A stretch of 64,000 nt of DNA, taken from assembly GCA_903922735.1 (NCBI GenBank), contig CAIXUZ010000062.1:1-64000 (forward strand). Reading direction: 5' to 3'. The DNA comes from an uncultured Verrucomicrobia subdivision 3 bacterium (GTDB lineage Bacteria > Verrucomicrobiota > Verrucomicrobiia > Limisphaerales > UBA11358). The notes below the pieces were generated by a model that was not told the origin of the DNA, did not search any database, and saw nothing but the letters and a program-made list of their open reading frames with translations. Below, piece by piece: positions 1 through 64,000 of this stretch (position 1 is its first letter; each line of letters opens with the position of its first letter). A program made the position numbers and the translations under genes.

Positions 1-1
1 A

Positions 2-244
2 TCCGATAGGCTAGCCTCAACTGAACATTTGGAGCGCTGGGTAAATTTTATTGAAGTGAACGGGAAAGCGCTGACCGCTGAATTTAACCGCAAAAAAATC
101 CTGAACGACCTGGACACCTCAATCCGCATCACTGGCTGGGCATATCGACAGACTTTTGAGGCTAACGGCATGAACTGGATCAAAGGAAATCAATTGCAGC
201 CGTTGACTTCTGAATGGGAAAATATTTTGGCGAAGCTGAACTGA
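2..244 (+). CDS. C-terminal part of an unknown protein (left edge)
   Basis: The frame is open from the window edge to a TGA at 242-244, so this is the C-terminal end of a longer gene; a TTG at 29 would give 71 residues but there is no reason to prefer it. The visible part is a soluble, mixed-charge segment with three Trp-containing stretches and no membrane segment or recognisable motif. I do not recognise the family. It lies in the AT-richer stretch to the left of the tRNA-Gln gene together with an integrase, so it is probably cargo of the integrative element. It is followed by 129 nt without a gene and then by a convergent small gene. Confidence 0.5.
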   Translation, partial: SDRLASTEHLERWVNFIEVNGKALTAEFNRKKILNDLDTSIRITGWAYRQTFEANGMNWIKGNQLQPLTSEWENILAKLN

Positions 245-281
245 AAAGAATGACTAGTGTAGCCTCCAGCATCCGGAAAGC

Positions 282-302
282 GACCCCTAAAATATGCCTC
301 TC
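282..302 (+). repeat. 21-nt motif shared with 22961-22982
   Basis: The stretch begins GACCCCT and ends TATGCCTCTC. A near copy, with one substitution and one extra base, is at 22961-22982, at the end of the second gene of the HTH trio. Beyond this core the two loci do not align well by eye. It could be a trace of a common mobile element or chance. Confidence 0.35.
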
Positions 303-373
303 GACCAATGAAGACCGGGTTGAATTCGTGATGGGAAATTGACCAGGCTCAGAGCTAGGCCGCCATCATTATT

Positions 374-727
374 TTATCCCACCTTTTGAGGATTCTGCGG
401 AAGGGGAGGGTGCTTAACGTCTCGCTCGAAATATCTTTTCAGAGCCCCATCACAATAGTTTTTGTGCGTTCGATACACCTCGTTATGTTCCGTTGGCACA
501 CCATTCTTGCACAACCATTCTGCGATATCCCGATACGTAAAGCCTTTTTCCTCGTGAAGCTTAGAAATTACCTCCGCATATTCTTCAATACGTTTCCGTT
601 TTGGCTCACGCTCTGCAATTTCGATCAAAGAGAGAGGTGGAGGATACTGTGCCGCGGTGCTCGATGTTGGTTGAGACTTTACTGGTTGATGCTGGTTGCC
701 AAAGATTTTTGCTTGTTGATCTTTCAT
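374..727 (-). CDS. small helix-turn-helix-like protein of the integrative element
   Basis: A 117-residue protein if translated from the ATG at 727; the frame stays open upstream to 850, but that extension reads as junk. The N-terminal 45 residues are Gln/Pro/Ser-rich and probably disordered. Residues about 50-100 are rich in Lys, Arg and Glu and contain a stretch (KGFTYRDIAEWL followed by a short turn and another helix) that looks like a helix-turn-helix. The tail is Pro-rich. It is encoded on the same strand as, and downstream of, the integrase, where small DNA-binding excision or control proteins of integrative elements are often found. The role is inference; no specific family is recognised. 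Confidence 0.5.
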   Translation of the reverse strand: MKDQQAKIFGNQHQPVKSQPTSSTAAQYPPPLSLIEIAEREPKRKRIEEYAEVISKLHEEKGFTYRDIAEWLCKNGVPTEHNEVYRTHKNYCDGALKRYFERDVKHPPLPQNPQKVG

Positions 728-981
728 ATTCTGGAATATGACACGAACAAACGAACAAATCAACATATAAACAAGACGAACAAACCGAACACTTGTCAGA
801 ACCCACACCAACCGCTCGCTTGAATTATCCCAACTTGAACATCTCGCCAATGTGAAAAAATCTTCCTGGTGTATGCGATTCCACGTCTAACTGACTTCCG
901 ACGCCATGAACTGCACTCACGCCCACACTAGCTAAATTTAAGGTCGGCTTGCTTCTGGGGAAGTTAAAAGCACCGAAAAAG

Positions 982-2244
982 TTACTCAGTTTTCCTCGGC
1001 ATTACGGCAAACCACTTTTCTGCCTCTGCTTTTGTAGCGAGACCTTTGTAATGCTGATGAATCATGGCTGGCGAATTACCTGCTTGTTGAGCGGTCAGGT
1101 TTTCATTGGCGTGAAGGGCGAAATGGTAGGTGCAGAAAGCGTGACGAAAGCCATTGCGACGAACAGGAATATTAAGTTCATTACGCAAATCAGTAATCGT
1201 CTGATGGAGTGTATCTCTGCATTTGTCGTAAATCAGCCCCTTGCTCTTTTTATATTTTTTAAGCCAAGAAGTCAGAGCAGGGCAGATGCTCACCAATCTG
1301 CGAGAACGAGTCTTTGCTTTTTGCGCCGTGATTTCAATATGGTCTGCAACCTGCCATACATCAGCCCACTCCAGCCTAAATATTTCTTCCTGACGCAATC
1401 CAGCAAGCCCACCCAATGCCAGAACGGGTAGCAGCGATTTGTAATCAGGATTTGTCCGGCAGCGATTCAACATTTTCTGTAGCTCGTTTGGGCGATAAAA
1501 TTCAATATCCTCAATGTCAGCCTTTTCAACAGTCAGGCTTTCGGCTTCCAATAAACGATGGTTTTGTTGCAAGTAGTCACGTTTTACGCACCACTTAAGA
1601 AACATTTTTATGGCACCGCGATAGTGATTTCTGGATTTGGCAGCAAGATCCTTGTGAGTTGCCATGAATACATTGATATGTTCCTTCGTTATTCCTGAAA
1701 CATTTGTTGATGGGAACGACCCTGCAAATTCACGCAACCACAAGGAAACCATGTAGGCATAATTTTTAGATAATTGAGCGCGCTTCCCGTCTTTGGATTC
1801 GGTTAGAAGTTGCCTTTGCCCGATAAATTCTTCAACGGCTTTGGAGACATCCATTTCCTTAACGACCCCTATTGACTGCTGGTATGCGTCAATCACTTCG
1901 CCAAGGTTGCGACCTTTCAGTTTGGCCGATGCATCAGCAAATTCAGACACCGCTGCCAAAAGGGATATACGACGCCCAATTGTGTGCTGTAAAATCGTCA
2001 GGCGCTCGTAGGCTGCGAGAGCATCACTTGACTGGCCGGCGGTGAGGGCAGAAGCAACTGATCCACCATGCAATTCTTCAGCCTTTTTTTCAGCAGCCGC
2101 TTTTGCTTCCGAATATTTGGCAAAGTGCTCCATCTTGCGTTTGCCGGCCACCCGATAAACCAGGCGGTAGAAAGGGTAGGATTTCTTCTTGCCGTAGATT
2201 TTAACCTCGGTTCCGCGATGCGAGATGGTCTTTGGAAACCTCAT
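982..2244 (-). CDS. tyrosine recombinase / phage-type integrase
   Basis: Site-specific recombinase that would integrate and excise the element at the neighbouring tRNA-Gln gene. The chosen start is the ATG at 2244, giving 420 residues; the open frame runs further upstream but reads through the tRNA, so it is not coding there. Residues about 130-235 look like a SAM-like core-binding domain, followed by the catalytic domain. Visible catalytic parts are Arg in GLRQEE, a Lys/Arg-rich beta-hairpin (KAKTRSRR), NGFRHAF in the HxxR region (His replaced by Asn), GNS where many members have GHS, and the nucleophile Tyr in HQHY at about residue 399. Loss of both His residues is probably a subfamily trait rather than decay, because the fold is otherwise intact. 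The gene reads away from the tRNA 3' end, the usual arrangement for tRNA-targeting islands. Confidence 0.9.
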   Translation of the reverse strand: MRFPKTISHRGTEVKIYGKKKSYPFYRLVYRVAGKRKMEHFAKYSEAKAAAEKKAEELHGGSVASALTAGQSSDALAAYERLTILQHTIGRRISLLAAVSEFADASAKLKGRNLGEVIDAYQQSIGVVKEMDVSKAVEEFIGQRQLLTESKDGKRAQLSKNYAYMVSLWLREFAGSFPSTNVSGITKEHINVFMATHKDLAAKSRNHYRGAIKMFLKWCVKRDYLQQNHRLLEAESLTVEKADIEDIEFYRPNELQKMLNRCRTNPDYKSLLPVLALGGLAGLRQEEIFRLEWADVWQVADHIEITAQKAKTRSRRLVSICPALTSWLKKYKKSKGLIYDKCRDTLHQTITDLRNELNIPVRRNGFRHAFCTYHFALHANENLTAQQAGNSPAMIHQHYKGLATKAEAEKWFAVMPRKTE

Positions 2245-2324
2245 TTTGGGGTCCACTAATTCCAGCCCATTCTGTGCGCTATTTGTGCGGGGGTCAAGAA
2301 AACCCTCATTTTCATTTGAAAATG

Positions 2325-2350
2325 TGGTTGTCCGACATGGATTCGAACCA
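2325..2350. other. probable attachment site (tRNA-Gln 3' end)
   Basis: Tyrosine integrases of this type commonly recombine in the T-arm/acceptor end of a tRNA gene and rebuild the tRNA on insertion. The integrase starts 80 nt beyond the tRNA 3' end and the element lies to the left. The matching direct repeat at the far end is not found in the 2.3 kb visible, so it should lie outside the window. Exact ends are inferred. Confidence 0.4.
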
Positions 2351-2398
2351 TGACTAAAGCCTCCAAAGAGCTCTGTGCTACCATTACACCATCGGACA
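2325..2398 (-). tRNA. tRNA-Gln (anticodon TTG)
   Basis: A full cloverleaf can be drawn on the minus strand: acceptor TGTCCGA pairing with TCGGACA, D-arm with GTGTAATGGTAGCAC, anticodon loop CTTTGGA giving TTG, T-arm CATGG-TTCGAAT-CCATG, discriminator A and an encoded CCA at 2327-2325. Length is 74 nt including CCA. Its 3' end faces the integrase gene, with about 80 nt between them, which marks it as the integration target. Confidence 0.93.
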
Positions 2399-2408
2399 AT
2401 GGGTTGAT

Positions 2409-2437
2409 AAAATAGTTTTTTTTCTGCGCCGCGCAAA
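2409..2437 (-). promoter_or_regulatory. weak promoter for tRNA-Gln
   Basis: Reading the minus strand, TATTTT at 2414-2409 lies 10 nt before the tRNA and TTTGCG at 2437-2432 lies 17 nt further upstream. Spacing is ideal but the -35 matches poorly, so this is a guess from position. Confidence 0.3.
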
Positions 2438-2664
2438 GCGAAAACTCGCAGCGGGCGATGGTTTTCTCAAAAACTCTTCCGGTGTTTGCCGCCTGAGCCT
2501 TTCTGGAAGCCAGGCAACTTAAGGGAGCAATTCATGCCGCTTGACATCCATAATTACCTCTGTCAAATCTGGCCTTCAGCATGAATAAACTCGTAAAACA
2601 AGCTTTTTGCAATCATCAGGAGTCAATTGAAAACTTGGCTTCAGAACCAGCAACGTCACCAGCC

Positions 2665-3855
2665 ATGCTAAGCACGCCTGTTTTTGGCGGCTTGCTCCGC
2701 TTGTGCCCGCTGCTTGTGGCTCTGTGTTTATCGTCAGTCTGGGCGTCTGCCCGAGAAGGCACGGAATGGATGACGAGTTATTGGTATAACGCCAATGACA
2801 CCAAACTGCCGCGCGTGCTGCTTGTGGGCGACTCCATTTGCAATGGCTATCAACCATTCGTCCGTGATGAACTCGCCGGAACCGTCAATGTTTCCTTCTA
2901 TGCGACTTCCAAATGTGTCAGCGACCCCACGTATTTAAAGGCGCTCGCGTTCATGCTGGAGGAATACGATTACCAGGTGGTTCATTTCAACAACGGACTC
3001 CACAGTCTGTCAACCGAATCCAAGGCGTGGGAAAGCAGTCTGATCGCCGCGTTGAACCTGATCAAAGAGAAGGGCAAGGGTGCGAAAATCATCTGGGCTA
3101 CATCCACTCCGCTAAAAGACCCGGCCCGAACCGCAAAGGCCAAAGAACTCAACCTCATTGCCAACCGGGTCATGCAGGCCAGCCGCATTCCCATTGATGA
3201 CCTCTTTACCCTCATGGATCCGCTCGACCGAAACGTTTATTGGAACGATACCTACCACTTCAGAGAAGATGCCAGGAAAATGCAAGCCAAACAAGTTGCC
3301 GATCAAGTGCGAGCGGCACTTGGTGCCAGAAAGGCTTCAGCCGTTGAAGCCCAGGCAGCGCTGGCGGCTGCCGCATCAGAAACCGGCCCCAACGGGAAAA
3401 TAGCGGCCACCACCGATGTGCCTGATGCACTTGCAAACCCAGGGTTTGAAGGAACTGGCGGATGGAGCATCTATCCTCCCGCCCCGGCAAAAGGTTTCAT
3501 GGAAATTACCGCCGAGAACCCCCATTCCGGGGCCAAAGCCGCAAAACTCACCGTTAATTCGCCGGGATTGCAATTCTACCAGCCCAAGCCAAAGCTTGAG
3601 GCGGGAGCGACTTACACACTGAAATACTGGGCGCGTGCCGCATCTCTCTCCAGCGTGGGGGTCTTTCTGCGCACCACCAAACCTCCTTATCAATTTTACG
3701 GCAAAAGCACCGGCAAATTGGAGGCAACCTGGCAGGAATACCAGACCTCATTCACCCTCCCCGCCGATTTCACTCCGGCCGATCACACGCTCATTTTTGA
3801 GTTTCCAGCGCAAGGCACCTATTGGTTTGATGACCTCAGCTTCTCCAAGCCGTAG
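2665..3855 (+). CDS. secreted SGNH/GDSL hydrolase with C-terminal carbohydrate-binding-like domain
   Basis: Start ATG at 2665 is preferred over 2581 because it places a typical signal peptide (hydrophobic core, ending VWASA) at the N-terminus; the protein is then 396 residues. Residues about 45-235 form an SGNH hydrolase: block I GDSIC with nucleophile Ser at about 57, and a C-terminal Asp-x-x-His (DTYH, about 195-198). An Ala-rich linker follows, then a jelly-roll-like domain of about 150 residues (NPGFEG...GWS, ending YWFDDLSF), as in CBM4/9-type binding modules. Family members are carbohydrate esterases or related hydrolases; the substrate here is unknown. It stands alone between tRNA-Gln and rpmE. 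A second SGNH-like protein is at the other end of the window. Confidence 0.8.
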   Translation: MLSTPVFGGLLRLCPLLVALCLSSVWASAREGTEWMTSYWYNANDTKLPRVLLVGDSICNGYQPFVRDELAGTVNVSFYATSKCVSDPTYLKALAFMLEEYDYQVVHFNNGLHSLSTESKAWESSLIAALNLIKEKGKGAKIIWATSTPLKDPARTAKAKELNLIANRVMQASRIPIDDLFTLMDPLDRNVYWNDTYHFREDARKMQAKQVADQVRAALGARKASAVEAQAALAAAASETGPNGKIAATTDVPDALANPGFEGTGGWSIYPPAPAKGFMEITAENPHSGAKAAKLTVNSPGLQFYQPKPKLEAGATYTLKYWARAASLSSVGVFLRTTKPPYQFYGKSTGKLEATWQEYQTSFTLPADFTPADHTLIFEFPAQGTYWFDDLSFSKP

Positions 3856-4038
3856 CCAGCCGCCGTTTGCAATCAGGGAAATGCGAAGTCACAACCGTCC
3901 CGCCAAGGTCATCGTACGTATTTTTGGAAACCGCCTGACGGTTTCACGGCCGGTGATGTTTTGGTTGGACGAATCAAAGACAATCCAAATTCCCGCTTGT
4001 AATCCATCGGCTGGCTGATATTCTGTCCGACCAATTTT

Positions 4039-4284
4039 ATGAAGACGGACATTCATCCGAAATATGTGGACGCCGAAATCCGCTGCGCCTGTGGCAACGT
4101 GATTAAGACCCGTTCCACCAAGCAAACCATCATCGTTGGTATCTGTAACGTTTGCCATCCGTTTTACACGGGCCAGCAGAAGTTTGTGGATACCGCCGGG
4201 CGCGTGGACAAGTTCCAACAGCGCGCCGCCAAGACGGCCGCCGCCGCCGAAGCCTTCGCCACGAAGAAAAAGAAAAAAGTATAG
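4039..4284 (+). CDS. rpmE: 50S ribosomal protein L31 (zinc-binding form)
   Basis: An 81-residue basic protein with the bL31 signature: MKTDIHPKY start, four zinc-ligand cysteines at 16, 18, 36 and 39 (CAC and CNVC), CHPFYTG, and the [11 protein letters not shown] segment. The Cys-containing form is the zinc-requiring version, so a Cys-free paralogue may exist elsewhere for zinc starvation. The tail is lysine-rich (ending KKKKKV), longer than in most members. It is followed by a strong intrinsic terminator and then by prfA; rpmE next to prfA is a recurrent bacterial arrangement. No Shine-Dalgarno site is evident before the ATG. Confidence 0.96.
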
Positions 4285-4297
4285 CTTTCTGCCCAAC

Positions 4298-4346
4298 GCC
4301 GCCCGCAGCGCCGGAATTTTCCGGGGTTGCGGGCGGCTTGTTTTTT
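4298..4346 (+). terminator. intrinsic terminator after rpmE
   Basis: A perfect 10-bp stem (GCCGCCCGCA at 4298-4307 with TGCGGGCGGC at 4328-4337) is followed by TTGTTTTTT. It lies 14 nt after the rpmE stop. Confidence 0.85.
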
Positions 4347-4348
4347 AG

Positions 4349-4434
4349 CCACGGAGGCACACCGATAAACCCAGATCCCTTTGTGCCACCCGTGGCGGTT
4401 TTGCTTATCCGTGTTTATCTGTGGTTGAATTAAA
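4349..4434. repeat. degenerate intergenic repeat of the ATCCGTGTTTATCTGTGG type
   Basis: Two diverged, oppositely oriented copies of a word-like sequence fill the gap between the rpmE terminator and prfA. One reads GCCACGGAGGCAC then CCGATAAACCCAGA. The other, on the complement, reads AACCACAGATAAACACGG. Sequences like this are scattered through many intergenic regions in Verrucomicrobiota and related bacteria; this family statement is from memory. Confidence 0.45.
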
Positions 4435-5508
4435 TTGGACTTAAAACCGCACATCGAAAAAATCCGCCAGCGCTTTGCCGAGGTTGAATCCTTGTTGAGC
4501 GCGCCGGAGGCTTTTGCCCAGCCGCAGCGGGCGCAGGAGCTGGGCCGGGAATACGCGCGGCTCAAGGAACTCGTCGCCACCGGCTCCGCTTATCTCCGAG
4601 TCGTGGACGAACTCGCCGGCAATCGCGAATTGCTCCAATCCGGCGACGCGGAAATGGCTGCGCTGGCCAGGGAGGAAATCGTGCGGCTCGAACCCGAGGA
4701 GCAAAAGCTCGGCCAACAGATGCGTTTTGGTCTGGTGCCGCCGGAGCCGAGCGATTCGCGCAACACCATCATCGAAATTCGTGCCGGCGCGGGCGGCTCG
4801 GAATCCGCGCTGTTCGCCGCCGATTTGTATCGGATGTATTCGCGCTATTGCGAAGCGCGCGGCTGGAAGGCCGAGACGCTGGACTCCAATCCGTCCGACC
4901 TGGGCGGCTTCAAGGAAATCATTTTTCAAGTCAGCGGCACGGATGTTTTCAAGCGGCTGAAATACGAGAGCGGTGTTCACCGCGTCCAGCGCGTGCCCGC
5001 GACCGAGGCGCAGGGCCGCATTCACACCAGCACCTGTACCGTGGCCGTGATGCCCGAGGCGGAGGAAGTGGATGTGGAAATCAAACCCGACGAAATCGAG
5101 GTGAACGTCTGCCGGGCGTCCGGCAAGGGCGGGCAGGGCGTGAACACCACCGATTCCGCCGTGCAAATCATCCACAAGCCCACCGGTATGATCGTGCGCT
5201 GCGCCGACCAGCGTTCGCAGCAGAAAAACAAGTTGCAAGCGATGACCGTCTTGCGCTCGCGCCTGCTCGACATCAAAGTCGCCGAGGAGAACGCCAAATA
5301 CGCCGCGTTCCGCAAAGACCAGGTCGGCACCGGCGAACGCAGCGAAAAAATCCGCACCTACAATTTCCCGCAGAACCGCGTCACCGACCACCGCATCGAG
5401 CTGACGCTCTACAATCTCTCGGTTTTCATCGAGGGGTACTTGGATCAACTGATTGACCCGCTGATGACCCAACACATGGAGCGGCGATTGGCCATGGTGG
5501 CGATATGA
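4435..5508 (+). CDS. prfA: peptide chain release factor 1
   Basis: Class I release factor that recognises UAA/UAG and triggers peptidyl-tRNA hydrolysis. The 357-residue length is normal. The anticodon-like PAT tripeptide is at 188-190, identifying RF1 rather than RF2 (which has SPF), and the GGQ catalytic motif is at 232-234 in KGGQGVNTTDSAV. The RIHTST and VAVMPEAEEV segments are typical. The start is a TTG at 4435; no ATG or Shine-Dalgarno site is visible nearby, but the N-terminus (DLKPHIEKI) fits the family. It overlaps the next gene by ATGA (5505-5508), so the three genes 4435-6958 form a translationally coupled operon. Confidence 0.97.
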   Translation: MDLKPHIEKIRQRFAEVESLLSAPEAFAQPQRAQELGREYARLKELVATGSAYLRVVDELAGNRELLQSGDAEMAALAREEIVRLEPEEQKLGQQMRFGLVPPEPSDSRNTIIEIRAGAGGSESALFAADLYRMYSRYCEARGWKAETLDSNPSDLGGFKEIIFQVSGTDVFKRLKYESGVHRVQRVPATEAQGRIHTSTCTVAVMPEAEEVDVEIKPDEIEVNVCRASGKGGQGVNTTDSAVQIIHKPTGMIVRCADQRSQQKNKLQAMTVLRSRLLDIKVAEENAKYAAFRKDQVGTGERSEKIRTYNFPQNRVTDHRIELTLYNLSVFIEGYLDQLIDPLMTQHMERRLAMVAI

Positions 5509-6380
5509 CCAATTCCTTTCGACGTTGGTTTATAGTCACTTCTTCCTTCACCGGCGCAGGAATCATTCTCGGACTGATCTTTTCCTGGCTCGTTGGCGGT
5601 GCGCTGTGTGCCCGGGCAAATCATCCGGTTTCGCCGCCAATTGATTTGGCCGTGGAGGACGTTGCCTTTCACAGTGAAAGCGGGTCGACCATAAAAGGAT
5701 GGCTGGTCAATTCAACCACGAATCGCGGTGTAATAATTTTACAGCACGGCATCCATGCGGATAAATCAACGCTCGTCAACCGCGCAAAATTATTTTCACA
5801 GGCCGGTTATGCGGTGCTGCTTTTTGATTTTCAGGCCCACGGCGAAAGTATCGGCAAGAGAATCACCATGGGATTTCTCGAGAGTCGCGATTCACAGGCC
5901 GCCGTGGATTTTGTCAAAAAACGGTTTCCAGGAAAGCCGATTGCCGTCCTCGGCGTTTCTCTCGGAGCAGCGGCGGCGGCTTTGGCGAATCCGCCGCTGG
6001 ATGTTCAGGCACTGGTTTTAGAGATGCCTTTTTCCACGGTCGTCGAAGCCACCAAAGATCGAATCGAACTGCGACTCAGCTCGTGTGCCCGGATTTTGTC
6101 GCCGTTATTGACCCTGCAAATCCCGCTCCGCACCGGCTGTGCGGTGGATGACTTGCGCCCAATGATCAGCGTCGAAAAAATTACCGTGCCAAAGCTGTTT
6201 CTCCACGGCACCGAAGATCGCGAGACAAAGTTCAGCGAGGCAAAAGATATTTTCGCCCATGCTGCCGCGCCGAAAACGTTGGTTTCATTTTTGGGCGCGC
6301 GCCACGAAGATTTTCTCCAGTTTGACCCGATAAAATATAAACCCTTAGTCTTAAATTTTCTGGCAGACCATTTGAAATGA
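5505..6380 (+). CDS. membrane-anchored alpha/beta hydrolase
   Basis: A 291-residue protein with one N-terminal membrane segment (about residues 8-35) and an alpha/beta-hydrolase domain outside or at the membrane face. The nucleophile elbow GVSLG is at 150-154 (Ser152), the acid is probably Asp238 in GTEDRE, and the base His267 in ARHEDF. The oxyanion-loop region QHGIHAD is at about 80-86. It resembles the BAAT/DUF1749-like esterase and lipase relatives such as YqkD/Bem46 proteins; the substrate is unknown. The start overlaps prfA by ATGA and the stop overlaps the next gene in the same way. Confidence 0.85.
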   Translation: MTNSFRRWFIVTSSFTGAGIILGLIFSWLVGGALCARANHPVSPPIDLAVEDVAFHSESGSTIKGWLVNSTTNRGVIILQHGIHADKSTLVNRAKLFSQAGYAVLLFDFQAHGESIGKRITMGFLESRDSQAAVDFVKKRFPGKPIAVLGVSLGAAAAALANPPLDVQALVLEMPFSTVVEATKDRIELRLSSCARILSPLLTLQIPLRTGCAVDDLRPMISVEKITVPKLFLHGTEDRETKFSEAKDIFAHAAAPKTLVSFLGARHEDFLQFDPIKYKPLVLNFLADHLK

Positions 6381-6958
6381 AACCCGCTGAAATTAAACCC
6401 CAAGGCCTAATCTTCGACTGCGACGGCACGCTGGCCGACACCATGCCGCTGCATTGGCACGCATGGCAGATGATCACGCAGCGCCACAACCTGCATTTTC
6501 CCGAAGACCGTTTTTATTCGCTTGGCGGCGTGCCGTCGCGTGACATCCTGAAAATGCTGGCGGAGGAACAAGGCCGTTCATTGGATCACATCGCCGTCGC
6601 GCACGAAAAGGAAAATGCCTATCTGCCACTGATGTCGCGGGTCGGGCCGATTCATGAGGTGGTGGAAATCGCCCGGGCGAACCACGGCAAAATTCCCATG
6701 GCCGTCGCCTCCGGTGGCACGCAGACAATTATTTGTGACGTGCTGGAACATTTGAAAATCCGGCATCTCTTTGCCGCCGTGGTGACGAGCGAAATGGTGA
6801 AAAACCAGAAGCCCGCGCCGGATATTTTTCTGGAAGCCGCGCGTCGCATCGGTGTGGAACCACAATTCTGCCGCGCCTACGAGGACACCGATCTCGGCTT
6901 GGCCGCCATCCGCGCCGCCGGCATGGACGCCGTGGATGTGCGCAAGCTGCGTGGGTGA
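6377..6958 (+). CDS. HAD-family sugar-phosphate phosphatase (YqaB/beta-phosphoglucomutase type)
   Basis: A 193-residue haloacid-dehalogenase enzyme with a helical cap. Motif I is IFDCDGTLAD (Asp14 nucleophile, Asp16), motif II is VASGG, motif III is the Lys in KNQKPAPDIF, motif IV is YEDTDLGLAA. LADTMPLHWHAW is very like YqaB (fructose-1-phosphate phosphatase) and beta-phosphoglucomutase. The choice between phosphatase and mutase cannot be made from sequence. It is the last gene of the prfA operon and converges with the minus-strand partner-switching operon 72 nt downstream. Confidence 0.88.
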   Translation: MKPAEIKPQGLIFDCDGTLADTMPLHWHAWQMITQRHNLHFPEDRFYSLGGVPSRDILKMLAEEQGRSLDHIAVAHEKENAYLPLMSRVGPIHEVVEIARANHGKIPMAVASGGTQTIICDVLEHLKIRHLFAAVVTSEMVKNQKPAPDIFLEAARRIGVEPQFCRAYEDTDLGLAAIRAAGMDAVDVRKLRG

Positions 6959-6975
6959 AGGGATTCTGGCGGCTG

Positions 6976-6990
6976 CCGGCTGGCTGCCGG
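6976..6990. terminator. possible bidirectional hairpin between convergent operons
   Basis: CCGGC-TGGCT-GCCGG forms a short GC stem in the 71-nt gap between the HAD gene and the convergent GT26-STAS gene. There is no good U-run, so a terminator role is weakly supported. Confidence 0.25.
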
Positions 6991-7029
6991 TAAATATGTT
7001 TTCGCTTCAGGAAATGGTACGCGCCGCGT

Positions 7030-8415
7030 TCATTTTACCTCATCGAGCAGATATTCTTCCAGCCGCGTATGCCGAATCACGTTGCGAACGGAATTGATGG
7101 GATTGATGAATTTCAGCGTAATCTCGCGCCGCTTCAGGTTTTTCTTGAAACGCAGCATCAGGCCGATGCCCGTGCTGTCCACAAACCTCACCCGCGACAG
7201 ATCAATCACGACGGTCGTGTCTGGCGCGGCTTGCGTCAGTTCGGATTCTGTGTATGCCCCCAGTTCGACCGCGTTGAGTGCCGTCACTTCGCCGCTCCAG
7301 CGGATGTGAAGCTCCTTTTGCTGCAGCCCGCTGGTGACCAACGGTGTCTTGGCCGAGCTTTCCATCATGATCCGCGCGCCGGTCACACTGGTCTGAATGT
7401 TGAAAAATTCATCCAGCTTCATCAGTTTCAGCGCCGCCTCCACCGGCGGCCGGGGCATGATCAGGAAAAAGTGATGGTCCAGCTCGCGGGCGCGCTTGCG
7501 CAGCCGGATAAGCACGCCAATGCCGGTGCTGTCCACAAACTGGGTGTTGCCCATGTCGAACATGACGTGGCCGTTTTCCACAGCCCGCTGCCATTCAGAC
7601 TTTGCCGACTGGGCTTCCGCCGCGCCGAGGCGGACGGGCGAGTGGATGAGAAAATTGCCGTAAGGATCGGGCAGCACATCGGCCTCCGGCCCCGGCAGCA
7701 CCGATTTCTTCATCCGCAGGCACCACCACTGCCGCAGGATGGCAAAGCCGAATTTCACCCGGTTATTCCAGTTGCCAGCCGGGCGGCGGCTGACCGTGCC
7801 GGTTAAAAAATCAAACGCGGTCCCCGCGCCAAGGACAAATGGCACGCCGGCCTCGCGATAGTTCATGTTGATCCATTTTTCCTGCTTGGGACAACCGAAC
7901 GAGACCAGCAGGATCTCCGGCCGCGCCTCGCGCAGCCGACGCAGGATGTCTGCGTGTTCCATCTCCAGCAGTGGCCGTTCGGGCGGCGCAAACGCGCCGA
8001 CCACTTGCAGGCGCGGATGCCGGGCGCGAATATTCGCCGCCACCGCCTCGTTTGCGCCGAGAAAATACACGCGCCAGTTTTTTGCCTCCGCGAGCATCAA
8101 CAACTCTGGAATGATACTGGGCACGGTGACGCTTTTCGGCAGCGGATTGCCCAGCAGGCTTGAAGACCGGACAATGAGCGCATCTTCCGCCAGCACGAGG
8201 TGGGCGTCAAACAGGATGCGCCGCAGTTCCACGTCCTGCTGCGCCGCGAGGAGAAAACCTACGCCCACCGTCGTGCCGTAATGCGGCCGGCCGGAGGCAA
8301 TCATGCCGGATATGATGTCCAGTGCCCCGGCCAGGGAGACGTTGTCAAACGGCACGCCGAGAATGGCAATCGGCGCGTGGTCGGCAGGTGATGCTGGGGA
8401 TGTTTCTGGCATCAT
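7030..8415 (-). CDS. GT26 (WecG/TagA/CpsF) glycosyltransferase fused to two STAS domains
   Basis: A 461-residue fusion. Residues about 15-215 match the WecG/TagA/CpsF glycosyltransferase fold: conserved SFGCPKQEKW (about 172-181), GAGTAFDFLTG (196-206), RRPAGNW, and RQWW before the domain end. GT26 enzymes add ManNAc(A)-type or related sugars to lipid-linked intermediates at the inner membrane. Residues about 258-352 and 366-461 are two STAS domains, each with the phosphoacceptor motif DSTGIG (295-300 and 413-418). In the N-terminal part the usual Thr-x-Asn reads TVG and the usual PDG reads AEDA, so Thr and Asp are retained but the context is changed. It is the last gene of a partner-switching operon, 49 nt after the response regulator. 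Inference: polysaccharide synthesis controlled by reversible STAS phosphorylation. Confidence 0.85.
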   Translation of the reverse strand: MMPETSPASPADHAPIAILGVPFDNVSLAGALDIISGMIASGRPHYGTTVGVGFLLAAQQDVELRRILFDAHLVLAEDALIVRSSSLLGNPLPKSVTVPSIIPELLMLAEAKNWRVYFLGANEAVAANIRARHPRLQVVGAFAPPERPLLEMEHADILRRLREARPEILLVSFGCPKQEKWINMNYREAGVPFVLGAGTAFDFLTGTVSRRPAGNWNNRVKFGFAILRQWWCLRMKKSVLPGPEADVLPDPYGNFLIHSPVRLGAAEAQSAKSEWQRAVENGHVMFDMGNTQFVDSTGIGVLIRLRKRARELDHHFFLIMPRPPVEAALKLMKLDEFFNIQTSVTGARIMMESSAKTPLVTSGLQQKELHIRWSGEVTALNAVELGAYTESELTQAAPDTTVVIDLSRVRFVDSTGIGLMLRFKKNLKRREITLKFINPINSVRNVIRHTRLEEYLLDEVK

Positions 8416-8464
8416 TCAAAAACTGTTAGCAGCCTGCCGGGCATTGTCCAAGTTAATAAAAAAA

Positions 8465-8854
8465 TCATTTCGCCGGCGATTCGAGGATTTTCCGCACTTC
8501 GCCAAGGAGCTGGTTCGGGCTGAAAGGCTTGGTCAGAAACAGTGCGGCCCCGGCCAGTTCGGCCTCGACCTTGGTGAGGGCGTGGCCCTTGGCGGAAAGC
8601 ACGACGACGGGAATGTCTTTCGTCGTCAGATTTTCTTTCAACTGCCGGAGCGCGCCGAGACCGTCGAGGTCGGGCATCATCACGTCCAGCACGATGAGCT
8701 GTGGTCGTGCGGTGGCGGCGGTGGCGAGCGCCTCCCGGCCGTCGCGGCAACTGACAATTTCGTAGCCGCCTTTCTTGAACGTCAGTTCGAGCAGGCGGAT
8801 CATGAAGATTTCGTCGTCGGCAATCAGGATTTTGGCGGGGCTGGTGGGGTTCAT
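8465..8854 (-). CDS. single-domain response regulator
   Basis: A 129-residue CheY-like receiver with no output domain. The acidic pair is in IADDE (13-14), the phospho-acceptor Asp57 is in LIVLDVMMPD, the switch Ser87 is in VVVLSAKG, and Lys109 is in LTKPF. The ATG at 8854 overlaps the stop of the upstream PP2C gene (ATGA), so its synthesis is probably coupled to it. Being in a STAS/PP2C operon, it probably links a histidine kinase elsewhere to the phosphatase or the STAS proteins by contact; no histidine kinase is encoded here. Confidence 0.92.
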   Translation of the reverse strand: MNPTSPAKILIADDEIFMIRLLELTFKKGGYEIVSCRDGREALATAATARPQLIVLDVMMPDLDGLGALRQLKENLTTKDIPVVVLSAKGHALTKVEAELAGAALFLTKPFSPNQLLGEVRKILESPAK

Positions 8855-10638
8855 GCAAGGTGGCGGATAAAAATTAACGTCTGGTCGTCGGTGGGCGGCG
8901 CGTGGTCGCAAAAATCTGCCAGCCGTCGGAGCAGAAAATGTTTTCCCGCGTGTGCGTCGCCAGTGTGGGCGGCGGCCTGGGTGAGCAGCTGGAGCAGTGT
9001 TTTTTCGCCGAGCATTTCCCCGGCGGCATTGCGCGTTTCGGTCAGGCCGTCCGTGTAAAGCAGGGCCGCCGCACCGGGCGGCAGGGGCGTTACCGTCTGC
9101 GGGTATTTGACGTCCTGCTCGATGCCCAGCGGAAAGCCGGACTGGCCGGGCGCGTTGGCCTGCGCCGCACCGGGCTGCCACACGAGCAGCGGACAATGAC
9201 CGGCGCTGGCGGAAATGATTTCCTGCCGTTGCGGGTTGAGATAAGCGACTTTTGCCGTGGCGAACATATCCACGCGCGACAAGTCGGAATACAGCGTGCG
9301 GTTGGCCGAGCCAAGCAGCTCGCCGGGCTTTGAAAACAACTGGGGCATTGAACGGATGGTGCTGCGCAGCACCGCCGCGAACAGCGCCGCCGGCACGCCC
9401 TTGCCCATCACGTCGGCAATGACCAGCAGCACCGTGCCGTCGGTGGTGGAAATGAGGTCGTAAAAATCCCCGCCCACCTGCAATGCGCTCTGGCACGCCG
9501 CCGACAACTCGAACGGCCGGCAGGCGGGAACCGTTTCCGGCAGTAGCGAGCGCTGGATTTCCGCGGCGATTTCCAGTTCGCGCCGCGTCACATGCGTGGC
9601 GGTGCGTTCGTTGAGCAGCCGGGCATTGACGATTTGAATCGCCAGAAAATCAATGAAGGTGTGCAGCAGGTTCACCTGCGCGGCGGTGAACGGCTTGTCC
9701 GCCGCGAACCGGCCCAGCGCCGCCGTGCCCACCAGCTGGTCCGCCACGACAAAGGCGTGGCAGATGCCATTGCCCACCGGCATGACCGCGCGGAGCGGGT
9801 CATCCTTGTCCAGCGGCTCTGTGGGATCAAACCAGATGTCCTGACGGTTGCGCGCCGAGCCGACTTCCACGGAGGATAAATCACCCGCCAGCTCGACTGG
9901 CGGCAAAATCAGCCGGCCCGGCTCCGGCAGCACCAGGAGGGTTTCCAGTCTTTTGCCATCGGCGGAAAGCAGCCGCAACACGGCGGAATCCGCCTCGGCA
10001 ATCTGCATCAGGTCGCGCAGCAGCCGCCGTGAAAAATCCTTCACGTCCGTGTGCGCGCCGAGTTCCGCGCTGTAACGGAACATCGCTACCAGACTTTCGT
10101 AGCTCGACGCCAGTTCAGCCGTCATGTCGGTCAATGCCGCCTCGGCCTCGGCTAGCCGGGCCTGCAACCGGTCCGCGTCCGGCAATGATTCTTTCTCCGC
10201 CGCCGGCCGCGCCCGGCGCATCACCAAGACATTCTGGCCGGAATGACGCAGGTAAGTGACGCTGTCGGTCAGTGATTTGATGAGAAACAAACCGCGGCCG
10301 CTTTCCGACTCCAGGTCTGGCAATTTGACTTCACTGGGCCAGTCAAAACCCGGCGTATGGTCGGTGATGCGCGCTTCGACTTCGCGTTCACCGCAGGAGA
10401 TTTCTATTTCGATCGGCAGTGGGTGCGAACCCGCAACGGTATATTTTACCGCGTTGTTCCCGGCCTCGACGAGCGCCAGTTCCCAAGCGCCAAGTTCGGC
10501 TTCGGGCAGACTTTTCTCCGCCAGCCACTCGCGCAACTGCAGTGTGGCGTTACGGACGGCGGTGAATTCGCAGGGTATTTCAATCCGGAGGGAACTCCGA
10601 AAATCGCGGCGCAGGGTGCTGATGGAGTTGGAATTCAA
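8851..10638 (-). CDS. anti-sigma-type kinase, GAF and PP2C/SpoIIE phosphatase in one protein
   Basis: A 595-residue regulator of the partner-switching class. Residues 20-140 are an RsbW/SpoIIAB-like HATPase (N-box EAGNNAVKY at 58-66, G1 DHTPGF at 93-98, G2 SGRGLFL at 113-119). Residues about 150-185 form a coiled coil, 195-345 a GAF domain, and 375-593 a SpoIIE-type PP2C phosphatase with metal ligands in GGDFYD (389-394), DVMGKG (409-414), YTDGLTE (528-534) and TDDQT (583-587). The kinase-like and phosphatase domains normally act in opposite directions on STAS proteins and are usually separate polypeptides. The start is a TTG at 10638 overlapping the STAS gene stop (TTGA). Its likely substrates are the three STAS domains encoded in the same operon. 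Confidence 0.92.
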   Translation of the reverse strand: MNSNSISTLRRDFRSSLRIEIPCEFTAVRNATLQLREWLAEKSLPEAELGAWELALVEAGNNAVKYTVAGSHPLPIEIEISCGEREVEARITDHTPGFDWPSEVKLPDLESESGRGLFLIKSLTDSVTYLRHSGQNVLVMRRARPAAEKESLPDADRLQARLAEAEAALTDMTAELASSYESLVAMFRYSAELGAHTDVKDFSRRLLRDLMQIAEADSAVLRLLSADGKRLETLLVLPEPGRLILPPVELAGDLSSVEVGSARNRQDIWFDPTEPLDKDDPLRAVMPVGNGICHAFVVADQLVGTAALGRFAADKPFTAAQVNLLHTFIDFLAIQIVNARLLNERTATHVTRRELEIAAEIQRSLLPETVPACRPFELSAACQSALQVGGDFYDLISTTDGTVLLVIADVMGKGVPAALFAAVLRSTIRSMPQLFSKPGELLGSANRTLYSDLSRVDMFATAKVAYLNPQRQEIISASAGHCPLLVWQPGAAQANAPGQSGFPLGIEQDVKYPQTVTPLPPGAAALLYTDGLTETRNAAGEMLGEKTLLQLLTQAAAHTGDAHAGKHFLLRRLADFCDHAPPTDDQTLIFIRHLA

Positions 10639-10934
10639 GGTGCGAACTCAAAGATTTTGTCAAGGTGCAGCCGTTCGAGCAACTGGCGCACGAGCGGCAA
10701 CGGCTGCCGTAATCGCACCCTGCCGCCTTGCGGCGCGATCCATTTGTGGATGCAGATCAACGCGCCCAGCCCGTCGCTGTCAAGGAAACGGATTGTCGCG
10801 CAGTCAATTTCCACTACCCGGCACGCGTCCGTCAGGTGCGGTTTGATGAGCTGCTTGAACTCCGCGCCGTTGCCGGCGCTCAATCGCTCCAACTCGGTCA
10901 CGCGCACATATTCGTTGTCCACCAGGATGTTCAT
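10635..10934 (-). CDS. STAS-domain anti-sigma factor antagonist
   Basis: A 99-residue SpoIIAA/RsbV-like protein when started at the ATG at 10934 (an upstream in-frame start would add seven residues). The phosphoacceptor Ser53 is in LDSDGLG. In the partner-switch mechanism the unphosphorylated form binds the HATPase kinase, and phosphorylation releases it. It is the first gene of the four-gene minus-strand operon and overlaps the kinase/phosphatase gene by 4 nt. No sigma factor gene is visible in the operon. Confidence 0.9.
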   Translation of the reverse strand: MNILVDNEYVRVTELERLSAGNGAEFKQLIKPHLTDACRVVEIDCATIRFLDSDGLGALICIHKWIAPQGGRVRLRQPLPLVRQLLERLHLDKIFEFAP

Positions 10935-10941
10935 CAGAAAA

Positions 10942-10971
10942 TGATTACAAAACACGGACCGGCCGGGTCAA
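10942..10971 (-). promoter_or_regulatory. possible promoter of the partner-switching operon
   Basis: On the minus strand TTGACC (10971-10966) and TAATCA (10947-10942) are 18 nt apart, just upstream of the STAS gene start at 10934. The -35 is good, the -10 poor, and the implied leader is very short, so support is weak. Confidence 0.28.
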
Positions 10972-11121
10972 ATCCCGAATCTGCCGGATGTTTCTAGGTG
11001 CGATTCTAGTTTGGCTTCAGCTATTTGGGAAGAACGCAAACGCATCTTCCGCCAGGCCTCCGGGGCCGGCAGCGGGCTTTCATCAGTTGCGGGCGGCGGC
11101 GGGGAAAGCTACTGTTGCCGC

Positions 11122-12840
11122 GTGCCGGGAATTTTCAACCAAATAAAATCTTCGCCGCTGCTGTTGTTGCTGCGAATGAACGCCTTTCATGGCTGGCGCC
11201 GGCTGCTGGCGGTGCGTGAACAGTCGCGGTTGCTCACCGGCATCATCGGGATTTTTATCGCCGGCTATCTGGCGCTGGCGTTCGAGCTGTTTTATCACGG
11301 GATGAAGTTTGTCGCCAAGTTTCCCGGGCTCGGTGCGGTGCTGACGGAACGGCTGCTCTACACGCTCTTCGCCTTTTTGTTCGCATTGCTGCTGCTGAGC
11401 AATCTGGTGATCGCCTACACCAATCTTTTCCGCAACCGGGAGACGGCGTTTCTGCTGACCTTGCCGGTTTCCAACCGGACGATTTTTCAGTGGAAATTCA
11501 TCGAGTCCATGGTTCTGGCGTCGTGGGCGTTTTTGTTTCTGATTGCGCCGCTGCTGGCGGCGTTCGGGCTGGTGCGTGGTGTGCCGTGGCATTTTTACCC
11601 GCTGACGGTATTGTTGATCGGGCTGTTCATCATTTTGCCCGGCGTATTCGGCGCGGCGCTGGCGATTGCAATCGGGCGACATTTGGACCGGAAGAGTTTT
11701 CAAATTCTCATCTTGTTATTGGCGGTGACGCTGCTGGCATTTGTCGCCTTTTGGTGGAAGGCGAATCCCGTGGACGACACTTTGCTCGACCAGCGCACGC
11801 TGGAGGCGCTCGACAAACTCCTCGCCAAGACGCGTTTCACGATGTTTCCGTTCCTGCCCAGCTACTGGCTCTCGGCCTCGGTGCTGCAATGGGCGGAAGG
11901 CATCACGCGGGATGCGGTGTTTTTTGCGGGGGTATTGTTGAGCAATACGCTGTTTTTCGGCGCAATCGCGTTCACGCGGTTTGGAAATATTTTTTACGAC
12001 ACTGCCTCCGCGGTGCAAAGCCGGTCGGGCGGAATGTTCAAGTTGAATTTCCTTCGCGCGGCAAAAAGCGACCCGGCCCGGCCCGGCTTTCTGGAAAAAG
12101 CATTTGAAAAAATACCCTGGCTCGCGCCGGACACCCGCGCGCTGGCCGTGAAAGATCTGCGGATGTTCTGGCGCGACACCACGCAATGGGGCCAGTCCGT
12201 CATGTTCTTCGGCCTGCTTGGCGCCTACATCATCAACCTCCGCAACTTTACGCACCAGCTCACGAGTCCGTTCTGGATTCACGCCGTCGCGTTCCTGAAC
12301 CTCGGCGCGTGCGCGTTCAACCTCGCCTCTTTGACCACGCGCTTTGTGTTTCCGCAATTTTCCCTCGAGGGCCGGCGGCTGTGGATTGTCGGCCTGTCGC
12401 CCATGGGCTTGGCGCGTATCGTCAAAACCAAATACTGGCTCGCCAGCGCCTTGTCGCTGGCCATCACGCTCGGCCTTGTCACGCTGTCGTGTTATCTCCT
12501 GAAAATGTCCTGGCCCGAAGTCGTGTTTTTTGGCGCGGTGGTGGCGGTAATGACCTTCGCGCTGAACGGACTCTCAGTCGGACTCGGTGTGCTGTATCCC
12601 AACGTCAGGGAAACCAACCCGAACAAAATCGTCAGCGGCTTTGGCGGCACCCTGTGCTTTGTCTTGAGCACCGTTTACATCATCGCCTCGCTCGCCTTGC
12701 TCATTACGGGCGTCGTCGGCCTCCAGCGGAACGCCGGCTGGGCGTTCGCGAGCATCGCCGGATTTGGCGGGTTATCGTTCGTGGTCGGCTGGCTGCCGAT
12801 GAAATGGGGGCTGAAGCACCTGAAGCATTTTGAAGCGTAG
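11122..12840 (+). CDS. polytopic membrane protein resembling ABC-2 type exporter permeases
   Basis: About 572 residues from the GTG at 11122; an upstream frame and an ATG at 11176 are also open, so the start is uncertain. It has roughly twelve hydrophobic segments arranged as two halves, with a soluble central stretch (about residues 290-370 of the protein). Features such as NLFRNRETAFLLTLPVSNRTIFQWKF early on and VKDLRMFWRDTTQWGQ at the middle are typical of large ABC-2-like permeases of putative exporters. No ABC ATPase gene is adjacent; upstream is the divergent partner-switch operon, downstream the convergent coaB with no intergenic space. The substrate is unknown. Confidence 0.7.
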   Translation: MPGIFNQIKSSPLLLLLRMNAFHGWRRLLAVREQSRLLTGIIGIFIAGYLALAFELFYHGMKFVAKFPGLGAVLTERLLYTLFAFLFALLLLSNLVIAYTNLFRNRETAFLLTLPVSNRTIFQWKFIESMVLASWAFLFLIAPLLAAFGLVRGVPWHFYPLTVLLIGLFIILPGVFGAALAIAIGRHLDRKSFQILILLLAVTLLAFVAFWWKANPVDDTLLDQRTLEALDKLLAKTRFTMFPFLPSYWLSASVLQWAEGITRDAVFFAGVLLSNTLFFGAIAFTRFGNIFYDTASAVQSRSGGMFKLNFLRAAKSDPARPGFLEKAFEKIPWLAPDTRALAVKDLRMFWRDTTQWGQSVMFFGLLGAYIINLRNFTHQLTSPFWIHAVAFLNLGACAFNLASLTTRFVFPQFSLEGRRLWIVGLSPMGLARIVKTKYWLASALSLAITLGLVTLSCYLLKMSWPEVVFFGAVVAVMTFALNGLSVGLGVLYPNVRETNPNKIVSGFGGTLCFVLSTVYIIASLALLITGVVGLQRNAGWAFASIAGFGGLSFVVGWLPMKWGLKHLKHFEA

Positions 12841-13485
12841 TCAGATTGATTCCAGGGCTGAAAATAATTTTGCGGCTGACGAAAAATGTTTCTTCTGGCC
12901 GCCGGCTAGCACCAGATTAAAACCTTTCCCGTAAGCCGGACCGTTGGCCACGCAGGCATCCGTCGCGCAATCCGCCATTTGTTTTTCCGCCGCCCGCAAC
13001 ACGTCCGCGCGTCCGCCGTTCGCTTCATATTTCCAGCCGATGATTTTTGCCCTCGAAAACCAGCCGCGCAATTCCGCGATGATTTTCGGCGTGGGCAGCA
13101 GTTCCACCAGCAGGTTGCCCTGCCGCGTCGGGATTTTTTTGTTTTTTTTGAGCGCGGTGAATTCGCCCGTCTTGGTTTCCGCGAAGATTGTTCCGAAGGC
13201 AAAATCGCTTACCGCCGCCGCGTGGAAAACGGCATCCACCTTTTTCCTGGAAAAAGATTTCAGCTTCGCCCGTAAATCCGCCGTGGTGGAAAAGGTTTTC
13301 ACCGTTTGCGCCCGTCGTTCGCCCGCGTAAGTCGCCGATTCGCTGATGAGCAAAGCGACCTTGTGACCGCGAGCGGTGAAAAAATTGGCCAACTCCGTGC
13401 CCAGCCGGCCCGTGGAAAAATTCGTGAGCCGGCGCACGTCGTCCAGCCGCTCGATGGTCGGTCCGGCGGTCACGATGCAATTCAT
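12841..13485 (-). CDS. coaB: phosphopantothenate-cysteine ligase domain protein (CoaB-like, stand-alone)
   Basis: A 214-residue protein from the ATG at 13485; the 120 nt of open frame upstream read as repeat sequence. It matches the CoaB half of the bifunctional CoaBC protein: TAGPTIERLDDVRR at the nucleotide-binding N-terminus, NFSTGRLG, AAVSDF (mobile flap region), KKKIPT-like motif and a C-terminal VANGPAYGKGFN segment. CoaB joins 4'-phosphopantothenate to cysteine in coenzyme A synthesis. There is no CoaC flavoprotein decarboxylase domain, so a separate CoaC must exist elsewhere. Its stop codon directly abuts the stop of the convergent membrane-protein gene. Confidence 0.85.
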   Translation of the reverse strand: MNCIVTAGPTIERLDDVRRLTNFSTGRLGTELANFFTARGHKVALLISESATYAGERRAQTVKTFSTTADLRAKLKSFSRKKVDAVFHAAAVSDFAFGTIFAETKTGEFTALKKNKKIPTRQGNLLVELLPTPKIIAELRGWFSRAKIIGWKYEANGGRADVLRAAEKQMADCATDACVANGPAYGKGFNLVLAGGQKKHFSSAAKLFSALESI

Positions 13486-13549
13486 GGCTGCAGCATACGC
13501 CGGGACCGGCGGCAGGAAAAGCCAGTTAATCCTAGAAACCGCAGTTGAA

Positions 13550-13715
13550 TTGCCACAAAAAAGCGCAAACGGCGCAAAGAGATTGCCGCTGACGCGGTTT
13601 CTCATTGAGAAAATGACTCACCCGCGGGGTGAATAAAACTCAAGTCTCCAAACGCAATCCGGCGGTTTTTTTGTGCCTTTTGTGCCTCTTCGCGGCCATC
13701 CGATTGCGGGATTTC
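13550..13715. repeat. degenerate inverted intergenic repeat (CACAAAAAAGCGCAAA type)
   Basis: Two diverged copies of the same word-like sequence face each other: GCCACAAAAAAGCGCAAACGG with GCGCAAAGA at 13550-13581, and on the other strand a GCCGCGAAGAGGCACAAAAGG-like copy from about 13665-13700. The 264 nt between coaB and the small gene at 13750 hold nothing else that I can recognise, apart from a short hairpin TCACCC-GCG-GGGTGA at 13618-13632. Confidence 0.45.
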
Positions 13716-13749
13716 GGTTAATGAGCTCGGCGATGCGGTGCGAAGTGAA

Positions 13750-13887
13750 TCAATTACCGGTGTCGTGCGGACGGTTTAGTAACCACATCAAAGCCACCAT
13801 GATAATTATCATGATTCCGCCAAAAAAAAGGACGAAGAATCGCATCTGTTTCTGATGCGCCGTGCGGGTTGGCTTGCGTTTCCTCAC
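13750..13887 (-). CDS. small single-pass membrane protein (unknown)
   Basis: From the GTG at 13887 this is a 45-residue protein: a basic N-terminus (RKRKPTRTAHQKQ) followed by one very hydrophobic segment of about 20 residues and a short polar tail (NRPHDTGN). This positive-inside topology is what a real small membrane protein looks like, and an AAGG stretch lies about 9 nt before the GTG. The frame is open further upstream to 13962. It lies 43 nt beyond the start of the convergently oriented DUF554 gene's end region. No function can be given. Confidence 0.4.
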   Translation of the reverse strand: MRKRKPTRTAHQKQMRFFVLFFGGIMIIIMVALMWLLNRPHDTGN

Positions 13888-13930
13888 GGCGGATGACCTT
13901 ACAGTTTCCCCAGCGAAACTCAATTGAAAA

Positions 13931-14653
13931 CTACCCGATAAACCACGCCAAAACGGGCGCAACCATCAATGCTGGCAGATAATTGGCCAGCTCCACGCGC
14001 CGCCCGCTCAGAATTACCAGCGAGATAGCGCACATCACCAGGCCGGCGGCAGCGTTGACTGGCTCTACTAGGTGGTGTCCCGCCAGCCCGGGCAGCGCAA
14101 ACAGGTTCACGGCGGTGGCGATGGCGGTTAAAAAAATGAAGACCGGCAGCGCGGCCAATGCCACGGGCCAGCGAAATAATCCAACAAAGCTGGCCATCGC
14201 CATCCCGTCCATTACCGCTTTCAGCGCCAGCGGATAATAGTAGCCCGTCAATCCGTCTGTGACCGCGCCCAGAATTCCCAGCGGTGCCGCACAAAACAAA
14301 ACCGTCGCCGCCGTGAAACCATCCATTGGCTTGCCGGGCGGACTTTTCTGAGCGGCCGCCAGCCGTTCGGACGCACGGCGGCCCAGCCAATTTGACATTT
14401 TTTGCAATTGTAGCAACCGGCCCAGCAGGTGGCCCAGAAACACCGCGAGGAGCGCGAGGAACAGTTGCCATAAAACCGTCTTGGCCGGGCCGCCGATATT
14501 TTGCCAGACCAGCCGGAGTCCAAAAAAAACCGTGAGCGCCCCCAGCGCCGACTTGGCAAAATTCTGGGTGCGGGCTGAAAACGGCTCGCGCCACCCGAGG
14601 GCGGCGAGCGCGCCGAGCAGGATGCCGAGGGCGTTGAGAAAAGCGCCGATCAT
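13931..14653 (-). CDS. DUF554 membrane protein (YdfK/YqgA family)
   Basis: A 240-residue protein with about seven membrane segments. The DUF554 signature is clear: FCAAPLGILGAVTDGL followed by LALKAVMDGMAMASF, and the N-terminal GALTVFFGLRL. Family members are predicted transporters or permeases of unknown substrate. It is divergent from the AmpG-like gene starting at 14741, so the 87-nt gap must hold both promoters. ATG start at 14653. Confidence 0.88.
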   Translation of the reverse strand: MIGAFLNALGILLGALAALGWREPFSARTQNFAKSALGALTVFFGLRLVWQNIGGPAKTVLWQLFLALLAVFLGHLLGRLLQLQKMSNWLGRRASERLAAAQKSPPGKPMDGFTAATVLFCAAPLGILGAVTDGLTGYYYPLALKAVMDGMAMASFVGLFRWPVALAALPVFIFLTAIATAVNLFALPGLAGHHLVEPVNAAAGLVMCAISLVILSGRRVELANYLPALMVAPVLAWFIG

Positions 14654-14740
14654 CGGCCCATTGTGCCGCGCCGCGCCGCGAATGAAACGAAGAAAAGTTT
14701 TCCTTCGCCCGCCATCCGCCTTAAAGTTCGCGTTGCTGAA

Positions 14741-16018
14741 ATGGCCGCCGCCAAAAAAACTTCTCCCTGGTCATGGGTGCCGACGCTTTACCTCGCGGAA
14801 GGCCTGCCCTACGCGCTGGTCACCGGCGTGTCGTTGGTGTTCTATAAAAACCTCGGGGTGTCGAACACCGCCACGGCGTTTTGGTCGGCGCTGCTGGGCC
14901 TGCCCTGGATTTTCAAGCCATTGTGGGCCCCGGTGGTGGATCTGCTGCACACCCGGCGGCTGTGGATCTGGGTCACCCAGCTGTTTATGGGCGCGGTGCT
15001 GGCCGGCGTGGCGCTGGCGCTGCCGCTGCCGCATTACTATCCGGTCACCATCGCCTTGTTCTGGCTGCTGGCGTTTGCCTCGGCCACGCACGACATCGCG
15101 GCGGACGGCTTTTACCTGTTGTCGCTGGCCGAAGGCGACCAGTCGCTCTACAGCGGCGTGCGCAACACCTTTTACCGGGTGGCCAACATCGCGGCGCAGG
15201 GCGGCCTCGTCATTTTTGCGGGCAAAATGCACGCGCTCACCGGCAGCCAGGTCACGGCCTGGCTGCTGGCCTTCGCGCTGGCGGCAGGCATTGTCTTTGG
15301 CCTGGCCATCTATCACCGCCGGATGCTGCCGCGGCCGGTGGCGGATTTCGCCGACATGAAACCGGCGGTAAAATTCTCCGCGAATTTCATGGCCACCTTC
15401 ACTGGTTTTTTTCAGCAGCCGAAAATTGTCATGATGCTGGCGTTTGTGCTGCTCTATCGTTTCGGCGAGGCGCAACTGCTCCCGGTGGCCAGGCTGTTCC
15501 TGCTCGACGCGCGCGACCGGGGCGGGCTGGGGCTGACCAATGAACAATTCGGCTGGATTTACGGCGCGTTTGGCGTGGGCGCGCTCCTGCTCGGCGGGTT
15601 GCTGGGCGGCTGGCTGGTGTCGCGGCGCGGTTTGAAGTTCTGGCTGTGGCCGATGCTGTTCGCCATTCATCTGCCGGATGCGGTGTTCATCTGGCTGGCC
15701 TATGTGCGGCCGGAAAACCTGTTTGCCATCGGCGCGGGCGTGGCCGTGGAACAATTCGGCTACGGCTTCGGGTTCACGGCGTTCATGCTTTACCTGATCC
15801 GCATGGCCCGCGGCCCCCACGCCACGGCCCACTACGCATTGTGCACCGCCTTTATGGCGCTGGGTCTCACGCTGCCGGGCATGTGGAGCGGCTGGCTGCA
15901 GGAAAGGCTGGGGTACCAGCACTTCTTCGTCTGGGTGATTCTGGCGACGGTTCCGAGTTTCCTGGTCGCGCTGAAAATCCCGTTGGAGACGGAGTTCGGC
16001 CGGGAAAAATCACTTTGA
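14741..16018 (+). CDS. AmpG-like (PAT family) MFS transporter
   Basis: A 425-residue protein from the ATG at 14741 (an upstream in-frame ATG at 14663 would add 26 polar residues). It has about twelve membrane segments. LYLAEGLPYALV at the N-terminus and ASATHDIAADGFYL in the fourth helix region are typical of the PAT family, which includes AmpG, the importer of anhydromuropeptides from wall recycling, and acetyl-CoA transporters. The substrate is not fixed by sequence. Its stop overlaps the stop of a convergent 54-codon gene. Confidence 0.85.
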   Translation: MAAAKKTSPWSWVPTLYLAEGLPYALVTGVSLVFYKNLGVSNTATAFWSALLGLPWIFKPLWAPVVDLLHTRRLWIWVTQLFMGAVLAGVALALPLPHYYPVTIALFWLLAFASATHDIAADGFYLLSLAEGDQSLYSGVRNTFYRVANIAAQGGLVIFAGKMHALTGSQVTAWLLAFALAAGIVFGLAIYHRRMLPRPVADFADMKPAVKFSANFMATFTGFFQQPKIVMMLAFVLLYRFGEAQLLPVARLFLLDARDRGGLGLTNEQFGWIYGAFGVGALLLGGLLGGWLVSRRGLKFWLWPMLFAIHLPDAVFIWLAYVRPENLFAIGAGVAVEQFGYGFGFTAFMLYLIRMARGPHATAHYALCTAFMALGLTLPGMWSGWLQERLGYQHFFVWVILATVPSFLVALKIPLETEFGREKSL

Positions 16019-16174
16019 ACCCGTCGGCCCGCTGTTCGGCAGCGGGGTGAAGTCGCGCTGCTGCTCCACTTTTTTCACGGCGAAGCCCACCCACACCACG
16101 GCCAGCACAATGGCCAGCACTACCGCCGCCAGCACCAGCCACGGCCAGCGGTAAGTTTGCTTCGGTTCACTCAT
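16010..16174 (-). CDS. 54-residue single-pass membrane protein (unknown)
   Basis: ATG at 16174, TGA at 16012-16010. The protein is polar at the N-terminus (MSEPKQTYRW), has one hydrophobic stretch of about 20 residues rich in Val, Leu and Ala (residues 12-32), then KKVEQQRDF and a Pro/Gly tail. It is convergent with the AmpG-like gene, the two stop codons overlapping within 9 nt, and divergent from the MFS gene at 16272. No family is recognised, but composition and topology are those of a genuine small membrane protein. Confidence 0.55.
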   Translation of the reverse strand: MSEPKQTYRWPWLVLAAVVLAIVLAVVWVGFAVKKVEQQRDFTPLPNSGPTGSK

Positions 16175-16271
16175 CGGCGTCAGTTTAAGCCTTATCGTCC
16201 TCGCTGGCGACCAAGGATTATGTCAAAACTCGACCGCAACGGTTTTTGCGCTAGATTGTCCGGCAAGTTTC

Positions 16272-17630
16272 ATGCACGAAACCGAGACGCCAGACAATCC
16301 GCCGGAACCGCCCGTGCCCCAATCGCCGGCCGCGCATCCCTACGCCGTCTTTCGTCATGCGGGTTTCCGTCGGTATATTTCGGCGCGGTTCATCGCGGCC
16401 ACCGGCATGCAGATGCTCGTCGTGGCCATCGATTGGGAGCTTTACGAGCGCACCGGCTCCGCGCTCGCGCTCGGGTTTGTCGGGCTGGCGCTGATGATTC
16501 CCATGATTCTCTGCACGCTGCCCGCCGGGCACGTCGCCGATAGTTTCAACCGGAAAAAAATCATCCTGGGCTCCACGCTGTCGCTGTGCGCCGCCAGCCT
16601 GGGATTGACGCTGGTCTCCGCCTTCACCGATGGCAAAAACAGCCTGTGGTTTCAGATTCTGGTCTATGCGCTGCTGGGCATCATCGGTGTGGCGCGAACC
16701 TTTCTCTGGCCGGCCAGCGCGGCGTTTGTGACGAGCCTCGTGACGCGGGAACAGCTCCCGCGCGCCATCACCTTCAACAGCGGCGCTTTCCAGCTTTCCT
16801 GTGTCATCGGCCCGGCCGTTGCCGGCGTGCTCATCTGGCTCCTGCACGGTGCGTGGGTTGTCTATGCCATCAATCTGGTCGCTGGTCTCATCTGCTTGCT
16901 GCTCATCGCGGGCATCCGGCACGAGCATAAAATCCCCGTGCGCGAACCGCTGACCTTCCGCAGCCTCGTCACCGGCTTCCGGTTCGTGTTTGAAAACAAA
17001 ATCATCCTCGGCACGCTCACGCTGGACATGTTTGCCGTGCTGCTCGGCGGCGCGGTCTCGCTGCTGCCGATCTTCGCGAAGGACATTTTGAATAGCGGGC
17101 CGGACGGCTTGGGCCTGCTGCGCTCGGCGATGCCCGCCGGCGCCCTGGTGTGCACCCTGATCATCGCGCACCGGCCCACGATGGAAAAAGCCGGGCGCGC
17201 CATGCTCTGGTGCGTGGCGATTTTCGGCGTGGCGACGATGCTGTTCGGCCTCGTGAACCAGCAGTGCCTCGGCCGCTACTTCCCCGCGCCGGCGGCGGTG
17301 TGGTTCTGGCTCGCGTTCGGGCTGCTGGCGCTGTGCGGCGCGGTGGACAACGTCAGCGTCGTCATCCGCGCCACGCTGGTGCAGGTGCTGACCCCGGATG
17401 AAAAGCGCGGGCGCGTCTCGGCGGCGAACAGCCTCTTCATCGGCACCTCGAACGAGCTGGGCAGTTTTGAGTCCGGTTTCACCGCGCAACTGTTCGGGCC
17501 GATGATGGCGAACTCGATTGCGACCGGGACGATTTTATCCACCGTGGTGGGCGGGTTCGGCACCATCGTGGTGGTGGCAGCGGTGGCGTGGATCTGGCCG
17601 CAACTCCGCCGCTACGGCAGGCTGGCCTGA
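16272..17630 (+). CDS. MFS transporter (MFS_3/EntS-like)
   Basis: A 452-residue major facilitator protein with about twelve membrane segments. The loop-2 motif is AGHVADSFNRKKI (residues about 85-97), matching the G-x-x-x-D-R/K-x-x-R/K signature. The general look (SARFIAATGMQM at the first helix, then LALGFVGLALMIP) matches the MFS_3 group that includes the enterobactin exporter EntS and other drug or siderophore exporters. The N-terminal 22 residues are Pro/Glu-rich and cytoplasmic. No siderophore genes are nearby, so the substrate is open. It stands alone, followed by a repeat-filled gap of about 510 nt. Confidence 0.88.
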   Translation: MHETETPDNPPEPPVPQSPAAHPYAVFRHAGFRRYISARFIAATGMQMLVVAIDWELYERTGSALALGFVGLALMIPMILCTLPAGHVADSFNRKKIILGSTLSLCAASLGLTLVSAFTDGKNSLWFQILVYALLGIIGVARTFLWPASAAFVTSLVTREQLPRAITFNSGAFQLSCVIGPAVAGVLIWLLHGAWVVYAINLVAGLICLLLIAGIRHEHKIPVREPLTFRSLVTGFRFVFENKIILGTLTLDMFAVLLGGAVSLLPIFAKDILNSGPDGLGLLRSAMPAGALVCTLIIAHRPTMEKAGRAMLWCVAIFGVATMLFGLVNQQCLGRYFPAPAAVWFWLAFGLLALCGAVDNVSVVIRATLVQVLTPDEKRGRVSAANSLFIGTSNELGSFESGFTAQLFGPMMANSIATGTILSTVVGGFGTIVVVAAVAWIWPQLRRYGRLA

Positions 17631-17639
17631 AGCGGGCCG

Positions 17640-18030
17640 TGTGGTTTTCCCCGGTTCAATCGGGCAGTTAGAGTATTGAAAGAAATGACGCCGCGCTGCT
17701 TTTAGGCCCGTATTCGCTGGCCTTCAGGATTGATGGAAATGCCCCAACTTGGCCCCCCGCTTGGATATTGAATGTCGTAGCGGGGTCTCGGCCGAGCGCC
17801 GCCATTGGATGTTGGATGTTTCCGCTTTGCCTTCACCTCCTTCGCGATCTTCGCGCGACCCATCCCAACTAAAAAATAACAACTTAAATTAAAAACTCCC
17901 CCTGAATTTTGAATGTTCGATATTCCCCATTATGTCCCCGCTGACCTCCGCCCTCCGCTCTCGTGATCAGTGGTCTGTAGTCCGTGGTCCTTCTTCTGCC
18001 CACCTCCCACCGCCCACTGCCTCGCCTCCT
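17640..18030. repeat. word-like degenerate intergenic repeats
   Basis: The gap 17631-18144 holds no gene. It contains degenerate runs of words such as TTGGATATTGAATG, TTGGATGTTGGATG with TTTCCGC, GAATGTTCGATA, then GTGGTCTGTAGTCCGTGG and a CCACCTCCCACCGCCCACTG run. Related words recur at 62456-62720, including GTTGGATGTTGG and a GTTTCCGCTTT tail. They are not perfect tandem repeats and code for nothing sensible. Confidence 0.6.
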
Positions 18031-18144
18031 TATTCGCCATTGACATTGCCACCCGTCTGGAAAGACTTCTGGCATCACAGACAACAAATCCAACGCTATA
18101 CGTTGCATTTAAAACACTGGGCATCAACTAAACGGCCGCTAACC

Positions 18145-18348
18145 ATGAAAATATCCGAAGATTTTAGCATTGCCAAACTCCTCAAGGGTTCGCTCCTTGG
18201 ACTGACCGGCCTCGCGCTATTTTTTAGCAGCATTTACATCGGATTCAACAACGGCAGCATGTGGTTGTGCGGATTCTTGATCGTTGGCGGATTGATTGCT
18301 TTTGGGCTGGGCGTTCTGCTGGTTTGTAGATTTTTTGAAAGAAAATGA
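18145..18348 (+). CDS. small two-helix membrane protein (unknown)
   Basis: From the ATG at 18145, 67 residues: an N-terminal polar segment, a first hydrophobic helix (about 17-34), a short loop (NNGSMW), a second hydrophobic helix (about 40-60) and a basic end (CRFFERK). The frame is open upstream to 17932, but that part is translated repeat sequence. It precedes the TlpA fusion gene by 128 nt on the same strand. No family is recognised. Confidence 0.55.
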   Translation: MKISEDFSIAKLLKGSLLGLTGLALFFSSIYIGFNNGSMWLCGFLIVGGLIAFGLGVLLVCRFFERK

Positions 18349-18476
18349 ATTTGCCTGTTTATGAAAATTGAAAAAACGACCCTGACGCCTGCCCTGCCAC
18401 GAGCAAAGGGCACGGGAACAAATTTAGAACTTCGAAAGTCAACCTTCACCAGCAACCAATAAAACAGGAAATAATC

Positions 18477-21400
18477 ATGCAAACCTCAAACGGGATCCGG
18501 GTCCGGACAACGCAACTTTGCCATGCCGTATGGGCATTGCTGCTGGCCGGAGTGCTGGCGGCGACCGGATCGGCGAACGCGCAGACGGACAAAACCACCG
18601 TCGCCACAACGGCCAATGTCGCCGACAACTCGCTGCCGTGTGTCGTGGACTTGACGCCATATTATGTGAAAAAATACAAAGGCCGCACCAAGAGCGGTCT
18701 TTTTACCGGTCACCAGGTGGTCGACGGGCTGCCGTTTGAATTGGGCGGCGAATGCATTCTTCACGGCAAGGACAACGCCGACCGGAACAGCGTCGCCCAC
18801 AGCGTCTCCAAAATGGAAGTCACCGGCATCAAAATCGGGCGGAAGTTTGACGAATTGCACCTGATGCACAGCGTGCAATGGCGGGAGTATAATGGCTGTC
18901 CGGTCGCCATTCTCCGCCTTCATTACGCGGACGGCACCAGTCACGACTTCGAAATGCGTTACAATTATCAAGTCCTTGACTGCACCCGGTTGTTGTCGGA
19001 AGAACGGGAAATCATTGCCGACCCGGACACCAAAATCATCTGGCGCGGCGTGAATGGCGCGGCTCCCTGGAAAGGCACCCATCGCCTGTTCAAAAGCATG
19101 CTGCGCAATCCGTTTCCCGATCGGGAGGTCGTGAGCATGGATATTATTTCTACCCGCAGCCGCGCGTCTTATGTGCTGGAAGCGGCCACGGTGTCCAGGA
19201 GCGATCCGCATCGCGAAGTCACGGCGGGCCTGCCTTTGAACCAGCCCGTATACCCATTTGACGGAACTTTGAAGGTGCTGGTCGTGGACAAGGAAACCGG
19301 CGCTCCCATCGTTGGGGCGGAAGTCAATCCGTCCATGAGCATTGACAATGCGGGCGTGGTGGCCGATCCCATTCTGACTTCGACGAACGGCGTGGCGCAG
19401 GTAAAATATCCGGTCAGCCAGACGAGTCATCTCGGAGTTCAGGTGAGCAAGGCGGGCTATCTCGGCCGCTATGGCAACTGGCAGAGTGGAGCCATCCCGG
19501 ATTCCATCACCTACCGCCTCGGAGCAGCCAGGGCGTCCATCCAGGGCCTCGTGCAGGACGCGGACGGTAAACCGGTGGCCGGCGCGCAGATACAGCTGAA
19601 CAACTTTTCTTTCGGCAATCTCGACGAGCAGATTCATCTGGCGAACGATTCTACCGTGACCGATGCCGCCGGCCAATGGCGCATCCAAGGGCTGCCGGAA
19701 AATTACCAGGATTTTGGCATCACCGTTTCGCACCCGGATTTTCCGCAGGCGCAATTTCTTGCGGACGGCGCGCACAAGCGCGGAATGCAGGGCGCGCACA
19801 TCCGCTCGGCGGATTTTTACGGCGGCCAGGCGGTGCTGACCATGACTCGCGGCAGCAAATTGTCCGGCTCGGTCCGCGACGAGACGGGCAAGCCCGTGGT
19901 TAATGCGGCGCTGTTCGTTGGCTTTGACCGTTACATGAGCGGGGCCATCAAATCCGAGACGGATGAGCAGGGAAATTTCACTTTGAAAAATCTCGGCCGC
20001 GGCGAAAACTACCTGACCGTCAGCGCCAAGGGCTTGGCCCCGCAATTCCTCACCATTTCCGTCGCGGCCAGCAACGCGCCGCTGGCGGTGGTTTTGAAAC
20101 CCGGCCAGATGGTCCGCGGCCGCGTGGTGGATGCCGCCGGCCAACCGCTCGCCGGCGCGGAGGTTTCGTATGACGGCCTGGTGGCGAACCGGAACCGCAT
20201 GTCCGGCGGCCGTACGATTGAATGGAAAACGAAGACCGGCGCGAACGGGGAATTCACCTGGGATTCCGCGCCCGCCGAAGCAGTGCGCCTCTCTATCCGC
20301 AAGGGCGGCTACATGGCGCTGGAATGGCAGATGGTCCAGTCGGGCACCACCGACACGGTCACCTTCACGCTCGGCAGTCCGCTCACCGTGAAAGGTTCCG
20401 TGACCGATGCGGACAGCGGCGCGCCGCTGGCCAGGTTCACCTTCACGCCCGGCTGGCCCGAAAGCGACGGCGCGCGGCTGGAAAAATACCGGGCCAGCGC
20501 GGGCAAGGACGGCCATTACGAAGTCCTTTTCGACAGCCCGATCGTCATCAGCACAAAGCCGTATGATTATGTCTTCCAGATTTCCGCGCCCGGCTACGCG
20601 CCGGCGCAGTCCCGCGCCATCAAGCCCGGCGAAGGCGTGGTGACCTGGGATGTAAAGTTGAAAAAAACTCCCGCCACCATCGCCACGGTCAAGACCGCGG
20701 ACGGCAAACCGGCCGCCGGCGTGAAAGTGTATCTGGCCGGCGCGCGGGATTACCTGCAACTGGACGGGACGGATCTGAGCAATCAAAACCGCGCCGCCGA
20801 TAGTTTTGAAACGGACGCCGACGGCCATTTCGAACTGCCGCCGCAGACCGGCAACTTCAACCTCGCTGCGGCCTCACCCGTCGGCTTTGCGCTCGTTTCC
20901 AAAGCTGATTTTACCAACCGCCTCACGCTGACCTTGCAGCCGTGGGGACGCGTGGAAGGCACCCTGCTGCGCAACGGCCGGCCGTTACCGGATCGCGAAT
21001 TGTATTTCTTCCTCGGCGACGGCGCGGAACAGCGCAACGTGTGGATGAGGACGCCGGTGACGGTGGATGCAGCGGGACATTTTGTTTTCCCGAACGTCCC
21101 GGCGGGAATCAACCGCATTGAACTGAAGCAACCGATGGCGGATCGTTCCTGGTCTTACAAGGAACTGCAGTCGCTCGAAGTGAAACCCGGCGGCACGAAC
21201 GTCATCCAAGTCACGCTCGAAGGCCGCGACGTGACCGGCCGCTGGAAAAAAGAGGCCGGCCTGCCCGCCGAAGTGAATCTGGAACAGGGCAACATTTCTC
21301 TTAGTCCGGCGATGACGCCGCCGCCGGTACCGGAAGGACTGGACTCACCGGAAAAAGTTCAGGAATGGTATAAGAGCTGGATGAAAACCGAAGCCGGCAA

Positions 21401-22061
21401 GAAATTCATCGCGGCGCAGCGTAGAGGCGGGCAGTTGCAGATGAAAGCCGACGGCACGCTGCGCGGTGAATCCATCGCGCCCGGCAAATACACTTTATCC
21501 GGCAGTTTCTGGGGACCCGCCGGCGCCGTGGCGGAAATGGCCAGCCGCGAGGTGGTCATTCCCGAAAGCGCCACCAGCGCCGCCGATGCGCCCTTCGACC
21601 TTGGCGAAGTCCTGATCAAGGCGGTGAAACATCTGAACATTGGCGACCTTGCGCCCGAGTTCAGCGTCAAGACGCTCGACGGCCAGCCGCTCAAGCTGTC
21701 CGCTTTCCGCGGCAAATATGTGCTGCTGGATTTCTGGGCGACGTGGTGCGGACCATGCGTGGCCGAGACCCCGCACCTGAAGGCCGCCTACGATGCTTAC
21801 GGCAGCGACCCGCGCTTCGTGATGATCAGCCTGAGCCTCGACCAGAGCATCGGCCTCCCGAAAAAATTCGCCCAGACCCATGAGATCAAGTGGCTGCAGG
21901 GATTCCTTGGCGACTGGAGCAAGGACACCGTGGCGAAGGACTACTGCGTGCGCGGCATCCCGTCTCTATTCCTGATCGGCCCGGACGGCAAGATCATCGC
22001 CCAAAACCTGCGCGGCGAAGAGATTAAAACCGCCGTCGGCGCAGCGCTGGGCGCAAAATAA
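18477..22061 (+). CDS. giant secreted TlpA-type thioredoxin protein with multiple carboxypeptidase-regulatory-like domains
   Basis: A 1194-residue protein with an N-terminal signal peptide (ending SANAQ at about residue 36) and AGGA about 8 nt before the ATG. Residues about 40-250 are a domain I do not recognise. There follow about seven beta-sandwich repeats of the carboxypeptidase-regulatory/CnaB-like type, beginning near 255, 355, 460, 545, 632, 735 and 825, each with a G-x-V-x-D-x-x-G-x-P-x-x-G/N-A-like signature (for example VVDAAGQPLAGA). The C-terminal 150 residues are a TlpA/ResA thioredoxin domain with WCGPC at about 1090-1094 and the cis-Pro loop GIPSLF. Such domains reduce or exchange disulfides outside the cytoplasm. 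The length of the repeat stalk suggests a surface or periplasm-spanning oxidoreductase; this is inference. Confidence 0.88.
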   Translation: MQTSNGIRVRTTQLCHAVWALLLAGVLAATGSANAQTDKTTVATTANVADNSLPCVVDLTPYYVKKYKGRTKSGLFTGHQVVDGLPFELGGECILHGKDNADRNSVAHSVSKMEVTGIKIGRKFDELHLMHSVQWREYNGCPVAILRLHYADGTSHDFEMRYNYQVLDCTRLLSEEREIIADPDTKIIWRGVNGAAPWKGTHRLFKSMLRNPFPDREVVSMDIISTRSRASYVLEAATVSRSDPHREVTAGLPLNQPVYPFDGTLKVLVVDKETGAPIVGAEVNPSMSIDNAGVVADPILTSTNGVAQVKYPVSQTSHLGVQVSKAGYLGRYGNWQSGAIPDSITYRLGAARASIQGLVQDADGKPVAGAQIQLNNFSFGNLDEQIHLANDSTVTDAAGQWRIQGLPENYQDFGITVSHPDFPQAQFLADGAHKRGMQGAHIRSADFYGGQAVLTMTRGSKLSGSVRDETGKPVVNAALFVGFDRYMSGAIKSETDEQGNFTLKNLGRGENYLTVSAKGLAPQFLTISVAASNAPLAVVLKPGQMVRGRVVDAAGQPLAGAEVSYDGLVANRNRMSGGRTIEWKTKTGANGEFTWDSAPAEAVRLSIRKGGYMALEWQMVQSGTTDTVTFTLGSPLTVKGSVTDADSGAPLARFTFTPGWPESDGARLEKYRASAGKDGHYEVLFDSPIVISTKPYDYVFQISAPGYAPAQSRAIKPGEGVVTWDVKLKKTPATIATVKTADGKPAAGVKVYLAGARDYLQLDGTDLSNQNRAADSFETDADGHFELPPQTGNFNLAAASPVGFALVSKADFTNRLTLTLQPWGRVEGTLLRNGRPLPDRELYFFLGDGAEQRNVWMRTPVTVDAAGHFVFPNVPAGINRIELKQPMADRSWSYKELQSLEVKPGGTNVIQVTLEGRDVTGRWKKEAGLPAEVNLEQGNISLSPAMTPPPVPEGLDSPEKVQEWYKSWMKTEAGKKFIAAQRRGGQLQMKADGTLRGESIAPGKYTLSGSFWGPAGAVAEMASREVVIPESATSAADAPFDLGEVLIKAVKHLNIGDLAPEFSVKTLDGQPLKLSAFRGKYVLLDFWATWCGPCVAETPHLKAAYDAYGSDPRFVMISLSLDQSIGLPKKFAQTHEIKWLQGFLGDWSKDTVAKDYCVRGIPSLFLIGPDGKIIAQNLRGEEIKTAVGAALGAK

Positions 22062-22078
22062 TCCCATTGGCGGATCTT

Positions 22079-22107
22079 TTGTTTTATATTAATGTATATA
22101 ACATAAT
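22079..22107 (+). promoter_or_regulatory. AT-rich promoter upstream of the HTH trio
   Basis: TTGTTT (22079-22084) and CATAAT (22102-22107) are separated by 17 nt in a strikingly AT-rich island within GC-rich DNA. An imperfect 22-bp inverted repeat, TGTATATA...TATGTACA at about 22093-22114, overlaps the -10 and could bind a regulator. Confidence 0.42.
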
Positions 22108-22257
22108 ATGTACAAAAATAGGCTTGCGCGGGCAGCCGCCAGCCCTTAGCCTGTGTCCGATGCTGCTAAACACCAGACGCGCCGGCCGGGCGGCCGGCGG
22201 GTGTTGGGTGGTGGACGGTGGTCGCCGCGCGCGCGGCGTGAACCGGGAAAGGACCAT

Positions 22258-22668
22258 ATGCACAACGATAAAACCGTTCAGCGCTTCATCGAACTGCGCG
22301 TTCAAGGCTGGGTGTTCACCCGTATTGCCGCCGAACTCAATGTCGCCAAAAACACCCTCATCGACTGGAGCCGCCGGCACCAGCACACCATCGCCAACCT
22401 CATCGCCATCGAGCGGGAAAACCGTTTGCACGAGCACCTTGCCACCGGCGAGTCGCGCATGCGGAAGCTGGGCGAACAGCTTCGCGCCGCCGAGGCCGAA
22501 CTCGCCAAACGCGACCTCGCCACCCTGTCCACCGGACGCCTGCTGACTCATGTCGAAAGCCTGCAGCGCCGGTTGCAAAAAGAGGCCGGCCCGATGCGCT
22601 TCGTCAGCGCCGTGGACCAGATTCCGGAGGATGAATATGCCGACCGCATCCAGGTCTGGAACCCGTAA
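22258..22668 (+). CDS. HTH protein, first gene of a small trio (terminase/transposase-HTH-like)
   Basis: 136 residues from the ATG at 22258, preceded by a strong GGGAAAGGA Shine-Dalgarno site, unusual in this window. Residues 5-40 form a helix-turn-helix (RVQGWVFTRIAAELNVAKNTLIDWSR), of the kind found in transposase N-termini and phage small terminases. The rest is a long charged coiled-coil-like region (about 45-115) and a short tail. It overlaps the next gene by 32 nt. The AT-rich promoter lies about 150 nt upstream. I recognise only the HTH; the family appears to be of mobile origin and is not known to me by function. Confidence 0.65.
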   Translation: MHNDKTVQRFIELRVQGWVFTRIAAELNVAKNTLIDWSRRHQHTIANLIAIERENRLHEHLATGESRMRKLGEQLRAAEAELAKRDLATLSTGRLLTHVESLQRRLQKEAGPMRFVSAVDQIPEDEYADRIQVWNP

Positions 22669-22969
22669 GTCCACCCGCCAAAACTGGCGGGGCGTCGATC
22701 GTCCGCGCTCCCGTTTGGGGCCGCGCTTGCACTCGCGCCCGAATCCATTCGCCGAACTGGCCTCCGCCTTGGAATCCTTGATCCGTTTCCACCAGTCGCA
22801 TCCGGACTGGTTCCCGCCGCCGTCCTGTGGCGGCGGTCCGCAACCGTCGCCCCCGGCACTCGCTCCCGAATGGGAGGAGGCCATCCGCAAAGCTTATCAC
22901 CTCGGCCCGGATGAACCGTTGAGCGATGTTCCGCTGGATACGCCCATTCGTGTAAAAAATGACCCCTGA
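22637..22969 (+). CDS. small Pro-rich protein, second gene of the trio
   Basis: 110 residues from the ATG at 22637, six nt after a GGAGG site that lies inside the preceding gene; the overlap of 32 nt implies coupled translation. The N-terminus is Arg/Ser/Thr-rich (MPTASRSGTRKS), followed by a basic segment, an amphipathic helix (FAELASALESLIRFHQ), a Pro/Gly-rich linker (about 60-75) and an acidic end. No domain is recognised. The low-complexity composition and the location suggest a partner of the upstream HTH protein. Confidence 0.5.
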   Translation: MPTASRSGTRKSTRQNWRGVDRPRSRLGPRLHSRPNPFAELASALESLIRFHQSHPDWFPPPSCGGGPQPSPPALAPEWEEAIRKAYHLGPDEPLSDVPLDTPIRVKNDP

Positions 22970-22982
22970 AATTATGCCTCTC
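22961..22982 (+). repeat. motif shared with 282-302
   Basis: It starts GACCCCT over the stop codon of the second trio gene and ends TATGCCTCTC. It matches the sequence at 282-302, next to the integrative element, with one substitution and one indel. Confidence 0.35.
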
Positions 22983-23080
22983 CACGGTCCAGAAACGGTT
23001 CAGTTTTGGATGCTCTATCAACCACTTACACAAGTTGCGCCTTTTTGGCGCAGTGTCCTCAATCGAAAATCGTAATTAAT

Positions 23081-23674
23081 ATGCCTCCCCGTCTCTGGCA
23101 GCGTCAGCCCGGTGAATCCCCCGCCGACTTCACCGCCTTTGCCGCCTACCTGCGGCTCAGGGGTCGCCGCTCTCATCGCGCCACGGCCGAACTAACCGGC
23201 CGTTCCCTCGGTGCCATCCGCCGCCTGTCGGCAAAATTCAACTGGCCCGGCCGCGTGGCCGCCTTCGAAAACCGCCTTGCCGACGCTACTCAGGATGCCT
23301 TGGATCATGTGATCTGCGCCGCCATCTCCACCTCTAAGTCGGATCTGGAGCAGTTCCGCATCAAGGAATTTCTCCTCGCGCATCAGGTCATTCAAGCCTC
23401 GAAACGCTGGCTCGAACTGGCCTCCAATCCGCGTCGGCGTCAAGTGTCGGTCGCGCAAATCTGCCGGCTCACGGAGCTGGCCTTCAAATTGAAATGCCTC
23501 GCCACCGGCATGCCTTTCGGCGATGAACCCTGCCGCCGGAAACGGCCGGAAGACCGGCCGGGCTACTGGACCGGCCCCTCAGTTGAGGAGGCGCTCCGGA
23601 AAATGTATGGCAACAATTCCCCCGCCGCCAAGTCTCCGGAGCCGTTGACTTGTCCGCCCGCTTTGTTAGCGTGA
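23081..23674 (+). CDS. HTH protein resembling phage terminase small subunits, third gene of the trio
   Basis: 197 residues from the ATG at 23081. The N-terminal 60 residues have the layout common in small phage-terminase-like proteins: RQPGESPADFTAFAAYL, then RSHRATAELTGRSLGAIRRLS (helix-turn-helix), then FNWPGRVAAFE. The middle is a helical region with QVIQASKRWLEL, and the tail is basic and Pro-rich. It follows the second trio gene by 111 nt and ends 7 nt before yihY. No large terminase or other phage gene is present, so it could be a prophage remnant or a domesticated DNA-binding protein. Confidence 0.6.
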   Translation: MPPRLWQRQPGESPADFTAFAAYLRLRGRRSHRATAELTGRSLGAIRRLSAKFNWPGRVAAFENRLADATQDALDHVICAAISTSKSDLEQFRIKEFLLAHQVIQASKRWLELASNPRRRQVSVAQICRLTELAFKLKCLATGMPFGDEPCRRKRPEDRPGYWTGPSVEEALRKMYGNNSPAAKSPEPLTCPPALLA

Positions 23675-23681
23675 CAGCAAC

Positions 23682-25397
23682 ATGGTGAACAAACGGATTT
23701 CACGGCTCATCAAAATCCTTTCCGGTGCCGGCGCCGACGCGGAGGATGAAATTTTTCTGCTCGAAAACCGGCTGGAACGCTTCGTCCATTTCTGGGTGCT
23801 GGTCACGCGCCAGTTCATCCGGCAGCGCTGCCTGGTGCGCGCGTCGGCGCTGTCCTATTCCACGCTCATCGCCTTGATTCCGCTGCTGGTGGTGGCGTTA
23901 AGTGTGACGAGCAGCCTGCTCAAAAACCAGGGCGAGGAGCAGTTCCAGCACGCCATCGAAAAACTCGCCGGCGCGCTCGTGCCCCCGGCCACCATCGGCA
24001 CCAACGCCACCGCCGCCGATTCCCATGTGGTGACCATCGTCACCAACCATCCGGCGGTGACATTGGAAAACAACGGCACCAATGAAATCACAACCAATCT
24101 CGTCGCCACCATCGGCACCAACGCCACCGCCAGCGCGGTGCCGGTGAGTGCGCAAAAGGAATTGGCGCGGCAAATCTGGGTTTTTGTGCAGAAAACACAA
24201 AGCGGCGCACTCGGCGCGACCGGCATGGTGCTGCTGGTGTTTGTCGCCATTTCGCTGCTCGGCCGCATCGAGGAGACGTTCAACGACATCTGGGGCGTGA
24301 CCCGCGGCCGCCATTGGCTGACCCAGGTGCAGCTCTATTCCACGACGATCCTGCTCGGTCCGCTGCTGCTCGTCACCGCCCTCGGCCTGGCCGGCGGCTC
24401 GCAGTTTCAATCCGCGAAGGATTTCATCGCCTCCACGCCGGTGGTCGGGAAAATTGTTTTCCAGCTTTTGCCGCTGCTGGTGCTGTGGCTGGCTTTCACG
24501 TTCGTGTATCAACTGCTGCCTAACACCCGGGTGAAATTTTCCGCCGCGCTCGTGGGCGGCGCGATGGCCGGCACGCTCTGGCATCTGAACAACGTCTTCA
24601 GCTATCTGTTCGTCTCCCGCGTGCTCACCAACAACAAAATTTATGGCAGTCTTTACCTGCTGCCTGTGTTCATGGTCGGGCTTTATTTCTCGTGGGTCAT
24701 TCTGTTGTTCGGCGCGCAAATCGCCTACGCGTATCAAAATCGCGCCGCCTATTTGCAGGATCGCCTGGCCGACAACGTCAACCAGCGCGGGCGCGAGTTT
24801 GTGGCGCTGCGGCTGATGACCGCGCTCGGCCAGCGTTTCCAGAACGGCTTGCGCCCCGTGACGGTCGGTCAGCTTTCGACGGAGCTCGGCATTCCCAGCC
24901 GGCTCACGCAGTCCGTGCTGCGCACGCTCACGGCCACCCGGCTTGTCACCGAGGTGGCGGGCGCCGAGGCGGCGTTCGTGCCCGCGCGGCCGCTCGACGC
25001 CATCAATGCCTACGATATTTTGCAGGCGATGCGCACCGGTACGGGTCAGGAACTGCCGCTGTGCGACGAGCCGGCGCTGGCTGGCATCTACGGCGAATTT
25101 GCACGCATTGAAAAAGCCGAACGCGAAGCCGCCTCGTCCATTTCGATGCTGGCGCTGGTCAACCGTCCCGCCCAAGTCGCGCTGGGAGAACCCAAGTCGG
25201 CGGTGACGGAAATAGAAAGCACCAATGTTCCGCTGGAGGAAAAAGCGGTTGATCCAGAAAAAGCTGAACCCCAATTTCCTGCACCACCTCCAGAATCGGC
25301 GGAAACCAAGCCTGAAATTCCGGCCGCGGTGGCGGAAAAACCAGCTTTGCGGCGCGAAGTCGTGATGCCGGACGAGAACCGCGGATTCCCACTCTAA
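23682..25397 (+). CDS. YihY/UPF0761 family inner-membrane protein
   Basis: 571 residues, of which about 60-400 are the YihY (formerly RNase BN) membrane domain: RASALSYSTLIALIPLLVV near the first helix and a central GRIEETFNDIWGV loop. RNase activity of this family has been disproved in E. coli; the role is unknown. Between the first two helices is an insertion of about 75 residues containing two copies of ATIGTNAT and many Thr/Asn. After the membrane domain come a winged-helix-like segment (about 390-450; STELGIPSRLTQSVLRTL) and a Pro/Glu-rich tail of about 70 residues. ATG at 23682, 7 nt after the HTH trio. Confidence 0.85.
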   Translation: MVNKRISRLIKILSGAGADAEDEIFLLENRLERFVHFWVLVTRQFIRQRCLVRASALSYSTLIALIPLLVVALSVTSSLLKNQGEEQFQHAIEKLAGALVPPATIGTNATAADSHVVTIVTNHPAVTLENNGTNEITTNLVATIGTNATASAVPVSAQKELARQIWVFVQKTQSGALGATGMVLLVFVAISLLGRIEETFNDIWGVTRGRHWLTQVQLYSTTILLGPLLLVTALGLAGGSQFQSAKDFIASTPVVGKIVFQLLPLLVLWLAFTFVYQLLPNTRVKFSAALVGGAMAGTLWHLNNVFSYLFVSRVLTNNKIYGSLYLLPVFMVGLYFSWVILLFGAQIAYAYQNRAAYLQDRLADNVNQRGREFVALRLMTALGQRFQNGLRPVTVGQLSTELGIPSRLTQSVLRTLTATRLVTEVAGAEAAFVPARPLDAINAYDILQAMRTGTGQELPLCDEPALAGIYGEFARIEKAEREAASSISMLALVNRPAQVALGEPKSAVTEIESTNVPLEEKAVDPEKAEPQFPAPPPESAETKPEIPAAVAEKPALRREVVMPDENRGFPL

Positions 25398-25439
25398 TTG
25401 ACCTTTCCAGCAACATTTCAGTGACAAAGTTGAATTTCG

Positions 25440-25469
25440 TTGACAGTAACGGCATGCGAACGAAACAAT
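25440..25469 (+). promoter_or_regulatory. possible promoter of phoH
   Basis: A perfect TTGACA (25440-25445) is followed after 18 nt by AACAAT (25464-25469). The transcript would begin about 90 nt before the phoH GTG. The -10 is only a 4/6 match. Confidence 0.4.
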
Positions 25470-25566
25470 TTGGAAAAGTTCCAGGGAATATTTTGATGTT
25501 GTTTGCCAAATCTTCAACCCAGCGCCGCGTGTGCGGCGAAAACCCCACCGTCGGCTTTTTCTACCT

Positions 25567-26871
25567 GTGAAAAACTACATTCTCGATACCAACGTCCTGC
25601 TCCACGACCCGAATTCACTCGTCAATTTCAAGGAAAACAACGTCCTTGTTCCCATCGAGGTAATTGAGGAGATTGACCGCTTCAAACGCGAATCCACCGA
25701 ACTGGGCCGCAATGCGCGCACGGTTTCGCGGATGCTGGACGGCTTTCGCGGCGAGGGCAGCTTGAGCGCCGGAGTGGATTTGCCGAACGGCGGCCAGTTG
25801 AAGATTGCGTTCGAAAAAAACGGCCACGGCGAAACGATTTTCCCCAAGGACTCGGTGGACAATCGGATTCTGGCGCTGGCCATGCACATTCAGAAATCGC
25901 AACCGAAGAACGCGACGATTCTCGTTTCCAAGGACATCAACCTCCGCATCAAGGCCGATGCGCTGGGTTTATATGCCGAGGATTATGAAACCGATCGGGT
26001 GTTCATCACCGATCTTTACACCGGCATGGTGGAGTTGACCGTGTCGGCGGAGAAAATGGTGGCGTTCCGCGCCAAGGGCGAGTTGGTGCTGGACAATGGC
26101 AAACAATATTTTCCGAACGAGTATTGCACGCTCACCGATGAATCGAACCCGAAGAAGGCGGCGCTGACCAAGGTGGATCCCACCGGCACCAAGTTGATCC
26201 CGATCCATGATTGTCGCGAAGGCGTCTGGGGCATCAAGCCGCGCAACCGCGAGCAGCATTTCGCGCTCGATGCCTTGCTCGACGATCGCGTCAAACTCGT
26301 CACGCTCATGGGCAAGGCGGGCACGGGAAAAACTTTGATTGCGATGGCCGCCGGCCTGAAGCGCGTGGTGAATGACCGTGAGTTTCGCCGGCTGGTCGTG
26401 GCGCGGCCGACGATTTCAATGGGCAAGGAGCTCGGCTTTTTGCCCGGTTCGCTCGATGAAAAGCTGGCGCCGTGGATGCAGCCGATTCACGACGCGCTGG
26501 AGATGTTGAGTGATTTGAACATGGGCCATGACCATCGTCGCGCGGCCGATTTGATGCGCAGCGGCAGCATCGTGGTGGAGGCGCTGAGCTACATCCGCGG
26601 GCGCAGCATCGCGAATCAGTTCATGATCATTGACGAATCGCAGAACCTGACGCCGCTGGAGGCCAAGACCATTGTGACGCGGGTTGGCAGCGGCACGAAA
26701 ATTATTTTTACCGGCGATCCCTACCAGATTGACAATCCGTATGTGGATTCATCGTCGAATGGATTTAACTACGTCATCAGCCGGTTTCGCGACCAGGCGA
26801 TTGCCGCGCATATCGAGCTGCAAAAAGGCGAACGTTCTGAATTGGCGGAACTGGCGGCAAATATTCTTTAA
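25567..26871 (+). CDS. PIN-PhoH family protein (YlaK/PhoH2-type)
   Basis: 434 residues from the GTG at 25567 (KNYILDTNVLLHDP follows, a standard PIN start; upstream residues are Arg-rich non-family sequence). Residues 1-140 form a PIN nuclease domain with acidic Asp in LDTNVLL, Glu in EVIEEID and Asp in SKDINLR. The PhoH ATPase covers about 210-434: Walker A GKAGTGKT at about 249-256, Walker B with MIIDESQN, and the sensor FTGDPYQID. Such proteins couple RNA unwinding to RNA cleavage in those studied (PhoH2), although many are uncharacterised. It stands between yihY and the PUR gene on the same strand. Confidence 0.92.
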   Translation: MKNYILDTNVLLHDPNSLVNFKENNVLVPIEVIEEIDRFKRESTELGRNARTVSRMLDGFRGEGSLSAGVDLPNGGQLKIAFEKNGHGETIFPKDSVDNRILALAMHIQKSQPKNATILVSKDINLRIKADALGLYAEDYETDRVFITDLYTGMVELTVSAEKMVAFRAKGELVLDNGKQYFPNEYCTLTDESNPKKAALTKVDPTGTKLIPIHDCREGVWGIKPRNREQHFALDALLDDRVKLVTLMGKAGTGKTLIAMAAGLKRVVNDREFRRLVVARPTISMGKELGFLPGSLDEKLAPWMQPIHDALEMLSDLNMGHDHRRAADLMRSGSIVVEALSYIRGRSIANQFMIIDESQNLTPLEAKTIVTRVGSGTKIIFTGDPYQIDNPYVDSSSNGFNYVISRFRDQAIAAHIELQKGERSELAELAANIL

Positions 26872-27024
26872 GCCTGCCGGCTTGGTCACTGGCGTCTAAA
26901 ATGCAGTCGTTGATTGATTTCGCCGCTACCTGCAGAGGTTAGCGGCAAAATAGCGTTTTTTGCGATTGACAACTGGCCGATTTAGACGAGTTTTTCCTAT
27001 CGTGAAAAACATGATTGGAAAGAT

Positions 27025-27354
27025 ATGATATCCAACGAACGTCCATCGCCATACGGTCGCCGCCCTTATCAAGGGCAGGGTTATGGTGCGCCAAAATACA
27101 ACCAGCAGCCGCGCCCGCCGGTCAACGAAGATACGCTTAAAAGCGCCGAGGTGCAGATTGAACGGAAAAACTTCGTTTTCACGTTGAAAGAAAATCCGCG
27201 CGGCCGTTTTCTTCGCATCACCGAAGACGTCGGTGGCCGGCGTGATACCATCATCATTCCGTCCACGGGGTTGGCGGAATTTAAGCAGCTCGTGGACGAA
27301 ATGGTGAAAGCCTCGGAGGCGATTCCCGAAAAGCAGCCCAATCCCGAAGCCTGA
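27025..27354 (+). CDS. PUR-domain nucleic-acid-binding protein
   Basis: 109 residues. The N-terminal 35 are Tyr/Gln/Pro/Arg-rich and disordered (for example PYGRRPYQGQGYG), an RNA-binding-like tail. Residues 40-100 form a single PUR repeat: IERKNFVFTLKENPRGRFLRI then RDTIIIPSTGLAEF, as in bacterial Pur-alpha relatives of Bacteroidetes, spirochaetes and Verrucomicrobia that bind single-stranded GC-rich nucleic acids. It is followed by a strong bidirectional terminator and the convergent rsfS. Possible targets are RNA. Confidence 0.85.
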   Translation: MISNERPSPYGRRPYQGQGYGAPKYNQQPRPPVNEDTLKSAEVQIERKNFVFTLKENPRGRFLRITEDVGGRRDTIIIPSTGLAEFKQLVDEMVKASEAIPEKQPNPEA

Positions 27355-27370
27355 ACTTTGAATCTGACCA

Positions 27371-27407
27371 ACTCCGGTGGGATTAATTTCCCGCCGGAGT
27401 TTTTTTC
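27371..27407. terminator. bidirectional intrinsic terminator
   Basis: A 12-bp stem, ACTCCGGTGGGA with TCCCGCCGGAGT (27371-27382 and 27389-27400), has one wobble pair and is followed by a run of T. It serves the PUR gene on the plus strand and overlaps the rsfS stop codon on the minus strand. Confidence 0.85.
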
Positions 27408-27760
27408 TTGCGGGCTTTCGCTGGTTTCAGCGGTCTGGCGTCGCCCCAAAGCCCTTCGAGATCGTAGCGCGTTCGCGTTTCTGTGTGCATGACGTGGACA
27501 ATCACATCAAAATAATCCAAAACCACCCACGAACCGGAACCGCCCCCATCCGTCCGCGTCGGGCGCAAATCATGGTCGTCCCGCAGCTGACTGTGGATTT
27601 CCTCCACGATGGCGCGCAGGTGCGGTTGGCTGGTGCCGGAGGCGATGACGAAAAAGTCCGTCACTGATGAGAGCTTGCGCACATCCAGCACGAGAATATT
27701 TTCAGCTTTTTTATTGTCGGCCAGTTCGCGGCACAACAGTGCCAGTTTTTTGGAATCCAT
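27383..27760 (-). CDS. rsfS: ribosomal silencing factor RsfS (Iojap)
   Basis: 125 residues with the DUF143/RsfS signature: ENILVLDVRKLSSVTDFFVIASG near the N-terminus, WVVLDYFDVIVHVM and RTRYDLEGLWGD at the end. It binds L14 of the 50S subunit and prevents subunit joining when nutrients are low. The C-terminus carries a Lys-rich tail. Its stop lies in the terminator stem shared with the convergent PUR gene, so the two 3' ends are interlocked. No NAD adenylyltransferase (nadD) gene is adjacent, unlike in many genomes. Confidence 0.95.
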   Translation of the reverse strand: MDSKKLALLCRELADNKKAENILVLDVRKLSSVTDFFVIASGTSQPHLRAIVEEIHSQLRDDHDLRPTRTDGGGSGSWVVLDYFDVIVHVMHTETRTRYDLEGLWGDARPLKPAKARKKKTPAGN

Positions 27761-27877
27761 ATTTTGCGGGGAGAATTAAACCACAATTGGGCGCGGATGA
27801 CACGGTTTTTTGCAGGATTGGGAATTATGTTTTGCCATCGCTGGTAATTCGCTAGGCTCCAGAAACTCGAAGTCATC

Positions 27878-28930
27878 ATGAATATGAAGTTTGCCGGAAC
27901 ATTGTTTGCAGTCGTTGCCTTGTCGCTCCCGGCGGGCGCGTGGGATTACGAAGGCCATCGTGCGGTGAACGAATTGGCGCTGGCGTCGCTGCCGGAAAGT
28001 TTCCCGGCGTTTGTGCTGGCTCCGGTGGCGCGCGACCGCATCGCGTTTCTCGCGGGCGAGGCCGACCGCTGGCGCAACGTCACCAGTACCAGACAAGGCA
28101 CGGGGCTGGCGCTCGGCCATGCCAGCGGGACGGATCACTATCTCGATCTGGAGGACTTGGGACTTTACGGCCTGACGCCGGCTACCTTGCCGCCGTTGCG
28201 CTACGATTTTGTGGCCGCCATCGTGAAGGCCCGGGCGGCGAATCCGGGAAAATTTCCGGCGATTGATCCCGCGCACAACGCCGACCACACTCGTGAATTA
28301 AGTGGTTTTCTGCCGTGGGCGATCACCGAATATTTCGAAAAATTGCAATCCGGCTTCGCCTCGCTCAATGCCCTGGAAAAATTCGGCGGCACGGCGGAGG
28401 AAATCTCCAACGCCCGGCAAAACATCATTTACGTCATGGGCGTGATGGGGCATTTCGTCGGCGACGCCAGCCAGCCGCTGCACACGACGATGTATCATCA
28501 CGGCTGGACGACGAACAACAACCCGAATCATTACACCACGTCGTTTGGGTTTCACGGGTGGATTGACGGCGGATTTTTCAGCAAGACCGGCGGCATTGAC
28601 GTTAAAAAATTGTCCGCAAAAATCCAGCCGGCGGGAAAAATTCCGGTGGCAGACGATCCTAACGGTATTTTTCAGACGGCGGTGAATTTTATTGTGGCCG
28701 CCCACCAGCTGGTGGAACCGCTCTTCCAGCTGGATCGCGACGGAAAATTGTCCAACCAGGATAATCGTGGCGCGGAAGGCCGGGCGTTTCTGGAAGGCCA
28801 GCTCATCAAAAGCGGCCAGCTTCTTGGCCGACTCTGGTTGACTGCGTGGCAGACCGCGCCGGAGGACACCTTTCTCGAACGTGAGCTGCGCCGCCGCGCG
28901 GCATCGGAAAAACCGGTGGAGTCAAAATGA
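27878..28930 (+). CDS. secreted S1/P1-type zinc nuclease or phospholipase C-like protein
   Basis: 350 residues with a signal peptide ending at GAWDYEGH; the mature N-terminus would be the metal-ligand Trp, followed by His five residues on, exactly as in S1/P1 nuclease. Further trinuclear-zinc ligands are visible: Asp in GEADRWR, His in TDHYLDL, HFVGDASQPLH (His, Asp, His), and HGWID (His and Asp four apart). These enzymes cut single-stranded DNA and RNA at the phosphodiester bond, outside the cell. The gene overlaps the DUF423 gene by ATGA. Confidence 0.92.
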   Translation: MNMKFAGTLFAVVALSLPAGAWDYEGHRAVNELALASLPESFPAFVLAPVARDRIAFLAGEADRWRNVTSTRQGTGLALGHASGTDHYLDLEDLGLYGLTPATLPPLRYDFVAAIVKARAANPGKFPAIDPAHNADHTRELSGFLPWAITEYFEKLQSGFASLNALEKFGGTAEEISNARQNIIYVMGVMGHFVGDASQPLHTTMYHHGWTTNNNPNHYTTSFGFHGWIDGGFFSKTGGIDVKKLSAKIQPAGKIPVADDPNGIFQTAVNFIVAAHQLVEPLFQLDRDGKLSNQDNRGAEGRAFLEGQLIKSGQLLGRLWLTAWQTAPEDTFLERELRRRAASEKPVESK

Positions 28931-29292
28931 ACGCCGCCGTCACCGCGCGCATCGCCGCTCTGCTTGGGCTGATGGCCGTGGCGCTTGGTGCTTTCGGCGC
29001 GCATGGCTTGAAAGATCTGCTTGCGCAGAATGGCACGGCGTCAATTTGGGAAAAAGCCGTGTTCTATCACTTCATTCACGCCGTGATGCTGTTTGTGCTG
29101 GCGGAGCGAAAGCCGTTAGCGACCACGGCGTGGTGGAGTTTTTTTGCGGGCATCATCCTGTTTTCCGGCTCGCTATATTTACTGGCGATAACCAATCTTC
29201 ATTGGCTGGGAGCCGTTACGCCGGTCGGTGGCTTGAGTTTCCTCATTGGTTGGGGCGCATTGTTTCGATTTTCAGGGGCAAAAAGCAATTGA
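28927..29292 (+). CDS. DUF423 (YgdD family) membrane protein
   Basis: 121 residues, four membrane segments; ALGAFGAHGL near the start and LGAVTPVGGLSFLIGW near the end are the DUF423 signature. The function of the family is unknown. The start overlaps the nuclease gene by ATGA, so it is probably co-translated with it; a 173-nt gap with the recA promoter follows. Confidence 0.92.
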   Translation: MNAAVTARIAALLGLMAVALGAFGAHGLKDLLAQNGTASIWEKAVFYHFIHAVMLFVLAERKPLATTAWWSFFAGIILFSGSLYLLAITNLHWLGAVTPVGGLSFLIGWGALFRFSGAKSN

Positions 29293-29402
29293 AGCTTTTG
29301 ATCCGGTTGGACAGCCATTGTCCTACCATCGCTGGCATAATCGCTTGAAATGACCAACCAGATTACAACCGGATTTAGCCCTAAACCAAAAACTGAACTG
29401 CT

Positions 29403-29431
29403 TTGACTATTTTGACGAACTTCACTAACGT
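29403..29431 (+). promoter_or_regulatory. recA promoter
   Basis: TTGACT (29403-29408) and TAACGT (29426-29431) are 17 nt apart, 35 nt upstream of the recA ATG. The -35 differs from consensus at one base and the -10 has the key T-A-...-T. Confidence 0.5.
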
Positions 29432-29433
29432 CA
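29413..29433. promoter_or_regulatory. operator-like inverted repeat over the recA promoter
   Basis: TGACG (29413-29417) and CGTCA (29429-29433) form a 5-bp inverted repeat with an 11-nt centre, overlapping the spacer and the -10. It does not match the E. coli (CTGT-N8-ACAG) or Bacillus (GAAC-N4-GTTC) LexA boxes. A DNA-damage repressor site is an inference from position. Confidence 0.4.
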
Positions 29434-29465
29434 TTTCTCGACCAACCAAGAACTAAAATAATTTT

Positions 29466-30536
29466 ATGGCTGCCAAATCCACCGAAAAACCCACCGAAAA
29501 AGCTGTTGTTGCCACCGTTGATTCCAAAGCGGCGGCGACGCGCGAACGCGAGCTGGATGCTGCAATTTCATCCATCACCAAAGCCTACGGCGACGGCGCG
29601 ATCATGCGCCTGGGTGACGCCCGGGCGCAGAAAAAAATCGAAGTCATCCCGACCGGCGGGCTGGCCATCGACCTCGCGCTGGGTGTCGGCGGCCTGCCGC
29701 GCGGCCGCGTCATTGAAATCTACGGCCCGGAATCTTCCGGCAAAACCACGTTGATGCTCCACGTCATCGCCAATGCTCAAAAAGCGGGCGGGCTGGCGGC
29801 CTTCATTGATGCGGAACACGCGCTGGATCCCGGCTACGCCAAAAAATTGGGCGTGAACTTGGATGATTTGCTTGTCTCCCAGCCGGATTCTGGCGAAGAG
29901 GCGTTGACCATTTGCGAAACCCTCGCCCGCTCGAATGCGCTCGATGTGATCGTGATTGATTCCGTCGCCGCGCTGGTGCCGAAAGCGGAACTCGACGGTG
30001 AAATGGGCATGGCCACGATGGGCATGCAGGCGCGCTTGATGAGTCAGGCGCTGCGCAAGCTCACCGCGATTCTCGCCAAGTCCAAGACGACGTGTGTTTT
30101 CACCAACCAGCTCCGTGAAAAAGTCGGCGTCATGTTTGGCAGCCCCGAAACCACTCCTGGCGGCAAAGCGCTGAAGTTTTACGCCAGCGTGCGCATGGAC
30201 ATCCGTCGCAAAGATCAGCTTAAAGATGCTGCTGGCAACGTTTACGGCAACCACACGCGGGTCAAGATCGTGAAGAACAAGGTCGCGCCGCCGTTTGCGG
30301 AAGCGGAGTTTGACATCATCTACAACCACGGCATTGACAAGGAAGGCAGCATCCTCGACGTGGGCATCGATTGCGGCGTGGTGGATAAACGAGGCGCCTA
30401 TTTGCAATTCGAAGGCGCGCTTATCGGTCAGGGCCGCGACGCTGCCAAAAAGGCGCTCGAAGAAAAACCGGAGCTCGCCAAGAAAATCATCGAGGCCATC
30501 ATGGTCAAGCGCGCGGCGGCGGTTCCGGAAAAATGA
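29466..30536 (+). CDS. recA: RecA recombinase
   Basis: 356 residues. The Walker A motif GPESSGKT is at 87-94, and the protein has the standard RecA core: [35 protein letters not shown], and the L2 region with [11 protein letters not shown]. RecA makes the strand-exchange filament in homologous recombination and is the co-protease in the SOS response. The N-terminus has a lysine/threonine-rich extension of about 25 residues before the core. A promoter and an inverted repeat lie immediately upstream; the GT-C-like gene follows 24 nt downstream but is probably not functionally related. Confidence 0.98.
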
Positions 30537-30560
30537 AGGCGGGCGAGACGGAGAAACACC

Positions 30561-32111
30561 TTGATTTGGCCGGCCCTGCGATCAATCACAGAGACGAAAT
30601 GTGTGGACTCATCCCGTGAGGCTTCCATCCTGCCCGCCGGGCGATTTTCAAGTCTCCCCTTTGCGTTTGCGGTGCTATTTTTTGCGGTGCTGTTTTGGCT
30701 GGATTATCCCAAGCCGCACATGGATGACTTGTTTTTTGTTGGAACTCCCATTCACATGGTGCAAGGCGGAGACTTTTCCAACCCACTGCTGGCGCGGCAA
30801 CTGTACCCCAGCCATTTTTATTTTGTCCACCCGCCGGCCTTTTCTTTCATCTTGGCGGGCTGGCTCAAAATATTCGGCGTAAGCACGGCTGCCTTGCTTG
30901 GATTTCAATGGTTGATGTATGTGCTGATTTGCGGGGCGACCTCGATTATTTTGCGCCAGCATCAGTCCCCAGGTTGGCTTGAATGGCTGCTGCCATTGGC
31001 TGTGGCGGCGGCTTTTCTACCGGAGGGATTGCGGCCGGAATCACTGGCGGTGGCGTTGACCATGGGCGGTTGGGCGTTGCTTGAACTGGTCAACGTGCGG
31101 CGTGCTGGCGTGTTCGTTGGTTTTTGCCTGATGATTCTTGGTGCCTCGGTCGCTTCGCGAATAAGTTTTATCTGTGGCGCCCTGGTGGTGGCAGCCTTGG
31201 TTCAGCTGCGGCAGAAAATCACCCCGTTCAGCCGGGTGCTGGTGCTGGCGGCGGCGGCACTGCTGCTGGTGCTGGTTGCACTGTCAACCATGATTGGCTT
31301 CCGTTATTTGGAGTTCTGGCAGACTTATCATTTTACGGCAGCGGGGAGGGTTGGAGGGAATAGAATCGCCGCATTGTGGCATTTCTTTGAAAGTTTGAGC
31401 ATCATCCAGCGGCCCCTCGTCCTGCTCGGGTTGGCAACCGCGCCATTGATAGTGGTTTGGCGCAGCCACCGCCTGATGCACATCAATTTTTATCTGATCG
31501 CCGCCATGCTGGTGACGGCCGGCTTGGGGGCCTTGGGACATGGCGGGCTTTGGTTTTTTATTCTGATGCTGTTATTTACCTGCGTCACTGGAATGAAAAT
31601 TTTTCGGTCCCGCTTTGCGGTTTTGCTTCCCCTGTTGCTGACCGGCGGATTGCTGCTGGCCAGCAGCCGAATAATGATTTATGCCACTGGGATCCTCTGC
31701 AACGCGATCAAGGCGGATAAGGGAGGCGATCCCCACACGGTTCAGGCACTCCGTTCAACCTCGGAGCATCCGGTGTTGATTGATTCCCAAACCGCGCGCT
31801 ATCTTTTTGACTATCGAATTCCAGCCGGATTCCTGGACTGGAGTTTTTCCGCCCCCTTTCCCAAAGCCCTGGCAACCGATGAGGCATTGCGTCCAGGCGA
31901 TGTCTATTTGATTGGTCCTGATTCGATGGAGGGGTTCAACGTTAAGTTCCACTTGAATCTTACCATCCCTAAATGGGACCCCTTCCGTTCCACTAAGAAA
32001 TTTCATGTGTATCCCCACCGGTATTATTATTTACGAGCTGAAGATGTTTCCGATTTGAACAGCCGGATAAATTCCCCTGTTCGTGCGGCGGTGCCGGTGG
32101 AAGGGAAATGA
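30561..32111 (+). CDS. polytopic membrane protein, glycosyltransferase family 39-like (GT-C fold)
   Basis: 516 residues with about ten membrane segments. The early extracytoplasmic loop has PKPHMDDLFFVGTP and VHPPAFS, reminiscent of the acidic loop-1 and the HPP element of ArnT/PMT-type lipid-linked sugar transferases. A soluble C-terminal segment of about 130 residues follows. The start is a TTG at 30561, 7 nt after GGAG; a GTG at 30603 is an alternative. It would transfer sugar from a polyprenyl-phosphate donor outside the membrane, substrate unknown. It lies just upstream of an acyltransferase on the other strand, another possible envelope-glycan modifier. Confidence 0.65.
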   Translation: MIWPALRSITETKCVDSSREASILPAGRFSSLPFAFAVLFFAVLFWLDYPKPHMDDLFFVGTPIHMVQGGDFSNPLLARQLYPSHFYFVHPPAFSFILAGWLKIFGVSTAALLGFQWLMYVLICGATSIILRQHQSPGWLEWLLPLAVAAAFLPEGLRPESLAVALTMGGWALLELVNVRRAGVFVGFCLMILGASVASRISFICGALVVAALVQLRQKITPFSRVLVLAAAALLLVLVALSTMIGFRYLEFWQTYHFTAAGRVGGNRIAALWHFFESLSIIQRPLVLLGLATAPLIVVWRSHRLMHINFYLIAAMLVTAGLGALGHGGLWFFILMLLFTCVTGMKIFRSRFAVLLPLLLTGGLLLASSRIMIYATGILCNAIKADKGGDPHTVQALRSTSEHPVLIDSQTARYLFDYRIPAGFLDWSFSAPFPKALATDEALRPGDVYLIGPDSMEGFNVKFHLNLTIPKWDPFRSTKKFHVYPHRYYYLRAEDVSDLNSRINSPVRAAVPVEGK

Positions 32112-32148
32112 CAGTCGGAGACGTTGCTGAATTAATTCGGTTGGCGGT

Positions 32149-33363
32149 TTAACCATTCCTGGATTTTTTTAAATCAGTTTCCGGGCAAAGGCCAGCCGCC
32201 GGCTGGGACTTTTTGTGACTTTTGGATAAAAACGGGAATTCAATCCAGCGATAGGTGGCCGCGCAAAGCAAAGTGGTGGCAATCGCCGTGGCGATGAGGA
32301 TGAACCAATGATCCCACTGCGTTAAGCTGGTTAATCCATTCATTTTTAAAATATGGAACACCAGGCGGAAGATGATGCCGTGAAGCAAATATAAGCTGAA
32401 GCTGATGGCCCCCAAACAGCGAATGGCTGGATGCGTCAGGAAATTAAAAAAACGGTTGCCGGCGGCGGCGGCAAAAAACAAGGGGAAAACGGCACCCGCA
32501 AGGGAGATCGAATGTTCACTGACAAACGAATCACGGCCGGCCAAAACCCACAATAATAATGCGGTTGCTGACAATGCCAGACCCGCAGCGATCGGGCGGC
32601 GGAATCGGGAGTGCAATGTGGAATCTTCCAGCAACACCGGACAAAGCATGCCAAAAATAAAATACATACCGGCTTGGAGATTGATCTCATGCCAGCGACC
32701 GACCCAGACCAGCATGTACGCAATGATGGCTAATCCAAAAATTTTCCGACCGGGCGCCAGCCAGGCGATAAACGGAAGCATCAGATAAAAGGCCCATTCA
32801 TAATGGAGTGTCCAAGTTACCCCGGCATTAAAGACGGTAAAGTCGGTCTGGCCCGCGTTTTGCCAGATCAAGGCCCCCAGCGAGAGCAGCCGGAGCAAAG
32901 GTTTCCAGTTTTCCAGCGCCAGCCAGCGGGTATCGGTCGCGGTCGCCGCCACCAGCAGGATGACCAGCAGGCTGAACAAATACAGAGGGGCGATGCGAAA
33001 TAATCTTCCCCGCCATAATTTCACAATGTTCATTTTCCCATTCGCGGCCCGGGCTTTGCCCCAAAAAAGATGCCCCGTTAGCATGAAAAAGATAATCACC
33101 CCCAGCGGTCCAAATAACTGTAAAATCGGGTTTCGGGCATCGCCCCATACTCCGGTCGCGAGCCAAGTGCTGGACAGCGCGGCGTGATAGACTGCCACCA
33201 TCAATGCCGCCATGCCGCGTAAACCATCCAAGGCCAGTTCCCGGTTTCCGGACTCGGCCAGCTCCCGCCGGTAAAATTTGCTGTAACGGGCAATTCCTGC
33301 CGCCGTGGCAATGACGGCGCCCATCATCAACGACCCGCCCATAAGGATTGCCAGCGAATTCAT
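32149..33363 (-). CDS. acyltransferase 3 family membrane protein (OafA/YrhL-like)
   Basis: 404 residues, about ten membrane segments. LALDGLRGMAALMVAVYHA (with the key Arg and His) at about 43-61, GVIIFFMLTGHLF, and RGRLFRIAPLYLF are the hallmarks of acyltransferase 3 proteins, which acylate surface sugars using cytoplasmic acyl-CoA. The C-terminus ends in a basic tail. ATG start at 33363. It converges with the GT-C-like gene, 37 nt apart, and is divergent from the RGG-protein leader. Confidence 0.9.
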   Translation of the reverse strand: MNSLAILMGGSLMMGAVIATAAGIARYSKFYRRELAESGNRELALDGLRGMAALMVAVYHAALSSTWLATGVWGDARNPILQLFGPLGVIIFFMLTGHLFWGKARAANGKMNIVKLWRGRLFRIAPLYLFSLLVILLVAATATDTRWLALENWKPLLRLLSLGALIWQNAGQTDFTVFNAGVTWTLHYEWAFYLMLPFIAWLAPGRKIFGLAIIAYMLVWVGRWHEINLQAGMYFIFGMLCPVLLEDSTLHSRFRRPIAAGLALSATALLLWVLAGRDSFVSEHSISLAGAVFPLFFAAAAGNRFFNFLTHPAIRCLGAISFSLYLLHGIIFRLVFHILKMNGLTSLTQWDHWFILIATAIATTLLCAATYRWIEFPFLSKSHKKSQPAAGLCPETDLKKSRNG

Positions 33364-33425
33364 TTAAATTGATGGCGAAATTACTGTGAGCTTGCAGATC
33401 ATCCAAGTAAATACCAATCGTTACT

Positions 33426-33525
33426 GGTAAGCGCGGCCAAGGTTTCCCGCTTACCCGCTTGCTTTCAGTGCCGTATCAATCCATGATATTCTGGAATAAC
33501 AACCCCGCCTGTCGGGGCTTTTTTT
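33426..33525 (+). promoter_or_regulatory. structured 5' leader of the RGG/helicase operon
   Basis: An 8-bp stem GGTAAGCG (33426-33433) with CGCTTACC (33448-33455) precedes the terminator hairpin at 33503-33517, which lies right before the ATG. Such an arrangement fits transcription attenuation or protein-mediated autoregulation. The promoter itself was not located. Confidence 0.45.
33503..33525 (+). terminator. intrinsic terminator immediately before the start codon
   Basis: CCCCG (33503-33507) pairs with CGGGG (33513-33517), followed by CTTTTTTT ending 2 nt before the ATG at 33528. It leaves no room for a Shine-Dalgarno site, so it can only be read through in a regulated way, or it ends a short upstream transcript. 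Confidence 0.65.
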
Positions 33526-33527
33526 AC

Positions 33528-35231
33528 ATGAGCAATATCGCAGACCTAGATCTGAATCTCGACAACCTGTTCCAACCCTCGTGGGCGCAAGGAAAGACCG
33601 AGGCTAACAAATTCGCAAAATTCACCGGTAATGAAGGGGTGAAGCCCGAACGTCAGTTCAGCGGCAAGCCTGGCGAACGCCGGGGCCCGCGCCGCGAAGG
33701 CGGTGGTGGCTTTGGTGGCGGCGGTGAACGCCGTGGCGGTCCGCCGCGCGGGGGTTCCAAATCTGGCGACCGCCAGGGCGGTTTCCGTGGCGGCGACCGG
33801 CGGGATGAACGCCGCGAGCGCCCCGAGCCGCCGGCGCCGTTGCCGGAGTTGAACGTCGCTTTCATTCCCGAGGAACGCGGCGTCGAGCAACTTTCGCGGC
33901 AGATCAAGATGACGGGTCGCGCGTATCCGTTGTTCCAGATCGCCCAGTTGATTTTGGCGAAGGCCGAACGCTATTCCGTCCACCTCACGGCCAAGAAAAA
34001 GGCCGCCGGCACGCTGGAAAAACTCTTTGTCTGCGCGCTGGACGATTCGCCGTGGACGAGCGAGGACGAAGCGGTCGCGCACATCCTCAAAAATCATTTT
34101 GCCACGTTTTATCAGGCGGAACGCACGGCCACCGAGCCGCCCAAGGGCGTTTACACCTTCGTTGCGCAATGCGGTTTGAGCGGAGAGATTCTTGGCCCGC
34201 CGAATCATCATGATTACCAGAACCAGTTGCGCAAGCTGCATGCGGAAAAATTTTCACGCATGCCGTTCGATCTGTTCAAAGCGCGCGTCAAGATCGTGAA
34301 GGATGAAGTCGTCGTGAAGAAATGGGTTGAAGAACAGAGCTTCAAGACGGAATACAACTGCCTCAACGTGGCCGAGCCGCTCAAGCTGGCGACGCTCGAG
34401 GAAGTGGAGAAACATTTTCGCGCCACGCACAAGGATTCCATCATCAAGCCGGTGGAAACGCTCACGGTGGCTGGTTTGCCGAGCCGCAGTCTGCGCTGCG
34501 CTGGTTTGCAGCGGCTCATCCGTCAGGAATGGGAACACCAGAAGTTTTTCCCGCTGCCCATCGCGACGAAATTGAGCCAGCAGTTCGCGCAATTTGGATT
34601 GCAGTTTTTCAAGGTCAATAAGACGGTTACGCATGTCAGCGTCGCCCGGCCGACCTTCCTCGACCTCGAAACCACGCCGGTCTCGGAAAACATCAAGCGC
34701 ATCATTGATTTCATCAATGCGAACGCGAAATGCACGCGGAAGAAATTGATCGAAGCGCTCGCGCCGACGCCCAAGGTGGCAAAAACTCTCGTCACGGAAA
34801 TTCTCATTGCGCCCGCGCCCGCGCCAGTGGCCGAAGGCGAAGGTGCTTCCGCACCGGCTCCGGCACAACCGGCAAAACCCGCCGAACCTGCCGCGCCCGA
34901 AGCCACGCCGGAACAGACGGCGATTATCGTGGATTTGCACTGGCTGATTCATCAGGGCGCCGTGTTGGAATTCGCCGATGGTCGCATGGAAACGGCGAAG
35001 AAGCCCGCGCCCAGACCGCCGAAGCCGGAAAAGAAAGCGCCGGCAGCCAAACCAGCAGCCGAAGGCGAAGCGGTTGTTACTTCCGAACCCGCTCCGCAGG
35101 CGGAAATTGTCGCCGAGGCGGTTGCGGCCCCGGTCGCAGAGATTTCTGTCCCGGTTGAAGCGCCCGCCGCGATTGTCGAAACCCCGGCCCAGCCGGAAAC
35201 CCCGAAGACGACCGAAGGAACACCCGCATGA
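33528..35231 (+). CDS. RGG-rich RNA-binding-like protein of unknown function
   Basis: 567 residues from the ATG at 33528. Residues about 45-110 are Gly/Arg-rich with RGG and GGG runs, typical of RNA-binding disordered regions. Residues about 115-430 are an ordered, basic domain that I do not recognise, with an early conserved-looking EERGVEQLSRQIKMTGRAYPLF, a central CGLSGEILGPPNHH and a repeated basic helical region. The last 140 residues are Ala/Pro/Glu-rich and low complexity. The gene is the first of a two-gene operon with a DEAD-box helicase (ATGA overlap at 35228-35231). The shared operon and the RGG tail point to an RNA-remodelling partner; its exact role is not known to me. Confidence 0.7.
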   Translation: MSNIADLDLNLDNLFQPSWAQGKTEANKFAKFTGNEGVKPERQFSGKPGERRGPRREGGGGFGGGGERRGGPPRGGSKSGDRQGGFRGGDRRDERRERPEPPAPLPELNVAFIPEERGVEQLSRQIKMTGRAYPLFQIAQLILAKAERYSVHLTAKKKAAGTLEKLFVCALDDSPWTSEDEAVAHILKNHFATFYQAERTATEPPKGVYTFVAQCGLSGEILGPPNHHDYQNQLRKLHAEKFSRMPFDLFKARVKIVKDEVVVKKWVEEQSFKTEYNCLNVAEPLKLATLEEVEKHFRATHKDSIIKPVETLTVAGLPSRSLRCAGLQRLIRQEWEHQKFFPLPIATKLSQQFAQFGLQFFKVNKTVTHVSVARPTFLDLETTPVSENIKRIIDFINANAKCTRKKLIEALAPTPKVAKTLVTEILIAPAPAPVAEGEGASAPAPAQPAKPAEPAAPEATPEQTAIIVDLHWLIHQGAVLEFADGRMETAKKPAPRPPKPEKKAPAAKPAAEGEAVVTSEPAPQAEIVAEAVAAPVAEISVPVEAPAAIVETPAQPETPKTTEGTPA

Positions 35232-36466
35232 AATTCGCCGCGCTTGGATTGAGTGAAAAGGTGCTCGAAGGCGTTCGCGCCGTGGGCTACACGGAACCGA
35301 CGCCGATTCAGTTGCGCGCCATTCCGCTGGTGTTGGAAGGCAAGGACGTCATTGGCAGTGCGCAGACCGGCACGGGCAAGACGGCGGCGTTCGCGCTGCC
35401 CATTCTGTCCAAACTCGCTCACCATCAACCCGGTGGCCCGCGCGTGTTGATTCTTGAGCCGACCCGCGAACTGGCGGCGCAAGTCGAAACCGCCTTTCGC
35501 GATTACGCGCGGTTCATGGATTTGAAAATCACCGTCGTCTTCGGCGGCGTGGGCTACGGCAAGCAGAACGATGAATTAAAAGCCGGCTGCGATATCATTG
35601 TCGCCACGCCTGGCCGCCTGCTCGATCACCTCGAGCAGGGCACCGTGAAGCTCAACAAGGTGGAATTTCTCGTCCTCGACGAAGCCGATCGCATGCTGGA
35701 CATGGGTTTTCTGCCCGACGTCCGCCGGCTGGTGGAGCAATGCCCGCGCCAGCGCCACTCGGCGCTGTTTTCCGCCACCGTGCCGCCGCAGATCGAGACG
35801 CTCATCCAATGGGCCATGCACAGCCCGGAGACGATTGAGATTGGCGCCCGCCGCACGCCGGCCGAGACGGTGAAGCACGTCATCTATCCCGTTTCCGACA
35901 CGCAGAAGACCGACCTGCTGCTCGAACTGCTCAAGCGCGTGAACTACGATTCCGTCATCGTTTTCTGCCGCACCAAGCATGGCGCGGACCGCTGCGCCTC
36001 TCTGCTCAAGCGCGAGAACCACGCCGTGGCCGTGCTGCATTCCAACCGCACGCAGAAGGAGCGCGAACAGGCGCTGCAAGGTTTCCGCGACGGCAAATTT
36101 GAAGTTCTCGTCGCCACGGATATCGCGGCGCGCGGGCTGGACATTGCGGATGTGAGCCACGTGGTGAACTACGATGTGCCGCAGCATCCCGAGGATTATA
36201 TCCACCGCATCGGCCGCACCGGCCGCGCCGAGAATACCGGCGACGCCTTCACCATCATGGTGGCCGAGGATGCGCCGCATGTGTTTGCCATCGAACGCTT
36301 CATCAGCCAGAAAATCCCGCGCGTGAAGCTGGAGAATTTTGACTATCGCTACACCGCATTGTTTGAGGAGCCCAAGGCCGGTGCCGCCGCCGGGTTCCCC
36401 GGCAAAGTGCGCGGCGGCCGCGTCCACGGCGGTTACCACTTCGCGCCCGGCGGCCGGAGACGGTAA
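35228..36466 (+). CDS. DEAD-box ATP-dependent RNA helicase (RhlE-like)
   Basis: 412 residues. The Q-motif (FAALGLSEKVLEGVRAVGYTEPTPIQ) is complete, the Walker A is AQTGTGKT (45-52), DEAD is at 151-154 (VLDEADRMLDMGF), and SAT and HRIGRTGR motifs follow. The C-terminal tail is short and Gly/Arg-rich (ending GGRRR). Such helicases act in ribosome assembly, RNA decay and cold adaptation. Being co-encoded and translationally coupled with the RGG protein, it probably acts with it. Confidence 0.96.
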   Translation: MKFAALGLSEKVLEGVRAVGYTEPTPIQLRAIPLVLEGKDVIGSAQTGTGKTAAFALPILSKLAHHQPGGPRVLILEPTRELAAQVETAFRDYARFMDLKITVVFGGVGYGKQNDELKAGCDIIVATPGRLLDHLEQGTVKLNKVEFLVLDEADRMLDMGFLPDVRRLVEQCPRQRHSALFSATVPPQIETLIQWAMHSPETIEIGARRTPAETVKHVIYPVSDTQKTDLLLELLKRVNYDSVIVFCRTKHGADRCASLLKRENHAVAVLHSNRTQKEREQALQGFRDGKFEVLVATDIAARGLDIADVSHVVNYDVPQHPEDYIHRIGRTGRAENTGDAFTIMVAEDAPHVFAIERFISQKIPRVKLENFDYRYTALFEEPKAGAAAGFPGKVRGGRVHGGYHFAPGGRRR

Positions 36467-36508
36467 AACTACGCAACGGAATTTGGCGGGCGGTGTTTGT
36501 TCAAAGGT

Positions 36509-36892
36509 ATGAATGAACAGAAAAATAAATCTGTGTTTAAGCCAGATGTTCCTTTCTGGATTTTTTCTGTATTCCTAATTGGCCTGATTTTTTATGGCGG
36601 TGTGATCGAACCGATGACTTACCGACATCCAAGAATTGAATCTCCGGCCAGTCATTGTATCATGAATCTCACCCTACTTGATGCCGCCGCCAACCAGTTT
36701 GCTTTGGAAAATCACAAGACCAATGGCGAAGCCATCAAGTATCCCGACGACCTGACGCCTTACATCAACAGTCACAGTCAGGGCAAGATTCCCGGATGTC
36801 CGGCCGGCGGCATATATCACATCAGCAAAATTGGCGAGACTCCGACTTGCTCGCTTGGCTCAACGGTCACGCCCCCACACGTTTTGCCTTAA
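36509..36892 (+). CDS. GspG-like pseudopilin-related protein
   Basis: 127 residues from the ATG at 36509 (a TTG at 36497 is an alternative). One N-terminal membrane segment (about 18-35) is followed by a GspG-like globular part (NLTLLDAAANQFALENHKTNG, DDLTPYIN, IPGCPAGGIYHISKIG, ending near GSTVTPPHVLP with the second Cys). These are the common verrucomicrobial lone pseudopilin features. There is no prepilin-peptidase GFTLxE cleavage motif, so it may be a membrane-anchored relative rather than a processed pilin. It sits just upstream of GspA/GspB-like genes. Confidence 0.7.
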   Translation: MNEQKNKSVFKPDVPFWIFSVFLIGLIFYGGVIEPMTYRHPRIESPASHCIMNLTLLDAAANQFALENHKTNGEAIKYPDDLTPYINSHSQGKIPGCPAGGIYHISKIGETPTCSLGSTVTPPHVLP

Positions 36893-36941
36893 CCCAAAAC
36901 CATTGTTGGCATCGGACGATGGTTTCTGCTAAAAGCGCAGT

Positions 36942-37757
36942 GTGTATTTGCAGTTTTACGGACTGAAGCTGTCGCCGTTCGACATCACGCCGAACCCGCG
37001 CTTCCTTTTTCACAGCACCAAGCATCGCGAGGCGTTCAACCACTTGTTCTACGGCATCCGCGAGCGCAAGGGCTTTGTGCAGCTCACCGGCGAGGTCGGT
37101 GCGGGCAAGACCACGCTGTGCCGGGCGTTGCTGGAGCAGCTGGACGGGCATTTTTCCACGGCGCTGATTTTGAATCCGGTCATGAGCGGCGATGAATTGA
37201 TGAAGGCCATCGCCACGGAGTTCGGTCTGGACGTGAAAGGCAAGGACCGGCTGGAGACGATGGCGGCCATCAGTGATTTTTTGCTGAAGCAGACTTTGGC
37301 GGGCAGGGAATCCGTCTTGATCGTGGATGAGGCGCAGGATTTAACGGAAGAATTATTGGAGCAGGTACGGCTGATTTCGAATTTTGAGACGGATGACCGC
37401 AAGCTGCTGCAGATTGTTCTGATGGGCCAGCCGGAGTTGCGCACCCGGTTGAACAGCCACAAGCTCCGGCAATTGCGCCAGCGCATCACGGTGCGGTATC
37501 ATTTGAATCCGTTGACGCGGACGGAAGTCGGGCAGTATATTCAGCACCGGCTGGCGCTGGCCGGGTCGGGCGGGGTGCCGACCTTCACGGTGCCGGCGGT
37601 CTGGCGGGTGTTCAGTTACAGCCAGGGCATTCCGCGGCTCGTCAACGCGGTGTGCGACAAAGCATTGCTGGCCGGTTTTGTGGAACGCAGTTACCGGATT
37701 AATTACCGGATGGTGGGACGCGCCATCCGTGAACTGGAAGGAGACATTCACGCATGA
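36942..37757 (+). CDS. GspA/ExeA-like AAA ATPase
   Basis: 271 residues from a GTG. The N-terminal MYLQFYGLKLSPFDITPNPRFLF and the Walker A GEVGAGKT (50-57) with Walker B LIVDEAQD (126-133) are typical of GspA/ExeA, the ATPase that helps the secretin of a type II secretion system reach the outer membrane. This protein lacks the peptidoglycan-binding extension of full-length ExeA. It overlaps the GspB-like gene by ATGA. No secretin or other Gsp gene is present in the window. Confidence 0.9.
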   Translation: MYLQFYGLKLSPFDITPNPRFLFHSTKHREAFNHLFYGIRERKGFVQLTGEVGAGKTTLCRALLEQLDGHFSTALILNPVMSGDELMKAIATEFGLDVKGKDRLETMAAISDFLLKQTLAGRESVLIVDEAQDLTEELLEQVRLISNFETDDRKLLQIVLMGQPELRTRLNSHKLRQLRQRITVRYHLNPLTRTEVGQYIQHRLALAGSGGVPTFTVPAVWRVFSYSQGIPRLVNAVCDKALLAGFVERSYRINYRMVGRAIRELEGDIHA

Positions 37758-38248
37758 GCCTAATCAACGACGCTTTGAAGCAGGCGCGCCAGGCGCCGCC
37801 GCGCAACACGCCCAACGTGCTGCCGCTCCGTCCCGCCGCCCATCAGGAGCCCGGGGTGGTGGCGGTCTGGTTGCTGCCCGTTACCATTCTCATTCTGGTC
37901 ATCGCGGCGATTTTCTTCGGGGGCTGGATGATGGCGCATCGCAATGTCCGTGAAATTATAACCGCCCCGGATACAAGCCCGACGCCTGAAATCGTGAAAG
38001 CCGCCGCGCCGGCGGAGCCGGTCAAGCCGGCGGCCTCCGAATTCCCAGTTTCTACCATCCCGGAAAATGCGCCGGTGTTACAGGGGATTTTCTATTCGCC
38101 CACCGCCCCGAGCGCCATCATTGATGGCAAAACAGTCCGGCCCGGCGACCGGGCGGGCCAATATTATCGGGTCAAGGAGATCACCCAATTTACGGTGACG
38201 CTCATCGGCCCGGATAATAAACCCTTCAAGATTGGCTTGGATCACTGA
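37754..38248 (+). CDS. GspB-like type II secretion accessory protein
   Basis: 164 residues: the N-terminal MSLINDALKQARQ, one membrane segment (about 38-62), a Pro/Ala-rich linker and a C-terminal GspB domain (PVLQGIFYSPTAPSAIIDGKTVRPGDR then VTLIGPDNK). GspA and GspB work together in secretin assembly. Start overlaps GspA (ATGA). The 3' end overlaps the CPBP gene by 17 nt if that gene begins at the TTG at 38232. Confidence 0.9.
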   Translation: MSLINDALKQARQAPPRNTPNVLPLRPAAHQEPGVVAVWLLPVTILILVIAAIFFGGWMMAHRNVREIITAPDTSPTPEIVKAAAPAEPVKPAASEFPVSTIPENAPVLQGIFYSPTAPSAIIDGKTVRPGDRAGQYYRVKEITQFTVTLIGPDNKPFKIGLDH

Positions 38249-38957
38249 CGCGTTGGCCGTGCGAAAATTTTTTTCCGCTTCCCCGGCGATGGCGCGCGTC
38301 GCACCGTTCGCGGTTTTTCTCCTGCTCACCGCTGCGCAGGGACATTTTGTTCCGGCTTCGGCTTATTGGTTCTACCTTGCCAAAACGCTGGTCGGCGGGT
38401 GGCTGATTTTTGTCATGCGCCCGCTGATTCCGGAGCTGCGCTGGGCGTTTAGTTGGGAGGCGGTCGCGGTCGGTGTCGCGGTGTTTGTGGCGTGGGTCGG
38501 CATCAGTGGCGAATGGGCGATGCAAAATTCAATCTGGGTGAAACTGGGCTTCGCTCATGCGTCCCAAACCGCTCCGGCGGCGTGGAATCCCCAAGAGCAA
38601 TTCGGGGTCGGTTCGGCGCTGGCATCGCTGTTTGTCGGCGTGAGGCTTCTCGGCTCAGCCTTGGTGGTGCCGCCGCTGGAGGAGGTTTTCTACCGCTCGT
38701 TTTTGTATCGCTACGTCGCGCAGAAAGATTTTTTATCCGTGCCGCTGAACCGTTTCCTGCCCGTGCCGTTTCTGGTGACGGCGGGGATGTTCGGCTTTGC
38801 GCACAACGAATGGCTGGCGGGAATTCTCTGCGGCGCGGCCTATCAATGGCTGGTGCTGCGGAAAAACCGGCTGGGCGACGCAATGACGGCGCACGCCATC
38901 ACGAATTTTCTGCTGGGAATCTGGGTCGTCTGGAAGCACGCGTGGAACTTCTGGTGA
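38232..38957 (+). CDS. CPBP-family intramembrane protease (CAAX protease-related)
   Basis: 241 residues from a TTG that overlaps gspB; GTG at 38259 and ATG at 38289 are alternatives. The fold has about eight helices; the catalytic motifs are EEVFYR (Glu150, Glu151, Arg155), FGFAHNEW (His191) and HAITN (His221, Asn225). This matches the CAAX prenyl protease-related group (TIGR03008-type), members of which are linked to PEP-CTERM/exosortase systems in other bacteria. No exosortase or PEP-CTERM protein is seen here. Confidence 0.8.
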   Translation: MAWITDALAVRKFFSASPAMARVAPFAVFLLLTAAQGHFVPASAYWFYLAKTLVGGWLIFVMRPLIPELRWAFSWEAVAVGVAVFVAWVGISGEWAMQNSIWVKLGFAHASQTAPAAWNPQEQFGVGSALASLFVGVRLLGSALVVPPLEEVFYRSFLYRYVAQKDFLSVPLNRFLPVPFLVTAGMFGFAHNEWLAGILCGAAYQWLVLRKNRLGDAMTAHAITNFLLGIWVVWKHAWNFW

Positions 38958-38997
38958 AAAATCCACCAGCGGCTTCGACGGCAAAATAAGAAGCTTT

Positions 38998-40491
38998 TTA
39001 TTTTACCTTCAAATCCACCTTGCGCCGTTCCAGCGTGGCGCCTTCCTGCTGGGCGAGATTGGCGAGCGCCTTGTTGTAATTGGCCAGCGAGCGGATTTCC
39101 TGCGAGCGCGCGGCCGTGAGATTGTTTTGCAGTTGCAGCACGGTGAACGTGGTGCTTTTGCCGACGGCGTATTTTCCCTGCTCGGCCTTGAGCGCGGCCT
39201 CGGCGTAGGTGCGCGCCTTTTGCGTGGCATCCACGCTTTCCCACGCAGACTGCGCCTGCTTGACGGCGTTGTCGATCTGCACCATGACGTTTTGCTCGAG
39301 CTGCTTGAGCTTGAGCAAAAGCTGTTGTTCCGTGGCCTTGTCCGTCTTGATGGAATTGCGGGCCTTGGCGTTGCTCAGGGGGATGGAAAATTCCGCGCCG
39401 TAGGTGTAGTAGGGCCGGTTCGCCGTGGCGTATTGCCCCAAGGCGTCGCTATACTCCCGGCCCGCGCCGTTGTAGCCGTAGCTGCCGGTCAAATCAAGCT
39501 GCGGGAAAAGCTGGTTGAAGTCGTATTTCAACTGGATGCCCTGTTGCTCCACGTTCAGTTTCGCCTGCAATAAATCCGGGCGCAGCGTCATGCCCTTGCT
39601 CCAGCTGTCCTGCACGTCAAACAACTGTCGCACCGCCTCCAGGATGGCCGCCGGTTCAATGGCGGTGTCATGCCACTGCCGGTAATTGTCCGTGATCAAA
39701 TTTTTCAACTCGTTTTCATCCGACGCGAGGGTGAATTGTGCGGCGATGAGATTCGCGCGGTTCTGTGCGACTTGCGACTCGTCCTGCTCAATCGTGCCGC
39801 CGGAGGCGGCCACGGTCCCGATGTTCACGCGCGACTTGTCGTCCGCGAGCTGTTTCTCGGCGAGTGCCAGCGCCTGTTGCTGCACCTTCAGATTATCGCG
39901 TGCGTAGATGAGTTCGTAATAAGCGTTTTCCACCGCCGTGACCGTGGTGATGATCTGCTGGCGCAAACCCTGTTCGGACAGCTTCAAATTGTTTTTCGCC
40001 GCACTGATGCTCAGCCGGGTGCTGTCGATCCAGAAATTCTTCAGCAATGGTTGCCGGCCATTCACGCCCACCCGGCCGCTGGAACTGTCATAACCGTTGG
40101 GGTATGTGGTGCTCTGGCCGTAATTTTCGGCGACGTTTCCAGTCAGGCCGTAACTCATGCCCCACGGCAATGAACCCGTCAGGCCGGAACTGAAGCTGTT
40201 GCCATCGGAAATGTTCGGAAACGTGCCATACGTGCCCGTTTCCATTCCCAAATTATTGTGGTTGTGCGTGCCGGCAAGGCTGAGTGTCGGGTCGTAACCC
40301 GCGTAAGCCGTATTTAGGTTGAGCAGGGATTTTTCCGGTTCGTAGCGCTCCATCTGCACGTCGAAATTATGCCGGAGCGCCTCGGTGATGCAGTCGGGCA
40401 AGGACATCGCCCGCCCCGCCGGCGCATTCGTCTGCGCGGAAACGGCCGCGGCTGAGGCGGCCAACAACAGACTGGCACAGATATTGTTCAT
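38998..40491 (-). CDS. TolC-like outer-membrane efflux protein
   Basis: 497 residues with a signal peptide (ending VSAQT). The OEP layout is clear: long alpha-helical repeats, about 200 residues each, with Gln/Ala-rich coiled coils (LEQNVMVQIDNAVKQAQSAW and related helices) and the N-terminal LPDCITEALRHNFDVQ. It would form a trimeric outer-membrane channel for efflux or type I secretion. No inner-membrane pump or fusion protein is adjacent. The trigger-factor gene follows upstream at 40535 on the same strand, 43 nt away. Confidence 0.92.
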   Translation of the reverse strand: MNNICASLLLAASAAAVSAQTNAPAGRAMSLPDCITEALRHNFDVQMERYEPEKSLLNLNTAYAGYDPTLSLAGTHNHNNLGMETGTYGTFPNISDGNSFSSGLTGSLPWGMSYGLTGNVAENYGQSTTYPNGYDSSSGRVGVNGRQPLLKNFWIDSTRLSISAAKNNLKLSEQGLRQQIITTVTAVENAYYELIYARDNLKVQQQALALAEKQLADDKSRVNIGTVAASGGTIEQDESQVAQNRANLIAAQFTLASDENELKNLITDNYRQWHDTAIEPAAILEAVRQLFDVQDSWSKGMTLRPDLLQAKLNVEQQGIQLKYDFNQLFPQLDLTGSYGYNGAGREYSDALGQYATANRPYYTYGAEFSIPLSNAKARNSIKTDKATEQQLLLKLKQLEQNVMVQIDNAVKQAQSAWESVDATQKARTYAEAALKAEQGKYAVGKSTTFTVLQLQNNLTAARSQEIRSLANYNKALANLAQQEGATLERRKVDLKVK

Positions 40492-40534
40492 TTCAATTCC
40501 AGACGCCCTGTGTCGCCGGAAAGTAACTGAAAAA

Positions 40535-41845
40535 TTACTTCGCCGGAGCGGTTTCCGTGATGGTGGCGCTCTTCTCCAGCAGGTCGAGCACTTTTTCGTG
40601 CAGCACCTGCTGGTAAAGTTCGTTCACGCCGTCGCGCTTCTGCAGATCTTTGATGAACTGGTCAAACGGCATCTGATACATCATCGCCAGTTGTTGCGCG
40701 CGTTTGAGCACATCCTCCTGTGTCGCCTCGAGCTTCTCCTGCGCCGCGATGCGGCCGACCAGGAACGCCAGCTTCACCCGTTCCTTGGCGTTGGTCGCGG
40801 CGATGGAATAAATCTCGTCCTTCTGCGTTTCGATCAATTCCCGCGAGATGCCGCGCTGCGTGTTCTGGCGGACCAGATCATAGACCACGTTGCGCGTCTC
40901 GTTGGCGACCGCCGTTTCCGGCAGATCAAAAGTCACCTTGTCCAGCAGCGCTTTGACGGCCTGGGCGCGCACCGACTTGGAGCGCGAGTGCGTCAATTCA
41001 TTTTCCAGATCCGTGCGGACACCGGCTTTGAGCTTGTCCAGATCTTCCGCGCCGTATTTCTTCGCGAATTCGTTGTCCGCCGGCGGCAGGACTTTTTCCT
41101 TCACCTCGACGAGCTCCACCTCGTAAACACCCTTTTTGCCCTGCAATTGCGGCGTCACGAAATCGGCCGGGAAATCCACGTTCACCGTGCGCTTGTCGCC
41201 GGCGTTCGCGCCGATGAGCTGCGCGGCAAACCCGGGGATGAACGAGCCTTCCGTCGTCTCGACCCAGAAATTTTTCTGCTCGGTCAAACCTTTCGCCGTC
41301 GGCGCGAGTTCCGTGATGACTTTGCCCTCGCAGGTGCCGGTGTAATTCACCACCGCAATGTCCCCGCTCGCCAGCGGGCGCGTCACGGTCTTGTAATCCG
41401 CCTGCTGGCCGCGCAGCAAATCGAGCGCCTTGTCCACGTCGGCATCCGTCACGGACTTGGTTTCGATCGTGGCGGGCAATCCCTTGTATTCCGGCATTTG
41501 AAAGTCCGGCGCGGTCTCGATCGTGGCGGTGAACTGCAAAATCTGGCCGCGGCCGAATTGCACTTCCTCGATGTCGGGATAGCCGACCACGGAAATTTTC
41601 TGATCCGCGATCGCTTTGCGGTAGGCGTCACCGATGAGCTTGCGCTTGGCTTCGTCCTTGATTTCCGCGTCGAACTTTTTCTCCACCATCGCGCGGGGAG
41701 CCTTGCCCGGACGGAATCCCGGCAGCGCGGCCTGCTTCTGGTAATCCTTGGTGACGGCGTCAAACGCGGCGTCCACGGCGGTTGCGTCCAGTTCCACCCG
41801 CACGAGCTTTTTGCACGGGGCCAAATTTTCAACGGATACGTTCAC
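40535..41845 (-). CDS. tig: trigger factor
   Basis: 436 residues from the GTG at 41845 (an upstream ATG at 41878 is in frame but adds MLGGSFNLYFI with no support). The ribosome-binding signature is in LPGFRPGKAPRAMV (about 41-54 from the start), the PPIase FKBP-like domain is central (GDIAVVNYTGTCEGK) and the C-terminal chaperone arms follow. Trigger factor binds L23 at the exit tunnel and folds new proteins. The 436-residue length is normal. Confidence 0.95.
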   Translation of the reverse strand: MNVSVENLAPCKKLVRVELDATAVDAAFDAVTKDYQKQAALPGFRPGKAPRAMVEKKFDAEIKDEAKRKLIGDAYRKAIADQKISVVGYPDIEEVQFGRGQILQFTATIETAPDFQMPEYKGLPATIETKSVTDADVDKALDLLRGQQADYKTVTRPLASGDIAVVNYTGTCEGKVITELAPTAKGLTEQKNFWVETTEGSFIPGFAAQLIGANAGDKRTVNVDFPADFVTPQLQGKKGVYEVELVEVKEKVLPPADNEFAKKYGAEDLDKLKAGVRTDLENELTHSRSKSVRAQAVKALLDKVTFDLPETAVANETRNVVYDLVRQNTQRGISRELIETQKDEIYSIAATNAKERVKLAFLVGRIAAQEKLEATQEDVLKRAQQLAMMYQMPFDQFIKDLQKRDGVNELYQQVLHEKVLDLLEKSATITETAPAK

Positions 41846-42047
41846 AATAAAATAAAGGTTAAACGAGCCGCCGAGCATAACTGAACCGCACTCTTCCCGT
41901 CAATCTTGGTTTTGTTTGGCGGCGGTTGCCATGGATTTAATTCGGAATCGAAATGCCCGGCGGGATGAAAATATTGCGGACCGCATCCGGGCCCTGAAAA
42001 CCACCTTGACGATATTCCGTCATGCTGGCAACGTGCCATCCCTTCGA

Positions 42048-42122
42048 GCCAGCTTAGCTCAGTGGTAGAGCAGCAGTTTTGTAAACTGCGGGTCGTCGGT
42101 TCAATCCCGACAGCTGGCTCCA
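42048..42122 (+). tRNA. tRNA-Thr (anticodon TGT)
   Basis: Cloverleaf: acceptor GCCAGCT with AGCTGGC, D-arm TAGCTCAGTGGTAGAGC, anticodon stem GCAGT-ACTGC around TTTGTAA giving TGT, T-arm with GTCGG-TTCAATC-CCGAC, discriminator T and an encoded CCA ending at 42122. Length 75 nt. Confidence 0.95.
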
Positions 42123-42237
42123 TTTCTTAATTCTAATGGCCGTAATCACTTGGGGGCTGGCTTCCAGCGGATGCCAATATTCTCAATTGGTAAATCGTCT
42201 AGTGTAACGCGTCTGGTACCCTGATCTATCACTTAAA

Positions 42238-43446
42238 TCACCGATTCAACCGCAGGCGGATGCGATCCTTTTTTAGCTCATCGCCCTGCAACTTGTCGGC
42301 GGTTTGGAGCAATGTCGCGTCTTTCCAGTTTACGCCCGCCGAGAGAATAAGCGGATAAAGCGACTCGCTTTTGTAGCCTTGAATCTCCTGATACCCCCAT
42401 TTTTTTGCCGGGTCGGAAAACTGGGCGACAAAGTTGAATGCCTTTCGCAGGCTGCGACCGTCTGGCGTGGTGTAATTCCAAAGATCCACGCCGGCATGTT
42501 GTCCGGCCGTGGCGAGCTGGAAGAAGGCTTCCAGATTGAAGACGGAATAATGGAACGACTTGGTGCGCTTCAGTTCAAGCGGCATGCGTCCGTCAGGCTC
42601 AACTTGGGCGGCGATTTGCGCTTTGCCGGATTCGGCCAGGGTTTTGCCGACCTCCGAGCGGTTTACAAACAGGGCGTAGGTAGACGCTTGGGCGGCAAAC
42701 CAGACGCCATGGTTGTTCTTGGCGCGCTGCTCCAGCTTGCCTTTTTCACTGTTGAGCAGCCAATCGGCATATTGGCCAAACCAGGCCTTAAGCCCCTTCA
42801 AATCCTCGGGCGTGAGGCTTTTTGATCCGGAAAGCAGGGTGATGGCATCAGGAATTCCGATCATGCCCACGGTGTCAATGATGCCGGTGCCGGTGACCTT
42901 GTCGCGTCCGGGATTGACTTGGGCATAGTTGAGGTTCGGATTCATCCGGGTTGCCGGATCCAGATACCATGTTTTCAGGAGAGTCGTGGCGTGACCGGCA
43001 TAGGCTTCGTCACCGGAAAAGTAGTAAGCCAGTGCGAGAATTTCGATGGCTTTAAATATTTTTCCCGCCCGGCCCGGGTCGTAGGCATCCGTCGAGCGTT
43101 CGGGATTGGATACCCCGTCTTTGCTGATGTAGGGCAGCCCGTTGGGAGTGTTTGGATTTGGCCAATAATAAGGTCCGATGGAATAGAAATCGTGCTTGTC
43201 GCCGCTGGCCGGAGTTTTGGTTTTATCCATCACACTGGCCGGCTGGACGGTCATGGCTTTTTGCGCATCGCGCAGCAGCCTATCATAAGCCGGCTTGAGT
43301 GGACTGTTCCCGGCGTGGACGGACTCACGGGCCTGGGCGAGCGAGCCTGCATTCATCAGGATTAAATCCAGTTTTGCCTCGGCTGCGGGGCCGGCCGTGA
43401 CCAGTCCCATGAGCGTTAGGGCAAGCATGAGGGAATAATATTTCAT
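42238..43446 (-). CDS. secreted alginate-lyase-family protein
   Basis: 402 residues with a signal peptide (ending GPAAEA). The Alginate_lyase (PF05426-type) alpha-toroid signature is visible: HDFYSIGPYYWPNP, LNYAQVNPGRD, KNNHGVWF (with the family Asn-His pair) and YPLILSAG. Families of this fold (PL5, PL38 and relatives) cleave alginate or glucuronan-type chains; the exact substrate cannot be decided from sequence. It is divergently arranged with the giant beta-helix gene, which begins 262 nt away, so both may share control. Confidence 0.88.
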   Translation of the reverse strand: MKYYSLMLALTLMGLVTAGPAAEAKLDLILMNAGSLAQARESVHAGNSPLKPAYDRLLRDAQKAMTVQPASVMDKTKTPASGDKHDFYSIGPYYWPNPNTPNGLPYISKDGVSNPERSTDAYDPGRAGKIFKAIEILALAYYFSGDEAYAGHATTLLKTWYLDPATRMNPNLNYAQVNPGRDKVTGTGIIDTVGMIGIPDAITLLSGSKSLTPEDLKGLKAWFGQYADWLLNSEKGKLEQRAKNNHGVWFAAQASTYALFVNRSEVGKTLAESGKAQIAAQVEPDGRMPLELKRTKSFHYSVFNLEAFFQLATAGQHAGVDLWNYTTPDGRSLRKAFNFVAQFSDPAKKWGYQEIQGYKSESLYPLILSAGVNWKDATLLQTADKLQGDELKKDRIRLRLNR

Positions 43447-43647
43447 GGCTTAATGTAGAGTGGCTTTTCTCTTAATTGGATTGTGAGTGTTTCTTTATTT
43501 TGTGCGTTTCAAATGCGAATAGCAATGGGCGGTTGTCATTCCTTGGCGCATTTAAGGCGGGGTTGTTGGTGGAAAATTTAACTGCGGAAGTATTTTTTGG
43601 AACCCGACGGGAGAATATTTCGGACAACTAAACTGCCAGCTTCGCCT

Positions 43648-43678
43648 TGCTACAGTTGGTTTCCTGTAGCATTATAAT
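43648..43678 (+). promoter_or_regulatory. operator palindrome plus TATAAT promoter
   Basis: A perfect 8-bp inverted repeat TGCTACAG-N8-CTGTAGCA (43648-43671) lies one base before an exact TATAAT (43673-43678), 30 nt upstream of the beta-helix gene ATG at 43709. The -35 region falls inside the palindrome and has no good match, as for a repressed or activated promoter. Confidence 0.65.
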
Positions 43679-43708
43679 GAACATAATTTACCCTGAACCG
43701 GACTCTTG

Positions 43709-46700
43709 ATGAAAATACAAGGCGTGGAAAAAATTATTCTTTCGATCATGCTGTTGCTGGGCCAGGCCGGTTTTGCCCAGCCCGTGGTGGTCGATTCCGA
43801 CGCGACGAACCTCTTTGCCGTCGGCGGTGCCGCGACCAATTATTCTTGGTCACTCGATGGTGTGGTCGTTGGCGGCAACAGCAATTCCTATGCTTATACG
43901 CCGCAGGTTTTCGATGTCGGTACGCATTATCTCCTGGCAAATCAAACGTTGCCCGGGTTGGTGAATTCAAATACGGGCTGGGCGGTGCGTGTCCGCATTC
44001 CGCTTCCGGTCAGCGGGGCAAATTATTACGTCGCCACCAATGGCGCGGACACGAATGCCGGCACGTTCGGCGCGCCGTTTCTGACGCTGGAGAAGGCGCG
44101 CGATACGATTCGCGCTCTGGCGCGTCCGTTGCCTGCCGGCGGCGTGACGGTGTGGCTGCGCGGCGGCACCTATTACCGCACCAATACGCTGATGCTGACC
44201 AACCTCAACGATTCCGGTTCGGCGCTTGCGCCGGTTGTTTATCGTGGTTACTCCAACGAGACTGCGGTTATCTCCGGCGGTAAATCGCTCGCCGCGACAA
44301 ATTTTGCTCTGCTGGACTTATCGCAGACTAATCGCGTCGCGCCCGGAGTGAACCCGGCCAACATTTTGGAACTCGACCTGGCTGGCGCCGGCATCGCGCA
44401 CGCGACCAATTTTCCGGCGGACTTTAACCAGTGGACCACGTTCAATACCTACAACCAAAGCGTGGATGGCGGTTTGTGTGAGTTGTTTTACAACGGCCAG
44501 CGGCAGTTTCTCTCGCGCTACCCGAACCATAGTCTGGTCAACGATGATTTGTTTACGACGAACATGATGATGGACGGCGTGGCGGTGGGGCGGTTGAATC
44601 CCGGGATCACGCTGGCTTGGACCGGCGACAGCACCAACTATCTGAGTTACCCCGGGACTTATACCAACAGTGCGGGGGTGCCGGTGGCGGTGGGCGGCGC
44701 TTTCTATTGCAAGAGCAATGACGTTTCCCGGTTTACCCGCTGGCAGTCGGCGCTGACCAATGGCGGGCTCTGGTTGCAAGGCTATTGGCGTATCCCGTGG
44801 CAGATTGACGGTATCAAAATCATCGGCTTCGATGTAACCAACCGCGCCGTGCTACTTGACACCAACGCACATCCCGGCGGCGGCATTGCCAGCAAGTATG
44901 CCCGGCCGGTCGGTTATAAGACCGAGCCGTATTGGGCGCTAAACTTGCTCGAGGAGATGGATCAGCCCGGCGAATGGGCGGTGGATTTCAATCGGAAGAA
45001 AATTTATTTCTACGCGCCCGGCCCGGTTACGGATGGCAGCGTTGTGATTTCCGACTTTGGCTCGCCGTTGGTGCAAATCGGCGGCAAATTCGGCGTGGTT
45101 AGCAACGTCGTTTTTCAGTCGGTGAATTTTGAGGCCGCGCTCGCGCAGACGATTTTGATCACGAACGCGATGAACAATCTCGTGGTCGGCTGCAATTTCA
45201 ACAACATGAACAACTACGCCGTGGACATCAATGGCGGCGGCACGAATGGCGTCGTCAGTTGCAATCTGCAAAATCTGGCCGCCGGTGGCGTGCTGCTGCG
45301 CGGCGGCATTGAGTCTACCAACGCCGCGCTGCGGGTGCCGGCGCACGATTTCATCGTGAACAACGTCATCACCAGCTTCGGGCGCGTGGTGCGCGTTTAT
45401 GCGGCGGCGGTGGATGCGGGCTTCGGCGGGGCCGGCGGCTCGGGCGGCGGCGGCGGACACACGGCTTGCGTGGGTATGCGCACGGCTCACAACAGCATCA
45501 GCATTTCGCCGCATGGCGCGGTACTGGTGGGTAGTTGGGACACGATTCACGAATACAATGACATTTCCCGTTATCAACTTTGCTCTGAGGATCTCGGCGC
45601 TTATTACAGCTACGACTACCTCTGGCAGCACGGCAATCTTACATTTCGTTATAATTTTCTGCATGACTCGCCGCTGGGGAACGGCATTGACTTCGATCAG
45701 GATCATCCGCAGATGCATATTTACGGCAACCTTATCAAGCTGAACACCACCAACACTTATCCTGTCGGGAATCAAACGGCGGGCGACGGCATTCGCTACC
45801 AAAACGGGACGCAAATCACCAACGGCAACGAGCAAACCATCGAGTGCTACAACAATCTGTCCATCAATTGTCACTGGCCTGCCGTATTCGAAGCGGCACT
45901 ACCCTCGGTCATCGGGCAAAATGCGGGCATCGCCTGCAGCAACGGATTCGTGTGGACGCTGGTGTTTTCCAACTCGCCCTCGAATTTGTTCCAAAGCTCC
46001 ACCGCCGCCGCCATGCAGACTGGCCCAAATCTGACTTACGCCAGCGATCCGGGGTTTATCAACGCCGCCAATAATGATTTCCGCTTGGTCCCCTCGTCGC
46101 GAATCTATTCGGATATGCCGGACTTCCAGCAAATACCCTTCGAGTTGATCGGTCTTTTTAATGACGAGTTCCGAACAAATGCCGGCGGTTACCCGCCGTT
46201 CATCGTGACCAGAAGTGCCACCGCCGTCACCGGCACCAACGCGGTGTTCAATGGCTGGCTATACTTCCCGCAGTTTGAATCGAATACCACCGTCACCGTT
46301 TATTATGGCCCGACGGATGGCGGGAGTAATGCCGGCGCCTGGCTGGCGTCCGCGAATATCGGCGTTCTGCCAGCCGGGCCGTTGAGCGCGTCTATCACCG
46401 GATTGCCCGGCGGCAAGAATTATTTTCGTTTCTATGCCGCGAATGTCTTTGGTTCGTCCTGGTCGCCGGCCAGTTATTCCACGGTCACGCCCGCGACGGT
46501 CATCACCAGCGTGACCCCAAGTCAGGCCGTGGTATCAAACAGCGTTGTGAACTTGAGCGGGCAGATCATCGCGACCGGCCCGCTGTATCCCGCCATCGGG
46601 GAAACCATTAGTGTCACCATCAACGGCTCAACCCAGACGGGCACCGTAACCAACAGCAACGGAAATTTTTGGGTGGCCTTCAACACGGCCGGCCTTCCTG

Positions 46701-48958
46701 CCTCGGGATCACCCTATGTTGTGAATTACTATTATGATGGCAACGGCAGCATTTCCAGTGCGACCAATGCCGGCACCGCGCTGACGATTGCCCCGCCAAC
46801 AATTTTATGGTCCGGCGCCGCCGGCACCAATTTTGAAACCGGCGGCCTCGGCGGCAACTGGAGCGAGTATGCGGCGCCCATCAACGACCTGGTTTTTTCC
46901 ACCGCGATCTTCGGCGGCGCGCCCACCAGCAACCAGCCGTCGCTGACCACCAGCCGCAGCGTTAAAGGTTTGAGTTTCGGCGCGACCAACGGCGGTTGGA
47001 CGCTCGGGAGCGGATCGAAAAACTATTTCTTGAGCCTCGGCGCCGACGGCTTGTCCAGCCTCGTCCAGACCGGCGGCACCAATGTCATCGGCGCGGGACT
47101 GAATGTCGCGGCGAACCAGACGTGGCAGGTCGGCACGGGCGGCACGCTGCTGTTCACCGGCGCGATCACGAACGCCACCGCGCCGGTCACGAATTATTCG
47201 CTGGCCATCAATGCCGCCGGGGCGAACGGCACCGTGATTCTGAGTCCGGGCGCGGGCAGTTTCATCAAACTCACCGGCACGAACGACGCCCCGGTGCTTC
47301 AACTCGCCAACGGCGGCTTGCTGGAATTGGGCGGCGACGGCGTCACCGCTCCGGCGACGACCAGCACCAATTACATCGTCAATGGCAGCAGTGATAGCGG
47401 CTCGCTCAAGGTCATTGGCGGCGCCAGCCGGGTGCGGGTTAATTCTGGGACTTGGAACTTCGGCGATTTCAGCAGCAAAGCGGCGGCCGACGCGTTGTCT
47501 GGCACGCTGGATGTTAATGGTGGCGGCACCATCAGCTTCGCCGGGGCGCGGTATATCGGCGGCGGCACCATCAACGTCAACGGCGGCACGCTGCGGTTTG
47601 CCAACACGAATTCACTCGTTTCCAAAGGCGCCATGTTCCAGCTCGGCTGGAGCGGCACCGGCACGGCGATGATGAACTTGTCTGCTGGTTTGGTCGATGT
47701 CGCGGTTTCGGCCAGCGTTGGCGGCGTCGGTTCTGGCATCGGCGCCGGTCAGAGCGCCTTGCTGAATCAGAGCGGGGGAATTTTGTGCAACGGCCTCACG
47801 CCCGGTTCTTCCGCCAACAACACCAGTTTCAGCATTGGCGGTATGCCTATCGCGGGCGGCATGAACAACAACCGCACCGCGTTCACGCTGGCGGGCGGCA
47901 CCCTGTTGAGCGCCGGGCCGGTGCTCGGCGGCACGAACGCCGGGCCGGGCAGCATGAACAATTTCAATTTCATGGGCGGCGTGCTGGCCGTGCAGAGTTT
48001 CAACGCAACCAACCTCGGCTCCAGCCCCGCCGCCACCGTGACCGCGAACCAGACCAACATCTCGCTCGCCCTCGGCACGCTGGCCAATTACGGCGGCGTG
48101 CTTGCGCCGGGCAATCTCGGTGTGCCCGGCAAAACCATCATTCTCGGCAGCTACGCTGTGTCCAACAGCGCGGCGGTGTTGGCCATAGACATTGGCGGGA
48201 CGAATCAGGCGAATGCCTTTCAAAACGGCCCGACGAATTATGACTTCGTCGCCATCACCGGCAGCGCGGCGCTGGGGGGCGGTTTTAATATCAATCTCAT
48301 CAACGGCTTTGTGCCGGCGGCGACGAACAGTTTCGTCATCCTCACCAACGGCGGCAGCTTGAGCGGCAACTTCACCAATCTTGTGGGTGGACGCGTGGCG
48401 GTCACCAACCTTCCCGGCGGCAGCTTCGCAGTCGTGACGAACGGGTCGAAAGTGGTGTTGACCAACTTCGGCATTCTGCAGGCGAATTTTTCGGCCAGTG
48501 CCACGAATGGCTCGACGCCGTTGAGTGTGACGTTCACGGATCTTTCGACGGGCAATATCACTAACCGGTTTTGGAGTTTTGGTGATGGCGCGACGACCAA
48601 CACGACGGCGGCAAGCGTGGCGCACACGTTCGCCAGCGCGGGCACGAATCAGGTGACCCTCATCGTCAGCGACGGGTTGTGGACGAGCACCAACTCGCTT
48701 GCCATTGTTGTGGTCGGGGTGTCCGTGCCACCGGTGATTGGCGGCATCAGTTTGGCGGGGGCCCAACTGGTCATCGCTGGCACGAATGGAACGGCGGGTG
48801 AAAATTATTATGTGCTGGCGACGACCAACCTGTTTCTGCCCATGACCAACTGGGACATTGTTTCCACAAACCAGTTCGGTCCCGGCGGCAGCCTTAATTT
48901 CACCAGTCCGCTGAATCCAGCTTTGCCGCAAATGTATTATCGCCTCCGGCGACCTTAG
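43709..48958 (+). CDS. giant secreted beta-helix protein with Ig-like, autotransporter-strand-like and PKD regions
   Basis: 1749 residues from the ATG at 43709 (TTG at 43706 is also in frame). A signal peptide ends near GFAQ. Residues about 110-820 form a right-handed parallel beta-helix; its start (YYVATNGADTNAGTFGAP, then LEKARDTIRAL) and a TVWLRGGTYY strand resemble GH141-type and related carbohydrate-active helices, though the assignment is by eye. Residues about 930-1050 look Ig-like, about 1060-1560 contain repeated GTL/GG-N strands like autotransporter-associated repeats, and about 1590-1680 hold a PKD domain (FSASATNGSTPLSVTFTDLS). The end, YYRLRRP, is a C-terminal module common in large verrucomicrobial secreted proteins. 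Inside the helix is a Gly-rich run (GGAGGSGGGGG) at about residue 572. Confidence 0.8.
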   Translation: MKIQGVEKIILSIMLLLGQAGFAQPVVVDSDATNLFAVGGAATNYSWSLDGVVVGGNSNSYAYTPQVFDVGTHYLLANQTLPGLVNSNTGWAVRVRIPLPVSGANYYVATNGADTNAGTFGAPFLTLEKARDTIRALARPLPAGGVTVWLRGGTYYRTNTLMLTNLNDSGSALAPVVYRGYSNETAVISGGKSLAATNFALLDLSQTNRVAPGVNPANILELDLAGAGIAHATNFPADFNQWTTFNTYNQSVDGGLCELFYNGQRQFLSRYPNHSLVNDDLFTTNMMMDGVAVGRLNPGITLAWTGDSTNYLSYPGTYTNSAGVPVAVGGAFYCKSNDVSRFTRWQSALTNGGLWLQGYWRIPWQIDGIKIIGFDVTNRAVLLDTNAHPGGGIASKYARPVGYKTEPYWALNLLEEMDQPGEWAVDFNRKKIYFYAPGPVTDGSVVISDFGSPLVQIGGKFGVVSNVVFQSVNFEAALAQTILITNAMNNLVVGCNFNNMNNYAVDINGGGTNGVVSCNLQNLAAGGVLLRGGIESTNAALRVPAHDFIVNNVITSFGRVVRVYAAAVDAGFGGAGGSGGGGGHTACVGMRTAHNSISISPHGAVLVGSWDTIHEYNDISRYQLCSEDLGAYYSYDYLWQHGNLTFRYNFLHDSPLGNGIDFDQDHPQMHIYGNLIKLNTTNTYPVGNQTAGDGIRYQNGTQITNGNEQTIECYNNLSINCHWPAVFEAALPSVIGQNAGIACSNGFVWTLVFSNSPSNLFQSSTAAAMQTGPNLTYASDPGFINAANNDFRLVPSSRIYSDMPDFQQIPFELIGLFNDEFRTNAGGYPPFIVTRSATAVTGTNAVFNGWLYFPQFESNTTVTVYYGPTDGGSNAGAWLASANIGVLPAGPLSASITGLPGGKNYFRFYAANVFGSSWSPASYSTVTPATVITSVTPSQAVVSNSVVNLSGQIIATGPLYPAIGETISVTINGSTQTGTVTNSNGNFWVAFNTAGLPASGSPYVVNYYYDGNGSISSATNAGTALTIAPPTILWSGAAGTNFETGGLGGNWSEYAAPINDLVFSTAIFGGAPTSNQPSLTTSRSVKGLSFGATNGGWTLGSGSKNYFLSLGADGLSSLVQTGGTNVIGAGLNVAANQTWQVGTGGTLLFTGAITNATAPVTNYSLAINAAGANGTVILSPGAGSFIKLTGTNDAPVLQLANGGLLELGGDGVTAPATTSTNYIVNGSSDSGSLKVIGGASRVRVNSGTWNFGDFSSKAAADALSGTLDVNGGGTISFAGARYIGGGTINVNGGTLRFANTNSLVSKGAMFQLGWSGTGTAMMNLSAGLVDVAVSASVGGVGSGIGAGQSALLNQSGGILCNGLTPGSSANNTSFSIGGMPIAGGMNNNRTAFTLAGGTLLSAGPVLGGTNAGPGSMNNFNFMGGVLAVQSFNATNLGSSPAATVTANQTNISLALGTLANYGGVLAPGNLGVPGKTIILGSYAVSNSAAVLAIDIGGTNQANAFQNGPTNYDFVAITGSAALGGGFNINLINGFVPAATNSFVILTNGGSLSGNFTNLVGGRVAVTNLPGGSFAVVTNGSKVVLTNFGILQANFSASATNGSTPLSVTFTDLSTGNITNRFWSFGDGATTNTTAASVAHTFASAGTNQVTLIVSDGLWTSTNSLAIVVVGVSVPPVIGGISLAGAQLVIAGTNGTAGENYYVLATTNLFLPMTNWDIVSTNQFGPGGSLNFTSPLNPALPQMYYRLRRP

Positions 48959-49199
48959 TGTTTGATCAACGGGCGCCCCGGGGCTGCGTTTGGCCCGCCT
49001 CTTTCCCGGCGATAAATGGCCTTGCCTTTTGCGGGATTGAGGAACACGCTGCCCTGATTTTGCACGCTGAATTAACGAAGAAATACTGCTGGTTTCCGCG
49101 TCCGGGTTTTGGTTTTTAATTCCCGGGTGTTCGCGGCATAATCACTCCGCGTAATCATTCCACCAGCAAGACCGAAACAGTCGAAGGCATTCCAGCTGG

Positions 49200-52100
49200 A
49201 TGAACTTCATTTCCGACAATGAAATCTGGCCGCGGCGGATCGCGAGAATATCGTTCGCGATTGGCGGGGGTATTTCATTGCTCGTGCTGCTGGCCTGGGC
49301 GGCGGGTTTTTGGCGGATTACCGTCTGGGGGAGTGAGAGTGTTCCCATGGCTCCCAGTGCCGGTATTTTGCTGCTGGGGTTGACGGTTGCGGCTTGGCTG
49401 GGACAGTGTTGGCCGGAATCTAAGGCGATCAATCGGTTTGGGCGGGCGGTGGGATTGGGCGTGCTGCTGCTGAGCCTTCTGACCTTGGGTAAAATCTATT
49501 TTGGCCTGCCGCTCCCGCTGGAGGCATGGCTCACCCGCTCGACCGATGCTGCCGGGCAGCGAATCCCGGTCGGCCATGTTTCTCCGCTATCCGCCCTAAC
49601 CCTGCTGCTGAACAGTCTGGCCTGGTTGCTGGTGTTGGCTGCGAGTCCGGCCCGCCGCTGGTGGCGGCAGGTGGCGGCCCTTTTGGCGCTGGCGAGTCTC
49701 GTGATCGGTTTGGTGGTGATTCTGGGCAATGTGATGCAGGTCCAGTTGATTTACAATGGCACGGCCAGCAAGCTAATGGCCACGCAAACTGCGGAGGTGG
49801 TCTTTTTTGTGGGGCTGGGCCTGTTGCTATTGGCGGGCACGGATGTCTGGCCGCTGAATTTCTTTTTCGCTCCATACCAAGCTGCCCAGTCTGGCCGCCG
49901 GCCGGTCTGGGGTTTTCTGGCCATTGCCCTGTTGTTGACGGCGCTGATCGGAATCATGGGCGGATTTTATTTCAAACAGCAGCAAGCGGAAGCCCGCCGT
50001 GCCGCCCAGGAAGAACTTCAGGCCATTGGAAATTTCAAGATCCGGCAGATTTCGGACTGGATGAACGAGCGGCGCGGCGATGCCGAGACGGCCGGTAACT
50101 ACAAGCAACTATCCGGCCGTTTTCTGTCCGATCCGGGAAACCTCAATTTGCGCCGGGATTTAATCCAATTGATGAATGCTTATCGGTCGGCGAGTGGTTA
50201 CAGTGCGGTGGTTTTATTTGACTCGCGGGGAATTGCCCGGCTGGCGACCCCGACCAATGCGGATCAGCAGGTTTTCTTTAGTGCTGAGTATGTCCAAGCC
50301 ACGTTGCGATCCCAGAAAGTGATCATTACCGACCTGCATCGCGCCCTGTCCGACCAGTCGATTCATTTGAATCTGCTGATTCCGATTAGAACGAAGTCGC
50401 AGGTGGATCCGTTGACGGACGGTGTGTTGCTGTTTGATGTTGATCCGTACCGTTTTCTTTATCCGCTGGTGCAAAGCTGGCCTACTGCCAGTCGCACGGC
50501 GGAGACGTTGCTGGTTCGGCGTGAAGGGAGCGAGGTGCTTTTCCTGAATGATTTGCGGCATCGCCCTAAAACCGCCCTTCAACTCCGGCTGCCCGTGAAC
50601 CGCCCCAATCTCCCCGCCGCGCTGGCGGTTCAAGGCAAGGAAGGTGTGATCGAAGGCGTGGATTATCGCGGCGTCAAGGTTTTGGCCGTGACGGGTAGAA
50701 TCCCGAACTCGCCTTGGTTCATGGTAGCCAAGGTGGATCTAGATGAGATTTACGCTCCGCTCCGTCAGCAAGCCCGGATGACGGGATTGTTCTTTGGGGC
50801 CTTGATTCTGGCATCTTTTCTGGTCGCCGGTATGCTGTGGCATCAGCAAAAATTGTTGTTTGCGCAACGAGAATTGGTTCAGCGCCAGCAGGCGGAATCA
50901 CTGCTCCGTGAAAATGCCGAGAAATTGAACGGACTTTTTTACCTCTCGCCGTTGGGCATTGCCTTGTGCGACTTGCAGGGCCGCTACCTGGAATTTAATC
51001 AGGCGTTTCAGGATATTTGTGGCTATTCCGCCGAGGAGTTAAAACATTTGGATTACTGGAAACTGACGCCGAAAGAATACGCGCCTCAAGAGGCGCTGCA
51101 ACTGGCGGCCATGCAGGAGACCGGCCGCTACGGGCCATATGAAAAGGAATATCTTCACAAGGACGGCCGCCGGGTTCCCTTATGCTTGAACGGGATGTTG
51201 ATTACCGGTCGGGACGGGCAATCTTACATCTGGTCGCTGGTGGAGGACATCACGGAGCGCAAAAAAGCGGAAGTCGCCTTGGCGCAGGAGCGAAATCTCC
51301 TGAACAGCCTGGTCACGAACATCCCGGATCATATTTATTTCAAGGACCGGGCCAGCAAATTTATCAAGATTAACGCGACGCAGGCTAGGGCCTTTGGTTT
51401 GCGTGACCCTGCCGAAGCGGTGGGGCGTAGTGATGTGGAATTTTTCCCCGCTGACGAAGCTCGCGAGTATTACGCGGATGACCAGAAGGTGATGACCACC
51501 GGGGAACCGCTGGTGGACAAGGAGGAAAAAGGGACTTGGTTGGATGGTCGGGTGACTTGGTCTTCCACCACCAAGGTGCCGCTGCGCGACAAGGCCGGGG
51601 AAATCATCGGGCTGGTGGGCGTCTCGCGCGACATCACCGCCCACAAATTGCTGGAGGAAGAATTTCGTCAGGCGCAAAAAATGCAGGCCGTCGGCCAGCT
51701 TGCGGCCGGGGTCGCCCATGATTTTAACAACATCCTGACCGTGATCATGGGCAACACTTCCATTTTGCAGGATGGCCATTTGGATGCCCGAAAACAGGAG
51801 GAGGCGCTGGCCCAGATTGCCAGATCCGCCGATCGTGCGGCCGATCTCACGCGCCAGTTGCTCACCTTCAGCCGCCGGCAGCCCATGCAGTTAAAGAGTT
51901 TGGATCTGAATGAGGTCATCATCAACGTCAGCAAACTGCTCCGCAGTCTCATCGGTGAACATATCGTGTTGCAGACTCAATTCGGCGGCGGCCATGCGCC
52001 GGTGCAGGCCGATGAGGGGATGATGGAGCAGGTGCTGATGAACTTGGTCGTCAATGCCCGCGATGCCATGCCGTCCACCGGCGGCCGGATTATCATCCAA

Positions 52101-52811
52101 ACCGAACGGGTCAGCCTCGACCAGCATGCCGTCGCCCCCAAACCCGAGGCGCGACCGGGGGAATTTATCCGGGTGAGCGTGAGCGACAATGGGTGCGGCA
52201 TTCCGCCGGAGAACCTTCAGCGTATTTTTGAACCGTTTTTCACCACCAAGGAAGTTGGCAAAGGCACCGGGCTGGGACTCGCGACGGTGTTCGGCATTGT
52301 TCAGCAGCACCAGGGCTGGGTCGAAGTGGAAAGCCAGGTTGGCCTCGGCACCACCTTGCATATCTATCTGCCGCGAAATAAAACTTCCGTTGCAGTGGCG
52401 GCACCCCTGCCGGCAACATCAAGCGAATCCGGCGGCACGGAAACCATTCTCCTGGTGGAAGACGATCCCGCGCTGCGCCAAATCGCGCATGACATATTGA
52501 GGCAGCAGGGCTACCGCATATTGGAAGCGGAATCGGGCGTGGCGGCGTTAAAGGTTTGGCGGGAAAATCGCACCGGCATCCAGTTGTTGATCACGGATGT
52601 GGTCATGCCCGGCGGCACCAATGGTCGGGAACTTGCCCAGCAACTTCAGTCCGAAAGGCCGGAGTTAAAAGTAATCTACATCAGCGGCTATAACAATGAA
52701 CTGCTCGGCGAAGGCTTGCCCTTGAGCCATAATCCAAATTTTCTGGATAAACCGTTTTCCATCCCGGCGTTGCTGCGCAAGGTTCGCTCCTGCTTGGATG
52801 GCCGTGTCTGA
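49200..52811 (+). CDS. hybrid sensor histidine kinase with extracytoplasmic sensor
   Basis: 1203 residues. The N-terminal 225 residues carry about eight hydrophobic segments, then a membrane helix (about 238-260), an extracytoplasmic dCache-like sensor (about 260-520) and another helix (about 525-550). Two PAS domains follow (about 575-690 and 695-820), then HisKA with the phospho-acceptor His840 in GVAHDFNN, a HATPase (NLVVNARDAM, DNGCGI, GTGLGLATV) and a C-terminal receiver (about 1080-1203, acceptor Asp1133 in LLITDVVMPGG). There is no DNA-binding domain, so the output must go to another protein. It sits between the beta-helix and BNR genes, so it is a candidate glycan sensor for the cluster. 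Confidence 0.93.
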   Translation: MNFISDNEIWPRRIARISFAIGGGISLLVLLAWAAGFWRITVWGSESVPMAPSAGILLLGLTVAAWLGQCWPESKAINRFGRAVGLGVLLLSLLTLGKIYFGLPLPLEAWLTRSTDAAGQRIPVGHVSPLSALTLLLNSLAWLLVLAASPARRWWRQVAALLALASLVIGLVVILGNVMQVQLIYNGTASKLMATQTAEVVFFVGLGLLLLAGTDVWPLNFFFAPYQAAQSGRRPVWGFLAIALLLTALIGIMGGFYFKQQQAEARRAAQEELQAIGNFKIRQISDWMNERRGDAETAGNYKQLSGRFLSDPGNLNLRRDLIQLMNAYRSASGYSAVVLFDSRGIARLATPTNADQQVFFSAEYVQATLRSQKVIITDLHRALSDQSIHLNLLIPIRTKSQVDPLTDGVLLFDVDPYRFLYPLVQSWPTASRTAETLLVRREGSEVLFLNDLRHRPKTALQLRLPVNRPNLPAALAVQGKEGVIEGVDYRGVKVLAVTGRIPNSPWFMVAKVDLDEIYAPLRQQARMTGLFFGALILASFLVAGMLWHQQKLLFAQRELVQRQQAESLLRENAEKLNGLFYLSPLGIALCDLQGRYLEFNQAFQDICGYSAEELKHLDYWKLTPKEYAPQEALQLAAMQETGRYGPYEKEYLHKDGRRVPLCLNGMLITGRDGQSYIWSLVEDITERKKAEVALAQERNLLNSLVTNIPDHIYFKDRASKFIKINATQARAFGLRDPAEAVGRSDVEFFPADEAREYYADDQKVMTTGEPLVDKEEKGTWLDGRVTWSSTTKVPLRDKAGEIIGLVGVSRDITAHKLLEEEFRQAQKMQAVGQLAAGVAHDFNNILTVIMGNTSILQDGHLDARKQEEALAQIARSADRAADLTRQLLTFSRRQPMQLKSLDLNEVIINVSKLLRSLIGEHIVLQTQFGGGHAPVQADEGMMEQVLMNLVVNARDAMPSTGGRIIIQTERVSLDQHAVAPKPEARPGEFIRVSVSDNGCGIPPENLQRIFEPFFTTKEVGKGTGLGLATVFGIVQQHQGWVEVESQVGLGTTLHIYLPRNKTSVAVAAPLPATSSESGGTETILLVEDDPALRQIAHDILRQQGYRILEAESGVAALKVWRENRTGIQLLITDVVMPGGTNGRELAQQLQSERPELKVIYISGYNNELLGEGLPLSHNPNFLDKPFSIPALLRKVRSCLDGRV

Positions 52812-52849
52812 AGCGGCATCTGTGTCGGTAAAGTTGATGAAAGTAATTT

Positions 52850-55246
52850 ATGAAAATATTCAGCCGGATTCTGCTTGGTTCGGTTTTTTTGGCGCCGCTG
52901 TTCTGGCCGTTCCCCGCCAGTCACGCCGAAACCACCGTGCCTCAAAACGTCCCCGCCAATGAATTGTTCATCGGCGGTGCCGGTGGCGTTTATTTTCTGG
53001 CCGAACCGGGCGAGTTGACCGTGGAGGTCGTGAAGCGCGACCTGAACCGCAATGACACCCGCACGGAACTTCGGGCGATACTGGCCGGCCCGGCCCGGCA
53101 GGTGTTGCAGGAGGTTGTCATTCCCGACGACGGCCGCCCGCGCGGCAGCGGCTTGGGGCCGGTGCAACGCTGCCGGTTGTCAACGCGGGTGGAGCGCAAG
53201 GGGGTTTATGCGTTGAATATCACCGTCTCGCAGGACCGGTATGGCGGTGCCGTCGTCTGGGGTTTTCGCGCTAATTGTCCGAAGTATGTCATCGAGACGG
53301 CGCGCGGCCACAAAGATGCGCGGCACGAGGAACCGATTGTGCTGGCCAGCCCGGAGCGTGCGGGCGACGTGTGTTTCGTCCCGCGACCGGGAGCGTTTAA
53401 CATCGAGTTGTCTGGTTTGCCCAAAGGTGCGGCGGCACCGCAGTTGTTTGACGCCAGGGGTGCTCTCATCGCCACGCTGCTGCTCAATGAAAAAGGGCTG
53501 GGAACCACCAACACTTTTTCCGCGAGCCCGCTCCGCGAAGCCGTGCCGTGGCGGCTGCATTTCGCGGCGGCGCAGGCGACGATTGCGATTGATGGGATTA
53601 CGCGCTGGGAGGGAAGCGACTTGCAACGCGACATGGCTTTATGGACGCCTGACCTTAAATCGTGGTTTCCCTTTCCCGAAAACCGTTGGCTGCTGACGCC
53701 TTACCGCCGGACGGTTTATGGAAAACCGGGTGAATCAAAGGAGGTGGCATTTCTGGTCCAAAACAATGCAGTCCGCGAGCGAACCATTCAACTGGCGCTT
53801 CAGTTTTCCGGCGGCAATTGGCCCGCACAGTTATCCGCCGGACAGGTGACCCTCGGCGGGAAAAAGTCAGCCACCATCACGGTTCGCTACCCGGTGCCGG
53901 CGGCGGGAGAAACCCGCGTGGTTCACCTGCAGGCGACGCCTTCGGATGATTCTGGCTTCTCGACTTATTCCACGTTGACCGTGAAGGCCGGCGAAGCCCC
54001 GGCCGCCCGACCGCTGGCCTTGCCCATGGTGCTCAAGCCTTACCAGCACGAGAACGAGCAGTTTGGACATTTGCCGGATTATCCAACCGAGAATCAGGTC
54101 TATTTCGATCTCAAAAACCGCCCCTTTACCATTACCGGCGACGGCGTGGCGACATTGCGCGATGGCCGCTGGGCTGCGGCCAGACCCAAGGGTGTTTCGG
54201 GCGAACTTTGCTCAAAGGTGGCATTCGACCGGGATAATCATGTCTATGTGCTGGCCACCGTCGGCGGGAAAGCCGCGCTCCTGTATTCGACCAACCGCGG
54301 GCAAAACTTCGCCAGCGCAGTCATTCCGAATCGTGCCGGCCAGTCGCGCTCCTTTGATATGGAGGAGTTCACGGGGAACAATTCATCCGAAGGACCGCCG
54401 CCAATTTTACGCTACACGCAAACTGCCAAGGACGAAAAATTGTTTTGGCGGGCGCTGTTCGACTTGGAACTATTCCTCCCGAAAAAAGTGGATGGGCGGA
54501 TCGTCATGGGTGAGCCGATTCTCATTTCCCAAAAGTGCATTGGCCTGGCCGCCCATTCGGGCATTCCTGCCTCCGTGGTTTCGCGCGGCCGCAAGGTTCA
54601 TGTGGTTTGGGGTGAAGCGACCGATCCTCAGTCGCCCGGCCCGGGCGTTCCCGCTTATGTGGCCACTTATGACCGCGAGACCGGGCGGTTGAGCCAGCCG
54701 GTGTTGGTCGGCATCGGGGCTCCCCCCAACGACATTCACAACTCGCCCAGCATCACGATGGACAGCCGTGGCTATCTCCACGTGCTGGCCGGCACGCATG
54801 GCCAGCCGTTTCCCTACGCGCACTCGCTGAAGCCGAACGACGCCAGTGGCGGATGGACCTCGGCCGTGCCGATGGGAACCAACCTCAACCAGACTTACGT
54901 CGGCATGGTTTGCGGGCCGGACGATACGCTTCACGCGGTGTTCCGCTTGTGGCAATACAATAAAGAACCATTTACCAACAGTTCTTACGCGACGCTTGCT
55001 TATCAGCGGAAACGTCCCGGTCAGCCGTGGGAAGCGCCGCGCATCCTCATCGTTTCGCCCTTTTCCGAATACAGCGTCTTTTACCATCGGCTTACGATTG
55101 ACCATCAGGGGCGGCTGTTTCTTTCCTACGACTATTGGTCCACGTATTGGTTTTACCGGAACGATCATCGCGGTTCCCGGCGGACATCGCTGATGTCTCC
55201 CGATGGCGGAGTCACTTGGAAACTGGCGCAGAACGATGATCTATAG
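52850..55246 (+). CDS. secreted BNR_4-type beta-propeller protein, polysaccharide-lyase-like
   Basis: 798 residues with a signal peptide (ending SHAET). Residues about 30-370 contain beta-sandwich domains, and about 370-798 form a BNR-like propeller with HNSPSITMDSRGYLHVLAGTHG (about 635-656), the conserved region of the BNR_4 group, and repeated Asp-box-like turns (SPDGGVTWKL at the end). BNR_4 propellers include ulvan and rhamnogalacturonan lyases (PL24/PL25-type); that link is family knowledge, and the catalytic residues are not verified here. It follows the sensor kinase by 38 nt on the same strand. Confidence 0.75.
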   Translation: MKIFSRILLGSVFLAPLFWPFPASHAETTVPQNVPANELFIGGAGGVYFLAEPGELTVEVVKRDLNRNDTRTELRAILAGPARQVLQEVVIPDDGRPRGSGLGPVQRCRLSTRVERKGVYALNITVSQDRYGGAVVWGFRANCPKYVIETARGHKDARHEEPIVLASPERAGDVCFVPRPGAFNIELSGLPKGAAAPQLFDARGALIATLLLNEKGLGTTNTFSASPLREAVPWRLHFAAAQATIAIDGITRWEGSDLQRDMALWTPDLKSWFPFPENRWLLTPYRRTVYGKPGESKEVAFLVQNNAVRERTIQLALQFSGGNWPAQLSAGQVTLGGKKSATITVRYPVPAAGETRVVHLQATPSDDSGFSTYSTLTVKAGEAPAARPLALPMVLKPYQHENEQFGHLPDYPTENQVYFDLKNRPFTITGDGVATLRDGRWAAARPKGVSGELCSKVAFDRDNHVYVLATVGGKAALLYSTNRGQNFASAVIPNRAGQSRSFDMEEFTGNNSSEGPPPILRYTQTAKDEKLFWRALFDLELFLPKKVDGRIVMGEPILISQKCIGLAAHSGIPASVVSRGRKVHVVWGEATDPQSPGPGVPAYVATYDRETGRLSQPVLVGIGAPPNDIHNSPSITMDSRGYLHVLAGTHGQPFPYAHSLKPNDASGGWTSAVPMGTNLNQTYVGMVCGPDDTLHAVFRLWQYNKEPFTNSSYATLAYQRKRPGQPWEAPRILIVSPFSEYSVFYHRLTIDHQGRLFLSYDYWSTYWFYRNDHRGSRRTSLMSPDGGVTWKLAQNDDL

Positions 55247-55410
55247 CCGTTAAACTCAACCTTTGAAAACGGAGCGCGGGTCTGTGACCCCCAGCGGCTT
55301 GATTTGCCGCGCTCCGAAATCAGGGCATCACCATTGAGCCAGACGGCTTTACTAATCATCCCATGTCGGATTAAAATTCCAGATACTCCACCATTCCAGA
55401 TAATAGAAAA

Positions 55411-58400
55411 ATGAAATCAACCATCCTGCTCGCAGCCTCCTTCCTGTTGCTGGTCCTGGGAGCTGACGCTTCCCCGCTGCCCCTGCAAAATCTGGTCGTT
55501 AATGGCAACTTCAAGTCCGACCTCCAGGGCTGGCGGGGAGCCAGGCAAAACCTGGTTGCCCTGCGCTCGGAAGGCGGCCGCACCTGGCTGGCCATTACCA
55601 ATAACGGCAGCGTCACCCAAACCATCCCCCTGGATCCCGAATGGGAATGCCTGCACCTCGCGATGCGGATGCGCGTGACCGATGTGGTTCGGGGAGCGGA
55701 AGGCTGGCACAATGCCCGGCTGGCGATGAGCTTTTCCGGCCAGAACGGCAAGCGTCTTGATCCCTGGCCCAATGTGTTTAGCGCTCAAGGCACATCGGAC
55801 TGGGTTCAATACCAGCGCGATTTCAAGATTCCCGCCGGCGCGGCGCGGCTGGAATTTTCTCCGAGCATGTTTGGCGTTTCCGGCTGTGCGGAGTTTGCTG
55901 ATTTGATGGTGACGGTGGTTCGCACTCGCGGCGGCGCGGCGATTGACCTGCCGCTGCCCGCCGGGGCGGATGATTTGGCGGCCACGACCAATGTGTGGCG
56001 GCAATCATCCCAAACGCGTGAAACGATTTGCTTGAACGGTCTTTGGCGGTTTAATCCGGAATTTTCGGAAGCCCCCAAAACACCGCCCGGTTCCAATCGC
56101 GGCTGGGGTTGGTTCAAGGTGCCGGGGGTCTGGCCCCAATCTTCCAACGGTGACCAGAAATTTCTGATGCCGCCGGGATTCGATGATGCGGATCTGCTCA
56201 AGCTGGAGCAGGCCTGGTATCAACGCCCTCTAAACCTGCCCGCGAGCTGGAACGGTCGCCGCATTCTTCTGGATTTCACCATGGTGCAGACGTATGCGCG
56301 GGTATTGGTGGACGGGCACCCGGCGGGCGAGGTGTTTTTCCCCGGTGGCTTGCTGGATATCACTGCGCTGGCCCGGCCGGGTGGTTCGCAAGTCCTGACC
56401 GTGCTGCTGGTGGCGCGCCCATTGGAGCGGGAGGCGAATGTGTTCATGGCGCCGGACCGGATTATCACCAGCAAAGCCAGTTTGAAAAACAAAGGACTTA
56501 CCGGTGATGTTTTTCTGCGCAGCCAGCCCATGGCGGAAGCGCTCGGCGATGTTCACGTCATCACCTCGACGCGGCAGAACACGATTGCCTTCGACACGGC
56601 GTTGTCGCCAACGGGCCGCGGCCAGCGCCGGCTGGAAGCGCGCATTTATGACCAGGGAAAGCTGGTGCAGACCTTTGCCGGCAATTTGTGTGAAACGGCG
56701 GTGGCGCAAACCGGACGCATCGCCTTCACCAATGCCTGGGCGGATGCGCGGCGGTGGGACTTGGACTCGCCCCGGAATCTTTACACGGCGGTCGTCACCC
56801 TGCGCGATGAAAAAGGCAAAGTGGTGGATGAATCTTTGCCCATTCAGTTTGGTTTTCGCGAGTTCTGGATTCAGGGTCGTGATTTCTTCCTGAACGGCTC
56901 CCGGATTCATCTGCGCCCCATATTCTTGAAAAATGTTGCCGAAGGCGCGGACGCAGCCTCGGTGGAGGGTTCGCGCAACACCTGCCGGCGTTTGAAAGAA
57001 TACGGGTTCAATGCGTTCATCACTTCTAACTACAGTTTCGAGCCGGGCGAGGTGAGTTATCTCGATGGGCTTTATCAGGCGGCGGACGAGGAGGGCGTGC
57101 TCAGTTCGTTCACGTTGCCCCATGCGAAGGATTTTGGCTGGAAGCTCAACACGCCGGAGCAGTTGAAACGCTATCGGGTGCTGTGCGAGTGGCTGGTGCG
57201 CCGCGCCCAAAACCATCCCGGCATCATTTTATACGCCATGACCCACAACGCCACCGGTTACAAGGGCGACCAGAATCCGCTCTGGATGGATGGCCTGTAT
57301 TCTCCGGACGATGAGTGGGCGCGAACCAATCCGGCCAAGTCAAAAAATCGTCAGCAGGCGCTCCTCGCCGCGAAGGCGGCCAATGAGTTTGACGCCACGC
57401 GGCCGGTTTATCATCACCAGTCCGGCAATCTGGGCGAACTTTATACCGTCAATATTTATCTGAATTGGGCGCCGTTGCAGGAGCGCAGCGACTGGCTGGA
57501 ACATTGGGGAACGCATGGCGTGAAGCCGATGTTTTTTGTGGAATGGGGTCTGCCGCATGTGTCGAGCTGGTCGAGTTTTCGCGGGCCGCAGTTTATCTGG
57601 CGCTTTCCCGCCCCGCAGTCGATCTGGGACTCGGAATTTGCCGCCGCCTATCTCGGTCAGCCAGCTTATCAGATGACGCCGACCAAAGTGAAATCCATGG
57701 CTTGGGAAGAGGATCTGTGGGCGGGCGGCAAGCCCATGTATTGGTCGCAGCTCATCCGCTATTTTCGTTCGCAGGATGAAAACTACACCCAAATCCAGGC
57801 CTTGTTTGCCGCCGATAACTGGCGCAGCCACCGCGCCTGGGGCATTTCTGCCATGCTGCCGTGGGATCAGGAAAATTTGTGGCGCCTGCCGGCCGGAGCT
57901 AATCAGCCGCTGCCGGTGAAACAACCTTACCAGGGCTTGCAGTCGCCCGGAATTTATCCGGATCAGATTTTTCCGGTAAAGAGCGAATGGCTTTACTGCC
58001 GTGATGTTTCGAAAGTCAAACCATCCGCTTTGGGAGAAATCTTTCTCCGCTGGAACCAGCCCTTGTGCGCCTACCTCGCCGGGGGTGAAATGTTCACCGA
58101 GAAAGGGCACACCTTCCGCGCCGGTGATGTCATCCAGAAAAAACTCGCCATTCTCAATGACACGCGCAGGTCCGTTGCTTGTCGCTATCAGTGGAGCCTG
58201 GCGGGCACCACGCTGCGCGCCAGTGGCAGCGCGACGGTCGAGCCCGGTGGAATCGCCTTCCAGCCGGTGAGAATCACCTTGCCGCCAACCCTGGCGGCTG
58301 GCCGATACCCGTTGTCGGCGTCGTTCGATTTCGGACCGGGTGGGCAGCAGGAAGATTCATTGGTCATTGATATCTTGCCAGCCCTAGCCCCCGTCGTGTC

Positions 58401-59697
58401 TCAGTCCCGCATCGCCTTGTTCGATCCCAAGGGGGACACGGGGCGGTTGTTGCAGGATCTGGGAATCAGATTCACCCAGGCTGTTCCCGGCCAGCCCATT
58501 AATGGCGATGTTTTGGTGATTGGCCGCCAGGCGCTGTCAACCAACGGGCCGTTGCCCGGATTTGATCAAGTGGCCAAAGGTTTGAAAATATTGGTCTTTG
58601 AACAGGATGCGGAGGTGCTGACGTCGCGGTTTGGTTTTCACATCAACGTTCAGGGATTGCGGCAGGTGTTTGCGCGTGTGCCCTCGCATCCGGCATTGAC
58701 CGGCTTGTCGGATCAACTGCTGTGCAACTGGCAGGGAGCGGCGACGATCGTGCCGCCTTTCTTTGACCTGAAAAGCGTTGAAGAGAACGACCCGAAATGG
58801 AACTGGTGCGGGTTTACCAATACGCGCGTCTGGCGGGCCGGCAATCGCGGTTCGGTGGCCACGGTGCTGATTGAAAAACCGCCCCGCGGTGACTATCTGC
58901 CGATTGTGGATGGCGGGTTTGATCTTCAATTTTCGCCGCTGCTCGAATATGTAGCAGGCGATGGCCGGGTGATTTTCTGCCAGCTGGATGTGACCGGCCG
59001 CACGCAATCCGACCCCGCTGCGCAAACACTGTGCGCCAACCTCCTGCGCTATTTGAAAACCGCCAGGCCCTCACCTGCCCGCCCCACCCGCGTGACCGGC
59101 GACAGCCGCGTCCAGAATTTGTTGCAGCAACTCGGCATATCAACCTCTGCTGAGCCGGTCGCCAATGGCCGGCCCGCCAACTCCCTGCTGGTGCTGGGCC
59201 CGGGTTCCACTGTTCCAGTGGATTTGCGGAAGCAGGTGGAAGCGGGTCTGAATGTATTGTGTCTGGGCTTGAATCAGGCGGAAATAGACCAGGCCTTGCC
59301 CGGATTGGTTCGTGGTCGCCAGGCGCAAACGGTTTCGGGCGGGATTGCCCGATATGACCTGCCGGCTCTCGCCGGCCTTTCCGACGCTGAACTGCATTGG
59401 CGGACCCGCCCTGACCTCACTGCCTTGGAAGAAAAAACGGAACAGTCAAATGAAGCCTTGCGCGTCCTGCCCATGGGCAAAGGACTGGTGGTCTTTTGTC
59501 AGTCGGCTCCGTGGATGTTTGATTATGCGAAACACCCCTACTTGCGCACTACCTACCGGCGGAATGTTTTTCTGATCAGCCGGCTGCTCCACAATCTTGG
59601 CGCGGCACACCCGGCGCCGGAACTTGGCGGCCAGACCAATCTCTATATCCAAAAAACCCAAGCCGAAGACGACCCCTATCGGTATTATCGGTGGTAA
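55411..59697 (+). CDS. giant secreted GH2-like glycosidase with altered acid/base residue
   Basis: 1428 residues with a signal peptide (ending GADAS). A CBM-like domain (VNGNFKSDLQGW, about 28-175) is followed by a GH2 sugar-binding domain (LNGLWRFNPEF, about 200-340), an Ig-like domain and a TIM barrel (about 480-760). The predicted nucleophile is Glu711 in FFVEWG. The acid/base motif that usually ends in NE reads MTHNATG, with Ala614 in the Glu position. After the barrel are a beta domain (about 780-990) and two ThuA/GATase-like alpha/beta segments (about 995-1215 and 1230-1420). Family beta-galactosidase or glucuronidase activity is plausible only if another residue supplies the acid. It is 164 nt downstream of the propeller gene. 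Confidence 0.8.
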   Translation: MKSTILLAASFLLLVLGADASPLPLQNLVVNGNFKSDLQGWRGARQNLVALRSEGGRTWLAITNNGSVTQTIPLDPEWECLHLAMRMRVTDVVRGAEGWHNARLAMSFSGQNGKRLDPWPNVFSAQGTSDWVQYQRDFKIPAGAARLEFSPSMFGVSGCAEFADLMVTVVRTRGGAAIDLPLPAGADDLAATTNVWRQSSQTRETICLNGLWRFNPEFSEAPKTPPGSNRGWGWFKVPGVWPQSSNGDQKFLMPPGFDDADLLKLEQAWYQRPLNLPASWNGRRILLDFTMVQTYARVLVDGHPAGEVFFPGGLLDITALARPGGSQVLTVLLVARPLEREANVFMAPDRIITSKASLKNKGLTGDVFLRSQPMAEALGDVHVITSTRQNTIAFDTALSPTGRGQRRLEARIYDQGKLVQTFAGNLCETAVAQTGRIAFTNAWADARRWDLDSPRNLYTAVVTLRDEKGKVVDESLPIQFGFREFWIQGRDFFLNGSRIHLRPIFLKNVAEGADAASVEGSRNTCRRLKEYGFNAFITSNYSFEPGEVSYLDGLYQAADEEGVLSSFTLPHAKDFGWKLNTPEQLKRYRVLCEWLVRRAQNHPGIILYAMTHNATGYKGDQNPLWMDGLYSPDDEWARTNPAKSKNRQQALLAAKAANEFDATRPVYHHQSGNLGELYTVNIYLNWAPLQERSDWLEHWGTHGVKPMFFVEWGLPHVSSWSSFRGPQFIWRFPAPQSIWDSEFAAAYLGQPAYQMTPTKVKSMAWEEDLWAGGKPMYWSQLIRYFRSQDENYTQIQALFAADNWRSHRAWGISAMLPWDQENLWRLPAGANQPLPVKQPYQGLQSPGIYPDQIFPVKSEWLYCRDVSKVKPSALGEIFLRWNQPLCAYLAGGEMFTEKGHTFRAGDVIQKKLAILNDTRRSVACRYQWSLAGTTLRASGSATVEPGGIAFQPVRITLPPTLAAGRYPLSASFDFGPGGQQEDSLVIDILPALAPVVSQSRIALFDPKGDTGRLLQDLGIRFTQAVPGQPINGDVLVIGRQALSTNGPLPGFDQVAKGLKILVFEQDAEVLTSRFGFHINVQGLRQVFARVPSHPALTGLSDQLLCNWQGAATIVPPFFDLKSVEENDPKWNWCGFTNTRVWRAGNRGSVATVLIEKPPRGDYLPIVDGGFDLQFSPLLEYVAGDGRVIFCQLDVTGRTQSDPAAQTLCANLLRYLKTARPSPARPTRVTGDSRVQNLLQQLGISTSAEPVANGRPANSLLVLGPGSTVPVDLRKQVEAGLNVLCLGLNQAEIDQALPGLVRGRQAQTVSGGIARYDLPALAGLSDAELHWRTRPDLTALEEKTEQSNEALRVLPMGKGLVVFCQSAPWMFDYAKHPYLRTTYRRNVFLISRLLHNLGAAHPAPELGGQTNLYIQKTQAEDDPYRYYRW

Positions 59698-59821
59698 AAC
59701 CAATGACCTCACAAAACCACAAAAGAAATTTGGTTGGAGTAACTTTATTGCAAACGGCTTGGTTGCTGTGGGTCAATCGTTGCAGCTCCAGCATTAACTT
59801 TTTGCACAGGGCTATGAAACC

Positions 59822-61168
59822 ATGAAAAAAACCGCTGCCGCCGCTGTTGTCTTCTTTTACCTGCTGGCAATGGTCCGGGCTGTTGATCAGCCGCCCGATG
59901 GCTGGGAGTCCGTTGCGCCGAGAGTTGAGATTCGCCCGGCATTTTCATTTGAACCCGCAGGCGGGCCTAAAGGCGCAGGCTGCTTTGTGATCACGGACGA
60001 CCAGCGCGATGGTTTGGACGGATGGTTCCAAAAGTCGTTCGCGGTGAAAGGGGGGGACTGCTACCGCTTTGACGCGGTTCGGAAGACTTCCGGGGTGGCC
60101 GTGCCCCGGCGCAGCGCGCTGGTGCGCGTGCGCTGGCAGGACGAGGCAAGGCGCATGGTGTCCGCCGCTGTTCCCGACCAGCAAGTCAGGGAGCTTGGCC
60201 ACGTCCCCACTGCCGAACCCGAATATCCCATCGACGGCGCGACTGATCCGCAGGGTTGGACCACGGTTTCCGGGGTCTATCGCGCGCCCGCCAGGGCCGC
60301 GCGCGCCGTGGTTGAACTGCACCTGCAGTGGGCGCCAAACGGACAGGTGAGGTGGAGCGACGTTCAGTTCGGAATAACCGCGCCGCCGCCCCCTCGCAAG
60401 GTGCGCCTCGCCACCATTCACTACCAGCCGAAGGGCAAATCGCCACGCGAAAACTGCGAGGAATATGCGCCGTTGATCCAAGCCGCCGCGCAGCAAAAAG
60501 CCGATCTCGTCGTGCTCGGTGAAACGGTTCCCACGGTGAGGGTGAAACAGAAGCTGGCCGAAATTGCCGAAGTCATTCCCGGTCCGACCACCGGCTATTT
60601 TGGAGCACTGGCCAAAGAAAACCACCTGCACATCGTGTTAAGCCTGTATGAACGGGCTGAACACTTGATTTACAATACGTCCGTTCTGCTTGGCCCGGAT
60701 GGCCGGTTGATTGGTAAGTATCGCAAGGTGTGCCTCCCGCCCGGCGAGGTTGCGAATGGTATTGCGCCGGGCAACGACTATCCGGTGTTTGACACGAAGA
60801 TTGGCAAAATCGGCATGATGATTTGCTACGATGGATTTTTCCCCGAAGTCGCCCGCGAATTATCCAGCCGCGGGGCCGAAATCATCGCGTGGCCGGTCTG
60901 GGGCTGTAGCCCCTTGCTGGCGCGGGCGCGGGCCTGCGAGAATCACGTTTATCTCGTCAGTAGTTGTTACAGCGACCCGAAGGACGACTGGATGATCTCG
61001 GCAATCTTCGACCAGACCGGCAAGCCCGTTGCCCAGGCCGGAGAGTGGGGCTCGGTGGCCGTCGCCGAAGTTGATTTAAGCCAGTCTTACATCGGGCCGA
61101 GAAATCTCGGCGATTTCCGCTCGATGTGGCCCCGGCAACGGCCTATCGCGTCGCCGGAACAACCGTGA
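59822..61168 (+). CDS. secreted nitrilase-superfamily amidase with N-terminal beta domain
   Basis: 448 residues with a signal peptide (ending VRAVDQ). Residues about 20-185 form a beta-sandwich domain with Trp-rich strands, like carbohydrate-binding modules. Residues about 190-440 are a carbon-nitrogen hydrolase with the Glu-Lys-Cys triad: Glu234 in LGETVPT, Lys302 in YRKVCLP and Cys335 in [10 protein letters not shown]. Nitrilase-fold enzymes cut amide or nitrile C-N bonds and are usually cytoplasmic. Being secreted and next to a glycosidase, this one could remove an amide from a sugar or peptide glycan. The identification of the fold is firm; the substrate is inference. Confidence 0.88.
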
Positions 61169-61298
61169 ACCAATGCGTCGTTCCATTGTTGCAATGGTTC
61201 AAACTAAAGTCGTTCACCTTGATATTGGGATGCCCTGCTTCACCCGCGCCAAGTTCCAGCGGACGTCGCACCTGTTTTACACGGCAGCATCTTGGACT

Positions 61299-61320
61299 GC
61301 GGCGGCCCTCCGCCGCTTTT
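61299..61320 (+). terminator. hairpin with short T-run after the nitrilase gene
   Basis: GCGGCGG (61299-61305) pairs with CCGCCGC (61310-61316) around CCCT, followed by TTTT. It lies 131 nt after the stop, inside a repeat-like stretch whose words (CGGCAGCATCTTGGACTG) look like a dispersed element, so the terminator role is uncertain. Confidence 0.4.
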
Positions 61321-61464
61321 CCCACCGGCAAATCGAGGTTCATGGGGTTCATGGGAGGGAGGACGTGAAAATTTACGCCCCCCTGGAACAGGTTTCAGCT
61401 TTCCGCCCTCCGGCCGGATTTTCATTGCCAGTCCGATTCTGGTGTGCAAAGAAATGAAAAAATC

Positions 61465-62448
61465 GTGAAACCCAAACCCTTTGTTCTTGCTTTGACCGGC
61501 TGGATGTCGCTGCTCGCGCTGCTCCTCCCGGCTGCGTCGTTCGGCGGCGATGCCCTTCAATTCGCTGGCCGGCTCGGCGCGGTTCCCAAGGAAAGCGGAT
61601 TCGCCATGAAAGGATGGTTCGTCTGGTGCGGCGCGGCCATCAAGGTCGGCGACGAATATCACCTGTTTGCGTCGCGCTGGCCGGAGGCGACGAAGTTCCC
61701 CGAAGGCTATCGCGCCCATTCAGAGATTGTCCGCGCCGTCGCGTCCCGGCCGGAGGGGCCGTATGTTTTTTCGGAGGTGGTCATTGGCCAGCGTGCGGCC
61801 GGAAAGTGGGACAGCGGCATGGCGCACAATCCGGCGATCTATAAAACCGGCGAAACCTTCGTCCTCTATTACATCGGGTCCGATGTCGGCTCCCGCCACC
61901 GTCAGATTGGCGTTGCGACGGCGAAAGCGATAACCGGTCCATGGACGCGGGGTGACCAGCCGCTGGATCTGGGCGATGCCAGCGATGCCAATAACCCTTC
62001 AGCCTGCTTCGCGGCGGACGGCGGCGTGAAACTGATTTGGCGCACGATTGATTTGCGGGTCTGCATCTCCACGGCGCGCTCGTGGGCAGGTCCTTACGCG
62101 CTGGTCAACAGCAATGTCTGGCCTGCCGCCAAGCTGGAAGATTTCTTCTTTTTCAAACACAGCGGTGAATATCATGTCATCTGCGAGGATAACATCGGCC
62201 AAGTCACCGGCCATGAGCGCTGGGGTGCGCATCTGTTTTCCGCCGACGGTGTGACCGGCTGGAAACCTTGTCGCGAGCCGGTGGTTTATGACCATCGCAT
62301 CCGTTGGGCCGGGGGCGGAGACTTCGTCGCCACGCGCCGCGAGCGCCCGTGGTTCCTCATTGAGGATGGCAAGCTGACCCATTTATTCACCGCCGTGTAT
62401 GACGGCCAGCACACCTGGAACCAGCCCGTCCCCATCATTCCCCCCTAG
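61465..62448 (+). CDS. secreted GH43/GH117-like beta-propeller protein
   Basis: 327 residues from the GTG at 61465, which puts a signal peptide (ending ASFGG) at the N-terminus; an in-frame GTG at 61444 adds seven residues. The five-bladed-propeller signature is seen in KVGDEYHLFASRWPEATKF, MAHNPAIYKTGETFVLYYIG, ATAKAITGPWTR and LEDFFFFKHSGEYHVICED. These are seen in GH43, GH117 and related arabinanase/anhydrogalactosidase families; the specific family and the three acidic catalytic residues were not pinned down. It follows the nitrilase gene by about 300 nt. Confidence 0.75.
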   Translation: MKPKPFVLALTGWMSLLALLLPAASFGGDALQFAGRLGAVPKESGFAMKGWFVWCGAAIKVGDEYHLFASRWPEATKFPEGYRAHSEIVRAVASRPEGPYVFSEVVIGQRAAGKWDSGMAHNPAIYKTGETFVLYYIGSDVGSRHRQIGVATAKAITGPWTRGDQPLDLGDASDANNPSACFAADGGVKLIWRTIDLRVCISTARSWAGPYALVNSNVWPAAKLEDFFFFKHSGEYHVICEDNIGQVTGHERWGAHLFSADGVTGWKPCREPVVYDHRIRWAGGGDFVATRRERPWFLIEDGKLTHLFTAVYDGQHTWNQPVPIIPP

Positions 62449-62455
62449 CGGTATC

Positions 62456-62720
62456 TCGGTGTTGAATGTTGAAGGTACGATGTTGGCTGTTGAGCCCTCC
62501 CCGGAGCGCCGGCCTCTGGCCCGGCTCGTTGGTAACCCTCCCCAGGGTGTCAAGCCACGTCTCCCAGTGCCCAATGCCTAATTACGAATGCCCAATGGCT
62601 GTTGGATGTTGGCTGTTTCCGCTTTTCTCTTGTTGGATGTTGGGCGTTCGATGTTGAATGTTTCCGGCCTTAACTTTCCATTCTTGGCGGCTTTGGCGTC
62701 TTGGCGGTTCTGATTGGGCC
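62456..62720. repeat. word-like degenerate intergenic repeats (second locus)
   Basis: The 336-nt gap between the propeller and the last gene holds words such as GTTGAATGTTGAAG, GGCTGTTGGATGTTGGC, GTTGGATGTTGGGCG and GATGTTGAATGTTTCC, mixed with CAGTGCCCAATGCC-like and CTTGGCGGCTTTGGCG stretches. They match those at 17640-18030 in word content but not base by base. I see no gene in it. Confidence 0.6.
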
Positions 62721-62784
62721 CTCAGGTCTCCAGTTTCAAGTTCAGGTCCCGGATGCCGGGTTTAATCTTGAAAAGGCACGCCGC

Positions 62785-64000
62785 ATGCGCAAAGGTGCGG
62801 TCATTAAAAGTCCTGTCCAATCCATGCTGGGCCGCTGCCTGCTCGCGGCGCTTTTGGGCTGGTTCGCGCTGATCGCGGAAGCGGCGCCGGCCACTAGTGT
62901 TTATGGGGTCACGAATGGGAATGACAGCGCGGCGGCCACCAACCAGTCGCCCGGCGGCAGCGCGTCCTCCGGGTTTAACCGCAACACCAGCTCTGCCGCA
63001 GACAATTTAGACCCCATTGATTGGAACCGCGCCCAGATTCTTTACCGCCAGTTCCGCGAGGGCCGGCAATTATCTTCCGCGGATCAAGCCTATCTCGACC
63101 GGGCCAAAGCCGCCCATGCCAAAGCCAATCAAAGCCCGTCTCGCAGCGGCGCCACTTCCGATCCTGGCGTTCCGTCGGCCCGCGTCTCCACGGGTTTGAC
63201 GCCCCTCGACCAAATGACCGCTCGGGATAATTACAAAGGGCAGGACGGCGGCTTGTATGGCGGCGGCGAGAACCAGCCTCCAGCCCTTCATCTCCAGTGG
63301 GCGCTCGCGGAGTCGGAGAAAATCATCCCGTTGGATGCGGCGGGCCAACCATCCGCCCAGGGCAAGATCGGACTGCTCTCGGTGGGCATGTCCAATACCA
63401 CCATGGAGTATGCCCGGTTCAAGCAACTGGCCGACGCCGATCCCGCCAAGTCCGCAAACGTGATCGTGTTGGATGGCGCGCAAGGCGGGCAGACAGCGAT
63501 GCGCTGGGCCGATCCGAAGTCGGCGCTGTGGCCGAAGGTGGACGAGCGCATGCAGGCGGCCGGATTGAGCGCCAAACAAATTCAAGTGGCCTGGATGAAA
63601 CCGGCCGAAGCCCGGCCGGCGCAATACGGCGAGTTTCCCCGGCACGCGAAACAACTGCAGGAGAATCTTGTCAAAAGCCTCGCCAACCTGAAAGAGAAAT
63701 TCCCGAATCTCCGCCTCGTGTATCTGTCCAGCCGCATCTATGCCGGCTACGCGACCACGGCATTGAACCCCGAGCCGTATGCCTACGAAGAGGCGTTTGC
63801 GATGCGCTGGCTGATTCAGGATCAGATGGCTGGTAAACCCGAACTCAACTGGGACCCGGCGCGGGGCGCAGTGAAAGCCCCGCTGCTGTTGTGGGGCCCG
63901 TATCTCTGGGCCGACGGCATGAACCCGCGCCAGACCGACGGATTAACCTATGCCCGTCAGGATTTGTCGCCCGTTGACGGCACGCACCCGACGGATTCCG
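62785..64000 (+). CDS. secreted SGNH-hydrolase-like protein (truncated at right edge)
   Basis: The ATG at 62785 follows AAAAGG by 8 nt and the frame is open to the window end (405 codons). A signal peptide (ending AEAAPA) and a low-complexity Ser/Asn/Ala linker (about 40-75) precede an SGNH-like domain: SVGMSNTTMEY is in the block I position, VLDGAQGGQTAMRW is block II-like, and DGTHPTDS at the very end is the Asp-x-x-His region. Gly and Ser of a standard GDS block I are partly replaced (SVGMSN), so activity is uncertain. It is the last gene of the secreted enzyme cluster; the stop is outside the window. Confidence 0.75.
   Translation, partial: MRKGAVIKSPVQSMLGRCLLAALLGWFALIAEAAPATSVYGVTNGNDSAAATNQSPGGSASSGFNRNTSSAADNLDPIDWNRAQILYRQFREGRQLSSADQAYLDRAKAAHAKANQSPSRSGATSDPGVPSARVSTGLTPLDQMTARDNYKGQDGGLYGGGENQPPALHLQWALAESEKIIPLDAAGQPSAQGKIGLLSVGMSNTTMEYARFKQLADADPAKSANVIVLDGAQGGQTAMRWADPKSALWPKVDERMQAAGLSAKQIQVAWMKPAEARPAQYGEFPRHAKQLQENLVKSLANLKEKFPNLRLVYLSSRIYAGYATTALNPEPYAYEEAFAMRWLIQDQMAGKPELNWDPARGAVKAPLLLWGPYLWADGMNPRQTDGLTYARQDLSPVDGTHPTDS

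Follow-up and report, generated by a model that had tools for sequence, protein, structure and literature searches.

A GT26 glycosyltransferase domain that carries two STAS domains, and is encoded beside the components of a partner switch, raises the question of whether such a switch can act directly on a sugar-transferring enzyme or whether the enzyme has itself become part of the switch. The locus lies in the window, the 64,000-nucleotide stretch of DNA from an uncultured Verrucomicrobia subdivision 3 bacterium that was analysed here.

Operon layout and conservation of the switch

As the first-pass annotation described, four overlapping or closely spaced minus-strand genes occupy positions 7030..10934, and profile matches to Pfam assign them the expected domains, namely a STAS protein, a HATPase-GAF-PP2C protein, a response regulator and a GT26-STAS-STAS fusion (Table 1). 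The STAS and HATPase genes, and likewise the HATPase and response regulator genes, overlap by a few bases, and about 50 bases separate the response regulator gene from that of the fusion. Scans for promoters (one promoter-like match, shuffle mean 1.1) and terminators (eight terminator-like matches, shuffle mean 5.2) were uninformative.

Table 1. Genes, domains and GT26 segments of the operon, in window coordinates
Feature	Position	Strand	Remarks
STAS protein	10635..10934	-	PF01740 9.6e-11; 99 aa from ATG; phosphoacceptor candidate Ser53 in FLDSDGLG
HATPase_c_2-GAF-SpoIIE/PP2C protein	8851..10638	-	Pfam; start codon TTG
HATPase_c_2 domain	about 10216-10569	-	PF13581 2.1e-22
GAF-like domain	about 9631-10041	-	7.4e-4, 20.5 bits, slightly below the Pfam cut-off of 22.4
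SpoIIE/PP2C domain	about 8860-9441	-	PF07228 6.4e-46
Single-domain response regulator	8465..8854	-	129 aa; Pfam 2.3e-25; receiver Asp in LDVMMPD
GT26-STAS-STAS fusion, eroded (SHORT) form	7030..8415	-	461 aa; GT26 = PF03808 2.1e-33
STAS 1 of fusion	7366..7632	-	PF01740 1.5e-24; phosphoacceptor candidate Ser296 (DSTG)
STAS 2 of fusion	7039..7332	-	PF13466 2.8e-21; phosphoacceptor candidate Ser414 (DSTG)
Residues 46-54, YGTTVGVGF	8254..8280	-	Thr49 = TagA Thr37, kept; Gly51 replaces Asn39
Residues 73-82, LVLAEDALIV	8170..8199	-	Glu77 replaces catalytic base Asp65; genus canonical LADGMPIV
Residues 94-101, KSVTVPSI	8113..8136	-	Ser95 replaces Arg83; canonical ERVTGS
C-terminal appendage remnant	7700..7797	-	about 22 residues shorter than genus canonical forms

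Judged by its Pfam domains and motif residues, the HATPase-GAF-PP2C protein would combine an RsbW-type kinase and a phosphatase in a single chain. Across 22 aligned rows its HATPase E, N, D and G residues, which we take to be those of the N-box and G boxes, are invariant or nearly so, and the metal-binding Asp residues of the PP2C/SpoIIE domain are 95 to 100% conserved. The D-S motif is present in all three STAS domains of the operon, and in each STAS domain of the fusion 51 of 52 aligned rows keep the phosphoacceptor serine. Within its own genome the operon HATPase is by far the best of 14 PF13581 matches (4.4e-23, vs 2.3e-8 for the next), and three of the four STAS matches fall within the operon, the fourth being a stand-alone STAS gene on another contig (C6).

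Kinase and fusion co-occur across the genus, the HATPase gene being present in 20 of 22 genomes that carry a fusion and in none of the 26 that do not (Fisher 1.4e-11). Divided by the form of the GT26 domain, the HATPase-GAF-PP2C gene is found in 9/10 genomes with a canonical and 11/12 with an eroded domain, and in 0/26 other genomes. Two of these 26 (G308, G310) possess a close GT26 relative without STAS domains and also lack the HATPase gene. The response regulator keeps its position after the HATPase gene in relatives, and a lone STAS gene lies 5' of the HATPase gene in 13 of 15 relatives' loci (the exceptions are L143 and L144), the two genes being about 100 bases apart in L135. No STAS gene was found in L101, L102, L104, L105 and L106, and none was found next to the HATPase gene in seven of the 11 eroded genomes that carry it, so that the lone STAS protein is a non-fixed part of the module. 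The fusion itself adjoins the HATPase and response regulator genes in only 6 of the 12 eroded genomes, with some contigs ending there.

Erosion of the GT26 domain

The GT26 fold (PF03808) is present in the window protein and is well predicted by a structure model. Transfer of TagA numbering by alignment places the three replaced positions of Table 1, and the appendage measures 71 residues against 92-94 in canonical forms of the genus, without the RAPxWMQ..EWxFRMLQEPxRL..RY stretch and with the final helix left (model residues 215-233). Compared with TagA/TarA, WecG and CpsF, the window protein has thus lost the positions of Asp65, Asn39 and Arg83 together with most of the appendage, and has gained two STAS domains. 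In the excerpted account of TagA, the Asp65Ala variant reaches 0.052 vs 1.5 uM/min and the protein without its appendage is inactive (PMC6493773). The glutamate at the Asp65 position of the window protein may nevertheless stand in for aspartate as the base.

The alignment of GT26 domains held 141 rows before removal of duplicates and 129 distinct ones, 12 of them eroded; N, D and R are kept in 113 of the 117 rows outside the eroded group. Asn39 is not universal, and the other GT26 of the window's own genome (on C14), presumably an active enzyme, carries a different residue there. All three residues are gone in 11 of the 12 eroded rows, with Gly or a gap at the Asp65 position in eroded rows other than that of the window and an in-frame gap across the region of Asp65 and Arg83 in L109. 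In L108 the three letters remain, but ADG reads ADS, Leu takes the place of Thr37 and the PKQE motif is altered. The appendage arginines are absent from all 12. Erosion is seen in 12 of the 48 genomes of the genus (one case being milder), and its presence in 12 separate genomes led us to reject an assembly artefact as its source. Further lines with GT26 erosion and retained STAS domains are represented by L128/L129 and, in part, L093.

Each of the 12 eroded genes is one open frame. Omega for the GT26 part is 0.052 in the canonical and 0.129 in the eroded form, and for the STAS part 0.115 in both; constraint on the eroded GT26 domain is therefore relaxed about 2.5-fold, though still purifying, and that on the STAS domains is unchanged. 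An omega of 0.13 is also compatible with an enzyme of changed substrates. Canonical pairs share 84% identity in GT26 and 55% in STAS, and eroded pairs 67.5% and 72%, respectively.

Family context and possible exchange between the two forms

A search for GT26 proteins with C-terminal STAS domains, of the kind the first-pass annotation had proposed, and inspection of their neighbours revealed that such fusions form a widespread family in Verrucomicrobiota. A fusion was found in 57 of 60 opened loci of a first set (L071, L122 and L126 were without STAS), and the best 80 of at least 559 relatives in a second set were all fusions (L278 having its GT26 and STAS parts in different reading frames), shares that are biased upward because the loci opened were the best-scoring ones. 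These counts and the co-occurrence of the HATPase gene led us to reject a chance pairing of GT26 and STAS domains. Canonical GT26-STAS(-STAS) relatives sit in exopolysaccharide clusters, several with the same STAS, HATPase-PP2C and response regulator genes, and the clusters' large export protein has a homologue in all 10 canonical genomes (its N-terminal part only in two), each time on the same contig as the fusion and within about 2.1 kb of it. Canonical representatives include the L206/L112 form and, in Rubritalea marina DSM 17716, a GT26-STAS gene (L265) that has HATPase-PP2C encoded nearby. No homologue of this protein was found in the 12 eroded genomes, the window's own included, an absence that is weak for any single genome because these are drafts, 69 to 96% complete. 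Among the operon's six neighbours and 10 further window proteins there was neither an exopolysaccharide cluster nor a sigma factor. The recurring neighbours of the 12 eroded genes were the HATPase-GAF-PP2C, response regulator and STAS genes and a few pairs, together with a hybrid histidine kinase (4/12) and an MFS transporter (3/12), and none was a candidate for a substitute output encoded beside them.

The proposal that the switch controls sugar transfer directly, through the enzyme's own STAS domains, therefore has a divided fate. At the family level it is favoured by the placement of canonical relatives and their switch genes in exopolysaccharide clusters, by the almost invariant serines, and by G308 and G310, in which STAS domains and kinase are missing together. 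At the window locus it probably fails, judging from the missing residues and appendage and from the export protein's absence in 12/12 eroded genomes.

All 12 eroded rows form one clade in the GT26 tree (support 96/89), a result that rejects convergence as the cause of the shared residue losses; the 12 cases are hence not 12 independent losses. Removal of the motif columns lowers this support to 79/61, with a single clade in 73% of bootstrap trees, and a sister pairing of L099 and L111 is still rejected by these data (p 0.0026). The STAS part, in contrast, rejects the grouping of all eroded forms in one clade (p 0.00012), and canonical and eroded forms are mixed in the STAS tree, in the HATPase tree and in a LepA+PrfA species-marker tree (AU p 7e-97), the marker alignment having 5 of 28 rows, including that of G302, less than half filled, and the groups for these tests having been named after other results were known. 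We read the conflict among these trees as exchange by recombination, although a duplication with later gene conversion and loss may be an alternative. Tentatively, the genus might hold two exchangeable versions of the locus, an active GT26-STAS-STAS with its exopolysaccharide cluster and a pseudo-glycosyltransferase-STAS-STAS without one, swapped by recombination near the GT26/STAS boundary, the pseudoenzyme being kept as a partner-switch signalling protein with a second output.

Function of the fusion and comparison with known switches

On this evidence we favour, with moderate confidence, a window protein that is a pseudo-glycosyltransferase retained as a phosphorylation-switched STAS protein. 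The operon would represent the control module of an exopolysaccharide system whose exopolysaccharide genes were lost. Serines of the free STAS protein and of the two GT26-linked STAS domains would, in canonical relatives, receive phosphate from the HATPase domain and lose it to the PP2C domain, the GAF domain and response regulator would pass signals into the switch, and STAS phosphorylation may govern a lipid-linked sugar-transfer step of the active GT26. In the window lineage the GT26 domain would have become a pseudo-glycosyltransferase, its fold kept under persisting purifying selection and its catalytic residues and most of its appendage lost, and the fusion would most likely serve as a STAS adaptor or antagonist switched by phosphorylation, binding and competing for the HATPase domain or another target. 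That the sugar cluster and catalytic residues are gone and the switch parts kept suggests an enzyme recycled for signalling.

A GT26 domain that still transfers sugars, perhaps with a new specialisation, and is controlled through phosphorylation of the STAS domains in the same chain, would fit the retained Thr37, Gln167 and Glu168 positions, the well-predicted fold under purifying selection, the presence of Glu77/Asp78 as possible bases and the location of canonical relatives in exopolysaccharide clusters. It is nonetheless improbable, given the loss of Arg83 and of most of an appendage that TagA, in the excerpted account, needs for activity (PMC6493773), the Gly or gap at Asp65 in other eroded rows, the missing export protein, and a relaxation of constraint that touches GT26 and spares STAS. 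Outright decay, with a gene of no present function heading for loss after deletion of the exopolysaccharide cluster, would account for the vanished motifs and appendage and for the gap in L109, but is very unlikely in view of 12 intact frames, the low omega in both parts and a HATPase gene in 11 of the 12 eroded genomes. A conventional partner switch, in which the HATPase would sequester a sigma factor whose gene lies elsewhere, the GT26-STAS-STAS protein being one more anti-anti-sigma protein, is suggested by HATPase_c_2, STAS and SpoIIE domains typical of RsbW/RsbV/RsbU systems and by the match of STAS domains to the RsbV and SpoIIAA structures, and leaves room for an output in genomes without exopolysaccharide genes. 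We consider it unlikely, since no sigma factor was found among the six neighbours and 10 further window proteins and the module of canonical relatives is tied to an exopolysaccharide cluster. The pseudoenzyme reading is not contradicted by such a switch, which could be the output of the pseudoenzyme.

In Vibrio fischeri SypE the kinase and phosphatase are arranged around an inner (central) receiver, whereas in the window the middle domain is GAF-like and the receiver is a separate gene. As far as the excerpts of the sources go, SypE is a serine kinase/phosphatase acting on the STAS protein SypA, which promotes biofilm when unphosphorylated (PMC8256260, PMC10120452), and the pair is tied to the syp exopolysaccharide locus as the switch of canonical relatives is to theirs. 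SypA is a lone STAS protein, while the window also has STAS domains within the GT26 protein; an exopolysaccharide cluster was not found among the operon's six neighbours and 10 further window proteins, nor the export protein in the genome.

The first-pass statement that no described system shares this layout was too strong. Although searches of the open-licence PMC literature turned up no article about a GT26-STAS protein, a review mentions Anabaena all4160, in the portion available, as a glycosyltransferase with a STAS domain (PMC8256260), and an extract of another article names it among the heterocyst envelope polysaccharide genes (PMC4390870); likened by description only, it is, as the window protein is, a glycosyltransferase-STAS fusion, with its STAS domain N-terminal. 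SiaABCD, HsbA-HsbD and BgrV-BgrR are described as partner switches whose output is an enzyme and not a sigma factor (PMC8457831). Their STAS or SiaC proteins bind a diguanylate cyclase in trans, unlike the present family, where STAS is covalently joined to the glycosyltransferase or its eroded form. If our reading is correct, partner switches can be wired directly onto enzymes that build surface polysaccharides, and the relatives illustrate what follows polysaccharide gene loss, the catalytic residues going and the signalling part staying. Pairs such as L111 vs L099 (genomes G301, G302) would then offer naturally active and inactive versions in which to study the control of a glycosyltransferase by STAS phosphorylation, and also to find what else the switch controls.

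Apparent switch operon and spread of the fusion

The four minus-strand genes of the first-pass annotation, an apparent partner switch ending in a GT26-STAS-STAS fusion, are present in the window with domains confirmed by Pfam. Within the host genome (G000; 4.48 Mb in 82 contigs, the window lying on contig C62) three of the four STAS matches fall in this operon, and its HATPase_c_2 domain is the top match of its family by a wide margin. The second GT26 of this genome (contig C14, 254 aa, without STAS) adjoins an exosortase, a DUF3485 protein and a bacterial sugar transferase, and is part of a different polysaccharide system. A phage integrase family protein lies ~4.6 kb from the operon, and an alginate lyase family protein adjoins a 1750-aa PKD-domain protein.

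Features in the window and in opened loci (L) of relatives
Feature	Location	Coordinates	Strand	Support
STAS gene	window	10635-10934	minus	Pfam
HATPase_c_2-GAF-SpoIIE gene	window	8851-10638	minus	Pfam
Response regulator gene	window	8465-8854	minus	Pfam
GT26-STAS-STAS gene	window	7030-8415	minus	Pfam
Phage integrase family protein	window	982-2436	minus	
Alginate lyase family protein	window	42238-43446	minus	
Hybrid histidine kinase	L101	11398-14724		
Hybrid histidine kinase	L103	8930-12313		
Hybrid histidine kinase	L105	10625-13957		
Hybrid histidine kinase	L143	8262-11657		
Shorter export-protein homologue	L118	9602-11677		
GT26-STAS-STAS gene	L274	8923-11151		
Hexapeptide-repeat-STAS protein	L265	6492-8027		

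The GT26-STAS fusion is not unique to the window, since the search for GT26 proteins with C-terminal STAS domains that the first reading called for identified GT26-STAS or GT26-STAS-STAS fusions in 57 of 60 opened loci, and both domains in all 80 named loci scoring best among at least 559 relatives (at L278 in different frames). Matches to the fusion query occur in 167 of 288 genomes of the phylum, the weaker ones covering the GT26 part only. Among the at least 559 relatives the nearest named ones are Limisphaerales/Verrucomicrobia subdivision 3 MAGs, headed by PLYV01000028.1 at 70% identity, which points to a Verrucomicrobiota host for the window. Among the named loci, L265 comes from a cultured strain, Rubritalea marina DSM 17716. 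L274 lies beyond the phylum, in a record named as a gammaproteobacterium (Luteimonas panaciterrae), and its GT26-STAS-STAS gene suggests transfer between phyla.

Erosion and proposed exchange of the GT26 domain

Pocket residues of the GT26 reference enzyme TagA include Thr37, Asn39, Asp65 (the catalytic base), Arg83, Gln167 and Glu168; the Asp65Ala mutant shows a rate of 0.052 versus 1.5 µM/min, and both activity and membrane association require a C-terminal appendage (PMC6493773). The aligned window residues are Thr49, Gly51, Glu77, Ser95, Gln178 and Glu179, and ~22 residues of the appendage are missing. In an alignment of 129 distinct rows (141 before duplicate removal), such an eroded domain defines a group of 12 genomes (G000, G289, G291, G294, G302, G305, G307, G313, G314, G316, G324, G329), as opposed to canonical forms retaining catalytic residues and appendage. 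Asn, Asp and Arg are all lost in 11 of these 12 rows and all kept in 113 of the 117 others, the exceptions being L088 (Arg only), L093, L128 and L129. The twelfth eroded row (L108, from G289) keeps the three letters, but its ADG reads ADS, Leu takes the place of Thr37 and the PKQE motif is altered; the appendage arginines are absent from all 12. A change at Asn39 by itself carries little weight, because the C14 GT26 has another residue at this position too.

Codon models give a GT26 omega of 0.052 for canonical and 0.129 for eroded forms, and a STAS omega of 0.115 for both. Pairwise identities are 84.4% (GT26) and 55.0% (STAS) among canonical forms and 67.5% and 72.1% among eroded ones, while counted GT26 dN/dS, with synonymous sites near saturation, is 0.04-0.06 in four canonical and 0.09-0.21 in four eroded pairs. 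The eroded GT26 is therefore under relaxed selection, and not drifting.

The eroded rows form one clade in the GT26 tree (support 96/89, or 79/61 without the motif columns), yet are mixed with canonical rows in the STAS, HATPase and LepA+PrfA trees. G301 and G302 are sisters in all three of the latter, yet bear different forms: the canonical locus of G301 (L111) and the eroded locus of G302 (L099) show 60% identity over GT26 and 81% over the STAS region, with the rise near residue 240, and L099 shares 74% of GT26 with the window. From this tree conflict and identity pattern we infer that the GT26 part was exchanged between genomes. Elsewhere in the phylum, in other families, GT26-STAS-STAS proteins (L128 of G145, L129 of G165, and in part L093 of G157) have retained STAS despite eroded GT26 motifs, and apparently represent further erosion lines independent of the window's clade.

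Partner genes and polysaccharide surroundings

Co-occurrence was followed in 79 genomes (the host, 47 of its genus and 31 of its order). Of the 22 fusion-bearing genomes of the genus, 20 gave a HATPase-GAF-PP2C match at E up to 1e-60, versus none of the 26 lacking the fusion (Fisher 1.4e-11); the 20 comprise 11/12 eroded and 9/10 canonical genomes, G289 and G303 giving no match at this cut-off. The 26 include G308 and G310, whose close GT26 relatives (L122, L126) are without STAS. At the order level the link is weaker (5/6 versus 4/25, p 0.004). Not all switch parts are fixed, since a STAS gene and the HATPase gene are neighbours in 8/8 canonical genomes opened at this place versus 4/11 eroded (window included), and the fusion adjoins HATPase and response regulator in 6/12 eroded genomes, several others being on short contigs.

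The canonical form occurs in ten genomes of the genus (L110-L119). With the Poly_export protein of L112 (1058 aa) as query, a homologue at E up to 1e-40 turned up in 10/10 of these, each within ~2.1 kb of the fusion, versus 0/12 eroded genomes, which are drafts (genus completeness 66 to 97%; Fisher 1.5e-6); G308 and G310 also have one. In G299 and G319 the match is limited to the N-terminal part of the query, without the Poly_export region, the homologue being shorter (~690 aa) and that of G319 having no Pfam match.

Pfam analysis of neighbours at L110, L112, L118 and L135 placed a GT4 gene immediately downstream of the fusion (L110, L118, L135), with Poly_export/SLBB proteins and an AAA_22 ATPase (L110, L112), and Wzy_C, a MatE or Polysacc_synt flippase and extra GT2/GT4 genes (L110, L135) nearby; two genes tested near L116 encode LepA and a GH97 protein. 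The STAS, HATPase-GAF-PP2C and response regulator genes directly adjoin the fusion in G292 (L112), and in G301, G334 and G290 lie ~9 to 12 kb upstream on the same strand, the intervening stretch consisting mostly of polysaccharide genes (G290; G334 in part). In Rubritalea, HATPase-PP2C, response regulator, GT4 and GT26-STAS genes are grouped. Next to the switch, sugar transferase and GT26-STAS genes, L265 encodes a second STAS-bearing polysaccharide-cluster protein, with hexapeptide repeats and a C-terminal STAS domain.

Proposed cycle and known systems

The D-S motif is kept in both fusion STAS domains (Ser in 51/52 rows each), as are key kinase and phosphatase residues in the aligned rows. 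An RsbW/RsbV/RsbU-type cycle likely acts on the lone STAS protein and on the fusion, and in canonical relatives its output would be sugar transfer. The control of polysaccharide synthesis initially proposed finds support in the gene order of those relatives but probably does not extend to the window form, whose output is likely protein binding. No recurring output candidate appears beside the eroded genes.

Partner switches acting on enzymes (SiaABCD, HsbA-HsbD, BgrV-BgrR; PMC8457831) or polysaccharide loci (SypA/SypE, HmpU/V/W; PMC8256260, PMC10120452) are known, as are Vibrionaceae eps clusters with a SypA-type gene (PMC5801674). The literature searched yielded all4160 (PMC8256260) as its one example of a STAS-bearing glycosyltransferase, and no GT26-STAS protein, intact or eroded.

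A hybrid histidine kinase gene lies beside the HATPase-GAF-PP2C or response regulator gene in 4/12 eroded genomes; its product, with MASE1, PAS, HisKA, receiver and Hpt domains at L101, could be the response regulator's partner.
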